Below, one piece after another: positions 1-64,000 of a DNA stretch of 64,000 nt (positions are counted from its first letter, which is position 1; each line of letters opens with the position of its first letter). Position numbers and translations under genes: made by a program. Source of the DNA: Pyrenula massariospora (taxonomy: Eukaryota > Ascomycota > Eurotiomycetes > Pyrenulales > Pyrenulaceae); the NCBI GenBank assembly GCA_021030905.1, contig JAGFMI010000003.1:744001-808000 (forward strand). Direction: 5' to 3'. The notes beneath the pieces were generated by a model. It saw only the letters and a program-made list of their open reading frames with translations. It made no database searches and was not told the DNA's origin.

Positions 1-1
1 T

Positions 2-1177
2 AATGGATCTATCCACTCATACCTGTCGGACGAGCCCGGATCACCTTTAGGATGTACAGTGCATTTCGAGGCTTGCAGCCCGAATACCTCTCATGAACAG
101 GACTGCCTCATCTCAGGTGGACAACATGATGTCTTGAGCCCCAATATACCAAAAGACAAAGAAGCATTCGGCGTCATACCATGGGTTTTTAGCAGCTTTC
201 AAGACATTAATACACTTATTAGCTCCCTATCAACATCTTCTTTATTATCAAGATACAGTCTTGCCCAAGGAATTCAAGGTCCACTGCCAGACGATCAATG
301 GCAAACAGAGGTTGAATACTGGCATAACATTGGCTTAGTCTCTTTACAGAGTCTCCCAAGCTCCGCTATAGGTCCCGACGATGCAAATATATCTAAATAC
401 TTCTGGAAGTCTCCAGATTCTGAATTGACTAGACGTCTTTGCAAGAGTGTGGTACGTATGATGGGCTCTTTACTTCACGCCCCTTGACGCTCCATTGATG
501 CACTTCATTAAAGCACACTTAGGATTTCCTGCCGCGATTACGACATGCTACTTGATCTTTGTTTCAATTATCTTAACTTCTATCCATCTCTGTCTACCTA
601 GCTGATTTGTCTGCAGAAAATCAGATCCTCATCCTATTCGAATTTCTCCGTACTTGGACTCGTCATCGTTCTAGTCGTCGGCGGCTTTATAATTCTCCTA
701 GGATACACCCTCGAATCCATCATCGATATCGTTGAGACTCGATTTCGCCGAACACGCAAATATTCACGGCTAGAATGGTCCACCAATGACATTTTGCAAA
801 CGCAACGTATGGCCCACGAAGAGTGCAACTATGGCTCATGGGAGGACTGCGCCGGCGTTCGGATGGTCCCCGTGACCTCAAAAGGCCAAATGCTTGCAGT
901 TCTGGATACTAGCGATCCTGATCACCCGCGGCTGAAGGCCCCCTGTACAGCAAACAGCGAGGATGCGGCAGAGAAGATCGAGCCGTCTACTTCCAATGGA
1001 GAGAGCCAGGAAGAGACCGGAGAGGCTAGTGCTGCTCCTTCCAACGATGAAAAACACTCAATGGCAGAGAACCTTGCGCAAATGGAAGAAAGCAGCATTG
1101 CATGGGCCGCCAGCGATCAAACGTTTCCAAGAATGGAGCATCAAAGCATTGCTGCTAGCGGCAAGGATCAAGTCTAA
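2..1177 (+). CDS. Fungal membrane protein, 3' part (5' end outside window)
   Basis: The reading frame is open from the first bases of the window to 451. An intron runs 452-616 (GTACGT...TGCAG, phase 0) and the second exon runs 617-1177, ending in TAA. The first exon encodes a polar, probably extracellular segment with Cys residues. The second starts with a strong transmembrane helix (core VLGLVIVLVVGGFIILLGY), then a basic RFRRTRKYSR stretch, so the tail is cytosolic. The tail holds HEECNYGSWEDCAG, a block I associate with uncharacterised fungal single-pass proteins, followed by an acidic Ser/Glu-rich low-complexity end. No catalytic domain is visible. The start codon and any signal peptide lie upstream of the window. 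Function unknown. Confidence 0.7.
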
Positions 1178-2265
1178 AGCCAGTTTTGCCCGCCTAAGAC
1201 GCGTCTTTCTCCAAGCGCGAACCACTAGTAGAATTGAACAGACAGCACGGTATCTCAGAAAGATGGATCTTTTTTCTTACAGAGCATTCTAGCTAACGTC
1301 ATCAGCGTTCAAGATTCAGGGCAATACGTGGTTTGCTCCCGACGCTCAGGTGTCATGGTCATTTACGGTCCTTTGGAAGGTTTGATTACATCTACGGGAC
1401 ACATCTTAGTACCTTGCCAGCGAACATTTCTCCATTGACAAATATGAATAGCATTCGTCTGAACTGATATGTAAGACTTTTATCTAAACAATGTAAAGTG
1501 CTATTACTTCCTAGAAGCGTCCATGCATACTCTAGAATCGATCTTATACATACGCACGTTTCTCGCTCGGGCCAACGTGTAGAATGGCCACGATGCTCAT
1601 CCAGACCTCGCCGTCTGCCTGCGCGGTCTTTGAAGCAATAACGAGCATAAAGGATCTGTACAGCTATCACATGTCCTTTCAAGCTTGTTCATCTTCCATA
1701 TCACTCGCATCCTGCACGAGTTTTGGATAATCGGAGACTCCAAGCGCAAATAGGAAGTTCATAGTCGATGAAGCCAACAAGGCCAGTTGCCCTACCACAG
1801 CACGAAGCCCGACGAGCAAGTAGAAGAGCACAATATATCGCCCGATCCATGACTCGATATCCTGCCTTACACGAGGCTTGCAAGCCGAGCAGCAAAGGCC
1901 CTGGAGGTGAAAAGCTAGGGTAAGGAAAGATCGGTGATGGTAGCTGCCGAGCAGGGGTAAGGATCGGTGACTGTCAGGGATATGAGCTTGGGCGGCTGAG
2001 GATCGGCTAGGGGAGGTAGCTCGGATAGGAAACCGTGAGCTCTGGTCTTAAGATGTTTGTCAATGTCTACCGGCCTAGCCCACTTAGGTAATTGCTCAGC
2101 TTTCAAAGCCCCTTGTCCAGATACTGTCACCGATCCTTCATTTCGTAGCCCATCCCGATGAGCGGGATCAGCCGTGGTACGAGTACCGACCGTCTACGTG
2201 GGAGCATAAACTCATGCTCCCAACTCCTTTCACCGAACACCACCGCAAACCCCCCCACCTCCCAC
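1178..2265. other. Intergenic, no gene seen
   Basis: Only short overlapping frames without domain signal. Contains the degenerate repeats described separately around 1913-2138. Convergent 3' regions of the membrane-protein gene and the UstYa gene. Confidence 0.6.
1913..2138. repeat. Degenerate short direct and inverted repeats
   Basis: The block GGGTAAGGA(AA)GATCGGTGA occurs twice near 1917-1937 and 1955-1970. A 13-bp word, AAGGATCGGTGAC at 1959-1971, recurs inverted at 2126-2138. Probably the eroded end of a repeat or transposon; identity unknown. Confidence 0.4.
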
Positions 2266-3256
2266 TCACGCCCCCCTACTCCCCGGAAAATCCTCCCCCC
2301 TCGCCCGATACCTCAACGTCCACTCCCTCAGCGCCCCAAAATCCCGACACACATGCGGAACATCAATCCTAAGAAACGGCACCTTCCTCTCGGATCCGGG
2401 CGGTATGGGGCCCCAGTAGTCCAGCGCGAAGTCGCCGGAGCACATGATGGACTGGCGGAGGTGGTCGATGCAGTGCTCGCGGTGGTGCAGGATCTCCGCC
2501 GGGGTAGTGTTGGCGAAGTAGTGCTGGGGGAAGAAGGATTTGCGGATCGTGTTCAGGCAGTGGAGTTGGTGGTACATCTCTGAAATCCGACTCGCGAGCT
2601 GTTAGTGATTTGGACTTCAGGAGAGAATAGGCATTAATGATAAGATTGGAGATGCGTGGGGTAACTGTACCGAGAGCGTATACGTTCAGCTGGGGCTTTG
2701 ATGTGGATGTGTATGTATGAGGTAGCTTGGCGATGTCATAGTCGTCATTCGTGAGTTGGATCTGGCCGCCAGAGCCGCCGGTCAACCCCTCCCAATAAGC
2801 GTCCACCTCAGCTGATGGCACGTGACCGTAGGTCCAGAGCTCTCGCCTTTCCCGGAACGTGACGGTATGATATTTCACTGCTTCGGCGGCTGGGTCTGTT
2901 AGGTTGGTCAGTCATCGAATGGGGAATCAGTATAGTAGGAGGGGCCATATCGAGAGCTCACAGTAATTTCTCTGGGAATCGAAGTGCTTATTGATCATGT
3001 GAAGTTGTACGTCGTGCATGGGTTGCAAGACGGGGATAGAAAATGCCCATAATAAGACAGAGGATGCAAAGAGAAGCGCATTCAACAAAGTAATCAATTT
3101 CCACCGCCTCGCTGGATCCCGGGCGCACCATGGAATTTTCTTCTGCCCGCTTTCGGGCTCAGGTTCTGTCGCAAAAGTGATACTTTCCGGGGAACGGAGC
3201 GGTGAATATTTGGGACCCTTTTGGCTTAAAGATAGCCGAGATTGTAAGAACGCCAT
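2266..3256 (-). CDS. UstYa-family (DUF3328) oxidase-like protein of the RiPP locus
   Basis: Exons 3256-2962, 2895-2671 and 2579-2266; introns of 66 and 91 bp with GTGAGC and GTACAG donors. Predicted 277 residues, usual for the family. One N-terminal transmembrane helix (about residues 54-72) is followed by a lumenal domain with the two diagnostic motifs HQLHC (177-181) and HREHC (206-210), then CRDF near the C-terminus. UstYa proteins are associated with oxidative cyclisation of dikaritin-type peptides such as ustiloxin, phomopsin and asperipin in the secretory pathway, and the two HxxHC motifs are thought to hold the metal site. The gene diverges from the precursor gene at 3848 across a 591-bp promoter, so I infer it modifies that peptide. 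The first in-frame ATG was used as start; an upstream GTG was rejected. Confidence 0.88.
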
Positions 3257-3847
3257 TGCAGAGACAGACACCGAAATAGGAGTTGAAGAAATAATCTGAT
3301 CAAATCTCTAATTCGGCATAGGGATTCATAATATGAAGTAGAGAGCGAACAAGTCGTGAGAAGAGCCATCAGAACGAACAAGCGCTCGGCGACTTCAACC
3401 GGGACGAGACAATGATTCAAGATTGGTAAGAGGCGTCGTGAGAATGTGGTGCCTTACAGTCTGTTCTGCTCAGGGCTTATCAAGTATTTTGCCGCATCTG
3501 CTAATCATCACATCACGGCTATGCAATCCTCGGGGAATAAGATTGTCGTCTTTGCTGCGACCGAGCTGAGCCGAAGCTATTCGGGAAATACTACCTTCCT
3601 CCTACGGAATGAATCGGTATGCGAGTTCTCGGTTTCAGACGAAATGCGCCTCTCGTGAAAGTTTCTAATGGCGGTAAGTCTAAGCGAAATGTGACATATG
3701 CATGCAGGTAATCAGAAAAAGCAGGGAAGGAGGGAATGGTAAATCAGATTACAAAATGATAGATATAACCCATCTTGCGAGACCGCCCCCAGAGTGAGGT
3801 AGCAAACTTTCTGCTCTTCTACCCACTCTAGTCCAGACTTGAACACC
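3257..3847. promoter_or_regulatory. Shared divergent promoter of UstYa gene and RiPP precursor
   Basis: The 591 bp separate the two ATGs, with no supported ORF inside. The divergent arrangement would allow co-expression. No specific binding site was recognised with confidence. Confidence 0.5.
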
Positions 3848-4229
3848 ATGAGACTTGATATTGTGGCTCTTGTTGCCTCACTGGCATCATTGTCAATGGC
3901 ACGGGCCGTGCCCTCAGTGGGATCCTTGAAGGTGAGCTGCTCTTTCATGCGAGTCTCCATGAATTTGGCTGATGGAAGATTTACAGAGAGAGGAACAGCT
4001 CAAGCGCGACCCTGGTGCTGTGGTCGGATTCTATCTGACGGAGGAGGAAGGAGATACTAAAGCGTCGAAGATCAAGCGTAACCCTGGAGCCGTGGTCGGA
4101 TTTTATTTGACCGATGAAGACGAAGCTGGCGAGAAAGCAAAGCGTGATCTTGCGGTTGCGGTGAAACGAGATCCTGGAGCGGTGGTGGGGTTCTATCTCA
4201 CGGAAGACGAAGATACCAACAATGAGTGA
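3848..4229 (+). CDS. Dikaritin-type RiPP precursor peptide with three core repeats
   Basis: Exon 1 is 3848-3931 and exon 2 is 3987-4229. The 55-bp intron (GTGAGC...TTACAG, CTGAT branch) is phase 0. The 108-residue product starts with a signal peptide of about 20 residues ending SMARA. Exon 2 encodes three copies of (D/N)PGAVVGFYLT followed by an acidic triplet, at 4008, 4080 and 4170. Each copy is preceded directly by Lys-Arg (LKR, IKR, VKR), as expected for Kex2-type cleavage in the Golgi. A short degenerate unit, DLAVAV plus KR, lies between copies 2 and 3. The layout (signal peptide, KR-bounded repeats, a Tyr in each core, adjacent UstYa gene) is that of ustiloxin/asperipin/phomopsin-type precursors. 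I know no described compound with this core. The mature residues are not determined; Phe-Tyr and the flanking Val/Gly/Leu/Thr are the candidates. Confidence 0.87.
4008..4211 (+). repeat. Three in-frame core-peptide repeats
   Basis: Units at 4008-4049, 4080-4121 and 4170-4211 (14 codons each; spacing 72 and 90 bp). PGAVVGFYLT is identical in all three. The first residue varies D/N/D and the tail varies EEE, DED, EDE. Spacers end in Lys-Arg. At the nucleotide level the units differ at 5-6 of the 10 core codons, all synonymously. Confidence 0.9.
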
Positions 4230-6095
4230 GCAACAAAGTCAGGTTCCCGCCGCGGGGTCCCAGGGAGACATGATTGGTTGTGGCATGTTACCCCTGTTGG
4301 GGTGTGGAAGATTTGACTAATGGGGAATTTGCTCCTTTGACACTCACCGACACAAGCTGCTTTTACGATGTCTCCCCCTCACTTGCTCGTATCCTTCGTT
4401 TAGATTGTTGCTTGCTTCTGGACCTTTTTGCGACGAGGGTCTTGTCAAACTTTTAGCCAAGCAATTAGGACAAGCAATTAGGACAAGCAATTAGGACAAG
4501 CAATTAGGACAAGATTAATTTCGTCACGTGATAAGCGTAATGCAGCCATGCCCATGGCGGAGATCCCTCAGTGCTGCATTATTCTCGCAGATGCATCATT
4601 CGTTGTATTCTGTGTCACCGTTTGGTCGAGTGGCAGGCAGGTCCGACAGCCTAACCTGACAGCTGGTAAATTGAAATCTAAATATTAATCAAAACCAAAA
4701 CACATTAAGCTAGAATTGGATGTAAGTATTCTGTCAGATCAAGCTTGTAATTTAAATTGTATCTTCTTGAAAACAAGATATAAAAATCTTGATTTCAAGA
4801 TGTTTTTACTAAGGCTCATCGTGGTTAGATGTAAGTTCTCGCTAGAAGACTCTAACGAAACTTGACCGGAGCCACCACGCTAATCTAACAGCTATTATCA
4901 TCTCTCGTACTCTTTCAACAGCAAAGAAGTATGGTTAACATTATAGCATCCTGGGATCGAACATGCTCATGCGCGACTTCCTTCCTCCCTTCAACATCTC
5001 TACTCCCCATCATCGTGGGCGATCGACAGACCACTACCGCCCCGTCATTAGCGTGGCACCGCTACTCTACTCGCTACCGTTGTCATTAGCTTTGTAGCAA
5101 CGGATTTAATGGGGGTATCTATGGACGTCTTTCTCCAGAGTACAGACTTCAACATTGGGGTAGAAAAGGTCTAAACGTAACTAACAGTTCCTTGCTCCCG
5201 TCGATTAATCTCGAAATTCTCCTGGGAGAGATACAAATATCGCTATTGTATCAGTGGGGAAGGTCAGAGGAAAGACTGTAACGGGCTCTTCATATGATTC
5301 GTGAAGGTCGTCGCTGAATTATACCGTTTCATCTACAGATGGCATATGCTAGCGCCTTCGTGACCGCGGTCGCAGCCGTTGAAGCCGTGGAGCAGGCTGA
5401 GAATATCTACGCGGAGTCTGCGCTTATCTATGAACGTTGGAGGTAAATTAGGCATCCATTCTAGGCATATTTAGGTAAAAATATAGGCGAGAAAGAAGAT
5501 TGAATGGTAAGAGAAGATAAGTCCTTTGTTATCCATTGTGCTGACATCTTCTACTGATACAAACATTTCAGATCCTTCTTATTGTAACGTGCGCATGACA
5601 ACGAGGACCTTTACCTGACATCCATGTTCTACCTTCAGCGAGATGGTACAGTTTAGCACAGAGAAGTTTCAACAACTGAGCCGTAGTATAAGTATACTGA
5701 GCGTGATGTAGAATCACCTCCATTATTACGGCAGAGCGTCGCTCTAGAGGTAAAAAGGATCAGAAATATCATCTTCGGGCTATTGTTTGTACCACCTCGG
5801 ACGCTTGAGATAATTTTTCCTTACCAGAGGATCTACGAAGCGCGATTGTGACTGACGACGAACGCGAAGGCATAGGTCAAAGATAGCTTACTATATTGAT
5901 AATGCTTAACAATCACGCCTGAGGCTCCGAGCGTAGCTCAATGGAAGACTATCTCCGGGATGCTGATCAATGTGAAATTTCAATACATAAAAGAAGAATT
6001 CGCCAATAAAAAACATTAACACATTAGTCAAACGGGAAGACGATACGGCGCATTATAGTCTTTGTTCAACGGTCTTCTCTCCAATAAGACCCGAT
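4230..6095. other. AT-rich intergenic region, no supported gene
   Basis: Holds a 13-bp minisatellite (4459-4510) and a near-perfect hairpin (4766-4799). A short GC-richer open stretch, 5341-5445, reads as about 34 Ala-rich codons from an ATG after a possible acceptor, but no continuing exon could be built. The rest is AT-rich with many stops in all frames. Confidence 0.55.
4459..4510. repeat. 13-bp minisatellite, four perfect copies
   Basis: The unit AAGCAATTAGGAC is repeated exactly four times (starts 4459, 4472, 4485, 4498), about 230 bp downstream of the RiPP precursor stop codon. Confidence 0.95.
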
Positions 6096-7657
6096 TCACG
6101 CCGTCCATTCTCTCCATTTGCGCCGTACCTTGTTCGTGATACCATGCAGGTCGTAGACCAGCTGTCCGCGATTATGCCAATCATTGTAGTCTTTGGAGAG
6201 ACGCCAGTGACGGTCAGCCAGCTTGGCAAGAAAAGCGGTGAAGACAAACTGTTGACGTCAATTCGGGGACATCCCAGCTCGGATATGAATCGACTCACGT
6301 TGTTGACGTTTGTCAGTGCATTGGCAGTGGTGATGGTAACGACGTCGGTCCAGTCATATGCTTTGTTACCATTGGCCAATTGGTAGTCCACTTTCGAGAA
6401 CGGGGTTGCATGGCAGAACTAGGCGTCGGTCGTTAGCTATTGCACAATGTTGGATCGACAGAGCAGCGTCGCGAAAAGGCGATGGGTCAATAGGTTTCAA
6501 TTTCTGAAGGAGGGCATTGCGATTTCGAAAGGCGCCAGTTTGCTTTCATGTAAGAGAGTAATCTCTGCAAAATTCTCTGTAAAATGATCATGAAGCCTAC
6601 CTCGTGGATAATGGTAAATGCTGTCATGGATTGAAACGCATCGATCTGGCTGGCCAGCCACGCTGGACGATTTTGAATCGCATTATTCAAGTCTTTCTTC
6701 AAGGGGATATTGTCGAAGGAATGAAGCTGTGAGTTTAATTGCAGGTCGCATATCTATATTCAAGAAAAGGTTAACAAACACAGCGGTGGTAGGTCGAGTT
6801 TGGGTGTGATACAGTAATCACCGAGCGCAGATCCGGCTGGTTGCCGGGAGGAGGCGTCTCAGCCAGCACATTGTACGTCATTCCCTGCCTTCCAGCTACT
6901 TGACAACCTTCAGACAATGTAACGACTCCATTGGCCAAATCTTCCCATTGTTGGTACCTGCACAACATCAGCACTACTCACAGGTTGTAGAAATGCTGTC
7001 TTGGTCTTACAATGGAGCACCTGGGCCGGGAAGAGGCATGCCTGCTTGAAAGGCGCGAGGTCGGAGAATGTTCGGGACATAGCCCGGCCACTGGTACTGA
7101 GGATCGACGTCTGGTGCCAATGTCCAGCGGGATCCGCCGAGAAAATCTTGCTCACTGAGAGGGCAGGCTTGTTAGTACCAGCTCTGGCATACTAAATTTA
7201 TGGACGTACTCGTTGTCACAATATATCCTTACGTTCGCAGCCTGTTGATTAACCGTGGTCGCCCACGAAGCTATCCCCCCGACCCCCTGATAATTATTTG
7301 CAGGGTTTGGTGGAGTGCCTAAGAGATCTGCAAAAAATGTTGTCAATCGTTACTAGACAAGGATTTGGCATTGACATTACCATTGACCTGATTCAGAGCG
7401 TTTGGATTGACACCATAGTCTGTTTGGAAAATGTTGTTGAAATTGGTCTTCATATCGACATCTGTCGCAGACTGTAGGCGAGCGTATCCGCGAGCCGCAA
7501 GATCAATTGCTCCAGCTAGAGCCGCGTCAAAATTCGCCCGTCTAGGGTCATTCGCGTTGTTTGGCCTGCAAGAAGCGTCATCGACCCAATAAGTAAATTG
7601 CTGACAAGAGACTAGGGGAAAGAGACATATAGATAGAATGATCCACAAAACCTCCAT
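6096..7657 (-). CDS. Secreted HExxH metallopeptidase-like protein
   Basis: Seven exons: 7657-7381, 7327-7210, 7154-7011, 6957-6813, 6753-6601, 6418-6299 and 6248-6096, giving 369 residues. All junctions keep frame with GT..AG borders. An N-terminal signal peptide (about 18 residues, ending LVSC) is followed by a mature start QQFTYWVDD. The zinc motif HEFCH (residues 278-282) is assembled across the exon 5/6 junction (TIIHE then FCHAT), and AYDWTDVV lies shortly after it. This resembles uncharacterised ascomycete secreted proteins with an HExxH centre (deuterolysin/Lys-specific endopeptidase-like). I cannot identify the third zinc ligand, so the peptidase class stays open. A TATATAG-like element lies about 65 bp upstream of the ATG. 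It could process secreted peptides or host proteins (inference). Confidence 0.75.
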
Positions 7658-8995
7658 GATGATGGTGCTGACTGAAAACAAAGTGAGTATGGAGGTTGTA
7701 CAGTCTTAGGAAGCTGTCTATATATCAAGAGAATGTCTGACGTTGGGAAGAGGTAATGGCCGGGCATCGAGATATTACCAACGGTGTATAACTGTGGCTC
7801 TACTTCAGACAATGATGCTTGCTTCAATATTATCGCAGCCATCTTCAAAGAAGATCAATCTTGCAAGCAAGGGGCGTGGTTGGAAACAACTTGGAACGTG
7901 GTCTTGCCGCGTTGTCCCTGTTCCAACGGCAGACTTCAGCGCGCTTTGACGGAGACTTGAGACGACCGCACATGACGGTTTGGTCTGCGGGATTCTGTCG
8001 TAAGTTGTAGAGTTGCAATGAAATTCTGTCCCAGGAGCAGGAGATTATAACATTAGGCACTGAGGTATATGATGCCAACGGAGGAAACGGGGTTCTCGTA
8101 TGATCGTTGAGGCTGAACTTGGGGGCTGGGCAGCATTGGGCCCCTTGTCGGGGAGGAAAATCCTGCCTCTCCCCGCCTATGCACCCCGGGATGTTCGGAC
8201 CTCTGGGTAGGCATGTTTAGGTGCTTTGGCGGTAAGGCTGTCTTGATCGCCGAACCTGCCGGCCCTAGTTAGCCGTGAACCCCGCCTCCGCTCATCTACC
8301 TTACACCAGTTCCTGCTTCTGAATCCAACAGTCGGCGTTCACTCAACGGCTATTCTCGACATCCTTGCCCAATGCATGTAATATTCGGCGCCAAGCAGAG
8401 CCACAAAGAATCCTTGCTCATTGTTTGCGTGCCATCGTTGTCGCAGATTGCGGTCAACAGCTCTCATGGATGCAAGGAGACCGACTATCCCGCGACATCT
8501 GCCCATGAAAGCCTTGAAGGTGCCGACAAACAAAGACATGGTCATTGATGGGAGGAGACAGATGCAGAAGAGTACTGCCACTGACATTTCGACCTGCTTC
8601 CAAAGATGCTCGAGGCAGGCGCTCTCGCAGTTTCATGGCTTGTACATAAAACAATGCAACTTTACCGACAAGCGGCGTTTTATGACGCATCAAAGACTTC
8701 GCCAACAACCACAAACCATCTGGTAATGTCTCTTCCACCTTCACCGAGATCCTCTCTCAAAAGCAACGCGGAAAGTTGTTCAAGTCCATTGTGGCCCAGT
8801 ATTGAGGCGCAGGAGCCGGAATAAGCCAAAAATTGGATTTTCAAATCCGGGCACTTATGCTACTGATACCTTTGTTGGCTATACATAATGGGGCCACGAG
8901 AGCCAGCTCCTGGACGGACTACCTACTTATATAAAGCTCTTTTAGAGATCTCGGCGTGGCTTTTGGTAAAGTGAAATCTTTCAATTTGTTGCAAA
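7658..8995. other. Intergenic with a possible membrane-protein remnant
   Basis: On the minus strand between about 8620 and 8339, an 82-codon frame starting MSVAVLFCICLLPSMTMSL contains a plausible transmembrane helix. Its in-frame upstream extension hits a stop within about 15 codons, and a second coding-looking frame covers 8454-8744. This could be a broken membrane-protein gene; support is weak. Otherwise nothing seen. Confidence 0.25.
8928..8936 (+). promoter_or_regulatory. TATA box of the 8996 gene
   Basis: TATATAAAG lies 60 bp upstream of the ATG at 8996, in a fitting position for a core promoter. Confidence 0.5.
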
Positions 8996-11537
8996 ATGCA
9001 TTTCTCCTTTTTCTTTCTGGCGGCAGCTGGTGCTGCGTTTGCTACGTTCATTTCGGATGTCCCACAAACGTCGAGTCCTGGAGTTGCTAGGCTTGTTGGC
9101 GAAAAGCGTGATGACCCTACAGCGACAATGACCTTCGGTCCAAGCTCTCTTTATAGTTTATCTGTTGTGAGTCTGCTATTGATTGTCTACTTACCTAGCT
9201 CCGCGACTAACAGCAGCCAGACCTCGGGTGCCTCATCACCAAGTGGTACCAGCTTTACAGTGATTGAGGCTATTGGTAGTGCCTCTGTCGGGTTCAACTT
9301 TATTCCTGGCCCAGATTTGCAAACTCAAATCAGCAGCGCACTGGCTCAATGCAGCGGCACTCCGAACACCAACTGCATTAATGCGATTGTGAATGTTTTA
9401 CCGGAAGACCAGGTCGACATCCAAAGGAGATCCGTGGCGCTCTTAGCAATGATTGGCGTAGGGGTTCGGTATGTAATAGCCGGAATTATAGGAGCCGCTA
9501 CTGGTTGGGGTCTCGGGAAAGCAGTCAACGTGTACCACGCTCCTATGAGCAACGCCCAACAGGCTCAAACTCCAACTGCTGCCAGCGCATTTGCTTTCGT
9601 TACAGGCACAGGTGCGAGTCCTGTTGTTGTCACTGTCCAGCCTAGCGACACACCTGATCCAACGTTAGTCACCGTTGATATGTTCCATTTCAGTGCTCAA
9701 TGTGCGACAGGCCATACATTCAAGCAGCAGCGAGCGGCTCTGGATTCTCCATCAATGCCAATGATCAGACTTTGTCTCGAAATACCAACGATTTAGCTGC
9801 TCAGAACTCTGGGCACTGCCCTGGGCCCCAAAAACGGTCTAGCAATTCCTTCGAAAAACGCGTTGGCCCGCCAGACGAAGGGACGGTCGCTTGTCTCATA
9901 GCATTAACCACCACATTGATCAGAAATATGATCAATGGCCCTCTCGCAGATTGGGTTCGAGTGAATCGTAACAACCGACAGATTGCACCAGCTGGAGCAG
10001 GCGCTGCGGTGGTACTGGCCAATGTTCATCAGGAGGTTGCCCCACTAGAACAGGCTGTCGATTTAGCCGGAGTCATCTGGGAAGATGTCGAGCGAGTGGC
10101 TTACTGGCAGGCCTACAACCGGGTGGTCCTTCAACAAAGCGACGACCAAGTTGTGCAAGTCTCAGACGATGACATCAATCTCCAGTACTGTCCTGGAGCG
10201 GATTATTTGCTCTGCAGCGATGATCACTGTAATGGGAGTAATGGTCAATGTGCCGATTCTTCTGACTTGAAAGGGTGCGCTTGCAATGATTCACCGACTG
10301 GCTGTCCGGCAGGCGTTTTCCCAGCTTGTGGCAATTGTGGCGGAGCAAGTGGTGGATCGAAGTGTGCTGGGGTAAGTTTTTTCCTAGCCAATGAGGGCTG
10401 TGACGGACTGACATCACAGGTCAATGGCATCTTGAAAGGCTGCGGCTGCTGGAATGAGGCACCCCCAGGCGAAGCCTTTTTCGACAGTATTAATCAGTTC
10501 AACACTGCACAGCAAATACTCCTTAGCCTAAGAGATCTTCCAGACCCACCTCCGGCCCCAGCTGACGGTACTGACGGACCGCCAGCTGCTCAATGCGCTC
10601 GCCGAAAACGAGACGACGATATCACAGTGGATACAGAGTATTTTGCCGGGTGAACTTTTTCTATATTCAATGCGTAAAACCTTGCTAATTTTTGAAAGAC
10701 TTGCAGAAATGGCCTGCTTTTACGAAGTCGGCGATCCGTTCCCAAGTTTCGACAGAAAACTTACAAATGCGGATCAACCTTTACAGAAGTACAAGGAGTC
10801 TTACCCCGGGTTGACCATCGAATACAAATGGGAAGCCAAGACAGCTTCTTGCAGCAACAATACTTGCTTCGAAATTTTCGAAAGTTTCATCCATAACAAT
10901 ACGGATTGTAGGCTCTCTTCCCTTATCCCCTTCAAAGTCTGAATCTTCTGCCTAACCAAGTATAGGCAACCCATCTTCGACATCCATGGCCAAATCAGGT
11001 TCCCTGAGTATGGAATGCGGCACCGCTTCTTATTCTATTTCAAGCGGTTTTCCTTCCCCTTCCCCTTCGCCGACAACGACTACAAGCACTAGCACACCAA
11101 CCTATACCGGGCCATCGGCCTGCGAGTCGGCCGGCTGGAAAGGAAGCATGTCACAAATCATGCTCCAATCACGTCCCTGGTGCGCCTCTTTCGGGGATGG
11201 CAAGACTTTCGACCAGTCAAACGAGCTTGGATCGTGTTCAGCTCCACTCCCCAACGTAGCCAATCCACAAGGCAATGTCAACGATCCTCCCCTTGGCAAT
11301 CTCGTGAATTTCTTCATCCGGCAGGACCCCAAGCCCGAATGCAGTTCCGTGCCCTTGAATACAATTAGCTTCAACAACGGAGATTGCTGGGACGCCATCA
11401 AAACTGCAGTAATGGCCTGTCCAGTGCCAGGCGATGATCAGAATACGCCTGGTGGGAATGAGGGGATCAATTGCGCGCTATATGGCTATTTTGCTGCAGA
11501 TACAAGTCAGCAGACGGAAGCTTGTCCAACAGGCTAA
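8996..11537 (+). CDS. Large secreted Cys-rich protein with Kex2-like sites
   Basis: Exons 8996-9663, 9711-10371, 10420-10649, 10699-10907 and 10966-11537; introns of 47, 48, 49 and 58 bp. Predicted 779 residues. A signal peptide (MHFSFFFLAAAGAAFA) leads the protein. Dibasic sites follow at GEKRDD, PQKRSS, FEKRVG and ARRKRDD, suggesting processing into several chains. A hydrophobic stretch (YVIAGIIGAATGWGLG) lies near residue 160. The middle holds a Cys-rich block (CACND, CGNCGG, GCGCW). A Pro/Ser/Thr linker precedes a C-terminal Cys domain containing CALYGYFAAD. I do not recognise a catalytic family. The secreted, dibasic-processed, Cys-rich layout fits an effector-like or antagonism protein, but that is inference. 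A GTGAGT at about 9166 could start another intron but does not keep frame, so it was not used. Confidence 0.68.
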
Positions 11538-12345
11538 TTTATGATCTATAAATATCGATTATGCTCACAAGTCCTGCTGTACGGGATAAAGTTTAATGAT
11601 TCCAGAAGAATTCGTGAAAATATGTGCGTCACGTCCTCTACAGCACATAAATCTCTGTCTCATACTATACCTGCATATTCTAGACGAACAGCCGAATTTC
11701 ACGTCGGTAATCACGACTCCGACGTTAGATTTTGGGCAAACCCTTTTTCCTGTCTTTGCATTGCTAGTGCAAACATCTCTCCATCTCCCGTCCTTGATTC
11801 CACCAGGCTTCACAAAGCTCTACATTCTATCGACTTCGTTCTGAGTAAGCTGGCCAGATAAAACTGAGTAGCTTAATCGATGCGACTCGATTCACAGCTC
11901 CACGGCTTTGACTTTCCTTCTCTTGCCCCTTGTCCGCGATCTGTTGCACTAGTCTTGGAAGGGTTAACATTTTCCTCCCTTGCCCCTAGCCAGGTCTACC
12001 AGCTCGTCGACAACGCCGGTCCTTCAGAGGAGCTCATGATATCCCGCAGGCGGCGCAGCGCTACGAGTCATGTTGGATCGAGAATATCGACATGGTAACT
12101 GCTAAGGTTTAGAGGGTCCGCCAAAGAAAAATCCAGAGGCTACCGCGGGCTTAGGGCTTTCCTTAGCCATGGAGGATTGGTGGATGGCTGGGATTGAATG
12201 AGCAGCTCCTGGAGTGTCAGACCTTTTGGGGTCTCAGAGTCTAGGAACAAGAAAGGCAGTTAGCCTTTTAAATTGTTTAAGGACATGCTCTGCATGCTGC
12301 GTATAGACGATGAGCTTGTATCGTACTGTACAATAGACAACATGA

Positions 12346-12382
<37 letters not shown>

Positions 12383-12432
12383 TCCAGAATCTGAACTAAA
12401 CTTTGGTACCTGAAACAAATTGATCAGATCCT
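11538..12432. other. Intergenic, no gene seen
   Basis: Short frames on both strands only. Contains an AC microsatellite near its right end. Confidence 0.6.
12347..12380. repeat. (AC)17 microsatellite
   Basis: 34 bp of uninterrupted AC dinucleotides. Confidence 0.98.
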
Positions 12433-14545
12433 TCATAGATATTGTCTACCCCGACTAATACCTCTCCCATCACAATCCCGTGCAGACATAACAACCAAAT
12501 GCCCCACCCTCTCCCCCGCCCGACAGTCTCCCAGCTTAACTCTCACCCCCCTCATCAGCCGCGCCCTCTCAAAACCATCCAGCGTATTCCCCGTATCCCC
12601 CTGATAAGCCTCTGACCACACCTCACGCACGTGCGGATTGTCCCTGGTGAGCGAAGACACGTGGCCCAGGATATCCGGCCCGTGGGTCGCGAATTGTTTC
12701 AGGGCGGTGCTGACGAGGCCGCAGAGGAAGAGGATGGCTGATGAGAGGAGAAGGACGGTGAACCACGCGTCGTGGCATCAGTAGACCCGGACCTCGATCT
12801 CGTTGGTGGCTGTTACCGGGGCTGTGAGGCCGTCATCGTCCGCGTTTGTGGACGGGGCGGTGATGGACTCGAGCGCGAGGGTGGGAATGTAGTACGTATT
12901 CAGTAGTCGTCCGAGGCGCTCGGTAAGCAAGTCACCAGCGACGGTCGAGAGATTGGTCGGGAAGACGCGGTCGTTGGAGCCGAGCGGGTTGTGGCCGAGC
13001 TTCATGTATTGCTCGGTCAGCGAGCTGGTGACGAATTCTTCCGAAGAGTCCTCGTAGCCGGATGCTACGGCGAAGTAGTTGAAGAAAGACTTGGCGATGA
13101 TCTCGTTATCCAGTGGTGAGGTATACTGGGGAGGAATGTTGGGAAAATTTAGGCCGGCTTTATAACCTTGGTCAGAAAGTCGAATGGCATCGACAGCACA
13201 TTTTTTCCCCTTACACGAAACACGGATGTCAACATTAGGGTAGGATATGAGACAGTTAAGGGCGGTGATGTTCTGCAAGTCACTGCTGGTATCGGTGGTG
13301 TAAGATTGGAAATAGAGACTTCGCTGGCGATCACGGCTTGCATCGGAGGCATCGAATGTGCCGATAGAGAAGGTCACACGTCCTTCGCCTTCACCATCAT
13401 AGTTACTTGACGAGAATCATTGGGAGCCCGCACCATCGACCAGCTTTCCAGACCCTCTCAAATGTCCCGTGGAATTGGATTCAAACCAGAGCACTTCGTC
13501 ATCGTATGGAATCAGCTGTGGCCCATCTGGACAATCAAGGTGAAAATACGAAGAGCTCATAACAAATTTTGTGCGGCCAGCCTCCGAGATATTCGCGATT
13601 GGGATTCCAACAAGGGAGGAATATTCTCTAGCGCCTTCGGCTCCTATGATCTTCCATCTTTCCGAGTCTGCGGTAACACTGTCAAGACTCTCGTACTCGG
13701 GGATCTTAACGTTACCCCAGGTATCTCTAGGCCCAAAATGTGTCGCTTTAGGGGCCATCATGGATGAAAGATAAATAGCATCGATCCCACTGATCTGGTA
13801 GCCAGGGTCGTAAATCAAGACCGATGTTGACGACGTATTTAGATACCCGTCTTGCTGTTGGCTCATTTGCTGGGTCGTCTCAATGCTAAGCAATCGCAAA
13901 TTGCTTTGCGCCCCGAGAGGCGACAATGTCCACAAAATGAATAAAAGTGGAGATACAAAACTCCATTGACGAAGCGGTATTTGGGTCTTAATGGTGGCCG
14001 CAACAGTGGTGCTTCCGAAAAGCTGCTCTAGTAGACCGACTGTTGCACCTTTCTCTATCAAGTACGTGCCGATCATCTCGAGAGAGCGCCCAGCAATAGA
14101 AGCGAACAGAATTGGAAAGGCGGTGGCACCCTATGCAAAGTCAACACGTAAGCTCAAAGCTCAACAAATAACACACATACCCATTCACTCTCATCAGTGT
14201 GTGTCCGAGGGAATCTTCTCTCACGCCATTACCATCTATATGCTTCCCCAAAATTGCAATGGCAGCAAAGCACACCGGGACGAGCATCAATACAATATCC
14301 AGTGCGATGGTCAGGTGATAAACGAAGCCGCTCTTTCTAAGATCATACGCTTTGCTTGGCCAGTTCGGAAGAAGCATTCCGGTAGAAGCCTCATGTTCGG
14401 TACCAACAGTCCCAGAGTGAAATCCACTTTGAGAAGCACCAGAGAGATCTTCATCACTGTCCCCTCGACTTGGTGTCGTCGCTGCTCTGGTAAAATGGCT
14501 TCCATTGTTGGACTGGAGTCCTGGATAGCGGTACGGTGCCTGCAT
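12433..14545 (-). pseudogene. Multi-pass membrane protein gene with two in-frame TGA stops
   Basis: Exon 1 is 14545-14189 (ATG). The intron is 14188-14131 (GTGAAT...GCATAG). Exon 2 is one reading frame from 14130 to 12433. It would encode about 680 residues: a Ser/Thr/Asp-rich N-terminus, helices around IALDIVLMLVPVCFAAIAIL, the GATAFPILFASIAGRSLEM block with EKGATVGLLEQL, a WTLSPLGAQ motif, a lumenal Asn-glycosylation-rich domain (FSIGTFDASDASRDRQRS), and a last helix AWFTVLLLSSAILFLCGL. I know this arrangement from a common, functionally unassigned Pezizomycotina membrane family. TGA codons at 13419-13417 (after GAGSQ) and 12780-12778 (between EVRVY and CHDAWF) break the frame, with family-like sequence continuing past both. 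A 48-bp in-phase intron could remove the first but would have a poor donor and would delete conserved-looking sequence. Likely a recent pseudogene, or two assembly errors. Confidence 0.7.
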
Positions 14546-15072
14546 GACGGACTGCTCGACGATCGGTATTCAGTCTTGTTGATTTATGATATTAGAGCAG
14601 GGGTTCAAAGTCCAGGCAGGAAAGTCGAAGCTACACATAAGCACAGAACAAAATGCCCGAGCTGCTTGTTATGAAGAAATCTGGCAGGACATATTTGCGA
14701 GAGGATAGATAAAGAGAGAAGGCAACCGACGGTGTGAGATAAGGCTTCTTCGAAGAAGAGGCCAGACATCTTCGTGGCACACTTGTACGGTTCCCGCACG
14801 GCACCTGTTAAGCACTCCAGCCCATGATTCTACCTCGTTTGATCACGGCAGGAGCCATGACTTACACCAAGCAGACAATCTAAAATGTTCACGGCGATAG
14901 CTGGGCTTGTGGGTGGTCTAGCTCACATGGGGCGATCAGGTTATTCATGCATACCCGAAGGCCTACAACGAAATTGTGAATTACTCTTGGAGAGTATGCA
15001 GCTTGTCAAAACGAATTTCCGCCAATTTTACATCAATGACCATTACCCCTAACCAAAGATTCTTGACGGCTC
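14546..15072. other. Intergenic, no gene seen
   Basis: Between the start of the broken membrane gene and the 3' end of the P450 gene. No supported ORF. Confidence 0.6.
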
Positions 15073-16957
15073 TCAATAAACCTCCTTTAATCTAACGAAA
15101 CACTGATTTGGCTCATGCGTTAGTGCATCATGGGCACCAAAGCTGCTCAGCCCCTCGGGTGTTGGCAGGAGCTCAACATTCCATATCAAAAGCACAAGCA
15201 CGATCCGCAACTCAAGTTCGGCTAATTTACGACCTATTTGCATATACCTGATTAGCGCTCAGAGGCCTCCAAAAATTGAGAAAGGAGACTGATAGTAGGA
15301 GAGTACTTACCGAAGCATCCCCTGGGCCCAGCTCCGAATGGTAATGATGGTCCGCTGGTCCTATCAAACACCTCCTCTCCCTTTTCCCCTGTTTTCAACC
15401 ATCTTTCTGGCTTAAAATCAGCCATACCCTCGACATCCCACTCTCCAAATCTCCCTTTCGCTTCTCTGGAGCTCTCGCTTCTGAGCTTCTCGTCTATCTG
15501 GAAGCCCTCACTTTTATATCCAGGCCCGCTCACTAAACAGAACACGTCTGTGCCTTTCGGAATGTTATACCCTAAGATAGTTGTGTCGCGAATGGCGACA
15601 CGGAAGTTTCCCGGAGAAGTGTCGCCGCAGCGAAGGATCTCTTCTGCAACGGCATCGACATATGGGAGATTCGTCTTTGTAATCTCAAGGGCCGTAGGGT
15701 TGACACGAGAAACATGTGCTGATGGGAAAGCTGCTCGGAGACTCGACCGCAGACGCGTTTGGACAGATTGGTGTTTTGTCAGAAACTTGAGTCCCCATGA
15801 TATCGTTGTGGCAGTCGTCTCGTGACCCGCTACGAGGTAGCCAAAAATTTCGTCGCGGGTGACAGGAGTATTATATCTGCATGGAGACGTCAGTCTCTAG
15901 AGTTCTAGAGACAACAAGATCGTGGATTGAAAAGAAATGAAAAGTCAAGAGAAACTTACTCTGGAGTCCTGCCTTCCTTTTGCGCAAACATCATCTCCCG
16001 CCGAAGCATGTGGTCCAAGGCTGAATCCACACTTCGCCCTTGCTCGCCTTCATCTTCGAAGATTTTCCTTGCCTCCTCCAAACGATCACTAATATACTTG
16101 TTCTTATATGCGAGAGCTCTCTTCGTGTCCTTCTGTAGGAACGCCCACCAATAAGCCAACCGCGGCACCGGCGACTTCATCCCGATCTGCATAACACCCG
16201 TCAACTTGACAATCGCCTCATACGCCTCCGTCCGCTTTGCTTTCGGGAAATCAACAGCCCGATCCTTGTCCTGCGACAACTTCAGACCCTTCGACTTCTT
16301 GACCATCTCGATCTGACTCCTCGTCATCCCCGAGTCCTCCCCAAACATCACCCCCCAAATGATATCCAGCGCCGCGCTGTACACATCAAACGGCGCCTCC
16401 CATGGCCTCCCTCCCGCCACCCTCGCTTTAGCTTTCCACAACTCCACCACCTCCCCCGCCGCCCCCCACACCTGCCCCGCCGCCACCTCCTCCAGAAACC
16501 CCCGCCCCATCGTATCCGCCAACAGCCTCCGCTGCTTTCTGAATCTCTCCCCCGTCGCCAGCAGGGTGTGATGGTGCGGCAGGATCGGCCGGAAGGCGTC
16601 CCCGAAGAAGCGCGCGCGGTCAAAGTCGTGCGTGCGCCGCGCGAGGATGTCGTGGGACTCGCGGGGGTCGCAGAGGACGACGAAGGGGCGCCCGCCGAGG
16701 GGACGCAGGAAGACTTGGCAGAGGGGGGAGGCGTGCGCGGTGCATTGGGCGGACCACCAGGTGAAGACGGAGCCGCGCGTGGCCTTGGTGTGGGCGAGGA
16801 GGGCGGGGAGGTCGCCGAGGGGGGAGTGGGTGGAGGGGCGGTTGTGGGGGATGCCGGGGAGGGGGCGGGGGGTGATGAAGTGGTAGATCAGATAGATAAG
16901 GGGGAGGACGGTAAGGAAGAGGTAGGGGAAGGGGATGGAAAATGGGGGTAGGTCCAT
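15073..16957 (-). CDS. Cytochrome P450 monooxygenase
   Basis: Exons 16957-15960, 15876-15311 and 15233-15073; 574 residues. An N-terminal ER anchor (FPYLFLTVLPLIYLIYHF) is followed by a Pro-rich hinge (PRPLPGIPHNRP). The I-helix AGHETT lies at residues 349-354 (oxygen activation), EEILR is the ExxR motif, and PFGAGPRGCFG carries the heme-binding Cys at about residue 520, followed by RKLAELELRI. All key P450 elements are intact, so the enzyme should be active. Substrate unknown. The first exon is GC-rich with strong strand skew (16.4-16.95 kb). It lies about 12 kb from the RiPP precursor with unrelated genes between, so a role in that pathway is possible but not shown. Closest CYP family not determinable by eye. 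Confidence 0.92.
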
Positions 16958-18536
16958 GGTTGTCGTTGTAGATGCGACGACTAAGGAGAGAGATTAACGT
17001 ATGGAAAACAAGACACAACCTCAGACGTAAAAGAACAGCCAAAGAAAAGGACTTTATAAGTAACCATCCATCAGTCCGACCACTTCCCAGCTTACCCGTA
17101 CCCCTACCTCTCAGCCTCGCTCGAGGATCAACACGCTCTCTAGATATCCTTCTAAATCCGGCCTTCCGCGGACCCACAGAACGATTCATCCCTCTACCCG
17201 TTCTACAATTTGAACTCTAATCCTGCGCCCAGCATAATCCGAAGCCCTCCAGATTGCTGCTTTTTCAGGACGACCTACCGCATCCGGCGGATTGCGCTTG
17301 GCCTGTTCGTCAGCCTTGCGGCGTCGTGTCTGGGCACGCGAGACGTATCGCCGCTGGTGCTCACTGCCGAGTATCTGGCTGGTTGTTTATGTGATCAGCT
17401 CCCTATATTCGGGCGAATTGGGCGTGTGGCGAGTAATCTGATGCTTAGTTTGGCGCTCTTGGCATTTTGGCGCGGGCGTGACGCGGTGTGGTCTGGCTTG
17501 CGGCTAACGCGTTTGAGATGGGGGGCAAAGCTTAGCTTCAGGTCCTCTGACTTTTTTGGTTCCTGTCGTTGGAAGGCGTTATCACAGTCACCAGTTACAG
17601 TTCGTCCCTGCGCAAGGTCTTGCGCTGATCGGATAGAGGAGGTAGTAATCAGCATGCGTAGATTGGATGCAGAAGCTCGGCATTTGGGCCCTGAAGTGGG
17701 GGACTGCAAAGCTTCAGTGGCGAGTTGACGAGGGCTCAACACATTGGCCTGAGAACTTGACACGCTGGATTTCGAGTTGCTGTGACGGATAGATGGCTTT
17801 TACCTCCTGTTACCGAAAAAGAAACTATATGCATTCTAAGTACGCAAGGTAGCGAGGTTTACCACTACCCTGTAAATTGCCGGCTCCGTCAAATTTCACT
17901 GGACGATAACTTCCTCCATCATGATGCTTTCTTTACTACTAGGTAAGCCAAACTCTGGCTTAGTCAGTCTGATGTAATGGCACATCGGTGCCTGCAACAA
18001 GAAATGCTGAAGCCGCCTTGTGCGGCTCAGTTGCTGCAATTGTGGAGCAGAGCGAGGAGATCCACCCAGAATTACTTAGCCATGGACCTTGGCGGTTCAT
18101 TATACGTCCAGACCACACTTATTCAGGGAAGAACTCGCGCGGGGAAGGAGAAGAACTCTGAGGCAATGGATATGGGCCATAGCATTTTCTATGCTGAGCG
18201 CCCCCTACTTCCCCTGATAGCACGATTATCTATACCATGCGAGGTAACACGCTTGCAACGACGAGGGTGTCAACCTCATGCCTATGCCGTAACACAGCGA
18301 AGCGGCACGGGATAGCGATGCACAAGTGCATGCAATGATGCTGGAATTATCTTGGCAAAGACCTTGATGTTCAATTGGAAAGTCGAAGACCAACTGGCAA
18401 AGTCGAATGTTGCGGGGAGACCGTCTCCTATAGCGTCTATGCTATAGGAGAGAGATGGTGATACAGGTTCCACCCAACCTAGGCGGGTCCATGGGATTAG
18501 AATGCTGAAGAACGCTTGGCGTTGCGTAGTTGAGAA
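16958..18536. other. Gene-poor stretch
   Basis: The longest frame, 17210-17728 plus (172 codons), starts at TTG, has no recognisable domain and faces an open frame on the other strand; not called as a gene. A small perfect inverted word (CTATAGCGTCTATGCTATAG) lies near 18427-18446. Otherwise nothing seen. Confidence 0.5.
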
Positions 18537-19246
18537 TCACATTGTCAGAAGCCAGTCGGCGATGAAAATTAGTATACAATGTAGGAGAACTTGGATGGGA
18601 CCTGCTGCTCTCTTCGAAGTGGGGCTGGTGGAAGAAGTGCTGGTTGCAGACGTCTGAGAGCTGTCATGTGATGTACTCGTCGCGGTAGTAACTGCCGGTG
18701 CTGTTGTGATTGAGGCCTGGGTGATGGTTGTCGACGAGCCAGTGACTGTGACTGTTTCATCCACGACAACACCACTCGTGCTTGGCGTATAGACACCCAC
18801 ATATCCAGTCGTAGAGTTGTTGATCACGTAGGCGGAACAGATTGCCGTGCTCGCCGTCTCACAGAGGAAGCTTGTTGTTGAAAAACTCGTAGGAATGGTT
18901 GAGAAGTTAAAGGTTGTTGACGGCGTTGCGGCGGAGGTCGGTAGTTGTCCAAGACCCGCGGAGATAAAGTCTTCTGGACTCAGTTAGGGCATTGTCCAAT
19001 ACAACCGGCTACCTGTTCAATGTAATATGCTTCGCAGAAGCACAGGCAGTCGCTCAGGCCGGTGCGAGGAGTGCAGAGCGTCATTCCGAAAACGAGATCC
19101 ATGCATGTCTCGCCACATTCGGTGTACGTGTCGAGATTCATTGGATCATTGTATGTTTGCCCGAGACATAACGTCGACAGGTGAAGGAGTAGTGCTGACT
19201 TGAGGAGAAGAAAAGATTGGCGGTTTGATGTTTTATACTCTTCCAT
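18537..19246 (-). pseudogene. CFEM-like GPI-anchored small protein, frameshifted
   Basis: Read from ATG 19246 (alternatives in frame at 19255 and 19264). A signal peptide (LLLKSALLLHLSTLCLG) is followed by an eight-Cys module: C in TEC, ETC, TLC, SDC, CLC, CFC, AGC and GQC. That spacing resembles CFEM domains, which bind heme or act at fungal surfaces. The frame ends at TGA after GQCPN (about 18980). One base out of frame, the protein continues (SPEDFISAGLGQLPTS) with a Ser/Thr-rich stalk and a hydrophobic GPI-type tail (VLLHCILIFIADWLL) ending at 18537. No GT..AG intron longer than 32 bp restores the frame, so a one-base indel is the simplest reading. A pseudogene or a sequencing error are both possible. 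Confidence 0.55.
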
Positions 19247-19962
19247 TGTTATCATGATGAACATTGACAGCTTTTACCATGACGCCCGCACAAAGAACAG
19301 ACTTCATGATATACACCGGAGATATACGAAGCGGTCAAACCGAGGAGAGGTGACGCTAAGCGACAAAGACTGGGGCGGCGGCTCTGATACCTTCCTCTTA
19401 GATGCCTAGCATGACCTTCATACAATATGGTTTTCGTCTAGGCCGCAGCTCTAATTGACCATTGAGGCTTCCGGCAGGGTGCAGATTAAGAGAAGATATC
19501 GTCTTGCCCAATGTGAAGGCTGGTTTGAGGTTACGACGCTGTCTAGACCTGCGCCGTGTGCAATATCTCGACGAATCGATGTTAAATTTTGTGCCGTGGC
19601 AAGCTCGAGACCGTCCACCTGAAGTGTCAAAAGCCTAAGATTCGATGCCAAAATGGTGGACAGTGAAGCCACATTAGCCAAGTGGACAAAAGCGGAATAG
19701 ACTGACGACCAAACGCGAACTTCGTCAGGGTTCTTTTTCCTCTTGTCCATCCAATCATTCGCACTTGTTTCAGCCGCAATACTTCCCCACCACACGCGCT
19801 CTGCACCTTACCTACAAAGGCGCAGGCCTAGACACGCCACACCACTCAATAAGGTGCATCTCTTGCTTGTTGTTCACTCAGCCTCCGAAAATGGTCGCGA
19901 TTGCCATAGCGTGGCTTACGAAGCTGTCTGCATTGGAGATCACCTATTCCTCTGGGTGTGGC
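19247..19962. other. Intergenic, no supported gene
   Basis: A 114-codon minus frame (19451-19795) has no recognisable features. Includes the 3' flank of the J-protein gene. Confidence 0.5.
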
Positions 19963-21153
19963 TCAGAGAACGTTGGCGCGCCTTAATGTTTCATCGATGT
20001 CGTCGATGTCCTCCATAATGCCTTCAAATTGTTCATCTAGGTCTTTCCTCTTCTCGTCTTCGTCCTCGCCCTTCCCCTTCGGTACTAGTTCTCGATATTT
20101 CTCTGTCGTCTGTTTCAGGCTCTTCAACATTCTCAGCATCCTCCGAGCATACAGCTCCATCTTCCTCAGCTTCTCTTTGTCCTGGTGGAGACTTTCTCTT
20201 ACACTACCCTCTCTCGTACTAGTCTCCCTAGTACTGTAGAAGTTCACACTGGCACTCCCTGCCCGCATCGAATCCTGCGACCCTGACCTGGCCTTATCCT
20301 TGCTCTCAGCAGCAACATCATATCCGCCCAAGTCGCCGCTGCCCCGCCGAGAGTGTACTTTTGACTGTGATGGTGAGCTATTTACCCGATATGTATATGA
20401 ACTAGCATAAGGGCTTGGACCAGGACTAGAATTTGTCCGCGTTGTTCGGGGTGGAGGTGGACCAGGAGAGGAGGGCGGTGTCCGTGCGAAGAAAGTGCGA
20501 ATCTTCCCCTTAGTTCCGCTGGTAGAATCACTGGAGCGGGGACGAGAAAGGGGGATATTGTCCGTGGAGCTACTGGTTTTGATTTTGCTCGGTGCGGAGG
20601 AGTTGGTCTTTGGCCTAGCCTCGGAGCGCTTGACGGGTTCAGGACGGCGCCGGGGAGGGGAGTCTTCACGGCGTGCTGACGGCCTGGTAGATGATCGCTT
20701 CAAGTAAGATTGCACAAGTTCATCATCTGAAGAGGAGTCATCTTCGACGAAGTAGCGGTAGCGGGCGCGACGTTCTGATCGTTTGGCCCTTTCTTGCGCT
20801 GACGCATATGAGGACTGGGATAACAGTTCCCCTCCAAATCCCCGGGATAAAGGCTTTTCAGATGGCCGGCTTCTAGCTGGCGGCTCTGCTTTGTTTATCC
20901 CATGCTCCTTTCTTAACTCCTCCAATCTTAGGACACTGTCGTAACGCTCACGTGCTCTATCATCACTAAGCACTCGATAAGCTTCTTGAACGCGATGAAA
21001 GGTTTCTTCAGCTTTTGTACGATCACCGTCAGCCAGCCCAGTAACTTTATCCGGGTGGTTTTTTATCACAAGCTTGCGGTGAGCTGTTCTAATCTCAGAT
21101 AGCATTGCGTCTTTAGGGACACCAAGGACCTCGTAATGAGTTGCGCCAGCCAT
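19963..21153 (-). CDS. J-domain (DnaJ/Hsp40-type) protein
   Basis: Single exon, 396 residues, from ATG 21153; the longer frame to 21225 begins at GTG. The J domain is at about residues 4-72: HYEVLGVPKDA, the essential HPD motif (KNHPDKV), and YRVLSDDRARERYD. It stimulates Hsp70 ATPase. The domain is followed by a long Ser/Arg/Pro-rich disordered region and a C-terminal Lys/Glu-rich coiled coil (KEKLRKMELYARRMLRML onwards). There is no zinc-finger or DnaJ C-terminal substrate domain, so it is class III (type C). The client is unknown. Intronless. Confidence 0.88.
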   Translation of the reverse strand: MAGATHYEVLGVPKDAMLSEIRTAHRKLVIKNHPDKVTGLADGDRTKAEETFHRVQEAYRVLSDDRARERYDSVLRLEELRKEHGINKAEPPARSRPSEKPLSRGFGGELLSQSSYASAQERAKRSERRARYRYFVEDDSSSDDELVQSYLKRSSTRPSARREDSPPRRRPEPVKRSEARPKTNSSAPSKIKTSSSTDNIPLSRPRSSDSTSGTKGKIRTFFARTPPSSPGPPPPRTTRTNSSPGPSPYASSYTYRVNSSPSQSKVHSRRGSGDLGGYDVAAESKDKARSGSQDSMRAGSASVNFYSTRETSTREGSVRESLHQDKEKLRKMELYARRMLRMLKSLKQTTEKYRELVPKGKGEDEDEKRKDLDEQFEGIMEDIDDIDETLRRANVL

Positions 21154-22231
21154 CTCTCCTTCGCAGGGACATATGTTGCGCTTAGGAATGGCCGAGTTGC
21201 GTGAGCGGTCTGCTTCAGAGCACACTTGGAACAGCCTAAGTAACGCGATCCACTGGATTAGAACCTCCCATAAGCTTGGATAGAAGTTTTAGGAAGCTGC
21301 ATAACCCAGCGAAGAGGCTGTCTCAGTCTCTTGCTCTTTAGAAATTCCAATCGGCCTTATTAGAGAACATTAGCTATCTCTCCGCCGAAATCCGTGGTCA
21401 AAAGAAGCTCATTGAGGCAATATTCATTCACACGCATGTATAGTGTGCAAGCTTAAAAATGGATATGTAGGCTTGGCCTGCTCTGTTCTTTCGCATGTTC
21501 GCGGGCTCTGCAAGAAAAAATTCCTTAGTCTGATCTCTGGCACTTGGCGAGACAGCCGCAGCCTTGCGACAGCGATGCGATTGGCGGGCATCGGCGGCAT
21601 GGCGTGTTGACCTACCATTCTTGCAACTACAAGTAGATTTAAACTCTGGAACTATTTCGTGAATAACCGAAGTCTTTTATCCTCTAAACTTGCATTGTTT
21701 CAGGTGGATACGTGATGGTTGAGATGCGGCGGCTGTCTCGCCTTCCGTCGTATCTGACCAATCCATTGCCGCAATCGCGAGCTAAGCTTTGGCAGAGCAT
21801 TGCTACGGTCTACGAGCATAATATTCTTGTAGGCTAGAAAGATGTACGATACAAAACGCAAATAACCTGCTGACTATTCAGAGACAGAGCGCCGATGTAT
21901 CTGCCACGCCAAATTGATCGATAAGAGCTGCGGCCGCGCAACTATCGTATCCGAAGAAATATGTCATTCTCTGTAGATCAATAGCAAGCCACATATTGTT
22001 TGAGCTGAGGAACATTCTCCAAATTCTCATCATCCCTTCCACGCAATTGCCATTCATGTTGCTAGATCTCGAATCAATTATCCATGCGCATAAGGCCACC
22101 CAGTACGCATCACCTGCTCCTCCAATAGACAACGAAAGTTGATCTTCAACCTGACTTTAGGCACGTTCCCACCCTGTTGGTCGCCATGTATCAAGTCTGA
22201 ATACTTTGAGGCTTGAAAGCTCGACGTCGAT
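21154..22231. other. Intergenic, no supported gene
   Basis: An 84-codon minus frame at 21878-22132 lacks recognisable features. Contains the promoter of the J-protein gene at its left end. Confidence 0.5.
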
Positions 22232-22941
22232 CTAGTTCTTGAGCTCAGCATATGTTTCCAAATCAGGCTCTAGAAAGAAGGCTATCAGTTTCGATCTTAA
22301 GGATCCTGTCGGTGTCTAGACATACCTGCAACAAGCTCTTCGTAAAGGAGGTCAGCTGGCGGGAAACGTGGAGGGGTTGGTTCTGGTCTGCCTTCGAAAA
22401 ATGTAGTTTCTTGAGATGCGTGATCATTGCTGAGTGCTCCTGCTGCCGAGACTGGTCTTCGAGTTGGTATAACCACACTCAGCTTCTTTGACTCTGACCG
22501 CTTTTTCTTGTCCGCGGTGGTAGATTTTCGGATCCGCGGTCTCGCACCTTTGAAGCAACTCGGCCCAATTCTTGACTCACGCGTCCACTCTTGAGCAAAG
22601 TAGAAAGAACGGATTCGACAGAGGAGCACAAATACCGGGCAAAGGCTGGGCTGCCATGTAAGATTGAGGGCGGGGTCCAGGATCTGTCGGAAGTCTTCTC
22701 GGGTAATGAATGCGCCATCTTGGTCAATAGTCTTATCGAGGATGATCTGACGAGCGGCAGGGGTCTGTTTAGACTTCATCCGTGCCATGTCAGGTAGGAA
22801 GAATAGCACCTGACCGCTGCTGGGGTCAAGCACGTACTGGTCATCCTTGATCTGGTCTGGCAGGGCGTCAAGGTACTCCAGAATAGTGCCGACGGAGCTA
22901 CGAATCGTGAACTCCTCTGGTGGAAAGACGTAGGTGGCCAT
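22232..22941 (-). CDS. Conserved-looking hypothetical protein
   Basis: Exon 1 is 22941-22326; intron GTATGT...TTTCTAG; exon 2 is 22269-22232; 217 residues. The second exon adds EPDLETYAELKN, in good frame. The N-terminal 110 residues look globular (FPPEEFTIRSSVGTILEYLD, QYVLDPSSGQVLFFLPDM). A basic Lys/Arg-rich segment (RKSTTADKKKRSESKK) that could be a nuclear localisation signal follows, then a Pro-rich end. I do not recognise the family. A GTGAGT within exon 1 (about 22580) could mark another intron. Confidence 0.6.
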
Positions 22942-25900
22942 CACGGAGGCGGAGAGGGGCGCTCAACACAACAACCTGTAGATGTTTTTGTTCAAGCTGC
23001 ATACCTCGACATATGCTGATTGTCATGCCCTCTAGGGCGGGACCTGCAAGACTCGAGCATCTGATTCAAACTTGACCATAGCGTCACAGTTGTAGTGAAT
23101 ATTCTTATGGACTACTTTGCAGAGTAGCCTGCGGATTGGCGGTCTGGGAATCACCGTTGCGTTGAATAAGCCGATGAAAATCTTGGCCGTGTATATCGAA
23201 TTAATAGGATAATCCTGCGAGCACCTCGGGCTGACGGCTGCTTGACTGAGATTTGAGCAAGTCAGTGTTTGTGATATTTTCCTTGCAGCTCTTGGTTAGT
23301 CGTGTGACACAAGAGCGTCAGGGTCTGGAAGGGGTGCAATATCATAAATTCTACGCATTTTGTAGACGACCAGCCAGCCAGCGGAAACCTCTTTTCAACT
23401 ATTTAGTATTCGCTATGCTGTGATTTCCAAGGTTGGTTTGTACGGCTAAAACCACCTTTCAATACTGACCGAGCACAAAAGTATGACGAGTATTGTAGAT
23501 TAAGTTTCTGAAACTATAGTAAGGTAGAATTACGGGCTATTCAACGTTATGAAATCACATATTTATAGGTTGGAGGATTCTCTTAACCAGCGATGCATTA
23601 AATGCATCATATTTACAGGCAGCATCGCAGGGAGGTGGAATCGAAGCCGCCCAAAATCGTATCAAAACCCAGCACATACCGGTGACGGATATTTGTCGAA
23701 GATAGATGGCCCGCTGGTACCGGATGTGAGCAACTGCACAGCTCCAGAATCTTGCAAGGCCGCTGAATCTCCTTGCTGGTATAGCATCCATTTTTGAGTT
23801 TATATTTGCTTGACTAGCAGTATTGTTGTGCCCTCAAAAGGGTCAATTGCCTCAGAAAATGTTTCCCTATAAAATGGATGACAGTAGTAGCATTCATAAA
23901 TTGCGAGTAGATTCCTTAGACACCAGGGTGTAGGATATGTATAGAACCCCCACAATAACGGAATAAATGGGTCATAGGCGCGAAAGAAACGAGGTAGCGG
24001 GTAGTAAACGGATCGGTTGCGCGCGTATCAGGAGAGGCTCTAGAGAGATACAAGAGATAGTAGACCTAATTCAAACACGGTGTGGATATAGAATCAGGGA
24101 CTTACGGGACAAGCTGGAAAGATTCAGAATCCCATATGGCAGGAAAATCGCCATTAGAGCTCTTGACGAGCTCTCCACGAACTGGGAATTGGTTGCACTG
24201 TTTGCTGTGATACACAACAGCTCGGTGTCGCCTTCGGGTTGCCGAAATGATTGCTGGAAGGGGGATCCGTCAAACACAAAGTCTCTGAATGTCGTCGGGA
24301 GACACTTGATGCCATTCGTTGCACCCACCATAACCGGCGGTTCGTTGTATGTGGACTTTCAACCTTGGCCTGATGCTTCTCGTCTGCCTCGAATTGGGGA
24401 AATTCCAATGTCCTCGTTCTCGATCCAGTTGCGCACGCGTCTTCTGCGACATTTCGCTCTAGAGAGCATGGGATGCTTCTGAGGTGAAACACTTTGTTGG
24501 AAATGAGGTAGCATAGGTAGGCAAGTCAAGATGTCGGCCCCTCGCGGTCAAAAGATTGGTCTTAACCTCTGTTCCCGTCGAAGTCGGCCTTCATTACCTC
24601 CTGCCAGCTGATTAAAGCCCACCTTCCAATAGATTCACATACATTCAACGTACCGGCCCACTCGCACCTTCCTCTCGACTTCCTCGTTGCACTCGATCGG
24701 CGCCGATGGACGAGGCAAGAGTGGAAGCGACGATGCTGACGCGACGCGACGTGATTCCCGCTCTTTAAAACCCTCGGCCGTCGCCCTCTTCGTTCTTCTT
24801 CTTCTTCTTTTCTTTTCTTCTCTCCAATCGACCAGGTGAGTCATGTCCCTTGCTGTGGTTTGTGCTAATCCTGCTCCTCCTTCACACTACACGAGGATGC
24901 TCGTCTCTTCCTAGTACTTAGGTAGAGTTAAAGAAACTCACGGAGCTTGAAGGCTGCTTCTCATAGAGTATGCATTAGTACCAAGTCTCTTTCTAGAGCA
25001 TCCCAGATCAGAGTAGCAGTCAGATTCCAAGGAGTCTGTCTGCACGCTCCCGAGTGGGTGCAGATTGCCTTTATCATTAGGCTTGACGCTCAATCTGGGG
25101 AGTACATTTTTGGAACAGTTGGAACGAGGATGGAAAGTTGTGTATTGGTGGCCTGTCAACTGCTTGTCTTTGACAATGTTTGGCGATAGATAGATTAGCG
25201 AGATAGACTTCGTGCTGAATAGAAAGCTGTCTGTGTTCTGCGGCAAAGACCGATTGAGGTCGATTTGAAAACAACCCAGTGATAGCCAGTCAGTACCCCG
25301 TCAGCCTGCTACCCTACCACGCGTCGGAATTAGATAGATGCATTGTATCCAGGCACCAGAGAATGGGCTTGCGGGCAAGCAATCCTTATAACTCGTGTCA
25401 TTTGACCCATTCCGAGCAGATCATCGGGGATATATCACCACTCGGACGGCTTTGAAGATTCCTGATCTCAGAATAAACACGGATGTCCCTGAGTAAACAA
25501 TCCTGCATCCGCCGTGGACCACAGTCAAGCCATGCTTGATGATCACTGGCCACGCTTGACTCATCATTGATCAGATATTAGGTAATAATTGCCCGTCTCT
25601 ACCTAGTAGGTAAGCAGAGTTAAAGAATCTCTGCCGATCATGGAAGGGTAGCAGGAGATTGCAGACATTTATACTTCGCGGAGTTGCGCCAAGGCTGTTG
25701 CCCGCACACCGAGGGACAGTCTATTGCGTCGCGAAGACTGGTTGGTAACCACGAAACAGTGTTTCTAGGAAAGCTCCATTCTCCAACCCGGAAGTATTTA
25801 TAGAGTTCCAGAATGCCGGTCCACCTCCGAGTCTAGGTCAAGAAGCTGTCCAGGAGGTTCCCTCGCACACACTGATCTCAGAGCATGATGGTCTATTGTG

Positions 25901-26437
25901 CCGGCAAAGCTGGTGCAAGCAAGAAACCAGGTTTTCGCAATGGAATATTACGATGTATGCAACTGACACGCGCCGAGCTCATTGCGAATGGGTATTGACA
26001 GATCATTGTCGATCTGCTCTGTGGTAAAACGACGTCCTTTTCTCAGGTCATGGAGAAAGGAAAGGGAGAGAATACAAAGAAGCGTGTCAAAAGATGACAT
26101 CTCACACACCGAGCGCTGGCCCCTCCTATTCTCCAGTCCTGGCACTCGTTAAGTATAGCCGTTGTCGCCTAATTGAATCTTCGACGTGCTCGCTGTAGCC
26201 GCGGAGGGCTGGGACAGTGAAATTGCTCAAAAAACATTTCACGGGGGAGGGCCAAATGATATCGAAGGGGCTCACAGGCATGCAGGGAAAGATTAAATAA
26301 TAAAAGGAAGCTTACGTAGCATCCGCCGTTCTTATTTGATACACATAGCGCTACCTCACTGCTTCGAGCAACGCAAGCCTGTACAAAAATTTCTTTTCCA
26401 TCCTCGGACCCTGGCCTTTTCACCACCGCTCGCCAAC
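22942..26437. other. 3.5-kb gene-poor region
   Basis: The longest frame is 23967-24482 plus (171 codons, no domain, mirrored by open frames on the other strand). A pyrimidine-rich tract (CTTCTTCTTC type, about 24793-24830) followed by CAGGTGAGT could be a promoter/5'UTR splice donor of an uncoding transcript. Diverged repeats occur at 25.70-25.93 kb. No tRNA or rRNA recognised. Confidence 0.45.
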
Positions 26438-27681
26438 TCAATGATCGTGCGACCTCGGTGGTATTGGCTCCCTTTGATTCGTGACCCCGCCATCCATCCC
26501 CCTCTTCATTACAGGCGTTTTCGGCGTAGGTGGTGTGTACACAATCTTCCTTGTCTTTATCGGTGCCCACTTGTAACGCTTAACCCAGACTGATAATGCC
26601 CATAATGCCGACGTGATGATTACAACCTGCCAGCCCATTTTCTTCCTCTCATCGCTCTCTGGTTCGGCGGTCCAGTTCAGGAATTCAGTAACGTCTTTAG
26701 CCATTTGCGAGGTTGTGGCGGGCGTCCCATCCTCATACTCAACGAGACCGTCGTAGAGCACTCGAGCCATGGCGATACCGGTGCCAGGAAAGTACGGGTT
26801 AAAATTCAGGCCGGATTGCACGGTCGCACCTGCTGGGGGTTCTTCCGGATAACCAGTGATTAAACTAAAGATGTAGTTACAGCCACCGTGTCGTGCTTTA
26901 ACGATCAAGCTTAGATCCGGGGGAAGGGCACCGTTGTTTGCAGCGCGAGCGGCTTCGTCATTCTTGTAGGGTGCAAGTAGGTAATCTGAGAGTTTTCCTG
27001 GACGCTTTTCAATCTCACCCTCGTCATTGGGTTCGGTGTCATATTCATTCTCTTCGGCCATAGCTTTCATCTCGTCGACAGTCGCCATAACGCCGACAAA
27101 GCTCCGGTAAGGGACTCGCTTAAGGGAATGACACGCTGCACAGACCTCCCGGTAAACTTGAAAGCCTCGCCGTAATCTGTGGCAAGTCAGAGCAGAGCTT
27201 GAGATCACATCGAGCGAGTGTCGTACGATTGATGATCAAATGTCTTGTACCATTTGGTGTGCTCCCAGGGATACTGCGTCGGATGCAGACTGAAAAAATG
27301 TTAGTGCACCATGCTGACGATAGAGAGATGGAAACTTGTACCCTTCTTCTGCTGGCGTCATCGCAAAGGCTTCCTGCCCGAACTGGTAGTAATACCAGGC
27401 AATTGACCCCACCGCCAAAGCTGTGGCTGCGCTGGCATGCAGTGTGAGATTGAGAGGGGAGCCATTCTGAGCCGAGGTGGAAGAGGTCGTTGACGATGCT
27501 GAAGAAGAGGATGATCGCTGGCCGGACGAACGTGTCAGTAATTGATCGGGGTGCTTTACTATAAGGTATGGAGAGAAGTAGGCTTCTCGAAGTTCAAGTA
27601 ACCTACTGTAGTTGTCCTTGGAAGACTCTGTCGCGCAGCAACCCGGGCGGGCACGCTGCGAAAAGCTGAGCGTGCCAGCAT
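26438..27681 (-). CDS. CYT1: Cytochrome c1, heme protein of respiratory complex III
   Basis: Exons 27681-27607, 27517-27342, 27289-27227 and 27176-26438; 350 residues. An Arg/Ser-rich mitochondrial presequence (MLARSAFRSVPARVAARQ) is followed by a second hydrophobic sorting stretch (LTLHASAATALAVGSIAWYYY). The heme c attachment motif CAACH lies at residues 117-121, after RRGFQVYREV. Other family blocks are RPGKLSDYL, LPPDLSLIVKARHGG and the heme-ligand Met region PYFPGTGIAMARVL. A C-terminal membrane anchor (WQVVIITSALWALSVWVKRYKW) ends in KTRKIVYTPPTPK. It passes electrons from the Rieske protein to cytochrome c in the inner membrane, facing the intermembrane space. About 24 residues follow the usual end; a GTAATG there may start an unannotated last intron. 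Confidence 0.95.
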
Positions 27682-27898
27682 ATTGGTGCAGATGTATGAT
27701 CCAAGCTTCGGATGAACGTTTGGATCTTGAAAAGAGGCTTGTCGCCGCTGGCGAAAAGGAAGATGCGGGATGGGGGTGCGGAATTGACTTGGGACGAGAA
27801 ATCGATGTTGAGCACTACTGGCGACCTGAGCTTTTGATTGGCTTGACTTTGTCTTACATTTGATTGGCTGAAGCTGGAGCTGTGGCCAAGGTCGCTCT

Positions 27899-28202
27899 CG
27901 AGGCTGGGTGACAGAAGTCGTGGCCAAGCTTACCGGCTAATGGTTGGGTATAAAAATGGTCACGACCTCTCTCTCTCAGTCTTAAATTATATTTACACTT
28001 ACTAATTAATAATCGGGTATAGAAATGGCCGCAATCTCTCTTCTCCAGTCTCAAGTTGTAGCCACGCTTACCGACTAATGATCGGGTAGAGAAATGGCCA
28101 CGACCTCTCTCCCCCAGCCTCGAGTCGTGGCCCCCTTACCGGCTAATAATCGGCCTTTTGAGCCTGAAGGGGGCCCCCAACGACTTCTGTCACCCAGCCT
28201 CG
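27899..28202. mobile_element. MITE-like element with 23-bp terminal inverted repeats
   Basis: The ends at 27899-27921 and 28180-28202 are perfect inverted repeats of 23 bp (outer part CGAGGCTGGGTGACAGAAG). The interior has no coding potential and consists of a 69-bp tandem array. Target-site duplication not clear. The inner word CAGAAGTCGTGGC is shared with the ends of the element at 45914-45995, suggesting one transposase family mobilised both. Confidence 0.8.
27920..28150. repeat. 69-bp tandem repeat inside the MITE
   Basis: Units start at 27920, 27989, 58 bases into 28000 (28058) and 28127, so exactly 69 bp apart; three full copies and one partial. Each has a TTACCG(G/A)CTAAT(G/A)ATCGGGTA-type core and an AAATGGCCACGACCTCTC-type second half. 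The second copy is the most diverged and AT-shifted. Confidence 0.9.
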
Positions 28203-28351
28203 TCCGCAGATGGAAGGTGTAGCGGGCTTTGTTTGGCATCGCCGTCATCATGCGGTGACGAGTTGACGAAGCGTGAAACGTAACACAAAGAAATCAAGAC
28301 ATCAGCTTCGACCATTCTCGCCCCTAACCAGACGTGAGACATGCATTGGAA

Positions 28352-31013
28352 ATGTCTCTCATCGAATCCTTTTCAGCCTCTGAAAACGACACTGACAAGA
28401 ACAACTGGCTCGCCCAGGCAACAAGAGAGAGTCAGCGCAATCTTGGGGTGCAGGTAGCTTTATCTGTCGTGTTCGGTCTGAGCGCTTTTCTCACCTTCTG
28501 CGTGAGTACATCAACTCAGATTCAAAGTTTACAGCTGATGCGACTGAACAGACATTGAGACCGAAGTGGCGGGAGCTGTATGGCGCGCGAAAACGACAAA
28601 GAAATGCTGCGTCTCATCTCCCCGAGCTTCCAGACACTTTCTTTGGCTGGATTCCTATAATTTATCGCCTTACAGATGAGGACATTTTGGTCTCGGCTGG
28701 ACTCGACGCTTTCGCCGTTCGTAAGCCTCTTCAAAAATGCTTGCATTAATTGACCCCTGACTAGTTCTTGTCTTTCTTCACGTACGCCATCAAATACCTC
28801 TGTGTCGCACTTTTTTTTTCGCTTGTCGTCATCTTACCAGTGAATTGGAAATATCTCGGCTACAATGGCGTCTTAGGGACTCGTCCACCGTCTAATGAGA
28901 CCGACGACACTTCTGTGCTCTTGACCAAGCCTACGATCTCGGCAAACTCCACGATCCCGGACTATAATCCTTTCAGCCCGGGCAACCAGCCTTTCCTGTG
29001 GATGCACGTCTTGTTCGTCTACTTCTTCACGGGTTTGGCCATTCGACTGCTTGTGAGCACAACATCAAGAATCATTGGGATTAGGCAGGGATATTTGGGC
29101 TCTCAGTCGACACTTACAGACCGCACCCTCCGACTTTCTGGTATCCCCGAAAATATGCGCACAGAAGAGAGTATCACTGCCTTCATTGAAAATCTTAATA
29201 TTGGCAAGGTGGAAAATGTGATGATATGTAAAGACTGGAAGATACTTGACAAGTTCATCGCCGATCGGCTAGCCTGTCTACGAAAGTTGGAAGAGGCATG
29301 GACAGTCCACCTCGGCTTTCGTCGGATCGAGCGGAATAATGGCTCCCTTCCCATTGTGCAGCCGCCACCTCCTGCGCCGGAGATCGATGATTCTACTCAA
29401 GAGGATAGCCGCCTCTTGTCCGGTACGCAAATGGATTCTGGTCACGTAACTCCATATGCTAGGGACCGTCCCACTACAAGGATTTGGTACGGACTGTTCA
29501 AATTAAGAAGCCGCAAAATTGACGCCATTGACTATTACGAAGAGAGATTGCGGCAACTAGATGATCAAATCCAGATCGCGAGGCAGAAAGATTACAAGCC
29601 GACACCTTTGGCGTTCGTGACGATGGAGTCCACGGCTGCTTGCCAAATGGCAGTGCAGGCTATATTGGACCCTACACCTGGACGACTCTTAGCCAGCCTT
29701 GCGCCACCGCCAGCTGATGTTCTTTGGCAGAATACGTACCTTCCTCGATCGGCCCGCATGTTGCGGTCATGGGGGATTATGGTAGTGATTGGAGTACTGA
29801 CAATCTTCTGGGCTTTCACCTTAGCCCCGTTAGCTGGTCTCATCAATGTCGATACAATTGATGCTGTATTGCCAGGCTTCGCGGATTTACTGGATCAAAG
29901 CCCTGTAATTAGATCTTTGGTGACAACCGGTCTGCCAACTTTGGGTCTTACCTTGTTGACGGTTGCTGTACCATACCTGTATGACTGTCAGTTGATTGCT
30001 CCCTTGTATTTCTCGTGCTAATTACTTCCAGGGCTATCCAACATGCAAGGCATGACATCACAAGGCGATGTCGAACTCTCCGTAATCTCCAAGAATTTCT
30101 TTTTTGTGTTCTTCAACCTCTTCGTCATGTTCACTGTCTTTGGGACCGCATCAAAATTCTACGAATTCTGGAACAACCTGCGGGATGTGCTCACGGACAC
30201 ATCTTCCATTGCCAATGCTCTTGGAAAGTCCATCATGGGCCTCGCTCCATTCTACGCAAACCTTATCGTTCTCCAAGGCTTCGGTCTATTTCCATTCCGT
30301 CTTCTAGAGTTTGGCGCTGTCACGATGTACCCGGTTTTCCTTCTTGGCGCCAAAACACCTCGAGGTAAGCAAGCTATGTCTTCTAGCTGATCACTGTCTA
30401 ACTCACGAAAGATTACGCCGAGCTTGTTCAACCTCCAGTATTCAGCTATGGCTTCTACTTGCCTCAGTCAATACTCATCTTCAACATTTGCACCGTCTAT
30501 AGTGTCCTGCCCAGCTCATGGGTTATGAGCTTGTTTGGTTTGATATACTTCTGCATCGGTCGGTTTGTTTACAAGTATCAGCTGCTGTACGCTATGGACC
30601 ATAGGCATCACTCAACCGGCAGAGCGTGGCCTATGATATGCAATAGAATCATGGTAGGACTGGTCTTTTTCCAGATCACTATGATCGGCATACTCGCCGC
30701 CAATAAGGCGATCACGCGCTCAATCCTAGTGCTCCCAGCTCTGGTTGGCACTGTCTGGTTCAACATTTACTTTCAACGGACATATCAGCCTTTAATGAAG
30801 TTCATCGCTTTGAGAAGTATCAATCGCGAAGACGAATCAGACCTTCCATCACTCCCAACCCCAAGATGGGACCGAGACGTCAATCAGAGCGATTCTGGCC
30901 ACTCCGACCGAGATCGTGACCTACGATATATTAATCCTAGCATTAACGCTCCCTTGGAGGATTTGTGGATCCAAAAAGGCACCTCCAGTGGCCAAGATGG
31001 ACGTGCTATATAG
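28352..31013 (+). CDS. CSC1/TMEM63 (OSCA-like) membrane channel family protein
   Basis: Exons 28352-28501, 28552-28716, 28765-29986, 30032-30364 and 30412-31013; 823 residues. The N-terminal helix (VALSVVFGLSAFLTF) and YGARKR/GWIPIIYRLTDEDILVSAGLDA precede two more helices (FLSFFTYAIKYLCVALFFSLVVILPVNW) and FLWMHVLFVYFF. A cytosolic RRM-like loop contains RTLRLSGIPENMRTEE and TPLAFVTMES. The RSN1_7TM core (SARMLRSWGIMVVIGVLTIFWAFTL onwards to YQPLMKF) completes the fold. This family forms osmo- or mechanosensitive cation channels or lipid scramblase-like proteins at the plasma membrane or ER. The second donor (GTTCGT at 28717) is unusual but gives the family-consistent GLDAFAFLSFF junction; the nearby GTAAGC would shift frame. 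Confidence 0.92.
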
Positions 31014-31617
31014 TATACATATCATCTTTCGTTATCTTGGTCTTTGTTGCATAGCGAACAGCGTGTGGTGCATGGCATTTAGATATTTCAGATACCCTAT
31101 GTGCGAGACAGAATTGAAGTTGAAATGGATGTAGTAATGGATGTCGGAATGTTTAAATTATACCCTGTGTAACTGCATCGTTCATCTAGGATGCTATTTC
31201 CTACTGGCGGTTGGACTCGAGAGTCATGGGACAGATGTGCTTTCCCTCTGTTCGTGTATTTGCCGTGGTGGTCCTTTCCCGCACCTCCTGGTATTTATTA
31301 GCAGAGTTACCCCAGATCTTATCTCCAACGTTGCACCGCTGTTGTTATATCGTCTCTTTTCTCATAGCCAGATCATTACCTACCTTCTACACCTTTGCTT
31401 TTAACCTTTTAATCCTATAGCCCTCTTTGCAGGGTCGTACGCGATCCTAAATCGCTCTCTTTCTCATTAATATTCTGTTACGGCCTCGCAAATATTTATC
31501 AGCAGAGGTATTGCCGAGGTCACTCACCCAAGGTCATCGTCCACACCTTCGACCTCGGCAGCCGAAACCTTCGATCCACCTCATATTACCTTTCTTGATT
31601 GCGGACAAGCTAGAGTC
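31014..31617. other. Intergenic
   Basis: 3' flank of the CSC1-like gene and promoter/5'UTR of the F-box gene. No gene seen. Confidence 0.6.
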
Positions 31618-34600
31618 ATGTACCATTCTGGCCAGTCAGAAGTCGGCCGTCCTCTCCACGTCCGCCCACGTACTCATTTTTGTTCATCGAATCCTAATGC
31701 TCGACACCTTTCCGGACACGCCGAGCGGTGTGGCAGTATCGGGGACATGTTGCGTGGGACCGTAACATATACATCACTTCAAACATCTATCGATCCTGTT
31801 CCGTCAAGGCGATTATCATCGGTTGAGGAACAGCCGCGCCGAAACTCACTCATTTTGCATCGACGCGTCAGTGAGGATTTTGGAACTAGCCCTGACTCCA
31901 AGTCTCGATCAAGTTCACTTTCTCCGATCCAGACTCGACCATCCACGAGAGCTCTTTCATACTGCTCACCGCCATTTGATGTGTCCACGACGTCGTCCGA
32001 CAATGATCTCATAAGTCAGGATGAGGTTAGCAGAGCCCACTCAAGGTCCAGGAGGCTGTCCGAAAGATTAGACCCAGTCCGCCGGAATTCAAAAGCCAGC
32101 GATCCAACCTCAATTGAGTCCATGAGTGATGGCAACATTCCTCCCAGGCGTGTGTCGTCACGTGAGATTGTTAGCGAACCAGAGAGTCTACTGCAGATGC
32201 CGCTGATAGAAGTCCCCGGATCTTTAGAAGAGACATATGAAGCCTGGAATATTACTAAGAATTATACCAAACAGTCAAGAGAACCAAGCTCGGACTCATC
32301 TACGTCAACTGGTTCGTCGACTTGCCTCCGGAATGATGCTTTTCCAGGCCATAGAGACACGCTGGCTCGAATTAAGTACTCGCGCAGACCTGCACCAGAA
32401 GTTCCTCCTATGGTGTTCATCCACCTCTGCCGATTCCTCTCCTTTAGGGACTATCAGTCATTGCGTCTTGTAAGTAAAGTCTGGCTTCATAGCCTACCTC
32501 CACCCAAATTGCCGCCTCAGTATTTCCTACCTCGAGAAGTGATTCAACAAATTCAGGGTCATCTTCGCCCTCATGATTTTAATGCTGCGAGATATACATG
32601 TCGAGCCTGGCTACTTGCTAGCCTCGACAAGAGAATTCTGACCAAAATGCTCAAGAAGGCTGGTTACTGGCATGCAGCCGCCCTCGATCTCAGACAAAGG
32701 CAGGAAAAGCTATTCGCTGCCAGAGGCACGGATCCTGATGGGAACGTCAATATGTATGATGGTGCAAACGATCAGGCTTCGAATACTACAGAGTCGCAAA
32801 CAGAAGAGTGGGTGCTCTCGCGGAGGTTGGCAACAGAGTGTATGCTCTCATCCGCATGGCGCGGTAGTGCCTTCATGACCGATCATACGTTGAATCGGTT
32901 TCATATGACAATGACGGTAGACCTGAAAGCCCTCGAGACGGCTAATACAGCTAGAAACCAGGATATGGATCCTGTCAAGCCAGTTCTCACAGTCTCTGGC
33001 TGTGGCAGATTTCTTCTTGTTAGTGTAGCTCGGATTATCTTTGTTTACAGGCTTGTCAATTCTCCATTGGTAACACTAAGGCCAGTTACAAAAATCAAAT
33101 GTCCAGATGATGTTCTTGCTATCAGCATGGATACTTCTTGCAACCGATATGCTATCGCTGCGCTGCTTCAAGGGCGAATGGGTATGGTCTGTGATATCCG
33201 AGGAGCAATGAACGGGAGACAAGACGTCTGCGAAAGTTACGGTCATCAAGCACAGAATTCCCACGGGGTCTCATTCACTAATCTGGACCTTGATGCTGGC
33301 TCAGAGCTTCGACATGCTGCCAGCGTCCCCCAACGCAGATCCGAGATCACTACCTCCAGCTTTTACCCTTTCAAGACCACCTCAAGCAGTCGATCTCCTC
33401 TCCATTCCCAAAGCAAACGCAGAGTATCGATAAGTCCTCGCACCCCACCAAGTAGAGAATCGGAGATTCCCATGGAAACCGGCCCGAGAAGCATTTACCG
33501 CAATCTGGGCTCGGTCGAAGACCCACCAAGAAGCGTCGCCATCTGCCCGCAACGACGTTGCGTTGCTTTCGGATGTGGAATGGGCGTCGAGCTCCACTGG
33601 GTGGACGCACTGTCAGAGATCGACTTGAACCGCTGGTTCCCCCTCTCCGCCCCCGCCGACTTTCTCTTCTTCCTCACTCCAAGGGCCAGCGCTAACAGCG
33701 CAAGCAAGCTCCGTCTCATCTCTTCCGCCTCCGGCCAACCCTCCGAACACGACTTTCCTCCATCCCAACCCCCCCGACGCTCCGTCAGCAACGCTCAGCC
33801 CCCCCAACTGACCGAAGTCCGCCACGACCCCTCCTCCAACCACATCGCAAACCTCTTCTTCACCAACCTCCCCACCACCCGCTCCCCCCCTCCTCCCCCA
33901 ACAGACCCCCGCCAAACCACCCCCACCCCCCACCACCCCATCCGCCACGAACTCAGCCTCCTCCGCGCCGTCGACTGCGACCACTACCGCGCCGTCCCCC
34001 TCTCCGACGGCACACATATGCTCTTCACCGACCCCGAAACCGGCTTCTTGTGCCTGGGCAGCGACGCGCCCCTCGGTAACCCCACCAAGCTCCTCCGCAA
34101 GGTCGTCTGCGTGCCGCCCCCAGACATCATGCCCCCCGACCACCACAACAACAACGAAGAAGAAGGGGAGAGTGCAGCGCCGTCGAGACCGGATCACTAC
34201 ACCGCCTCCCCCGACCTCGACCGGGGCGTCCGCATCGTCGCCGCCTACTCCCGCCACATCATTCTCTACAACCTCCCCGCCGACATTTTCGAAGAACTAA
34301 AACGCGTCTCTCTCCCCCTCCCCTTTCACCACAACCCCAGCTCGCCTAGTGCCTCCGGCGGGGCGTTGGCGACGAGCGACCTCCTGATGGACGTGTACAT
34401 GGACCAAACGGCGAACCCGGAGACGACCGGGGTGTCGAGGGCGAATTCGTTGAACGTGCTGGATCGGGTGGCTTGGGGGACGAGGAGTATTAGGGTTTCT
34501 GGGGTACATGTGGGGAGTGTGGAGGGGGAGGGGGTAGGGGCGATGAGTGTTGAGTGTGGGGGTGGGGGGGTTAGGGTTTGGGGGTTTGGTAAGGGGGGGG

Positions 34601-34947
34601 TGGGGGTGGGGGGGTTTGTTTGGGAGCTTGGGGATCCTGGGGGGAAGGGAGGGGGAGGGGTGAGGAGGGTGGTGGTGAGGGGGGATGGGGGGGTTGTGGA
34701 TGAGGATGCGGATGCGGGTGTGGGTGTTGGGGATTGTGAAGAGGAGGGGGAGGGGGAGGGGTGGGATGGGATTAGAGCGGAGGCGAGCTGTGAGAGTTTG
34801 GGAGATGATGATGATGAGAGCCCGCCGAGTCCTGGGACGGAGAGGCCGCCGCACGCGCAGACGGGGAGGGGGAGGCGGCATGTGAGCTTTTTGGATGGGG
34901 TCACGGATTCGGGCAGGGATTGGACGTGGAAGGGGATGCTATTTTAG
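31618..34947 (+). CDS. Large F-box protein with WD-like C-terminal half
   Basis: One uninterrupted frame of 1109 residues. The N-terminal 250 residues are Ser/Arg-rich and disordered. F-box-like motifs are at about residues 262-292 (VPPMVFIHLCRFLSFRDYQS) and 303-335 (LPREVIQQIQGHLRPHDFNA, then RYTCRAWL). The rest has beta-propeller-like strands (VSGCGRFLLVSVARIIFVYRL, DVLAISMDTSCNRYAIAALL, RSVAICPQRRCVAFGCGMGVELHWVD) and ends with RRHVSFLDGV and DWTWKGMLF. It probably recruits a substrate to an SCF ubiquitin ligase through Skp1. The base composition flips from C-rich (33.6-34.37 kb) to G-rich (34.4-34.8 kb) within the frame. Confidence 0.85.
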   Translation: MYHSGQSEVGRPLHVRPRTHFCSSNPNARHLSGHAERCGSIGDMLRGTVTYTSLQTSIDPVPSRRLSSVEEQPRRNSLILHRRVSEDFGTSPDSKSRSSSLSPIQTRPSTRALSYCSPPFDVSTTSSDNDLISQDEVSRAHSRSRRLSERLDPVRRNSKASDPTSIESMSDGNIPPRRVSSREIVSEPESLLQMPLIEVPGSLEETYEAWNITKNYTKQSREPSSDSSTSTGSSTCLRNDAFPGHRDTLARIKYSRRPAPEVPPMVFIHLCRFLSFRDYQSLRLVSKVWLHSLPPPKLPPQYFLPREVIQQIQGHLRPHDFNAARYTCRAWLLASLDKRILTKMLKKAGYWHAAALDLRQRQEKLFAARGTDPDGNVNMYDGANDQASNTTESQTEEWVLSRRLATECMLSSAWRGSAFMTDHTLNRFHMTMTVDLKALETANTARNQDMDPVKPVLTVSGCGRFLLVSVARIIFVYRLVNSPLVTLRPVTKIKCPDDVLAISMDTSCNRYAIAALLQGRMGMVCDIRGAMNGRQDVCESYGHQAQNSHGVSFTNLDLDAGSELRHAASVPQRRSEITTSSFYPFKTTSSSRSPLHSQSKRRVSISPRTPPSRESEIPMETGPRSIYRNLGSVEDPPRSVAICPQRRCVAFGCGMGVELHWVDALSEIDLNRWFPLSAPADFLFFLTPRASANSASKLRLISSASGQPSEHDFPPSQPPRRSVSNAQPPQLTEVRHDPSSNHIANLFFTNLPTTRSPPPPPTDPRQTTPTPHHPIRHELSLLRAVDCDHYRAVPLSDGTHMLFTDPETGFLCLGSDAPLGNPTKLLRKVVCVPPPDIMPPDHHNNNEEEGESAAPSRPDHYTASPDLDRGVRIVAAYSRHIILYNLPADIFEELKRVSLPLPFHHNPSSPSASGGALATSDLLMDVYMDQTANPETTGVSRANSLNVLDRVAWGTRSIRVSGVHVGSVEGEGVGAMSVECGGGGVRVWGFGKGGVGVGGFVWELGDPGGKGGGGVRRVVVRGDGGVVDEDADAGVGVGDCEEEGEGEGWDGIRAEASCESLGDDDDESPPSPGTERPPHAQTGRGRRHVSFLDGVTDSGRDWTWKGMLF

Positions 34948-35116
34948 TCTTTGGCATCTGCGGTTGAGGAGTGAGTGTTCTCGTAAAAAGCGGGGAGGCT
35001 CATTGGCTGGGCTTGGATTGGATTAGAGTGGTACGGTGTGAAATGATGGTTGGTCGAAGGTAATGCAGATACAAGAGATTGCGTGGAAAATTTTATTGTT
35101 ATTATTGAAATGAATA

Positions 35117-36253
35117 CTACGGTCCCTTTCCGGCGATTCCCGTGTAAGCTGAGGCGTTGAAATGGTATTCTTTCATGAAGTCCATGATTGTGTCCTATGT
35201 TACTGTTAGCCAGCCGATTATAAAAAAACCCCTCGTAGAACTCAGGGATAGTACTCACCCAATCCCGACAAACATGTCCAACCCCCCACCCCTCCACCGC
35301 AATGCGCCGTCCATCCTCCTCTTCGCGCGGCCACTCGAGCGCCAGGTCCCCCGCGCACATGACGCCCTGGCGCAGGTAGTCGAGGCAGTGCGGGACGTGG
35401 GCGCCGCGGGGGCCGTCGAGGAGCTTGGCTTTAGACACATCGCCCGACACGACACCGTGCAGGAGGAGGTAGTAGGCGTGGCGGATCTGGCCGAGGCAGT
35501 GGAGTTGGTGGAAGAGGGTTGTGCTGTAGATTGGACCCCTGGGTTGCGTGGGGGTTAGGGGGTGGTTTGGGGGGAAGCAGGATGGGGGAAGGGGCTTACC
35601 AGGTGGTTGGTTGGCCGGGGGGGAGGGAGAGGGAGGAGGGGGTGAAGGGGGGCGGGAGGTAGGTGAAGCCGCGGCCAGGCTGGGGGGTGGTTAGTGGGGA
35701 GGATATGATAGAGAGGGTAGCGGAAGAAGTGCAGGGAGGTTTGCAAAGGGGGGAGGTTGGACGAGGAGAGAAAAAGAGGACTGGTTGCTCACAGGGAGGA
35801 GTTGGTCCCATGCAAGGTCGGTCAAGAGGTCGGGGCGGGCAGAGAAGGTCTCGTTAGGTTGGAAGATTGTAGTTGTCCATGGGACTGCGGAAGTAGTCGT
35901 TAGTTGCGTGATGCGTGTAGAAATGAGGTTTGAGGGTTGAGCAAAAGGCTCGTACTGTATGGGAAAGGGTCGGAGAGCTGTCCTTCATCTTTGTTGCTTT
36001 TAGAGGATATAGACGAGGAGACTGATTGAGACGGATGTTGTGGGCTGAAAAGGAAGAAGATGAGCGATGTGATGGCGACACCGGAGAGAAATGAGAAGGT
36101 CGTTTGTAGGAGAGAGGAATGACGGCTTGAGACCGACTTCGAAACAGCTGTTGAAGGTTCTTTCTCAAGGTCTGACAGCTCAGAATCCGGGACCGGCACA
36201 TAAGCTTGCGAGGCTGCAGCGGCGGCGGACCATGGCATTTTGATGCCCGGCAT
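35117..36253 (-). CDS. Second UstYa-family (DUF3328) protein, isolated
   Basis: Five exons: 36253-35956, 35884-35793, 35679-35600, 35538-35259 and 35194-35117; 275 residues. A cytosolic N-terminus with EL.DLEKE is followed by a transmembrane helix at about residues 48-69. Then come IPWTTTIFQPNETF, AWDQLLPPGRGFTYL, the HQLHC motif (167-171), HVPHC (204-208) with LDYLRQGVMCAGDLALEW, and HVCRDW before the last exon (DTIMDFMKEY). Both HxxHC motifs are complete. No precursor-like gene with KR-bounded repeats was found in the flanks. It may act on the precursor at 3.8 kb, on a peptide elsewhere, or in another oxidation; the sequence does not decide. It is tail-to-tail with the F-box gene, 169 bp apart. 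Confidence 0.88.
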
Positions 36254-37552
36254 GGCGAAGAAGTTTCTCTTGATCTCGAGAATGTGTCAACATTTGGCTG
36301 CTATGTTGTTCTGTTTCCTCCTTCCCTTCCTCCTCTTCTCCTGCCGCTTAAGCGACACCAGTTGCAGCCAGCGCTTGAGAATGGAATGTTGAATCTGGAA
36401 TGAAGCCCGACCGAGGTTGATAGATAACAACGACGGATTTCCTGATACAGCACGAAGCGCCGAGGTCAGCTGCAGTCTCTGGAAGTCCGTGATTCGAGTT
36501 CGTGGAGTATCAGATTTCTTGGTTCTGGATGTGTTCCCCACACTCTGCGGGAGGATCTATTAATCACGTCGGTGGAGAGCAATCATACCCGATTAGGCAG
36601 GCCAGGGTCATGGCAAAAATGAGGAGAACCAGCGGGGGCGGAGAACGCGGAGGAGAAGTTTTGAAATCAACGCCCCAATTCTCGGATGTTTGATGCTAAA
36701 CAATGGCGAATGGAGTTTAGGGCTCTTTCAAGCGGTTCCATTTCCACCAGTCATTTAAATTTAAGATGAGTACCTGATGCTTCCTCACCTTGATTGCGTG
36801 GCTTACGAGGGTGCTCTGCCCATGCGGCGATCTTCCCCGCAGGGATGATCCTTTTTGCTTTTTCTCCTGCAGATGACGGACGTCTCGGAGCATGTACAAC
36901 TTTATGCAGACAGCTCTCGGACATATGCTTCTTTTAGTCAAGTGATTGACAAGATGCTGAAATATTTGTCAAAAGGTGCAACCTCGTTGTGCCTCCCATT
37001 CGAATGAAAAGGGAATGGCCGTGCAAGATTAGAAGTTCGCACTAGTGGGTAATGGTTGGTGGCGTTGGGGCTGGAATGCCTCCGTTTAATCCGGAACCTT
37101 GTTCGCTCTCTAATTTAGGTGGAGATTTTGTACCTTACTAGGTAGTTGCTGCTCTTCTTCCATAACTTCTCATTCGCCGACTGTCAAACACGTGATGTAA
37201 TGCTGAGCTACTGCGCCGCGGCGTCAAAGCATCAGCAATATGATGATTGTTTTTGCCCCACGCGGATCTTCCCGACTGCTTGCCAACAATGCACTTTAAT
37301 AGGGCATCTTAGATAGCTTGTATAGGCATTGAGCTAGGATCGACAGGCGGAGAAACAGGACGGGTGACCGGTTGTATTTGGGAGCTTCTTCGCGAACTCG
37401 CCGCTCGCCATGTAGTACATAATGTGGGCTGGATGCCAATGTTGATTGCTTTCCTTAGCAGGCACCCCAGGCTCTGCCCATTCCCACCATCTCCCCTACC
37501 TTCGATCCCCTGTATCTCCTCGATCCTTAGGCTTTTCAGCTCAGATCTTACC
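36254..37552. other. Divergent intergenic region, no gene seen
   Basis: Between the UstYa start (minus) and the cutinase-family start (plus). Short frames only. I searched for KR-spaced repeats typical of RiPP precursors and saw none. Confidence 0.55.
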
Positions 37553-38514
37553 ATGGCGCCCGTTGTGAACTTCCTTCTCGCCCTTGCTCTTGCTGCACCT
37601 TCGCTTTCGAACCCCACACCTAAGTTTCCGTTGCGCGAACGTCAAACATGCATGGGCCAGAGCTGTATCATTGCCGCCCTGTCCGGGTCTTCGGGCCAGC
37701 CCTTCAATCCTACCAAAGCGCCTGACGGCGGTACCACTGAGGGCGACTGCTGTATTATCAGCTTCAACCCCTCGGTACGACCGCAGCTAGAAGCTTTCAA
37801 TCCCAATATCACCACGACATGTCCTGCTTCAAAGCGCACTAAGCGCGAGACCGTGGAGCGCGGGACAACAGTTGAACGCGCTGTGTGCCTGCCATATACG
37901 TTGCTTTATGCCCGTGGAACCACAGAGCCAGGAACCCTTGGCATTACGGTCGGGCCAGCGTTGGCGGCAGGGCTTGAGGTAGCGGATCCTGGAAAATGGA
38001 ATATTATTGGTGTACCATACGACGCTTCAGATGATGGCGACTATTGTTTGGGGCTTCCAGGCGGTGCGGTCCTGACGCCTTTGCTCGAATCGACTGCCAA
38101 GAGCTGTCCAAACACAAAGATCATCGTCAGCGGATATAGCCAAGGCGCGTTAGTGACACATAACGTGAGCGATCCAAGACTTTCCCGGTGATATTCCAGA
38201 GCACTGCTAATAAATCTGAAATAGGGCATCGCATTTGCCTCGGATGCGGCCAAAAAGCGCGTGACCGGCGTTGTTGTGTTCGGAGATCCTTTTGATGTTG
38301 GTGTCCCGGCTCCTTGCGCCATGAGTATATGCTGATCTTTTCCTTCACTTTCCAGGGAGCACCAATCAAAGGCTACAATGGACCCATCAAGACATTCTGT
38401 GCTCAGGGAGACGAGGTGTGTGATGGCGAGTTCGAGATTAGTGCAGCACATCTCTCGTACGCAGTTACAGATATCGTGCCGGCGGTAGCTTTCATTCAAG
38501 GACTAGTAACTTGA
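37553..38514 (+). CDS. Secreted cutinase-family serine hydrolase
   Basis: Exons 37553-38164, 38225-38296 and 38356-38514; 280 residues. A signal peptide (VVNFLLALALAAPSLS) is followed by an about 90-residue Cys-containing N-terminal region ending in dibasic SKRTKRE, then the alpha/beta-hydrolase core: LLYARGTTEPGTLG, the nucleophile elbow GYSQG (Ser near residue 195), FGDPFDGAPIKGYNG, the acid in GDEVC and the His in AAHLSY. Catalytic triad complete. It hydrolyses cutin or other extracellular esters. The second intron uses GTTGGT (38297), chosen because it gives the family-consistent FGDPFDGAP junction; the GTATAT at 38325 would leave a 31-bp intron and shift frame. The long N-terminal region with a Kex2-like site may be a propeptide. 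Confidence 0.9.
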
Positions 38515-38882
38515 ATGAACATTTGGTGAAAAACGGAGGTAGCTCAGCCAACGAATTGACTGCCAATGTTGTGCAGTTGTTGAATTGACATCAATATTCA
38601 AAGGTTGTTGCCAAGATGCAACAAGTCGCGTTCCCCAAATAGTGCTGCTTTCACGGTAGGTATCTCGAGTACTTGGCGGTGCTTGCGCTTGCAAGATATG
38701 CTAGTAGTTCTGAAGTAGTTTCGACCCTATCCACGAACGTAGAAGAGCGTTACCCATATCAAACGCCAAAGAGAGCCTAAAACTCGAAAAACCTCTACCT
38801 CGGTTAGAGGTCAAGTTCGAGGAATTGCGAAAAGCGTGGAGCGCGAACTTTTTAACTTGCGGGAGTAACACCGCAGGGTCTT
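38515..38882. other. Convergent intergenic region
   Basis: 368 bp between the cutinase-family gene and the F-box-like gene; nothing seen. Confidence 0.6.
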
Positions 38883-39699
38883 TCATAAATGATTCATCAG
38901 CACAGAGTTCCAGTCCAGTGGTGTTGAACTCCAGTCGGTAGCGCCAGGCCTATGGCGATATGTGTATGAAAATGTTCCTTCGGTGCGCCACCGCCCATAG
39001 CATTCTGGGCATTCCAGAGAAGCTTCTTCACACTCCCGCTCGCCGTCCGCCTCTCCACACCAGTTCTCGATGCACCACCAGATGAAAGACCGCTTACATT
39101 TGAGCCTCCGATAGCCGACAATATCAGGCAATTCCGAGAGGCGGTCTAGGTTGGATATCCACCAGCTTAAGTTGGTTGGCCATGGCTTATGGCAGGTAGT
39201 ATTTCGACAGAATTTCCAAGATGAAATAGTGGAGGGCTCGGTAAGAATATATGGAGCAGCATTGGACGGGAGGCGGGAGAGAAGAGAGCATGGAAGCGGA
39301 AGATTCTGCGCACTCCGCATCTCCCAATTTATGCCATTGTGGGAACATCCCATCCGGCGAAGGCGGGCAGGGTGCAGATGGAGAAAAAGGCGCGTAAGCC
39401 TGGTACAGGTCAAAGCAAGTATCACCTGGTCGATAGGCGACTGGCTCTCAAGGATGTGAAGGAGCAACTCGTTCGGAAGGGCATCAAGGATTGACTTTGG
39501 CCGGGAGACATTATCGGTGAAGGGTGAAGACGGCTTCGGTAGCGCTGAATTGATTGAGGCCTAGGAATAGTGAGATCAACTACAGCGTACCCGATTGCTT
39601 AACATGACATACCTCCTTCTTTGGACTTCTGCAAGGCTCCTCAATTCCATGTTCCTCAATTCCATGCTCCTCGTAGTCGGGGTACAGGAAGGTGGCCAT
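38883..39699 (-). CDS. Small F-box-like protein
   Basis: Exon 1 is 39699-39613 (ATG); intron 39612-39561 (GTATGT...TTCCTAG); exon 2 is 39560-38883; 254 residues. The F-box-like motif SILDALPNELLLHILESQ, then ALTCTRLTRLF, lies at about residues 45-80. The remainder has Trp- and Cys-rich segments (NTTCHKPWPTNLSWWISNLDR, KRSFIWWCIENWCG, CPECYGRW) common in fungal F-box proteins of unknown target. The N-terminus contains a short 15-bp coding duplication giving EEHGIEEHGIEE. Substrate-adaptor role in an SCF ligase is inferred from the F-box only. Confidence 0.72.
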
Positions 39700-40186
39700 T
39701 GTACTCGCTGGGGGATGAAAGGGTAGTCTCTCCAGTGGCGCTGTTAGGTCTGGCGGACTGTGGGGCAGTTCAATTTGAGCTACAATGACGGGAGTGTCAT
39801 CCCATCTAGCAAAGAAATTTTCTTGACTCGGAGACGCGTCGAGGTCGCGGAAGGATGTTTTGTATCTGGAGCAAGTCAGGCACCCGCGATTAATGCCGGC
39901 AAGGCACACTCGTTCCATTGGCCAATGACGTCGCTACCGCCGATACCTCCGCCCCCATTCCCAACATGGCAAAATGTCAGCTCCAGCTGTCTCCAAGCTA
40001 AGAAAAAGCGTCAGGCATGCAGGTACAAACTTACCCGGAGGCTGTAGTTACCGATCTGTCTTCATTGACATCAGGAACAACCCTTCCGATATACCTGCCT
40101 CCATCACGCCCATGTTCTCCGCCAGCTGTATGCTCTCTCTGTGATCAAGGGCTTCGACAGCCTACTACCTCACCACCTCACCTAAC
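39700..40186. promoter_or_regulatory. Divergent promoter of the F-box-like and debranching-enzyme genes
   Basis: 487 bp between the two start codons; no gene or recognisable site seen. Confidence 0.5.
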
Positions 40187-43100
40187 ATGGCGCTGGAAAC
40201 GCTGCCCTCGACGTCGGAGATTTACCTCATGCCATTGAACGATGATGGCACTCCAGACGTACCGGGAGGATATATATACCTGCCCCCTCCAAGCAGCCCT
40301 CCGTACAGCGTGCGGTTTGCTATTGAAGGGGCTAGCTCGATATGTCGGGAGGGGAGTCTGTGGGTAAACGTGCCCGTCGGCGGAGAGAAATTCGATCGTT
40401 CAAAATTTAGGGAATACAAGTAGGCTTCATGCTGTCTATCAAGAATGAAGTTGACCCCCGGGAAGGTTACGGCCAGATTTCAATCGTACCATCGAGATCG
40501 ACGTGCCGATCACCCAAGCTGGCGCATTTGCCTTTTATACTTCATTCGCGCCTCTACCTGAGTTTTCCATTTCAACGACGCCAGCACCTCCAGCTACAAA
40601 GTCAGAGACATTTTATATCGATGTGTCGCCTAAATTGACATTAGGGAAAGAAACTTTGCCTCTTGACGCCCTATCTATTGTCTCTGTGGTTTCGAAGTTT
40701 ATGGGGAAGTACCCGTCTCAATGGGAGAACCATATTGCTGGCCTTTCGCAACGAGGCTACAACATGGTCCATTTTACACCGCTGCAGGTCCGGGGAGAGT
40801 CAAATTCCCCGTACAGTATCTATGACCAACTGTTGTTCGATCAGGAGAATTTTCCAAATGGGGAGAAAGACATTGCCAATCTGATCAAGAAGATGGAAAG
40901 TGACCATGGGATGCTCGGTCTGACTGATGTCGTCTTCAATCATACTGCAAACAACAGCAAATGGCTAGAGGAGCATCCTGAAGCTGGATACAATGTTGAG
41001 ACTGCTCCCTGGCTAGAAGCTGCCGTTGAGCTTGACGATGCTCTTCTCCAGTTTGGCAACGACCTTGAGAAACACGGGTTGCCGACTGAATTTAAGACGG
41101 CAGATGATCTGACAAAAGTTATTCAAGCAATGCGGGACGTTGTCATCAACGGCATCAGGCTCTGGGAATATTACGCCCTTGACACCAAACGGGATTCAAA
41201 GGCCATAGTTGATGCATATGTGTCGGGTCATGTCAAGCTTCCTCATGGAGGATTTGGCAGCTCAGATATTGGCGGCTTGGATATGGTCAAGCAATGGTCT
41301 TTGAAGCAAAAAGCTGATTTTCTGAAAGACAAAGGAATGCTCAACGGGCTCAGAATTGACGGCCGCTGGTGCCGACAAGTTGATCCTGCTATTGGCGCTG
41401 CTCTTCTCAACGCTATACACGGACGCTATAATGCAGAAACCGGTCATAGTTTTGCTAGAGAAACGATCGATGGAGTCTTAAACGAACTTAACCTCCCTTT
41501 CTACCGTGAGTATGACACTGATGTTGCGGAAATAATGCAGCAAGTCTTCGATCGCATCAAGTACCTTCGACTCGATGAACACGGGCCGAAGCTTGGACCG
41601 ATCACGAAAAAGAATCCGTTTATTGAAACTTACTTCTCGCGCTTGCCTCTGAATGAGACGACTCGCAAGCACAACCCAAAGGCGCTTGCTCTTGTTAACA
41701 ATGGCTGGATATGGGCCGCAGATGCAATGAAGGACAATGCGGGACCGGACTGGCGGCCATATCTGCGCAGAGAAGTCATTGTTTGGTCAGACTGTGTCAA
41801 GCTACGTTATGGAAGAGGGCCTGCAGACAATCCCTTTTTGTGGGACTATATGAGCAAATACACTAGATTGATGGCGAAATACTTTGCGGGATTCCGCATT
41901 GACAACTGTCACTCTACACCTCTCCATGTAGCTGAATATCTACTGGACCAGGCAAGACTGGTGCGACCAAACTTAGCCGTTTTTGCCGAACTCTTCACAG
42001 GCTCAGAAGAGACCGATTATGTATTCGTCAAACGTCTGGGTCTCAGTGCTCTCATTCGGGAAGCAATGCAAGCTTGGAGCACACAGGAGCTGAGTCGCCT
42101 GGTACATCGCCACGGCGGTCGGCCGATCGGTAGCTTTGAGATTGACCTTCCTGCGGACGGCAGTCAAATATCAAGAAATCCTCAAAGTCTCAGTGCCGCA
42201 GGATCTCAGACAAGAGAGGTTGTCCATCATATACGTCAAAGTCCTGTGCATGCACTATTCATGGATTGTACTCACGACAATGAGATGCCTGCCCAGAAGC
42301 GAGACGCACGAGATACCTTGCCAAATGCAGCCTTAGTGAATATGTGCGCTTGTGCCACCGGAAGTGTTATGGGGTATGACGAGGTATATCCGAAATTAGT
42401 CGAAATAGTCTCCGAACAAAGAAAATACTCCTCGCCATATTCGAAAGCAGACGTTCAGATTGGGGCTGGTGAAGGAATAGGTGGAGTAAAGAAATTATTG
42501 AACCAAATCCATACGATGATGGGTAAAGATGGATATGATGAAACTCATATTCACCACGAAGGGGAATATGTGACTGTGCACCGAGTCCATCCAGAGTCAC
42601 GTAAAGGCTTTTTCTTGATTGCCCATACTGCATTTCCCGGATATGGAAATAGTAAGGGCAGTTTCAATCCAGTCCATTTGACAGGAACCAAAGCGAAAGC
42701 ACTTGGAGCCTGGGCGCTCGAAGTTGATGCAAGTGCTGAAGCTAAGGCTATAGCGTTGGAAAATAAAGAATATATAACCGGACTGCCATCACAAACGAAA
42801 GATGTAAAAGGCGTTAGTGTAACGTCGTACAACGCTGACACAATCATCAAGATCCCGGACACTTTCCCACCTGGATCTATTGCGCTGTTCGAAACATGGA
42901 TTCCGGGGGCCGAGCATTCAGAAGGCCTTGGAAATTTTGTTACTAGCGGTGCGGATGAAGCATTTCAAGACCTGGACCTGATCGACCTGAATTTCGTTCT
43001 CTATAGATGTGATGCAGAAGAGCACGATTCTAGCGAGGGCCAAGATGGTGTCTATAATATACCAGGATACGGTCCACTTGTGTACGCTGGGCTTCAGGGC

Positions 43101-44931
43101 TGGTGGAGTGTTCTTGAAACCGTTGTGAAAAACAACGACCTTGGACATCCGCTTTGCAATCATCTGCGGGACGGCCAATGGGCACTTGATTTTGTCGTTG
43201 AACGCCTTGAGAAGATTTCTCAGCGAGGCGGGTATGAGAGGCTAAGAAAACCGTCGGAATGGTTGAAACAACGTTTCAATGCGGTGCGCGCTGTTCCAAG
43301 CTTCCTCTTGCCCAGATATTTCGCCTTAATCGTACAGGTCGCGTACACAGCAGCCTGGCGAAGAGGCTTAAGTCTCTTCGGAGTGAACATACAACACGGT
43401 CAGAAATTCCTGCAGAGCCTTTCGATGGTCAGTGTCCAGCAAACTGGATACGTAAAATCGGCTTCTCTATGGCCGACCAAAAATGTTCCCAGCCTTGCTG
43501 CTGGCCTACCACACTTTGCTGTTGATTGGGCGAGATGTTGGGGTAGAGACGTCTTCATCTCCCTACGTGGTCTGTTCCTCTGCACTGGTCGGTACGAAGA
43601 AGCAAAGGAGCATATCATTGCTTTCGGCAGCGTGTTGAAACATGGAATGATTCCAAACCTACTAAGCAGCGGCAAGCTTCCACGGTATAATTCGCGAGAC
43701 TCGCCTTGGTTCTTTCTGCAAACCATCCAGGACTATACACATATCGTGCCAAACGGACTTGACATCTTAAAGGCCAAAGTTCCGCGCAGATTTCTCCCTT
43801 ACGATGATACATGGTTTTCAGAGGATGATCCTAGAGCACATTCAAAGACTTCTACCATCGAAGAAATTGTTCAAGAAGTTCTTCAACGGCACGCATCTGG
43901 ACTATCTTACAGAGAATATAATGCTGGCCCAAACCTTGACATGCAAATGAAACCGGAAGGTTTCGACGTGAAAGTAAACGTTGATTGGGATACTGGCATT
44001 ATCTTCGGCGGAAGCCAGAACAACTGCGGAACATGGATGGATAAGATGGGCGAAAGCGAAAAAGCCGGTAGTAAAGGGGTGCCAGGCACGCCACGAGATG
44101 GTGCTGCAGTGGAGATCACTGGTCTATCCTACAGCACCCTGAAGTGGGTTTCCGAATTGCATAAGAGTGGAAAATACTCCTATAATGGCGTCAAGATTAC
44201 CGAAGATCAGAAGATCACATTTGCCGAGTGGGCAGCAAAGATCAAAGCGAGCTTCGAGAAATGCTACTGGATACCCTTAGACCCGAAGGAGGATTCCGAA
44301 ATGGATGTCGATCCAAAACTGATCAACCGGCGAGGAATCTACAAAGACCTTTTCAGGTCCGGAAAACCGTACGAAGACTATCAATTACGGCCAAACTTCC
44401 CGATCGCCATGACTGTAGCCCCAGACCTCTTCACACCGGAGCGAGCCTTGATCGCCCTGTCTAAAGCAGATACCATCCTTCGAGGTCCAACCGGGATGGC
44501 GACGCTTGACCCCTCAGACCTCAATTACCGCCCCTACTACAACAACTCCGAAGATTCCACAGATTTTGCAACATCTAAAGGCCGAAACTACCATCAGGGC
44601 CCTGAATGGCTGTGGCCAACCGGCTTCTTCCTACGAGCATTGCTGAGATTCGATCTGATGCGGAAGAAGACGCCCCAAGAGAGGCTGGAGAGCTTCCAGC
44701 AGGTGACGAGGAGATTGAAGGGGTGCAAGGAGGCGATAAAGGAGAGTCCGTGGAAGGGGTTGACGGAGCTGACGAATAAGAATGGGGAGTATTGCGCTGA
44801 TTCGGTGAGTCCTCTCTTCGAAGTTGTGTGAGAGTCAGGCTAATGTTTTGCAGTCTCCGACCCAAGCTTGGTCGGCAGAATGTCTAATTGATTTGTTCCA
44901 TGATGCTTCGGCTCTGGCATTGGACGGATGA
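40187..44931 (+). CDS. GDB1: Glycogen debranching enzyme (4-alpha-glucanotransferase / amylo-1,6-glucosidase)
   Basis: Exons 40187-40419, 40466-44804 and 44854-44931; 1549 residues, the usual length. The first intron is 46 bp; the acceptor ending CCCGGGAAG gives the junction YKLRPDFNRTIEIDVP. The N-terminal glucanotransferase part has HFTPLQVRGESNSPYSIYDQ, LTDVVFNHTANNS and the nucleophile region FRIDNCHSTPLHVAEYL (about residue 553). The C-terminal glucosidase part has WARCWGRDVFISLRGLFL (about residue 1104), NGLDILKAKVPR, NVDWDTGIIFGGSQNNCGTWMDKMG and GPEWLWPTGFFLRA. The enzyme moves maltotriosyl branches and removes the remaining alpha-1,6 glucose so that phosphorylase can degrade glycogen in the cytosol. 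All expected blocks are present. Confidence 0.97.
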
Positions 44932-45913
44932 CACAGGAAAAGGTGGGTTTGCTAGAGCATTAGGTGAAATTCTCGGCGTGAAAATGGAATAGAGGGTATT
45001 GAAGGATACGACTGGGCAATAGATCTTGGGTTAGGAAGCATGTCTAGAGAACCAATTCTTAGGTAAAAAGAACATCATTCAATCTTTGAAAAGACTGTTC
45101 TAAAGTTTTTGCGCCTCATCGTTCCTAAAATTTTATCAGCTGAGAAGACCAGCGAGCAAACTGATCATGATCGCAACATTTGCACTGGTTCAATAGAAAT
45201 CTGCATTTCCGTTCATCTCATCTAACTCCTGTGACATACACCTAGGAGCAAAATCGGTGTCCTGTCTATCAAGACTCTCTTGAACAGTTCTGAACGCACG
45301 GATCATTTGGCTTGAGCATGTTATGATAAGTGATAAATAGTTGAAACCCGAAGATGAGGCAGGCAAATTTCGGCGTCCGCCTATTTGCCATAGTTGACTC
45401 TACCACTACAATGGCACAAAATTTGGCAGTCTCAACGCATGAGCTAGCCCAAAACATAATCAATAATAGGTAGTAAGGTGATCAAGGGCATATTGGTGAC
45501 CAGACAGCCAAAATTGCCAGCTGCTCTGCGCGTATGATACGCCGCCGCCGACGGAACGTTTTCCTCCCTAGATCGACAAAACCCCCTCCGAATCGTGCTG
45601 GACGTTCCACACCGCCACACCTCCGATGTTGATAGTGCTTTGTGACAGGCTCGCCATCGACCCATGCATGCGCCTTAAAGATATAGTCGCTTTCCTTCCC
45701 GGCGAGTTCGAAGTCAACGTGAATCGTTCCAGCATCCGCGGGGCTTGAAAGGACGTCAGTCGGTCCGAGAAAGCAATGCAGAATATCGCACAAGAGTGTA
45801 GCTAAGACCTTAGAGACGAGTATAGGTACGAGGTCTCGTCACTCCTGTTCTGCCAGTCCATTTTTCTAGATGAGAATGGGGTGAATAGATCCATTAGCTT
45901 TTATACGAGGGTA
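44932..45913. other. Intergenic, no confident gene
   Basis: A minus frame at 45482-45793 (103 codons; SDYIFKAHAWVDGEPVTKHYQ) has a somewhat protein-like composition but no recognisable family or clear gene structure. It may be a truncated remnant next to the transposon debris. Confidence 0.4.
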
Positions 45914-45995
45914 GGCGTCAGAAGTCGCGGCGCATCTGATTGTCACCATTAGCGCCCGCCCGACGTATATCAGATGCGCCACGACTTCTGACACC
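45914..45995. mobile_element. 82-bp inverted-repeat (MITE/TIR) element
   Basis: The 26-bp ends at 45914-45939 and 45970-45995 are inverted copies matching at 24 of 26 positions (both differences are C/T transitions), around a 30-bp centre. Core AGAAGTCG(C/T)GGCGCATCTGA. It directly abuts the transposase remnant at 45996, so it may be the collapsed end(s) of that element. Confidence 0.75.
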
Positions 45996-46510
45996 AAATC
46001 ACTTCGATAGAAAGACTTTAGCTCCTCGAGGAAAGCGGCTACGCCAAGTCAAGAGATTCCACCGCGGCGAGAGATTCCAAATGCTACCTGCTTGTACTCA
46101 AGATGGGTTTATACACTTACGATGTATGAAGGGACAATCTATACTGAGATTGTCGTGAGCTTCATCGAAGAATTGTTGCCGTATTGTGGCAGGTGGCCTA
46201 TTCCAAAAGCTGTTCTCATTATGGATAATACATCATTTCACCTTTCGGACATGATACAGCAGATGTGGGACGAGGCAGCAGCGTAATTAATTCTACTTGT
46301 CGTGGTACTCGTCCGACTTGAATCCGATTGAGATGTTCGGAGAGCTCAAGACATACATTAGACAGGTTTGGGATGGGAAAATAGGCTCTACAGGGCTAAT
46401 ATCTCTGCTTGTTTTGGAAGAATGTGTCACTACTAAAGGTGCGCTAAAGGGAAGCGCCAAGGGTCATTGCCATCGTATTGGTATCTCGGTGAATGAGCAA
46501 GGATAATACA
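45996..46510 (+). pseudogene. Decayed Tc1/mariner-like DDE transposase fragment
   Basis: Coding remnants in three frames give, in order, FHRGERFQMLPACTQDGFIH, EELLPYCGRWPIPKAVLIMD, NTSFHLSDMIQQMW, and SSDLNPIEMFGELKTYIRQVW. These are the recognisable middle and end of fungal DDE_3 transposases, with the second Asp in IMDN and the third acidic residue in DLNPIE. At least two frameshifts and a stop at about 46284 separate the pieces, and the N-terminal DNA-binding half is missing, so it is inactive. It lies immediately right of the 82-bp inverted-repeat element. Confidence 0.8.
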
Positions 46511-48129
46511 CTATTGAGCAACATGCTATTACTCTATCAAATATCATACTCGTCAAGAAAAGCCTGCACGTCCCTGACGACCGCTGTTCCACACTCTCTA
46601 GCATTTCCAGCTCGGTATAAAACTGAGCATCTTAGTCTTTATAGACAAGCTCAAGATCATAGAGTCTCCTCATCTTCATTTCACAAGCTAGCTCGGAATA
46701 CTGCCTTTGGATAGGGCATGCGAAGTTTGAGTAATTCTATGTTCTGTACGCTTTCACTGCCTCATCCCGTATTCCAGGTATGCTATGGGGACAAGGCCGC
46801 GACGATGAGCTGTTTTCTACGCCTAACGATCAGATCCCGCCCTGGTTAGGACTCGTTAGAATATGATTATTCATGATTATTGGAGGATGGCCTATCAGAG
46901 AAGAGCTTAAGTCTCTAGATTTCCGCTTCTGGTCCTGATGCTGTTGTTGCTCTGCATATAGCTATTGCCGGACTTCTTGTGAAACATCGTCGTGTGATTT
47001 AGTTTACTGCCTCGTTGTAGAACTTGAGGAGCTGTCTTCAATGATGGGCTAGATGTTTATCGTGTCTCAGAATCTTGCTTGCAACAAGGTCAAGATCATG
47101 TGAAGATGATGGGCATCAAAGGAGATTGTAGATATACCTCCAAGCTTCTAGTCCACAAGGATTAACTAATTCCACTTCAAGCCAAATATTTCTCCACCTC
47201 GTCAGTCAATCTCTAAATTTTCGAAACACTTTGTGTTATCGTACTCCGGACGATCGTTAACAATTATAGCGACTGCCATAGCATCAGCCTCACAAGGCTT
47301 ACACGTGGACTTTACGATGACAATGATCTTGAACGATAACTCTTTCCAGAAATCGCTCTGTGCCACAAGAAGGTTATTTTTAACTTGCTTTGCTACCCCT
47401 CTTCCGCTAAGTGTCAATTTCTATTCCACAATGTAGAGTATAGAAGAGGGGGCTAGTTTATTATAGGACTAATCTGGGATCCAGTCCACATATGGCACGA
47501 ATTATAGTGTTCCCTGGGCAGGTCGCCGCTGGCTCTGCTGCAGCTGCTGCCTACCCCGTGAGAAGTTAAGATAAAAGCTCGAACTATTGCAAATTTGAAT
47601 TTCCCTCTCATCGTCACCGGAAGAGTACTTCACAGAATTATCTACGTCCATGATTCTAGATGCAGAAACAAAGCATGAGTCTGAGGAGAGTGTCGGGTTT
47701 GATTGTGAATATTTATAGAATACGGCGTCCTTAGAGCATGTGGTCTAGCGCCTGGGTTACATTAGTAGCTTGCTCGTTGGCCAGAATTGAGGCATGAGTG
47801 CGGTTATATCTCCCGCGATGAATTCACTGTCTAGAAGAGAAAATCTACCGTCATAACCTTTTCAAATAATAAGTTCCTGTCCGAGAGCTTCGAGGAATCC
47901 GACGGCCTCGAAGAGACGTTCTCAAAGGCCATCCTTAAGGATTCGACGACATAAGTGAAAGTAAATGGTTCTACTGATTGCAGTTGAGACGTCAGTTTTA
48001 ACACTGTCTCAATATTTCAGACCTATGTCGTTGATAGACAGATATACTACTGTCGAGAAGAGTTGAAAAGAGCTTAGTGACTTTGGTGCTGATGGGAAAT
48101 GGACATAGCTACTTTTGAGTACTAACTAC
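46511..48129. other. Gene-poor, probably transposon-derived region
   Basis: AT-leaning with only short frames; none looks coding. Possibly the continuation of degraded repeat DNA from the transposase remnant. Confidence 0.45.
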
Positions 48130-49962
48130 CTATATATGTGGAATATCCTGTATCCATCGCGGTGTATCATAGGCAGTCAAAGGCAGCTTCCGCAGACTTA
48201 TGAAAGCTTCAACAACCAGGAACATCCTAGACACGACAAATCCGACGACGAGGCTGTATGAAGTTAGAAAAAAAATAATCGAGAGAGTAACTTCCCAAGT
48301 CCCTCTCAGGAACGTGGAGAACAGACTGGTTATATTCGTCACGGCTATATAACCAGAGCCAGATGAAGCGACGATGATAGAGGAAGATCGCCACCAATGT
48401 CGTTCTGTCGGTGTTGGAAAGTACTCATCCCAAGCTGCACAGTGCAGTGCTCCGTATGAAGCAGTAGCCAATGGTATTAAAAGGCTCATCCATTTAACCT
48501 TAAACAAACTCTTCGTGGCCTCTCTCCTTACCAGATAGTGTTCGGCCCAATCTCGACACCTTTCACACACTAATTCCTTGAAGTTCCAACCCATGAAGGT
48601 GTTAGGAGGTTTCGACGCGGAGTTCTCGAAACAAGAATTCCTTAGTAACATTGGGTTCTCTCCAAGAACTTGAGAATCCATCTTCCATCTTTGAATATCT
48701 GTATCGTCCAGCTCTATGACTCTTGGCAGATAGACTACCGCTTCCCCATGGCCCTTTTTAATTTGTAATCGCTCTGATTTAGTCAATTCAACTCTGAAAA
48801 ATCTTGGAGCGACTGGATTTAAAGTAAATCCTGTGCGATCGAGGATCTGGTGCTGGCTAATTTCGAATTTGGTCTCCGTCCCACTAGGCGGCTTTACAGT
48901 GGTATTAGACGGACCAAGTCTATCACCGGATTGATCTCTACTTAGGTCAAAGAAAAGGAGGCTTTCGAGCTCCGTGCCTTCCTTGCTCGCGTACGGATGT
49001 CTTTTGATTGCTTTAGAGCTGATCGAGCTGTTCATCCACATCAAAGCACAAACCCGCCCCAGATTCTTGAACTTTTCGTGAGGGATCACGGTCGGCTCGT
49101 CGATATCCAGTGGCTTGGAAAACCAGAAAACATAGATCGCGAAGGCGCACATTACGTGGCCGACAGTATTGATCTCGAGGAGGGTAACAGGTAGGTGATA
49201 GCACAAGCGTGCAATACACTGGATGACAAGCCAGCCGCCTTGCAGACATGTGAAGACTTTGGCAAATGCATTTGCCTTGGCTTTATCCTTGATGAAGCTT
49301 TCCGTTTCATCTGGAATGATGCTGTTCAGTGCTAGAAAGTGTATCCCCCGTGCTGTAACGGTGAGACGAGGCAATCCAGGGATATACTCCTTTCCATCTA
49401 GAGGTTTGGTGTCAATCACAAAGCCTCCCATATTTGCATAAAACGCCTGTGTCATCTTCCATCGTTCACGACTGAATCGATTGTCAGGAGTTGAATTTTC
49501 CTGCTGTGCAATCCATTAGTCATGTTTGGGATTATATGCCATCAAATCAAACCTTCTCATCGATAATTCTGTTGATCTCATCCTTTAGCTTCGTTGCAGA
49601 ATGCCATTGTGCCCAAGCTGTATACACCACGAGCTCTGGAGCAAGAATCCCAAGCACGACCCATCTAGACTTCTGTATATACCTCGCCAAGCTCGATGTA
49701 TTTTGCTTCGGGACATTCAAGTGTACCGCCGTATAAACGCACGTCGTTAGTGTCGTGAGGCAGCTGAAAATCAGCCGAAATGTGCCCCGCGTCGCGGGCT
49801 CAGATCTACGCGCGGTTAGGCTCAAAATCGAACGTGAAAAGTTCGCAGTTTTTTCTACCTCCATCCTGTGGTTTCGACGGTACCGTTCTTTGTTGGTTGT
49901 AAAGGGGCGGGAGATGTATCCCGTAGCAATAATATCAGACTGAGTAGTAAGAGTGAGAGCAT
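48130..49962 (-). CDS. Multi-pass fungal membrane protein of unknown function
   Basis: Exons 49962-49859, 49805-49553 and 49500-48130; 575 residues. Exon 1 encodes a signal peptide (MLSLLLLSLILLL). Across the first junction (GTAGAA...GCGTAG, CTAAC branch) the protein reads TTGWRSEPATRGTF, then RLIFSCLTTLTTCVYTAVHLN. This is typical of a widespread Pezizomycotina family with a WxS..TRGTFxxxxSC start and several C-terminal helices. Later blocks include FYANMGGFVIDT, TARGIHFLALNS, PLLRNSCFENSA and four or so helices (IPLATASYGALHCAAWDEYFP; SIIFFLTSYSLVVGFVVSRMFLVVEAF). No enzymatic motif. The family often occurs near HET genes, as here. A later ATG at 49864 would drop the signal peptide and translate the intron. 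Confidence 0.85.
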
Positions 49963-51425
49963 GGTGGTAAAGACTCGTGCTGCATCTGTTGGAATCAGCA
50001 AGATTGTGAAGCTATAAAGCCGCCACATTGCTTTTTACGCAATAAGGTCATAGGTCGTAGCGCAGCAATTATCGTGATTGCAGCTCGTGGCGCAACGCTT
50101 GTCTCACAACTTGAATTTTGATTGATTGAGCGCTCTTTAGTTTATCATCTGGCGCTCGTCAAACTTCGCAATTCGTTAAGATTCATGAGACCTAATTCTA
50201 GATATGATTCTCTGCATAGCCCTGACAGATTGGTGCCTGATCGTCTCGACTAACGTGATCAGTCACACCCACCTGGCTGAGCGATGTTTCCAAGGCGGAC
50301 GGCTTGCTAAGCAGTCAATTATTTCTGGCGAGCTCCTGGTTCGTGCTGTGAGTTCAATGATCGCAGAAAGAGGACACCAATTTACTCATAGCTCTCTCCC
50401 TACCCAAGTTACAACTTCCGACTTCCAACTCCCAACTTCCGATGCTCGTTCATGATGTTCTCAGCCCATTATCCCTCTCCTAAGCCGTAACAATGGATTC
50501 CTGCCAACGCTAGTGACTTCTCCAAGAAGAACGGGATTAATGCACGTGCACGCTCCGTTCTCTATACCCTTCCCACCTATAGCAAGTCTCTTCAATACTT
50601 AATGGTTTGCACGCTGCTCTGTCCGTCTTGTCGTGTTGACTCGACCTATCTTCCCTTTCCACATCATATGACTCTGATAACAAGACAGACCGCTGCAGTC
50701 ATGTCATGTTGTGCTTGCTCGCTCACGTGGAATCCTGCGATTCGCTTGCCCTACTCCGCAATCCTGGCTCTATCCGTTCATCACCTCTGCATCCCCTCCT
50801 CATCCATCATTTGAAAACACACTCTACAGTCTTTCAATCACTTTATTCCACCGAAAGAAGACTATTTAATCCCAGCATACCCCTTGCCCCATCAACACAG
50901 CTATTATAATGCCCCCCAACCCCACCACTCCCAGATCCAAATCCAGATCGCCCAACCCCCGGCCCGATCCAGCAACAAACCCCCTCGACTACCACAGCCG
51001 CTGCACTCTCGCAGCCACCCCGCCTATCCACCCCGCCACATCGCATACTAGTGCCGTGGCGGCCCGCCATTCCATCCCAACCCCCGTCCTCAAACCACGG
51101 AGTTAACAAAGTGTTCTGGCGAGACAGCTCAGACGGAGCCGAAACCGGAACAGAGATCGGAGGAGACGGAGGCAGAGAGGTGGGAGGGTGGAAGTTAGAG
51201 ATGTTGGGAGAGTGTGGCAGGGGGTTCTTTGGGGCGGAAGTGGGATGAGGGAGGCCGCTAAGACCATTTCGCGTCCTGCAGTGCGCCGGGCCACAAAACG
51301 CCTTGGCAGGCACGGCAAGTTAGGTATGGCAATGTTTTGGACACAGTCTCCTACATGCGCTTTGATGAGCCAAGTCCATATACTCGTACCTGTCACTATG
51401 TTTATGTCGTTTGAGTTAACTCCAT
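49963..51425. other. Intergenic, no supported gene
   Basis: Divergent region between the membrane-protein gene and the HET gene. Minus frame 50843-51313 is Pro/Gly low complexity without support. Includes the HET-gene promoter near the right end. Confidence 0.55.
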
Positions 51426-53717
51426 ATGGGCTTGGCGAAGATGGCTGTGGCGGTCCGCAAAGTACTTGGAAATCGATTGTTTCGCAGAAAAGCTCCTAAG
51501 CACATTGTAAACGCAGACCTCGACCCGCTCGTCACGCAGGATGAGCATGTTGATACCAGAGTAATAGCTACACTGTATGAAAAACTACCGGACGAACATC
51601 TCCGTTTGCTGCAAATCCATGGCAAAGTTGACGGGAGATTGCACTGCAGCCTTAGGGCCTTCCCAACAAATGGCGCACCGAAATACCGCGCTCTATCCTA
51701 CACATGGGGCGCGCCCGTCGACGTGAATGTAATAGGTGGATCTGAAGCTTCTACGCCTCACAACTGTGTGCACACGATCGTTGTGAATGGGCAAACGGTT
51801 GAAGTTCGTCAGAACTTACTCGATTTTCTTGAAGAAGCGGATAGTCGAGATAGACGGATGAACTTCCGTATTGATTCTTTCCACATTGGACCCAGCGAAG
51901 ATAACGAGACCTCCAACGGAGTCGAGCACGACACATCCTATTCACACATTAAAGGACCTATGAAATGGGATAGTTACATCTACTACTGGATAGATGCGCT
52001 ATGTATCAACCAACGTGATGAAGACGAGAAGGCCGAACAAGTCGGTCGGATGGGAAGCATTTATGATGCAGCAGAGGTCGTGATGATTTGGCTAGGCAAA
52101 GCCGACAAGTATACTCCGCGCGTCATTGAAATGCTTACCGACCTGGCCAAGTTGTATGACGAGGATTGCAGCACAGGGAGTAAGCTGAGAACGCCAACTG
52201 CACTTGATACTATGTTGGATCCGGAGCAGGCACACCATCTTGGAGCCCAGCACTTTACCATGGAAGAGTGGATTCACCTCATCATCTTCTTCCAACGGAC
52301 GTGGTTCTCAAGGGCATGGACACTCCAGGAAGTGGCGCTGGCTCAGGCCGCAGCTTGCTACTGCGGATCTTACGATATTGATTGGTTTGCGATCCATTCG
52401 GCATCACTAATGATGGAAATGACACCCCTTCAGCCTATACTAAACTATTTATATATCAATCTCGAGATCAAACGAACCATGTGCCTTTCTCGTGCTAACG
52501 TGGTAATGCTCATGAGAGACCTTACCCTTGGAAAGGTAGACAAATCCGAACTATCAAGAGTGTTCAAGGTTTGGTACAACGCTTCCGATGGGTACTCAAG
52601 TACGCCTGGTATTCTTGACTACTGTCTCGCACGCATGTTCGGTGTGCAATGTATGGATCCACGCGATCAGATATTTGCATGCTTTGGCATTGTAAAGAAG
52701 GCAGCCGCAAAAGTAGGAGGGGCTCCCCTTGGAATCATACCCAATTATCAAAAGCCTATCGTGGACGTCTACACTGAAACAATGACTTATATTTTGACTG
52801 GCACTGGGACATTATCGCCACTCTCGAGAGTTCAACAGTCTGCACAATCGAAAGAAATAGGTCTTCCATCTTGGGTTGCCGACATGAGCGCTGCGAGGAG
52901 TACAAGTCTGTTGAGGATTCAAAAATTTTCAGCTGAGGAGGACCGCAAACCATTTGATGCCTCGAGGCAAGTCTCCAAAGGCTTCAGTATCAGCGGATGC
53001 ACTCTCACGCTCCACCTTTATAAATATGCGGTTGTAACGTATGTCGGCGACTCGCGAGACGAGATATGCGAATACGACACCTTAGAGAAGACGGCCCGGT
53101 TGGTTCTGGCTCGCTCAGAATTGGCCTCGGCACAGGGCTTACAGATCGACGACGTTTGGAAGACGATGTTATGTGACGTTTTATCTCCACGTCACCGGCG
53201 ATTTTCAGATGACGACATGCGGTCTGGCTTTACCTGGTTTCTCAAGGCTATATCCTATGGGCTCGGAAAACAATTCAAAGGACCAAATCGCGCCGCCGAC
53301 ATTCTCATCAAGACGAAATGGCTAGAGATGCTCGCGGAGAGGGATGACACGGGTACCGTCCCTTCTCCAAAAGCCGTCATCGCATCGTTTCGAGAATCAG
53401 ATCGCGAACGCGGATCAGAGCTGGCAGAAGCTTTGATATTCGAGCAACTATTTGACCGCAACATGTCTGGTCGGCGCTTGTTCCTTCTCGATACCGGAGA
53501 GATCGGCACCGGCAGTGACGATGTTCAGCCAGGCGATACGCTGTGTATCATTGCGGATGGCGCAAGAACGCCGTTCGTGCTTAGAAGGGCGTCTGCCGAA
53601 ACGAGCAACACCTGGACATTGGTCGGTGAAGCATACGTGCGCGGGATTATGTATGGCGAGGCTGTTGGCTGCGCGGAAAAGAATGGCGAATCTTGGGAAA
53701 AGGCTTGCATTATCTGA
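51426..53717 (+). CDS. Heterokaryon-incompatibility (HET) domain protein
   Basis: Single exon, 763 residues. HET-domain hallmarks occur in order: YRALSYTWGAP (about residue 86), VNGQTVEVRQNLLDFL (about 120), YYWIDALCINQRDEDEKAEQV (about 185), MGSIYDAAEVVMIWLG, and WFSRAWTLQEVALAQAA (about 297). HET proteins trigger fungal cell death on recognition of non-self, or take part in innate immunity. The C-terminal half has DPRDQIFACFGI and GLPSWVADMSA, followed by a region ending FLLDTGEIGTGSDDVQPGDTLCIIADGARTPFVLR split over the usual HET-associated tail. No NACHT or repeat domain is fused. Partner specificity cannot be inferred. Confidence 0.93.
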   Translation: MGLAKMAVAVRKVLGNRLFRRKAPKHIVNADLDPLVTQDEHVDTRVIATLYEKLPDEHLRLLQIHGKVDGRLHCSLRAFPTNGAPKYRALSYTWGAPVDVNVIGGSEASTPHNCVHTIVVNGQTVEVRQNLLDFLEEADSRDRRMNFRIDSFHIGPSEDNETSNGVEHDTSYSHIKGPMKWDSYIYYWIDALCINQRDEDEKAEQVGRMGSIYDAAEVVMIWLGKADKYTPRVIEMLTDLAKLYDEDCSTGSKLRTPTALDTMLDPEQAHHLGAQHFTMEEWIHLIIFFQRTWFSRAWTLQEVALAQAAACYCGSYDIDWFAIHSASLMMEMTPLQPILNYLYINLEIKRTMCLSRANVVMLMRDLTLGKVDKSELSRVFKVWYNASDGYSSTPGILDYCLARMFGVQCMDPRDQIFACFGIVKKAAAKVGGAPLGIIPNYQKPIVDVYTETMTYILTGTGTLSPLSRVQQSAQSKEIGLPSWVADMSAARSTSLLRIQKFSAEEDRKPFDASRQVSKGFSISGCTLTLHLYKYAVVTYVGDSRDEICEYDTLEKTARLVLARSELASAQGLQIDDVWKTMLCDVLSPRHRRFSDDDMRSGFTWFLKAISYGLGKQFKGPNRAADILIKTKWLEMLAERDDTGTVPSPKAVIASFRESDRERGSELAEALIFEQLFDRNMSGRRLFLLDTGEIGTGSDDVQPGDTLCIIADGARTPFVLRRASAETSNTWTLVGEAYVRGIMYGEAVGCAEKNGESWEKACII

Positions 53718-55920
53718 AAGGAAGGTAAGAGGCTGTGCATGTGCTTCCTCCATGGCATGAGAACGGTTGAATATGAGTCAAAGAGACTGCCCATGAGCCT
53801 ATCGAGAACTCTTTGCTGCTCGTTAGCACCTGTTTCGTCTGGCTAGGCCCGGTAATGCTTCAGGTTTGCATACGACTTGATCTACTTGCGCTGCGGACTT
53901 GCAGCCGAACAGAAGCTCACTCTATCTCCAAGGTGTTCAATTTTTAAGTGAATCAGATACTGTCGAACAGAGTAGGTATACCGAGCAGGGGTGAAAACTG
54001 TCTGCTCGCTTGCCTCTATATAGCTTTATACAGGCAGTTGATATCTGCTCGGTTTGACCTGCCCTACTCATCGTTTGACAGATACAGAGTCGTCACCTCT
54101 TATATACACAATATCCCACACAAAAACCCTCCCTCGTCTAGCCTTGTAGCTTTTTCCAGTGACAGTCATCAACCCTCACACCAGTAGCAAGGAAACACTG
54201 TCTCGTCACTACCGATGCCGAGCGTTCTGGCAGTGTCTTATTTAATCTCAACGGCAGTGTTCGAAATGGCGACCATACTATGATAGACCAGTAACATGTC
54301 ACCCTAGCAACTATGCACATATATTCATCCGCACTACCTGAGAAATTTGAACTGAGGCGCAGGAGCTTGTGACCCTTTGGACGGATGCCCGCCAGCTTTG
54401 AAAATCGACAGCATCGCCCCTGAACGGGCATGGGGACCATGTGAGATTTAGCGTCAATACCTATTTCAAATGATCGACTTGATACACAGAGCATCAGTTC
54501 GTTACAACATTTGAATAAATCGAAGCTTGCAGTCTCTCACTTGGTACTAATAACACGTTGTACTCTAATTCTATTCTCTAAGATGGGAACTTGTCTCCTT
54601 GTTTCCACAGCCAAAGGTAGTCAACCTGGGTCCAGGATGGCTCAGTCCCAGCGCTACCACTTATTATCAGAAACCATAATATTATCAATCATACAGCCTT
54701 GCATGGAGGTCCTGGCGTCTGGACGAATGGTGAGCGTCAGTACTGAGTTGGCTGGTGAGATTCTTGTCCAGGGTAATAAAAAGTCAATTTATGACATGTC
54801 TTATCGAGGAATCCTCTTCGGTCAGTGTCCGACCCATTCGGCTGCATGCGCATGATAGCAGCGAGAAGTTTGTTGTCTGTGGCAGCATCAAGCAGCCATG
54901 GAGGGAAGTGGTCTCGTGACACCCATCGCAAAAGATTGTGAATTTCGGCTCTTGCACGAAAGCAAAGATGGCGGTGACCGTCTGCAGCGACCGGGGGAAG
55001 CGACTGCAAGGCCGAGTGGAGGAAGTTTCAGGAAATTGGATATGCAGGCCAGATGCAGGCTAGATGGAAATGGAAAAAAATCCATGGTCGTTGCGATTGA
55101 AGTCAAAATAAAACAAAAAATGGACACTGGGATCATGGTGCTTGGGTGGAACGGGTGCCCGCGACTTGCTTGTTCAATGCTGTGGCCGTGGTTCGCATCA
55201 ACCAGTCCGTGTCCCATCCCGCTCTCCAGACCCACTAGTCGATCATCCCGCGGCACCACAACAGTCCTGCTCTTCATCAGCACCTTGAATGCTTTCTCCG
55301 TGACCTGCTTCACTCATCCACTGCACCCCCCGAATGAAATGATAACAAGCATGGCTTTGATGTCTCGGCCGCTTTGTCATCGATTTTCACCGAACTGCTG
55401 ATCTGTCCGTGCCAACCCTCTCCCTTGCTCCACGCTCGCGGTGTCTTCAAGGACGGCTGCATCTGTTGGCCAGCATCACCCTTGCCCACCGGCGCCACAT
55501 TCGCGCCTTTCGATCATTGGACAATCCCCCTTCACACCCTCGTTAGTGACAAGGTCCCACCTGCGGCTAATCGACATCCAAACGGGAACCTGTACACCGA
55601 TAGCAACGCTCCGCTCAGTTACACCTTAGGTACTCTTCTGCTGCTGCCGCTGCCGTTGTTGCTGGTCCACCCTTTGTCCCTCCACCAGTCTCGACGATCG
55701 CTATCCTCACCGAAAATAAGCGCCAGCAATCAAGAGCATGCTCATTCGCAGCCCTTGAAGATGAATCTTCCAGTGGGAACCGAGGCGAATCTGCGACACT
55801 AAGGCCTCGCGAAACAGGCTTGGACAAGTCATCAGAACCTGGTAGTTGCGGCCTGGTTGGGCCCACGAGCCGCACTGCCATCCAAGTCGATGCTCGCCAC
55901 TACTATTCTCATCGTACAAA
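53718..55920. other. 2.2-kb gene-poor region, includes the RhoGEF gene promoter
   Basis: Several 60-170-codon frames overlap on both strands (for example 54898-55401 plus and 54888-55313 minus); none has a recognisable motif. The right part probably holds a long 5' UTR of the downstream gene. Confidence 0.5.
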
Positions 55921-58900
55921 ATGGCATCCAGTGATGCTGATCATAACCATTATCCATTATCTCCAAATCGTCACGCCTCACCACTGCCCGACCGAAGTTT
56001 CTCTCCCCTCTCCACACATTACCGGCTCGACCAGTCAGCGGCCGCTGGCGCTCTCGCCGCGTCGCTTTCTCCCAAAAACTCTGCCACAACACTCCCTGCC
56101 TCTACATACTCTAAATCCTCCTCAACACCTCCGAGGCGACTCTCAATCGTAACGAAGCTCAACACACAAGGTGTGCATAGTCGCACTGCTAGCTCGGCGC
56201 AGTACGGCAGCACGGCTATCAACGACCCCTCGCCAGACCCTCACGAGTTCTATCAGCCAAGCCAACTCTACGACGACCCGTTCGCTCCTGGTGCAGAAGA
56301 TTCAGTGCATGCAAATTCAATACTGCTAGGCCAAGCGAACGGCGTAACCAGCCCCTCTCGATATAGACGAAACTCGAGCTTTTCGTCGCTACACTCGGGA
56401 ACGTCAACCACTGGTGGATCACAGGCAAGAGGTGGTCGTCAGAGGCAGTCATCACGAACTTCGCTGAACCCATCGACCAAAGAAGAATCTTTCAGGGCTG
56501 TCAATAATGGTGCAGGACCTGCGGCCAATGTTGGTGGACGCCCACACAAACTAAAAGATCTCGTGGCCAAATTTGAGCAGCCTTCTGGTGGATCACACTT
56601 GCCGCCGTCACGATTTGGCGAAAAAGCTGCAGCCCGAAGTGGGAGTACAAGTACAGGGAAAACTTCGGTACCAGGTTCCAGAAAAGCATCCACCGCCTCT
56701 TCCTTCGGTTACGCTACAGTTGACACTGAGAGCCGTGGACCTCCAGAAGAGCCTGATCGGTCGGACACCTTAGCCAACGCCAATTTTCGAGGCTCGCTAA
56801 CAGGACCTGCGCGCTCCTTAACAGAATTGAGCCAGAAAGCAGCAACTCTCCCTCGCAAACCATTATTTGGTGAAATCGTATCTAATGACCTTGATATTGC
56901 ATATGGTGGTTATGGCATATCTTCAAGACCCCGTCGTGGCTCAGAAGGCAGCATACCAAGTCCTACAACAGGTTTTTCTGATGAATTGGCAAATTTAAAC
57001 GCTGAAGCCACACCAATTTCTCCAACTTCTTGGTACACTAGTTACAGAGATTTTCAAGATTCTGCAGAGATGAGTCGGACGCAGCTGCAATCTGCGAGGC
57101 AGCATCAAAGATTAAGAAGTGATACTTCCAACAACTCGGCAAGATCACATAATACAAATGGCGGCGACGCTAGCTGCTATTCCGCAATGACAGCAACTCT
57201 CAACCGCGCAGGTCAACCTCAGAATGTCCCACCTCCTAATTCCGGTCGGCAAGGTTCTCAGTCTAGAATTCCGAGAAGTACAAGGCGCTATAGCCAAACT
57301 TCCGACTCGGGAAACTCGAGCCCTTCAACTCGTACTAATTCTGCACTTAGCAAACATAATCCGAATATTTCTTTACCAAAGAAAGGTACCAGCTCTATTC
57401 CCAAGCTATCACCTACTTCGGCGTATCCACCAAGAAGAACGCAAACTATCAGAACAAATGCGTGGGCACCAGGAAGACGCGAACGAACTCCAGAAAGCCC
57501 TTCCCTAACAGCGAATATTATTCCACCACCGCCAAAGGTATCTCCGCCCCTTAGGAGTTCTAGACCAAGGCAGCCCGTTTCAACAGCTTCCACTTCGGCA
57601 TCTCGTGCTCGTGCGGTGGATCGATCTGCTTCATATCAGGGCTCCAATGGCGGACGCCCAGGAAAATCACGAAGCCAGAAGCTTCCGGAGCTCAGCAATG
57701 TCAATCTTGCCGCAAGGCGGGAGATGATAACTTCAGCATTCAATAGATCGGTCAAAGTGAAAGACGAACATGCTGCAGAGCGCCGGCGTCTCACTGCGGA
57801 GAGGCATGCTGCTCGTCTTCAGCAGAAGAGTGCGCCCAGCACTGAAGCTGAAAAGGAACGCAGCGTTCAGGTCGCGGAAATCGCCCCGTCATCGCATTTA
57901 GTTCCCGATCGTTTGGATCCAGGGCGCGAAATTTTCGAAACTCCTGCAGAAGAATTTAACGAAGATGAGCGCGGTCTCAAATTACAGCCCGAACCTTTGA
58001 AAACATCGGGTAGAGATCTAGCTGCAAACAAGACTGGGCCCGAGAATATGGACTCCCCAACCTTGGGTGGCCATTTGAGCGAAACCAGAGCGGTGAAAGA
58101 CATCCTACCTATACGAACAGACCTTCATGAAGATGAAACTCCTACATCTACTTCTTCAGAAGATACAGAGGGTACGACGTTTGAGACCGAGCCTCAAGTA
58201 GATTCTAGGGAACCCAACCAGACCATGCTAAGTCACGTAATGTCAATGCGAGACCGGAGCCCTGATATTTCACCTTCTTCAAGTCATCGTACTACGACTG
58301 ATGAATCTCCGACCGAAGATGCGGATAAGGAGTCCATACAAATCATGTTACGAAACACCGCTTACTATGATGACCGTGTTGACAAAGACGAGACTGAAGA
58401 AGGTCGCGACCGTACGCCAGATGATGAGTCTCAAGATCGCTGGAGTGGCAGTTCCTGGACGGACTCCTATAGAGATCGGCATTCTGTTGAAGTTCCGCTG
58501 GAGAGTATCGAGGAGGCATCCCCTCAGATACCACAAGGATTATCTACGGCTAGAAATCGTACGTTTCTCGACGATCCAGCGCCAGAAACTCAAAGGACAG
58601 GGAGATTACCGCGAAGCTCACTCGAGAATGAAGCTTTGAGCACCCTGAGCACCATGCTAAACCAAGTCTCGGATCCAAGAACGCTTGACCGAGACGCCTT
58701 TAATGAGATCTATCGGCAAATAATGGCTCAGTCTTCTGACCTGGCTAAGCAGGGCGGTTGGGATCCAAAGCGTGTGACTCAGCTATGTGTTCAGCAGCTT
58801 GCAAGAATTCGATCGCGACCTTCGGTTCCTGGCTTAGCAACGGAAGAAACACCTCCCATACCGCTGCCACTAAATATTAAAAGAAGCCATCCCGAGGTTC

Positions 58901-61900
58901 GAAAGGATGAAGGAAGGGCGCAGGCTCTGGAGGCCCTTTTGAGTCAGTCAGCATCGGAGGCAGAAAAGAATAACAGGGATGACACGGTGAAATTGAAGCC
59001 TAGTGCAGCCCGACGTCTTCAATCCACCTACCGGGCAAGCTTGAACCATCCTGACGACTTCGCTATGACTTCACCCTCTATTGTCGACTGGATGCAATTT
59101 GCTGCGCAAGACAGCCCTGTAGATGACAAAGAGAAGAAGCCAGAGCTGCCGCCGAAGGATACACCTGACCGTGAGAACATGATTACTCCGCGTGCTCAAA
59201 CACCTCCAGTGACCGCAGCTGGCCTGGGTCTATCTATTCAGGTATCACCTCCTAGTCAATCAGATCCATCGACAAGACCAGATATCCACGTGGATCTCCC
59301 GCCCCCTGGACATGCCCCCCCTCCGCCCCCGGCAGACACAAAGCCCGTTCCTCCACCTGTGCCTCCTGCAGCCTCTCCAAGTGTATACCAGAGCCAACCC
59401 CCCTCGAGCACATTTCCCGCCTTCAGTCCTCCTCAAGTACCTCACCGTGTTACTTCACTTACAGGCATGCATAAAAGCCATGAATCCGGATCTACCGTCA
59501 CGAAGTCTGCTCATACTCCAGAGTCAAAATCCATTTCGGAGACAATGGCGAGTATTGACTCCTCTACAACCAAGTCTACCGATAGTGCTGAGCATAAGCG
59601 ACTGAGAAAGAGAAGACACGTGATCAAGGAACTCATTGATACAGAGAATCTTTTCGGAAGGGATATGAAAGTCGTCGATGACATATACAAAGGGACTTCA
59701 AGTTCCTGCGCCGTCATTACCAATGACGATATTAAAATTCTTTTCGGGAATTCTGACCAAATAGTTGCCTTCTCGACAAGCTTTCTTGATAATTTGAAAA
59801 CTGCAGCAAAACCCATCTATACTATCGATAAAGCACAGCGGTTTCAGAGCAAGCGAAATAGTGTTCTTACAGGATCGTCGATCGGGACGATGGATCAATC
59901 CGTCAGTAGCTTTGATACAACCGATATTGAGCGCGACAGGCAGACCACGATAGGAAGGGCTTTTCTTGATCACTTGGTAGAGATGGAGCAGATCTACACG
60001 GTCTATTTAAAGAATCACGATGCCGCAAATCGTAAACTTATGGGACTACAGAAAGACGAGAACGTCGTTATCTGGTTGGGGGAATGCAAGGAATATGCTT
60101 CTGATCTTACCACTGCTTGGAGTCTTGACGCACTTCTTGTGAAACCGGTGCAGCGTATAGCGAAATTTCCCCTCCTTCTCACACAATTACTGGAAGCAAC
60201 TCCCGCTGATCATCCGGATTATGCGCCGTGTCAAGATGCTCAGCTGAAGATAACCGAGATTGTGTTCCGTATTAACGAACTGAAGCGTCAAGCCGATCTA
60301 GTGGAGCAGGTTGTTGGTCACCGCAAAAAGAAAGATACAGACGGTCGCACTGGGCTGTCTAAAGCATTTGGCCGCCGAACCGAGAAATTGCGGCAACACG
60401 TTGGCCTCTCTGAGATGCTAGAAGACAAAGAGTACGATGAATTAAAGCTTGAGTTCTTCTACAACCAGAATCAACTAGAAGTAGTGCAGAATGACATCGA
60501 AAAATATCTCAACTCGCTTGAGAAGGCAGTGGCACAGCTTGCAAATGTTTCAACCTCAATGGAAGGCTGGGTTTACTGGCCCGGAGACGACAGAGGCCAT
60601 AATGTTCATGCTCTTTGGCCCGAAAAAGAGAATAAGTGGATCAACTATGCTGTTGTGATCCGCCAAATCATCAAGATAGCTTTGCCTGAACACCTGACAG
60701 CCATTGAGACTAAAGTAAAGCGACCCCTCAAGACTGCGGAGGACAGCTTCAGATCTTATGCCAACAAGTTCTTCGAGAAGCGTGACAAGCGTCTTCTGGA
60801 CTGCGCTAAGTACAAGAACCTTAGAGCACGCGGAGACAAAGTCGATAAAAAGGGTCAAGCATTGATCGATCAATTCGATGCTCTAAACAACGACATCAAA
60901 GACCGGATTCCGAGATTCCGGGCTTCAACGACTAAACTTGTGCTCATGTGCCAAGATCAGTTTACAAAGATCCAAATGGAATGGAACTCCATGTGGCAAA
61001 TCAAACTCGGATCATTCGTCGACAAACTCTACAACGAATGGGATGAGATTGAGAAAGAGCAGAAAGTTGAAGAAGGCTATATCGAAGCTAAGGTGCTTTG
61101 TCTAGGAGCCTGCAACCGATCATTGCTAGAAGATACTCCGAACTACGTCAATTTCCAGTCCCCTTCAGCAACGCTCAACGACGGCGATTCTTCCAAGCGC
61201 TCGGTGTCTCTCAAGAGCGATGGGTCTCCAATTTATCCAGTGGCTAGCCGCAATAGTGCCAATTTTCCCCCCAACGTCGAGATGCCAAATATCAATGGTC
61301 CACCCTTCTATCCTGATGTTCGCAGCCGGGCCGGTTCGACCGTGTCGGGTGCTCACGACGGTCCGCATAGTCCAGAATTGTCTCATAAATCCCGGTCAAC
61401 TGGCACAACCCAGGTTAGTTCAATGGGACGCACATCTCTCAGTCAGATCCGCACCAGCAACGAGCCTTCGCCACAATTACCAAGACTAAGCGTTGAGACT
61501 CCCTCGCCTTCGCTTGGAATTAGCATGGAGACGATGCAGGCGGAACGGCTAGAGTCCAACGCAGCAAACTCGTCCGCTACTGCTGTTCCTGGGGGAGCTA
61601 CCTCACCTCCTCAGCCAGGAGTGCGCCGCTCATCTCTATTCACATCCGCAATGCCCATGGGTGATTCACCGAGGCCACGATCGCCAATGCCGGATCCACG
61701 AGATCCGGCGGTCCTCTTCATCGCGGCCAGCGTTTATGAGTTCAATATCGACAAGTCTAGAAGAGAGGCTGGACATCCTTATCTGACCTATATCGCAGGC
61801 GAGATCTTCGATGTGCTTGGTGAGAAAGGGGAGCTTTGGCTGGCGAGAAATCAAGACGACCCTAACCGCCAGGTGGGCTGGATCTGGAATAAGCATTTCG

Positions 61901-61920
61901 CTAAGCTGGCCTCATCATAG
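55921..61920 (+). CDS. RhoGEF (Dbl homology)-BAR-SH3 protein, Tuba/DNMBP-like
   Basis: One uninterrupted 6-kb frame, 1999 residues from ATG 55921; the frame extends to a TTG at 55846 but that is not used. The first 1220 residues are Ser/Pro/Thr-rich and disordered with short basic clusters and Pro-rich SH3-type ligands (PPPGHAPPPPPADTKPVPPP). The DH domain spans about 1225-1450 (KRRHVIKELIDTENLFGRDM; LLVKPVQRIAKFPLLLTQLL is the conserved alpha-8 helix). The BAR domain spans about 1470-1740 (GRRTEKLRQHVGLSEMLEDK; YNEWDEIEKEQKVEEGYIEAK). The C-terminal SH3 is at about 1925-1998 (LFIAASVYEFNI, YLTYIAGEIFDVL, VGWIWNKHFAKL). It probably activates a Rho-family GTPase (Cdc42 in related proteins) at curved membrane during polarised growth or septation. 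Confidence 0.92.
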   Translation: MASSDADHNHYPLSPNRHASPLPDRSFSPLSTHYRLDQSAAAGALAASLSPKNSATTLPASTYSKSSSTPPRRLSIVTKLNTQGVHSRTASSAQYGSTAINDPSPDPHEFYQPSQLYDDPFAPGAEDSVHANSILLGQANGVTSPSRYRRNSSFSSLHSGTSTTGGSQARGGRQRQSSRTSLNPSTKEESFRAVNNGAGPAANVGGRPHKLKDLVAKFEQPSGGSHLPPSRFGEKAAARSGSTSTGKTSVPGSRKASTASSFGYATVDTESRGPPEEPDRSDTLANANFRGSLTGPARSLTELSQKAATLPRKPLFGEIVSNDLDIAYGGYGISSRPRRGSEGSIPSPTTGFSDELANLNAEATPISPTSWYTSYRDFQDSAEMSRTQLQSARQHQRLRSDTSNNSARSHNTNGGDASCYSAMTATLNRAGQPQNVPPPNSGRQGSQSRIPRSTRRYSQTSDSGNSSPSTRTNSALSKHNPNISLPKKGTSSIPKLSPTSAYPPRRTQTIRTNAWAPGRRERTPESPSLTANIIPPPPKVSPPLRSSRPRQPVSTASTSASRARAVDRSASYQGSNGGRPGKSRSQKLPELSNVNLAARREMITSAFNRSVKVKDEHAAERRRLTAERHAARLQQKSAPSTEAEKERSVQVAEIAPSSHLVPDRLDPGREIFETPAEEFNEDERGLKLQPEPLKTSGRDLAANKTGPENMDSPTLGGHLSETRAVKDILPIRTDLHEDETPTSTSSEDTEGTTFETEPQVDSREPNQTMLSHVMSMRDRSPDISPSSSHRTTTDESPTEDADKESIQIMLRNTAYYDDRVDKDETEEGRDRTPDDESQDRWSGSSWTDSYRDRHSVEVPLESIEEASPQIPQGLSTARNRTFLDDPAPETQRTGRLPRSSLENEALSTLSTMLNQVSDPRTLDRDAFNEIYRQIMAQSSDLAKQGGWDPKRVTQLCVQQLARIRSRPSVPGLATEETPPIPLPLNIKRSHPEVRKDEGRAQALEALLSQSASEAEKNNRDDTVKLKPSAARRLQSTYRASLNHPDDFAMTSPSIVDWMQFAAQDSPVDDKEKKPELPPKDTPDRENMITPRAQTPPVTAAGLGLSIQVSPPSQSDPSTRPDIHVDLPPPGHAPPPPPADTKPVPPPVPPAASPSVYQSQPPSSTFPAFSPPQVPHRVTSLTGMHKSHESGSTVTKSAHTPESKSISETMASIDSSTTKSTDSAEHKRLRKRRHVIKELIDTENLFGRDMKVVDDIYKGTSSSCAVITNDDIKILFGNSDQIVAFSTSFLDNLKTAAKPIYTIDKAQRFQSKRNSVLTGSSIGTMDQSVSSFDTTDIERDRQTTIGRAFLDHLVEMEQIYTVYLKNHDAANRKLMGLQKDENVVIWLGECKEYASDLTTAWSLDALLVKPVQRIAKFPLLLTQLLEATPADHPDYAPCQDAQLKITEIVFRINELKRQADLVEQVVGHRKKKDTDGRTGLSKAFGRRTEKLRQHVGLSEMLEDKEYDELKLEFFYNQNQLEVVQNDIEKYLNSLEKAVAQLANVSTSMEGWVYWPGDDRGHNVHALWPEKENKWINYAVVIRQIIKIALPEHLTAIETKVKRPLKTAEDSFRSYANKFFEKRDKRLLDCAKYKNLRARGDKVDKKGQALIDQFDALNNDIKDRIPRFRASTTKLVLMCQDQFTKIQMEWNSMWQIKLGSFVDKLYNEWDEIEKEQKVEEGYIEAKVLCLGACNRSLLEDTPNYVNFQSPSATLNDGDSSKRSVSLKSDGSPIYPVASRNSANFPPNVEMPNINGPPFYPDVRSRAGSTVSGAHDGPHSPELSHKSRSTGTTQVSSMGRTSLSQIRTSNEPSPQLPRLSVETPSPSLGISMETMQAERLESNAANSSATAVPGGATSPPQPGVRRSSLFTSAMPMGDSPRPRSPMPDPRDPAVLFIAASVYEFNIDKSRREAGHPYLTYIAGEIFDVLGEKGELWLARNQDDPNRQVGWIWNKHFAKLASS

Positions 61921-63150
61921 AAGCCTATCCTTGCGGCCCGATTTATCCCTTGTCCTCTTGGGTCATTCTCCTTGATAATCTGTGTAGCTTCCATTACCTA
62001 CCGCTGAGCATGGCGTCATTGGAGCAAGGTTTGGGATCGGAAAGCTCCCTGCGGTCAAGGAAAATTCGTGTCTTCTGCCACAAAAGCCAGTGCACTTTAC
62101 GCCAAAGATTTTCATTTGTAATGATCCCACATATCGGGGACGCGATAAGAGATGGCTAGTTACGACATCTTTGCATCGCTGGAAATGGCTTTCGCACACT
62201 GGAGTTTTTCTTTGTGAGCATTTTGTGTTTGTCTGCAGGCGCGGTTATGATCAATGCATTGTAACATTATAGTTTCCATGGCAGGTTTTCGATCTGACGG
62301 CCATACTCAGTCGCCTTGATGGGAGACGACCTGTCCTGATCGAGACATGCCAGAATCAGCCCGCGGTGGTGCCAGGGCGTAGGAGATGTAGAGGAAGAAA
62401 ATCAATCATGCAATTTCTAATCCGATCACCGTATGATAAATCTTGTATGCGTCTTCCCGCTCCAAGGTAACACCAATCCAACGTATAGGGCTGGAAGGGT
62501 GCATACCCTGCCGTGGTAGACAACCCTAAATTCTGCATCGATCCACAATGAGAAAGGGCGGGTACGCGATCTCTCAGGGATCGGCAAGGCTTGGCACAAT
62601 GACGCATGGACGCTTTGCTGCATCTCGAAACTGGGCTGCCTCGTACATGAGGTACTCCCAGCGTCCTTTCCACAGCTGACTAGCTGTATGGAAGTAATCT
62701 TTGTGTGAAGTCTTTACCCTGAGCGCGTTGCAAAGCAGACCGCCCGCCTTCCGCTCGCCAGGACCCCTCGCCCCTCCCCGCCCTGCGTACCTTCCCTTCC
62801 ACGAACACCGTGAACAGCCCGCCGACAGACCGGTGCAACGTCTTCGCAACTCCCTCCTAGAGCTCACTTTCCCTCCTCGCGGTAGCGGCCTCAAAAATGC
62901 CGACCTGGGATCGGATCCGCAATCGCGTTAGCGGTCACTCTGTATGCCTCCCTTTCCTTTCATCTAGATACATAATGTCCAATGCACCATCCCGCTCTAC
63001 TCCACAATCAAGGGAACAACTAGGATATTCCATGCTACGTGCACATCGCTCATGGCTCTCTGCCTCTGGCCCATCCCCTGCTTCTCCTTCTCCCGCAGAC
63101 TACCTCCACCCACATCAACCTCAGAGTCGCGGCTCGCGCAACCGCACCAG
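61921..63150. other. Intergenic region with a possible upstream exon
   Basis: No independent gene supported. A possible first exon of the deneddylase gene, 62897-62941 (MPTWDRIRNRVSGHS then GTATGC), would splice in phase 0 to the ATG at 63151, whose preceding bases are CACCAG. Otherwise short frames only. Confidence 0.45.
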
Positions 63151-64000
63151 ATGCCTCAGCGGAAGTCGACGAGCAAAAATGTCGCGCCGCTGCCGGAGGA
63201 TGTGCGGACGCCGCGGCGCTCCATGAGGCTGTCTGAGAAGGCGGAGGAGACGCTGAAATGGGAGTGGGTGCAGAACAAGCAGCGCCGTGAAGCAAAAGAC
63301 CGGAGAAAGACAACAATTGAGGCGGATTTTGACCCATGGGCTGACAAGGAGCTGAAACAGCTGAGCGCAGATGAGGCTTATTTGAGCTGTGAGTATGCAG
63401 CAACCACCCGCAAATACGATGTCAATTGGTGGAGATCAAGACTAACTTGAAGTTCTGGCTAGATTACGATGTTCGCTGTGAGCTTCACAAGCCTTACTCT
63501 TGGATTGGATTGAAAGCTCACTCTCTGATGCGGACAGTAACAAAAGAGGACATGTACACATTGAAAAATGACTGGTTAACCGATAATGTATGCACAACTT
63601 TCTAGTGCTCCCTAGACCTCCTCAAGCTCACTAACATCATTTTCGTAGGTCATCCAATTCTGGGAAGAGTACGCACAAATCAGCACTTTTCCCTCAAAAA
63701 TGCCCCCCCGCAATACCACCCAAATCGACTAACAAAGTCAGATACCTCGAACGCGAAGTCCTCGTCCACTACCCCAACTCCAACATCGTCCTCCTCCGCC
63801 CCGCCATGTCCCAGCTCCTCAAACTCACCCCGGACCCCACCACCATCGCCTCGGCGCTGGGCGACTTCCGGCGCACCACGCACATCTTCCTGCCCGTCAA
63901 CGACAACACCTCGCCCTCGGAGTCCGAGGCCGGCACCCACTGGTCGCTGCTGCTCGTCAGCATCGTCGACGGCGTCGCCTTCCACTACGACTCCCTGCCC
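63151..64000 (+). CDS. Ulp1-family (C48) deneddylase, NEDP1/SENP8-like, 5' part
   Basis: Exons 63151-63388, 63463-63477, 63538-63587, 63649-63668 and 63742-64000, truncated by the window end. After a basic, charged N-terminus the spliced protein reads DEAYLSYYDVRLTKEDMY, TLKNDWLTDNVIQFWEEYLE, IVLLRPAMSQLL, FLPVNDN and THWSLLLVSI, followed by DGVAFHYDS. The HWSLL His and the Asp in HYDS are catalytic in this cysteine-protease family; the Cys lies beyond the window. NEDP1 enzymes process or remove the ubiquitin-like modifier NEDD8/Rub1. Two exons are only 15 and 20 nt. An alternative start at 62897 is possible. Confidence 0.85.

Follow-up and report, generated by a model that had tools for sequence, protein, structure and literature searches.

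The question raised by this locus is whether a small gene on the forward strand at 3848-4229 of the window (the whole 64,000-nt stretch of Pyrenula massariospora DNA analysed) encodes the precursor of a UstYa-modified cyclic peptide, as a preliminary description had proposed, or a secreted product of another kind. Translation gave a two-exon gene with its ATG at 3848 and a 108-aa product (MRLDIVALVASLASLSMARAVPSVGSLKREEQLKRDPGAVVGFYLTEEEGDTKASKIKRNPGAVVGFYLTDEDEAGEKAKRDLAVAVKRDPGAVVGFYLTEDEDTNNE from the joined exons). Exon 1 (3848-3931, 28 codons) has a signal-peptide-like start by translation and hydropathy (MRLDIVALVASLASLSMARA, followed by VP), with residues 3-18 hydrophobic (mean Kyte-Doolittle value 1.96) and then a cleavage-like site, ARA/VP; the signal peptide was judged from simple hydropathy alone. 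Exon 2 (3987-4229) contains the Lys-Arg (KR) sites, three core blocks, a DLAVAV fragment and a TGA stop. The intervening 55 nt (3932-3986, GTGAGC...CTGAT...TTTACAG) look by eye like a normal fungal intron and are needed to join the two reading frames, which connect only across this interval, upholding the gene model first described. Since stops are met in the unspliced frame, the secreted form would depend on the intron. Shortly 3´ of the gene, we noted a perfect 13-bp tandem repeat (CAAGCAATTAGGA, 4.3 copies, 4458-4513).

The three core blocks, PGAVVGFYLT, are identical at the protein level and lie at 4011-4040 (residues 37-46, after KR-D), 4083-4112 (residues 61-70, after KR-N) and 4173-4202 (residues 91-100, after KR-D), each one residue (D, N and D, respectively) past Lys-Arg. 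The exact repeats are thus as originally reported, with two corrections to how they had been drawn. KR precedes all three copies, but the third, whose fragment extends to the C-terminus, is closed by that end and not by Lys-Arg; and the core, said to be centred on VVGFYLT, is indeed repeated, but the conserved stretch is wider, [DN]PGAVVGFYLT[ED][ED]. The segments 3´ of the blocks vary in both sequence and length (EEEGDTKASKI, DEDEAGEKA and EDEDTNNE), and an additional small Kex2 fragment, DLAVAV, is predicted between the second and third copies. Under a strict repeat criterion (the same 5-mer in three places, separated by dibasic sites), block-shuffling 310,800 bases six times gave no matches, and there were none among 40,940 residue-shuffled ORFs and no other in the rest of the 64-kb window; the background rate of repeat precursors was gauged from these shuffles and the rest of the window only. 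A chance origin of the repeat is excluded. At the DNA level, the three copies of the block differ at 8 sites by at least nine changes, every one synonymous (seven of the sites are third codon positions, and the eighth is a first position in a leucine codon). With ~30% of single changes in the block expected to be synonymous, the probability of an all-synonymous outcome under random change is ~2e-5 to 4e-5. The blocks are therefore under purifying selection that is confined to them: they diverge only synonymously while the spacers differ, which marks the core block as the part that selection maintains, in keeping with a peptide that is released.

These observations bear on whether the product could be a short repetitive secreted protein, for instance an effector or surface protein, that functions without being cleaved and in which the KR sites are incidental. 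Judging by its sequence, the product is small, repetitive, acidic and apparently secreted, as such a protein would be. We nevertheless consider this explanation highly improbable given that KR stands ahead of the conserved block every time, that conservation is confined to the block and that a UstYa gene adjoins.

The UstYa gene, on the reverse strand, has three exons: exon 1 (2962-3256, start codon at 3256), with a hydrophobic stretch, by eye a presumed transmembrane helix; exon 2 (2671-2895), with a 66-nt intron before it and a 91-nt intron after it; and exon 3 (2266-2579), with the motifs HQLHC and HREHC and a stop codon that ends at 2266. The 277-aa product matches Pfam PF11807 (E 6.7e-38, residues 48-261), and the adjoining UstYa gene claimed at the outset is thus borne out by an intact three-exon frame 591 bp from the precursor. 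These 591 bp between the two start codons (3257-3847) may be a promoter shared by the divergent genes. Three homologues of the enzyme (P0001-P0003) were found at E <= 0.001, and both HxxHC motifs are invariant between them and the window protein; P0003 is Knufia fluminis OHC33_008859, with 47% identity over 64% of the query. A PDB sequence search with the UstYa protein returned nothing useful (best E 0.39). With ~59 UstYa genes in 37.8 Mb, a random point has a probability of ~0.003 of falling within 600 bp of one. The intact frames also speak to whether the locus is decayed or silent, with its sequence preserved and its expression lost. There are only three repeats, and no other tailoring gene was recognised among the nearby ORFs scanned, as such a loss might leave. 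Set against this, the UstYa and precursor frames are both intact with GT..AG introns and the cores are under purifying selection, making decay or silence extremely improbable.

We compared the locus with published definitions. Kex2-processed repeat proteins (KEPs) are defined by an N-terminal signal peptide and by three or more repeats in tandem, each 8 aa or longer and set between dibasic Kex2 sites (PMC7329392), and a dikaritin is described as a KEP precursor cyclised by a UstYa homologue (PMC10512285), with DUF3328 as the class-defining domain (PMC12048977). At the window, three 10-aa blocks stand shortly after KR, the third bounded by the C-terminus and not by a second site, and beside the precursor is a UstYa/DUF3328 gene with two HXXHC motifs. 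The survey reports DUF3328 neighbours for 22% of 7878 KEPs, most commonly at the adjacent position, and Tyr in 65.6% of KEP repeats with a DUF3328 neighbour versus 38.2% of those without (PMC7329392); here Tyr is present in all three core copies, within GFYLT. UstYa proteins are also reported to work in non-RiPP pathways (PMC12048977), and we counted against a dikaritin-type reading the mere three repeats, the lack of a nearby tyrosinase and the X-Pro after KR. The dikaritin-type architecture put forward earlier, a repeat precursor with an adjoining UstYa gene, matches the published criteria, and this is very probably a minimal dikaritin-type RiPP locus.

The class route is described as secretion, cutting by Kex2/Kex1 and then oxidation by members of the UstYa family, the cross-link usually forming at Tyr (PMC9233826, PMC6514808, PMC10512285, PMC9769878, PMC7329392). 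Following it, the precursor would enter the secretory pathway through its N-terminal signal, Kex2 would cut behind every Lys-Arg, and trimming of the basic residues would fall to a Kex1-like enzyme, the last two steps being established for the class. The predicted fragments are DPGAVVGFYLTEEEGDTKASKI, NPGAVVGFYLTDEDEAGEKA, DLAVAV and DPGAVVGFYLTEDEDTNNE, plus the short EEQL and the leader. Three of these, peptides of 19-22 residues, would share [DN]PGAVVGFYLT and carry acidic tails, with computed linear [M+H]+ values of 2326.15, 2081.97 and 2084.89, or 2114.07, 1870.87 and 1872.81 without DP/NP. The divergent UstYa enzyme would then oxidise the core, most likely cross-linking the Tyr of GFYLT to a neighbouring side chain, a bond proposed from asperipin-2a, ustiloxin and phomopsin. 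Further peptidases would remove the acidic flanks of the core, and the class mechanism predicts at least one modified peptide containing GFYLT.

Few of the genes around the pair gave a recognisable match. Pfam returned nothing for ORFs or pieces at 602-1174, 1682-2047, 6056-6418, 7346-7705, 8975-9793, 9679-10650, 10956-11534, 12781-14569 and 18540-18983. A cytochrome P450 gene (15255-16993, reverse strand, by Pfam) lies ~11 kb from the precursor and, beyond it, Pfam matches were to a DnaJ protein, a PHM7/RSN1 channel-like protein, an F-box protein, a second UstYa protein and a cutinase. The second UstYa match (34947-35690, reverse strand, by Pfam) is the next on the contig, ~31 kb from the first, and the strict repeat scan found no repeat precursor around it in the window. 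A multi-exon gene at ~6100-7657 (reverse strand) has a signal-like start and, in its joined exons, the motif HEFCH, which is HExxH-like and might indicate a metalloprotease; it was rejected as a known cluster peptidase, the hand-joined version being without a Pfam match. In L040, upstream of the window, inspection by eye alone pointed to one ORF that looks like an alpha/beta-hydrolase and another that resembles a membrane protein. An (AC)17 dinucleotide run lies at 12347-12380. Among the best 120 matches listed for the glycogen debranching enzyme frame (40455-44828), Pyrenula ochraceoflavens is the best named one (82% identical), another match reaches 87% over 94%, and Chaetothyriales are at ~73%; on this one gene the fungus probably belongs to Chaetothyriomycetidae (Eurotiomycetes), close to Pyrenulales.

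The gene set is closest to the asperipin-2a arrangement of Aspergillus flavus. That cluster, like the window, combines a Kex2 repeat precursor with a single UstYa homologue, no tyrosinase is listed for it, and its core is likewise aromatic and Tyr-containing, although the core sequences differ (PMC6514808, PMC7329392). It also has a transporter and an isoflavone-reductase (PMC6514808), whereas no methyltransferase, transporter or reductase was recognised by Pfam among the ORFs scanned near the precursor. Ustiloxin and phomopsin precursors resemble that of the window in their signal peptide (at the window a signal-peptide-like start), KR-separated Tyr cores and UstYa proteins, and in the acidic residues that flank their cores (EDYXI; PMC6339444). 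The ustiloxin/phomopsin-type cluster has a five-gene definition (cited in PMC12048977), and two or five UstYa genes are given for these clusters (PMC7329392) versus one beside the window precursor. Neither a tyrosinase in the cluster nor multiple DUF3328 proteins were found here. Of the tyrosinase exon matches listed genome-wide, at least 26 in all, none on contig C27 is nearer than ~246 kb to the precursor; profile matches, a lower bound, included no S41 peptidase on that contig; and X-Pro follows KR, a further difference from ustiloxin and phomopsin. Of the proposed ustiloxin/asperipin/phomopsin assignment, the asperipin-like minimal set therefore fits better than the ustiloxin/phomopsin type, since no tyrosinase match was found within ~246 kb.

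The same genome offered other precursor-enzyme pairs for comparison. Merging of 82 UstYa exon matches gave ~59 genes in 44 loci over the 37.8 Mb, and 33 of the 44 loci were at least partly examined for repeat precursors: 20 with flanks of ~2-5 kb, seven with ~1.5-3 kb, two with ~1-1.5 kb, the two UstYa loci of the window, and L001 and L008 with ~1.5 kb. Eight of the 33 (the window, L001, L016, L025, L029, L033, L035 and L039) contain a match to the strict criterion. Six of the other loci have clear precursors. At L001 (2-442) the core is DSDAATLWDSDGVSE in a frame truncated by the locus edge, with its start outside. L016 (3514-4164, C4:511833-512483, reverse strand) has ~14-15 DVESPFY-type units divergent from its UstYa gene, and L025 (2017-2661, C11:2989585-2990229, reverse strand) has eleven VGYAYTT units, mostly (DP)EVGYAYTTVEE-KR, with two UstYa genes near. 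L033 (3737-3919, forward strand) carries TVEPDITW with a signal-like piece upstream in frame, by eye; L035 (4790-5170, forward strand) carries GVQADPVSIND; and L039 (3474-3869, C32:1137473-1137868, forward strand) has three PHIYAEYIREAEPE-type units (PHIYAEYI) among three UstYa genes. Two further candidates are doubtful. The frame at L029 (7047-8243, C15:286178-287374, forward strand, 399 codons), near a UstYa gene, has repeated HHQGK motifs with Ala/Gly-rich spacers, is without a methionine, and its HHQG repeats have long, irregular spacing. L036 (130-558, reverse strand, DADDANxY) matched a lax criterion only, with two copies found by script and a third by eye. The lax scan (a 5-mer twice) gave 6 matches in six shuffles and several noise matches in real sequence, and as it is not specific, L036 depends on its signal-like start and the third copy. 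By a comparison of positions by eye, six further UstYa loci have a tyrosinase match within ~7 kb, L016 and L025 (for the latter, C11:2987892) among them. The L025 precursor resembles that of the window in its units ((DP)EVGYAYTTVEE-KR compared with DPGAVVGFYLTEEE) and its UstYa neighbours; it differs in having eleven repeats, a tyrosinase near and UstYa genes unmatched by the window UstYa protein. A duplicated enzyme-substrate pair was rejected because the two UstYa genes of L025 are absent from the 35 matches of the window UstYa protein.

The least expected feature of the window precursor is the X-Pro dipeptide directly after KR in all three core copies (DP, NP and DP). In Ascomycota this Ste13 signature (X-Ala/X-Pro after a Kex2 site) is described as reserved, as a rule, for alpha pheromones, and it is reported absent from toxic cyclic-peptide and epichloecyclin precursors (PMC6339444). 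Similar dipeptides occur at L033 (X-Ala in 3/3 copies), at L025 (X-Pro in 7 of 10 dibasic-preceded copies) and at L016 (EA in 4 of 15), while none of the core copies inspected at L001, L035, L036, L039 and L029 has X-Ala or X-Pro after KR. At two of these loci, units that differ only by the dipeptide lie side by side: KR-DP-EVGYAYTTVEE and KR-EVGYAYTTVEE at L025, KR-EA-DVESPFY and KR-DVESPFY at L016. The enrichment is weak, with four of nine precursor loci giving a binomial P of 0.03-0.07 when an L025 copy preceded by KC, which is not dibasic, is counted as SP. In the genome we found two DPPIV_N-family matches (C9:621040 and C22:1573497) and one proprotein-convertase P-domain match of the Kex2 type (C9:270925).

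These dipeptides raise the alternative of a linear secreted hormone or pheromone-like signal, in which Kex2 cutting and Ste13-type removal of DP/NP would give unmodified GAVVGFYLT... peptides and the UstYa enzyme would act elsewhere. The X-Pro in every core copy and the two DPPIV_N-family matches fit such a signal, as do the signal-peptide-like start and Kex2 sites, given that ascomycete alpha-pheromone precursors have a signal peptide, Kex2 sites and X-Pro/X-Ala after KR, and KEPs with the STE13 signature have been called good peptide-hormone candidates (PMC6339444). Pattern searches of the genome found no separate pheromone gene: a strict alpha-pheromone pattern had 0 matches, a loose one had 129 versus 93 for the reversed control, and neither of two loose-pattern matches inspected, among those listed, is a pheromone precursor. 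By inspection only, PGAVVGFYLT resembles no known pheromone core of the Trp/Cys or PYGXPXG types, and lacks the Trp/Cys pattern; a Trp pattern is one alpha-pheromone core type. Other alpha-pheromone subgroups include Cys-containing and PYGXPXG cores (PMC6339444). The UstYa neighbour is also unlike pheromone precursors, as the survey describes a DUF3328 gene as almost never beside pheromone KEPs, with three exceptions (PMC7329392). Its adjacency by chance has a probability of just ~0.3%, and X-Ala/X-Pro occurs at three other UstYa-linked precursors (L016, L025 and L033). We therefore regard a linear pheromone-like signal as improbable and retain the dikaritin-type reading. The combination of a Ste13-type dipeptide with UstYa is unusual and not unprecedented, given the DUF3328 gene reported two genes away from a Rutstroemia homologue of Ccg-4, a pheromone precursor of Neurospora, and the DUF3328 neighbours of 17 of 76 Basidiomycota pheromone-like KEPs (PMC7329392). 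More tentatively, and with considerable doubt, we suggest that the locus might combine two pathways that are normally separate, UstYa oxidation and the maturation of pheromones, in which Kex2 cutting is followed by loss of X-Pro to a Ste13-type enzyme.

How new the system is differs between its parts. A homology search with the 108-aa precursor gave 187 candidates sharing words, none at E <= 1, among proteins 0.55-1.75x the query length, a range in which a longer many-repeat relative would be missed; no second copy was found in the genome at E <= 10. The only Pfam match, to OppC_N (12 residues, 17.3 bits), is below the cut-off of 23.9 and was taken as chance. The PGAVVGFYLT core was not found in open PMC text. 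The core was thus rightly called undescribed, with no homologue at E <= 1 among the known proteins searched and no description in open PMC text. Its novelty had been overrated all the same: the core sequence looks new, but this kind of locus is already widely catalogued, and six more clear ones are present among the loci examined in this genome. The survey of 7878 KEPs from 1461 strains counts 1758 repeat precursors that have a DUF3328/UstYa gene close by and 2560 precursors without a homologue (PMC7329392), and nine such precursor-UstYa clusters are reported for Venturia inaequalis (PMC9632046). From these counts, systems of this kind are well known, and only the core and precursor look new. 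A 2025 survey of lichen-forming fungi states that repeated precursors were not found in the two clans it studied (PMC12048977).

The locus offers a concrete, testable core, PGAVVGFYLT, for which just one modifying enzyme is a candidate; being small, it would allow UstYa chemistry to be examined with no tyrosinase involved. The fungus itself has ~59 UstYa genes, together with several matched precursors. Specialists would want to check the Ste13-type dipeptides that occur next to UstYa genes. Dipeptidyl trimming, if it occurs, would act on a peptide such as DPGAVVGFYLTEE, would fix where these RiPP cores begin (at the window, GAVVGFYLT...) and would back the published idea that pheromone-like linear peptides gave rise to cyclic ones.
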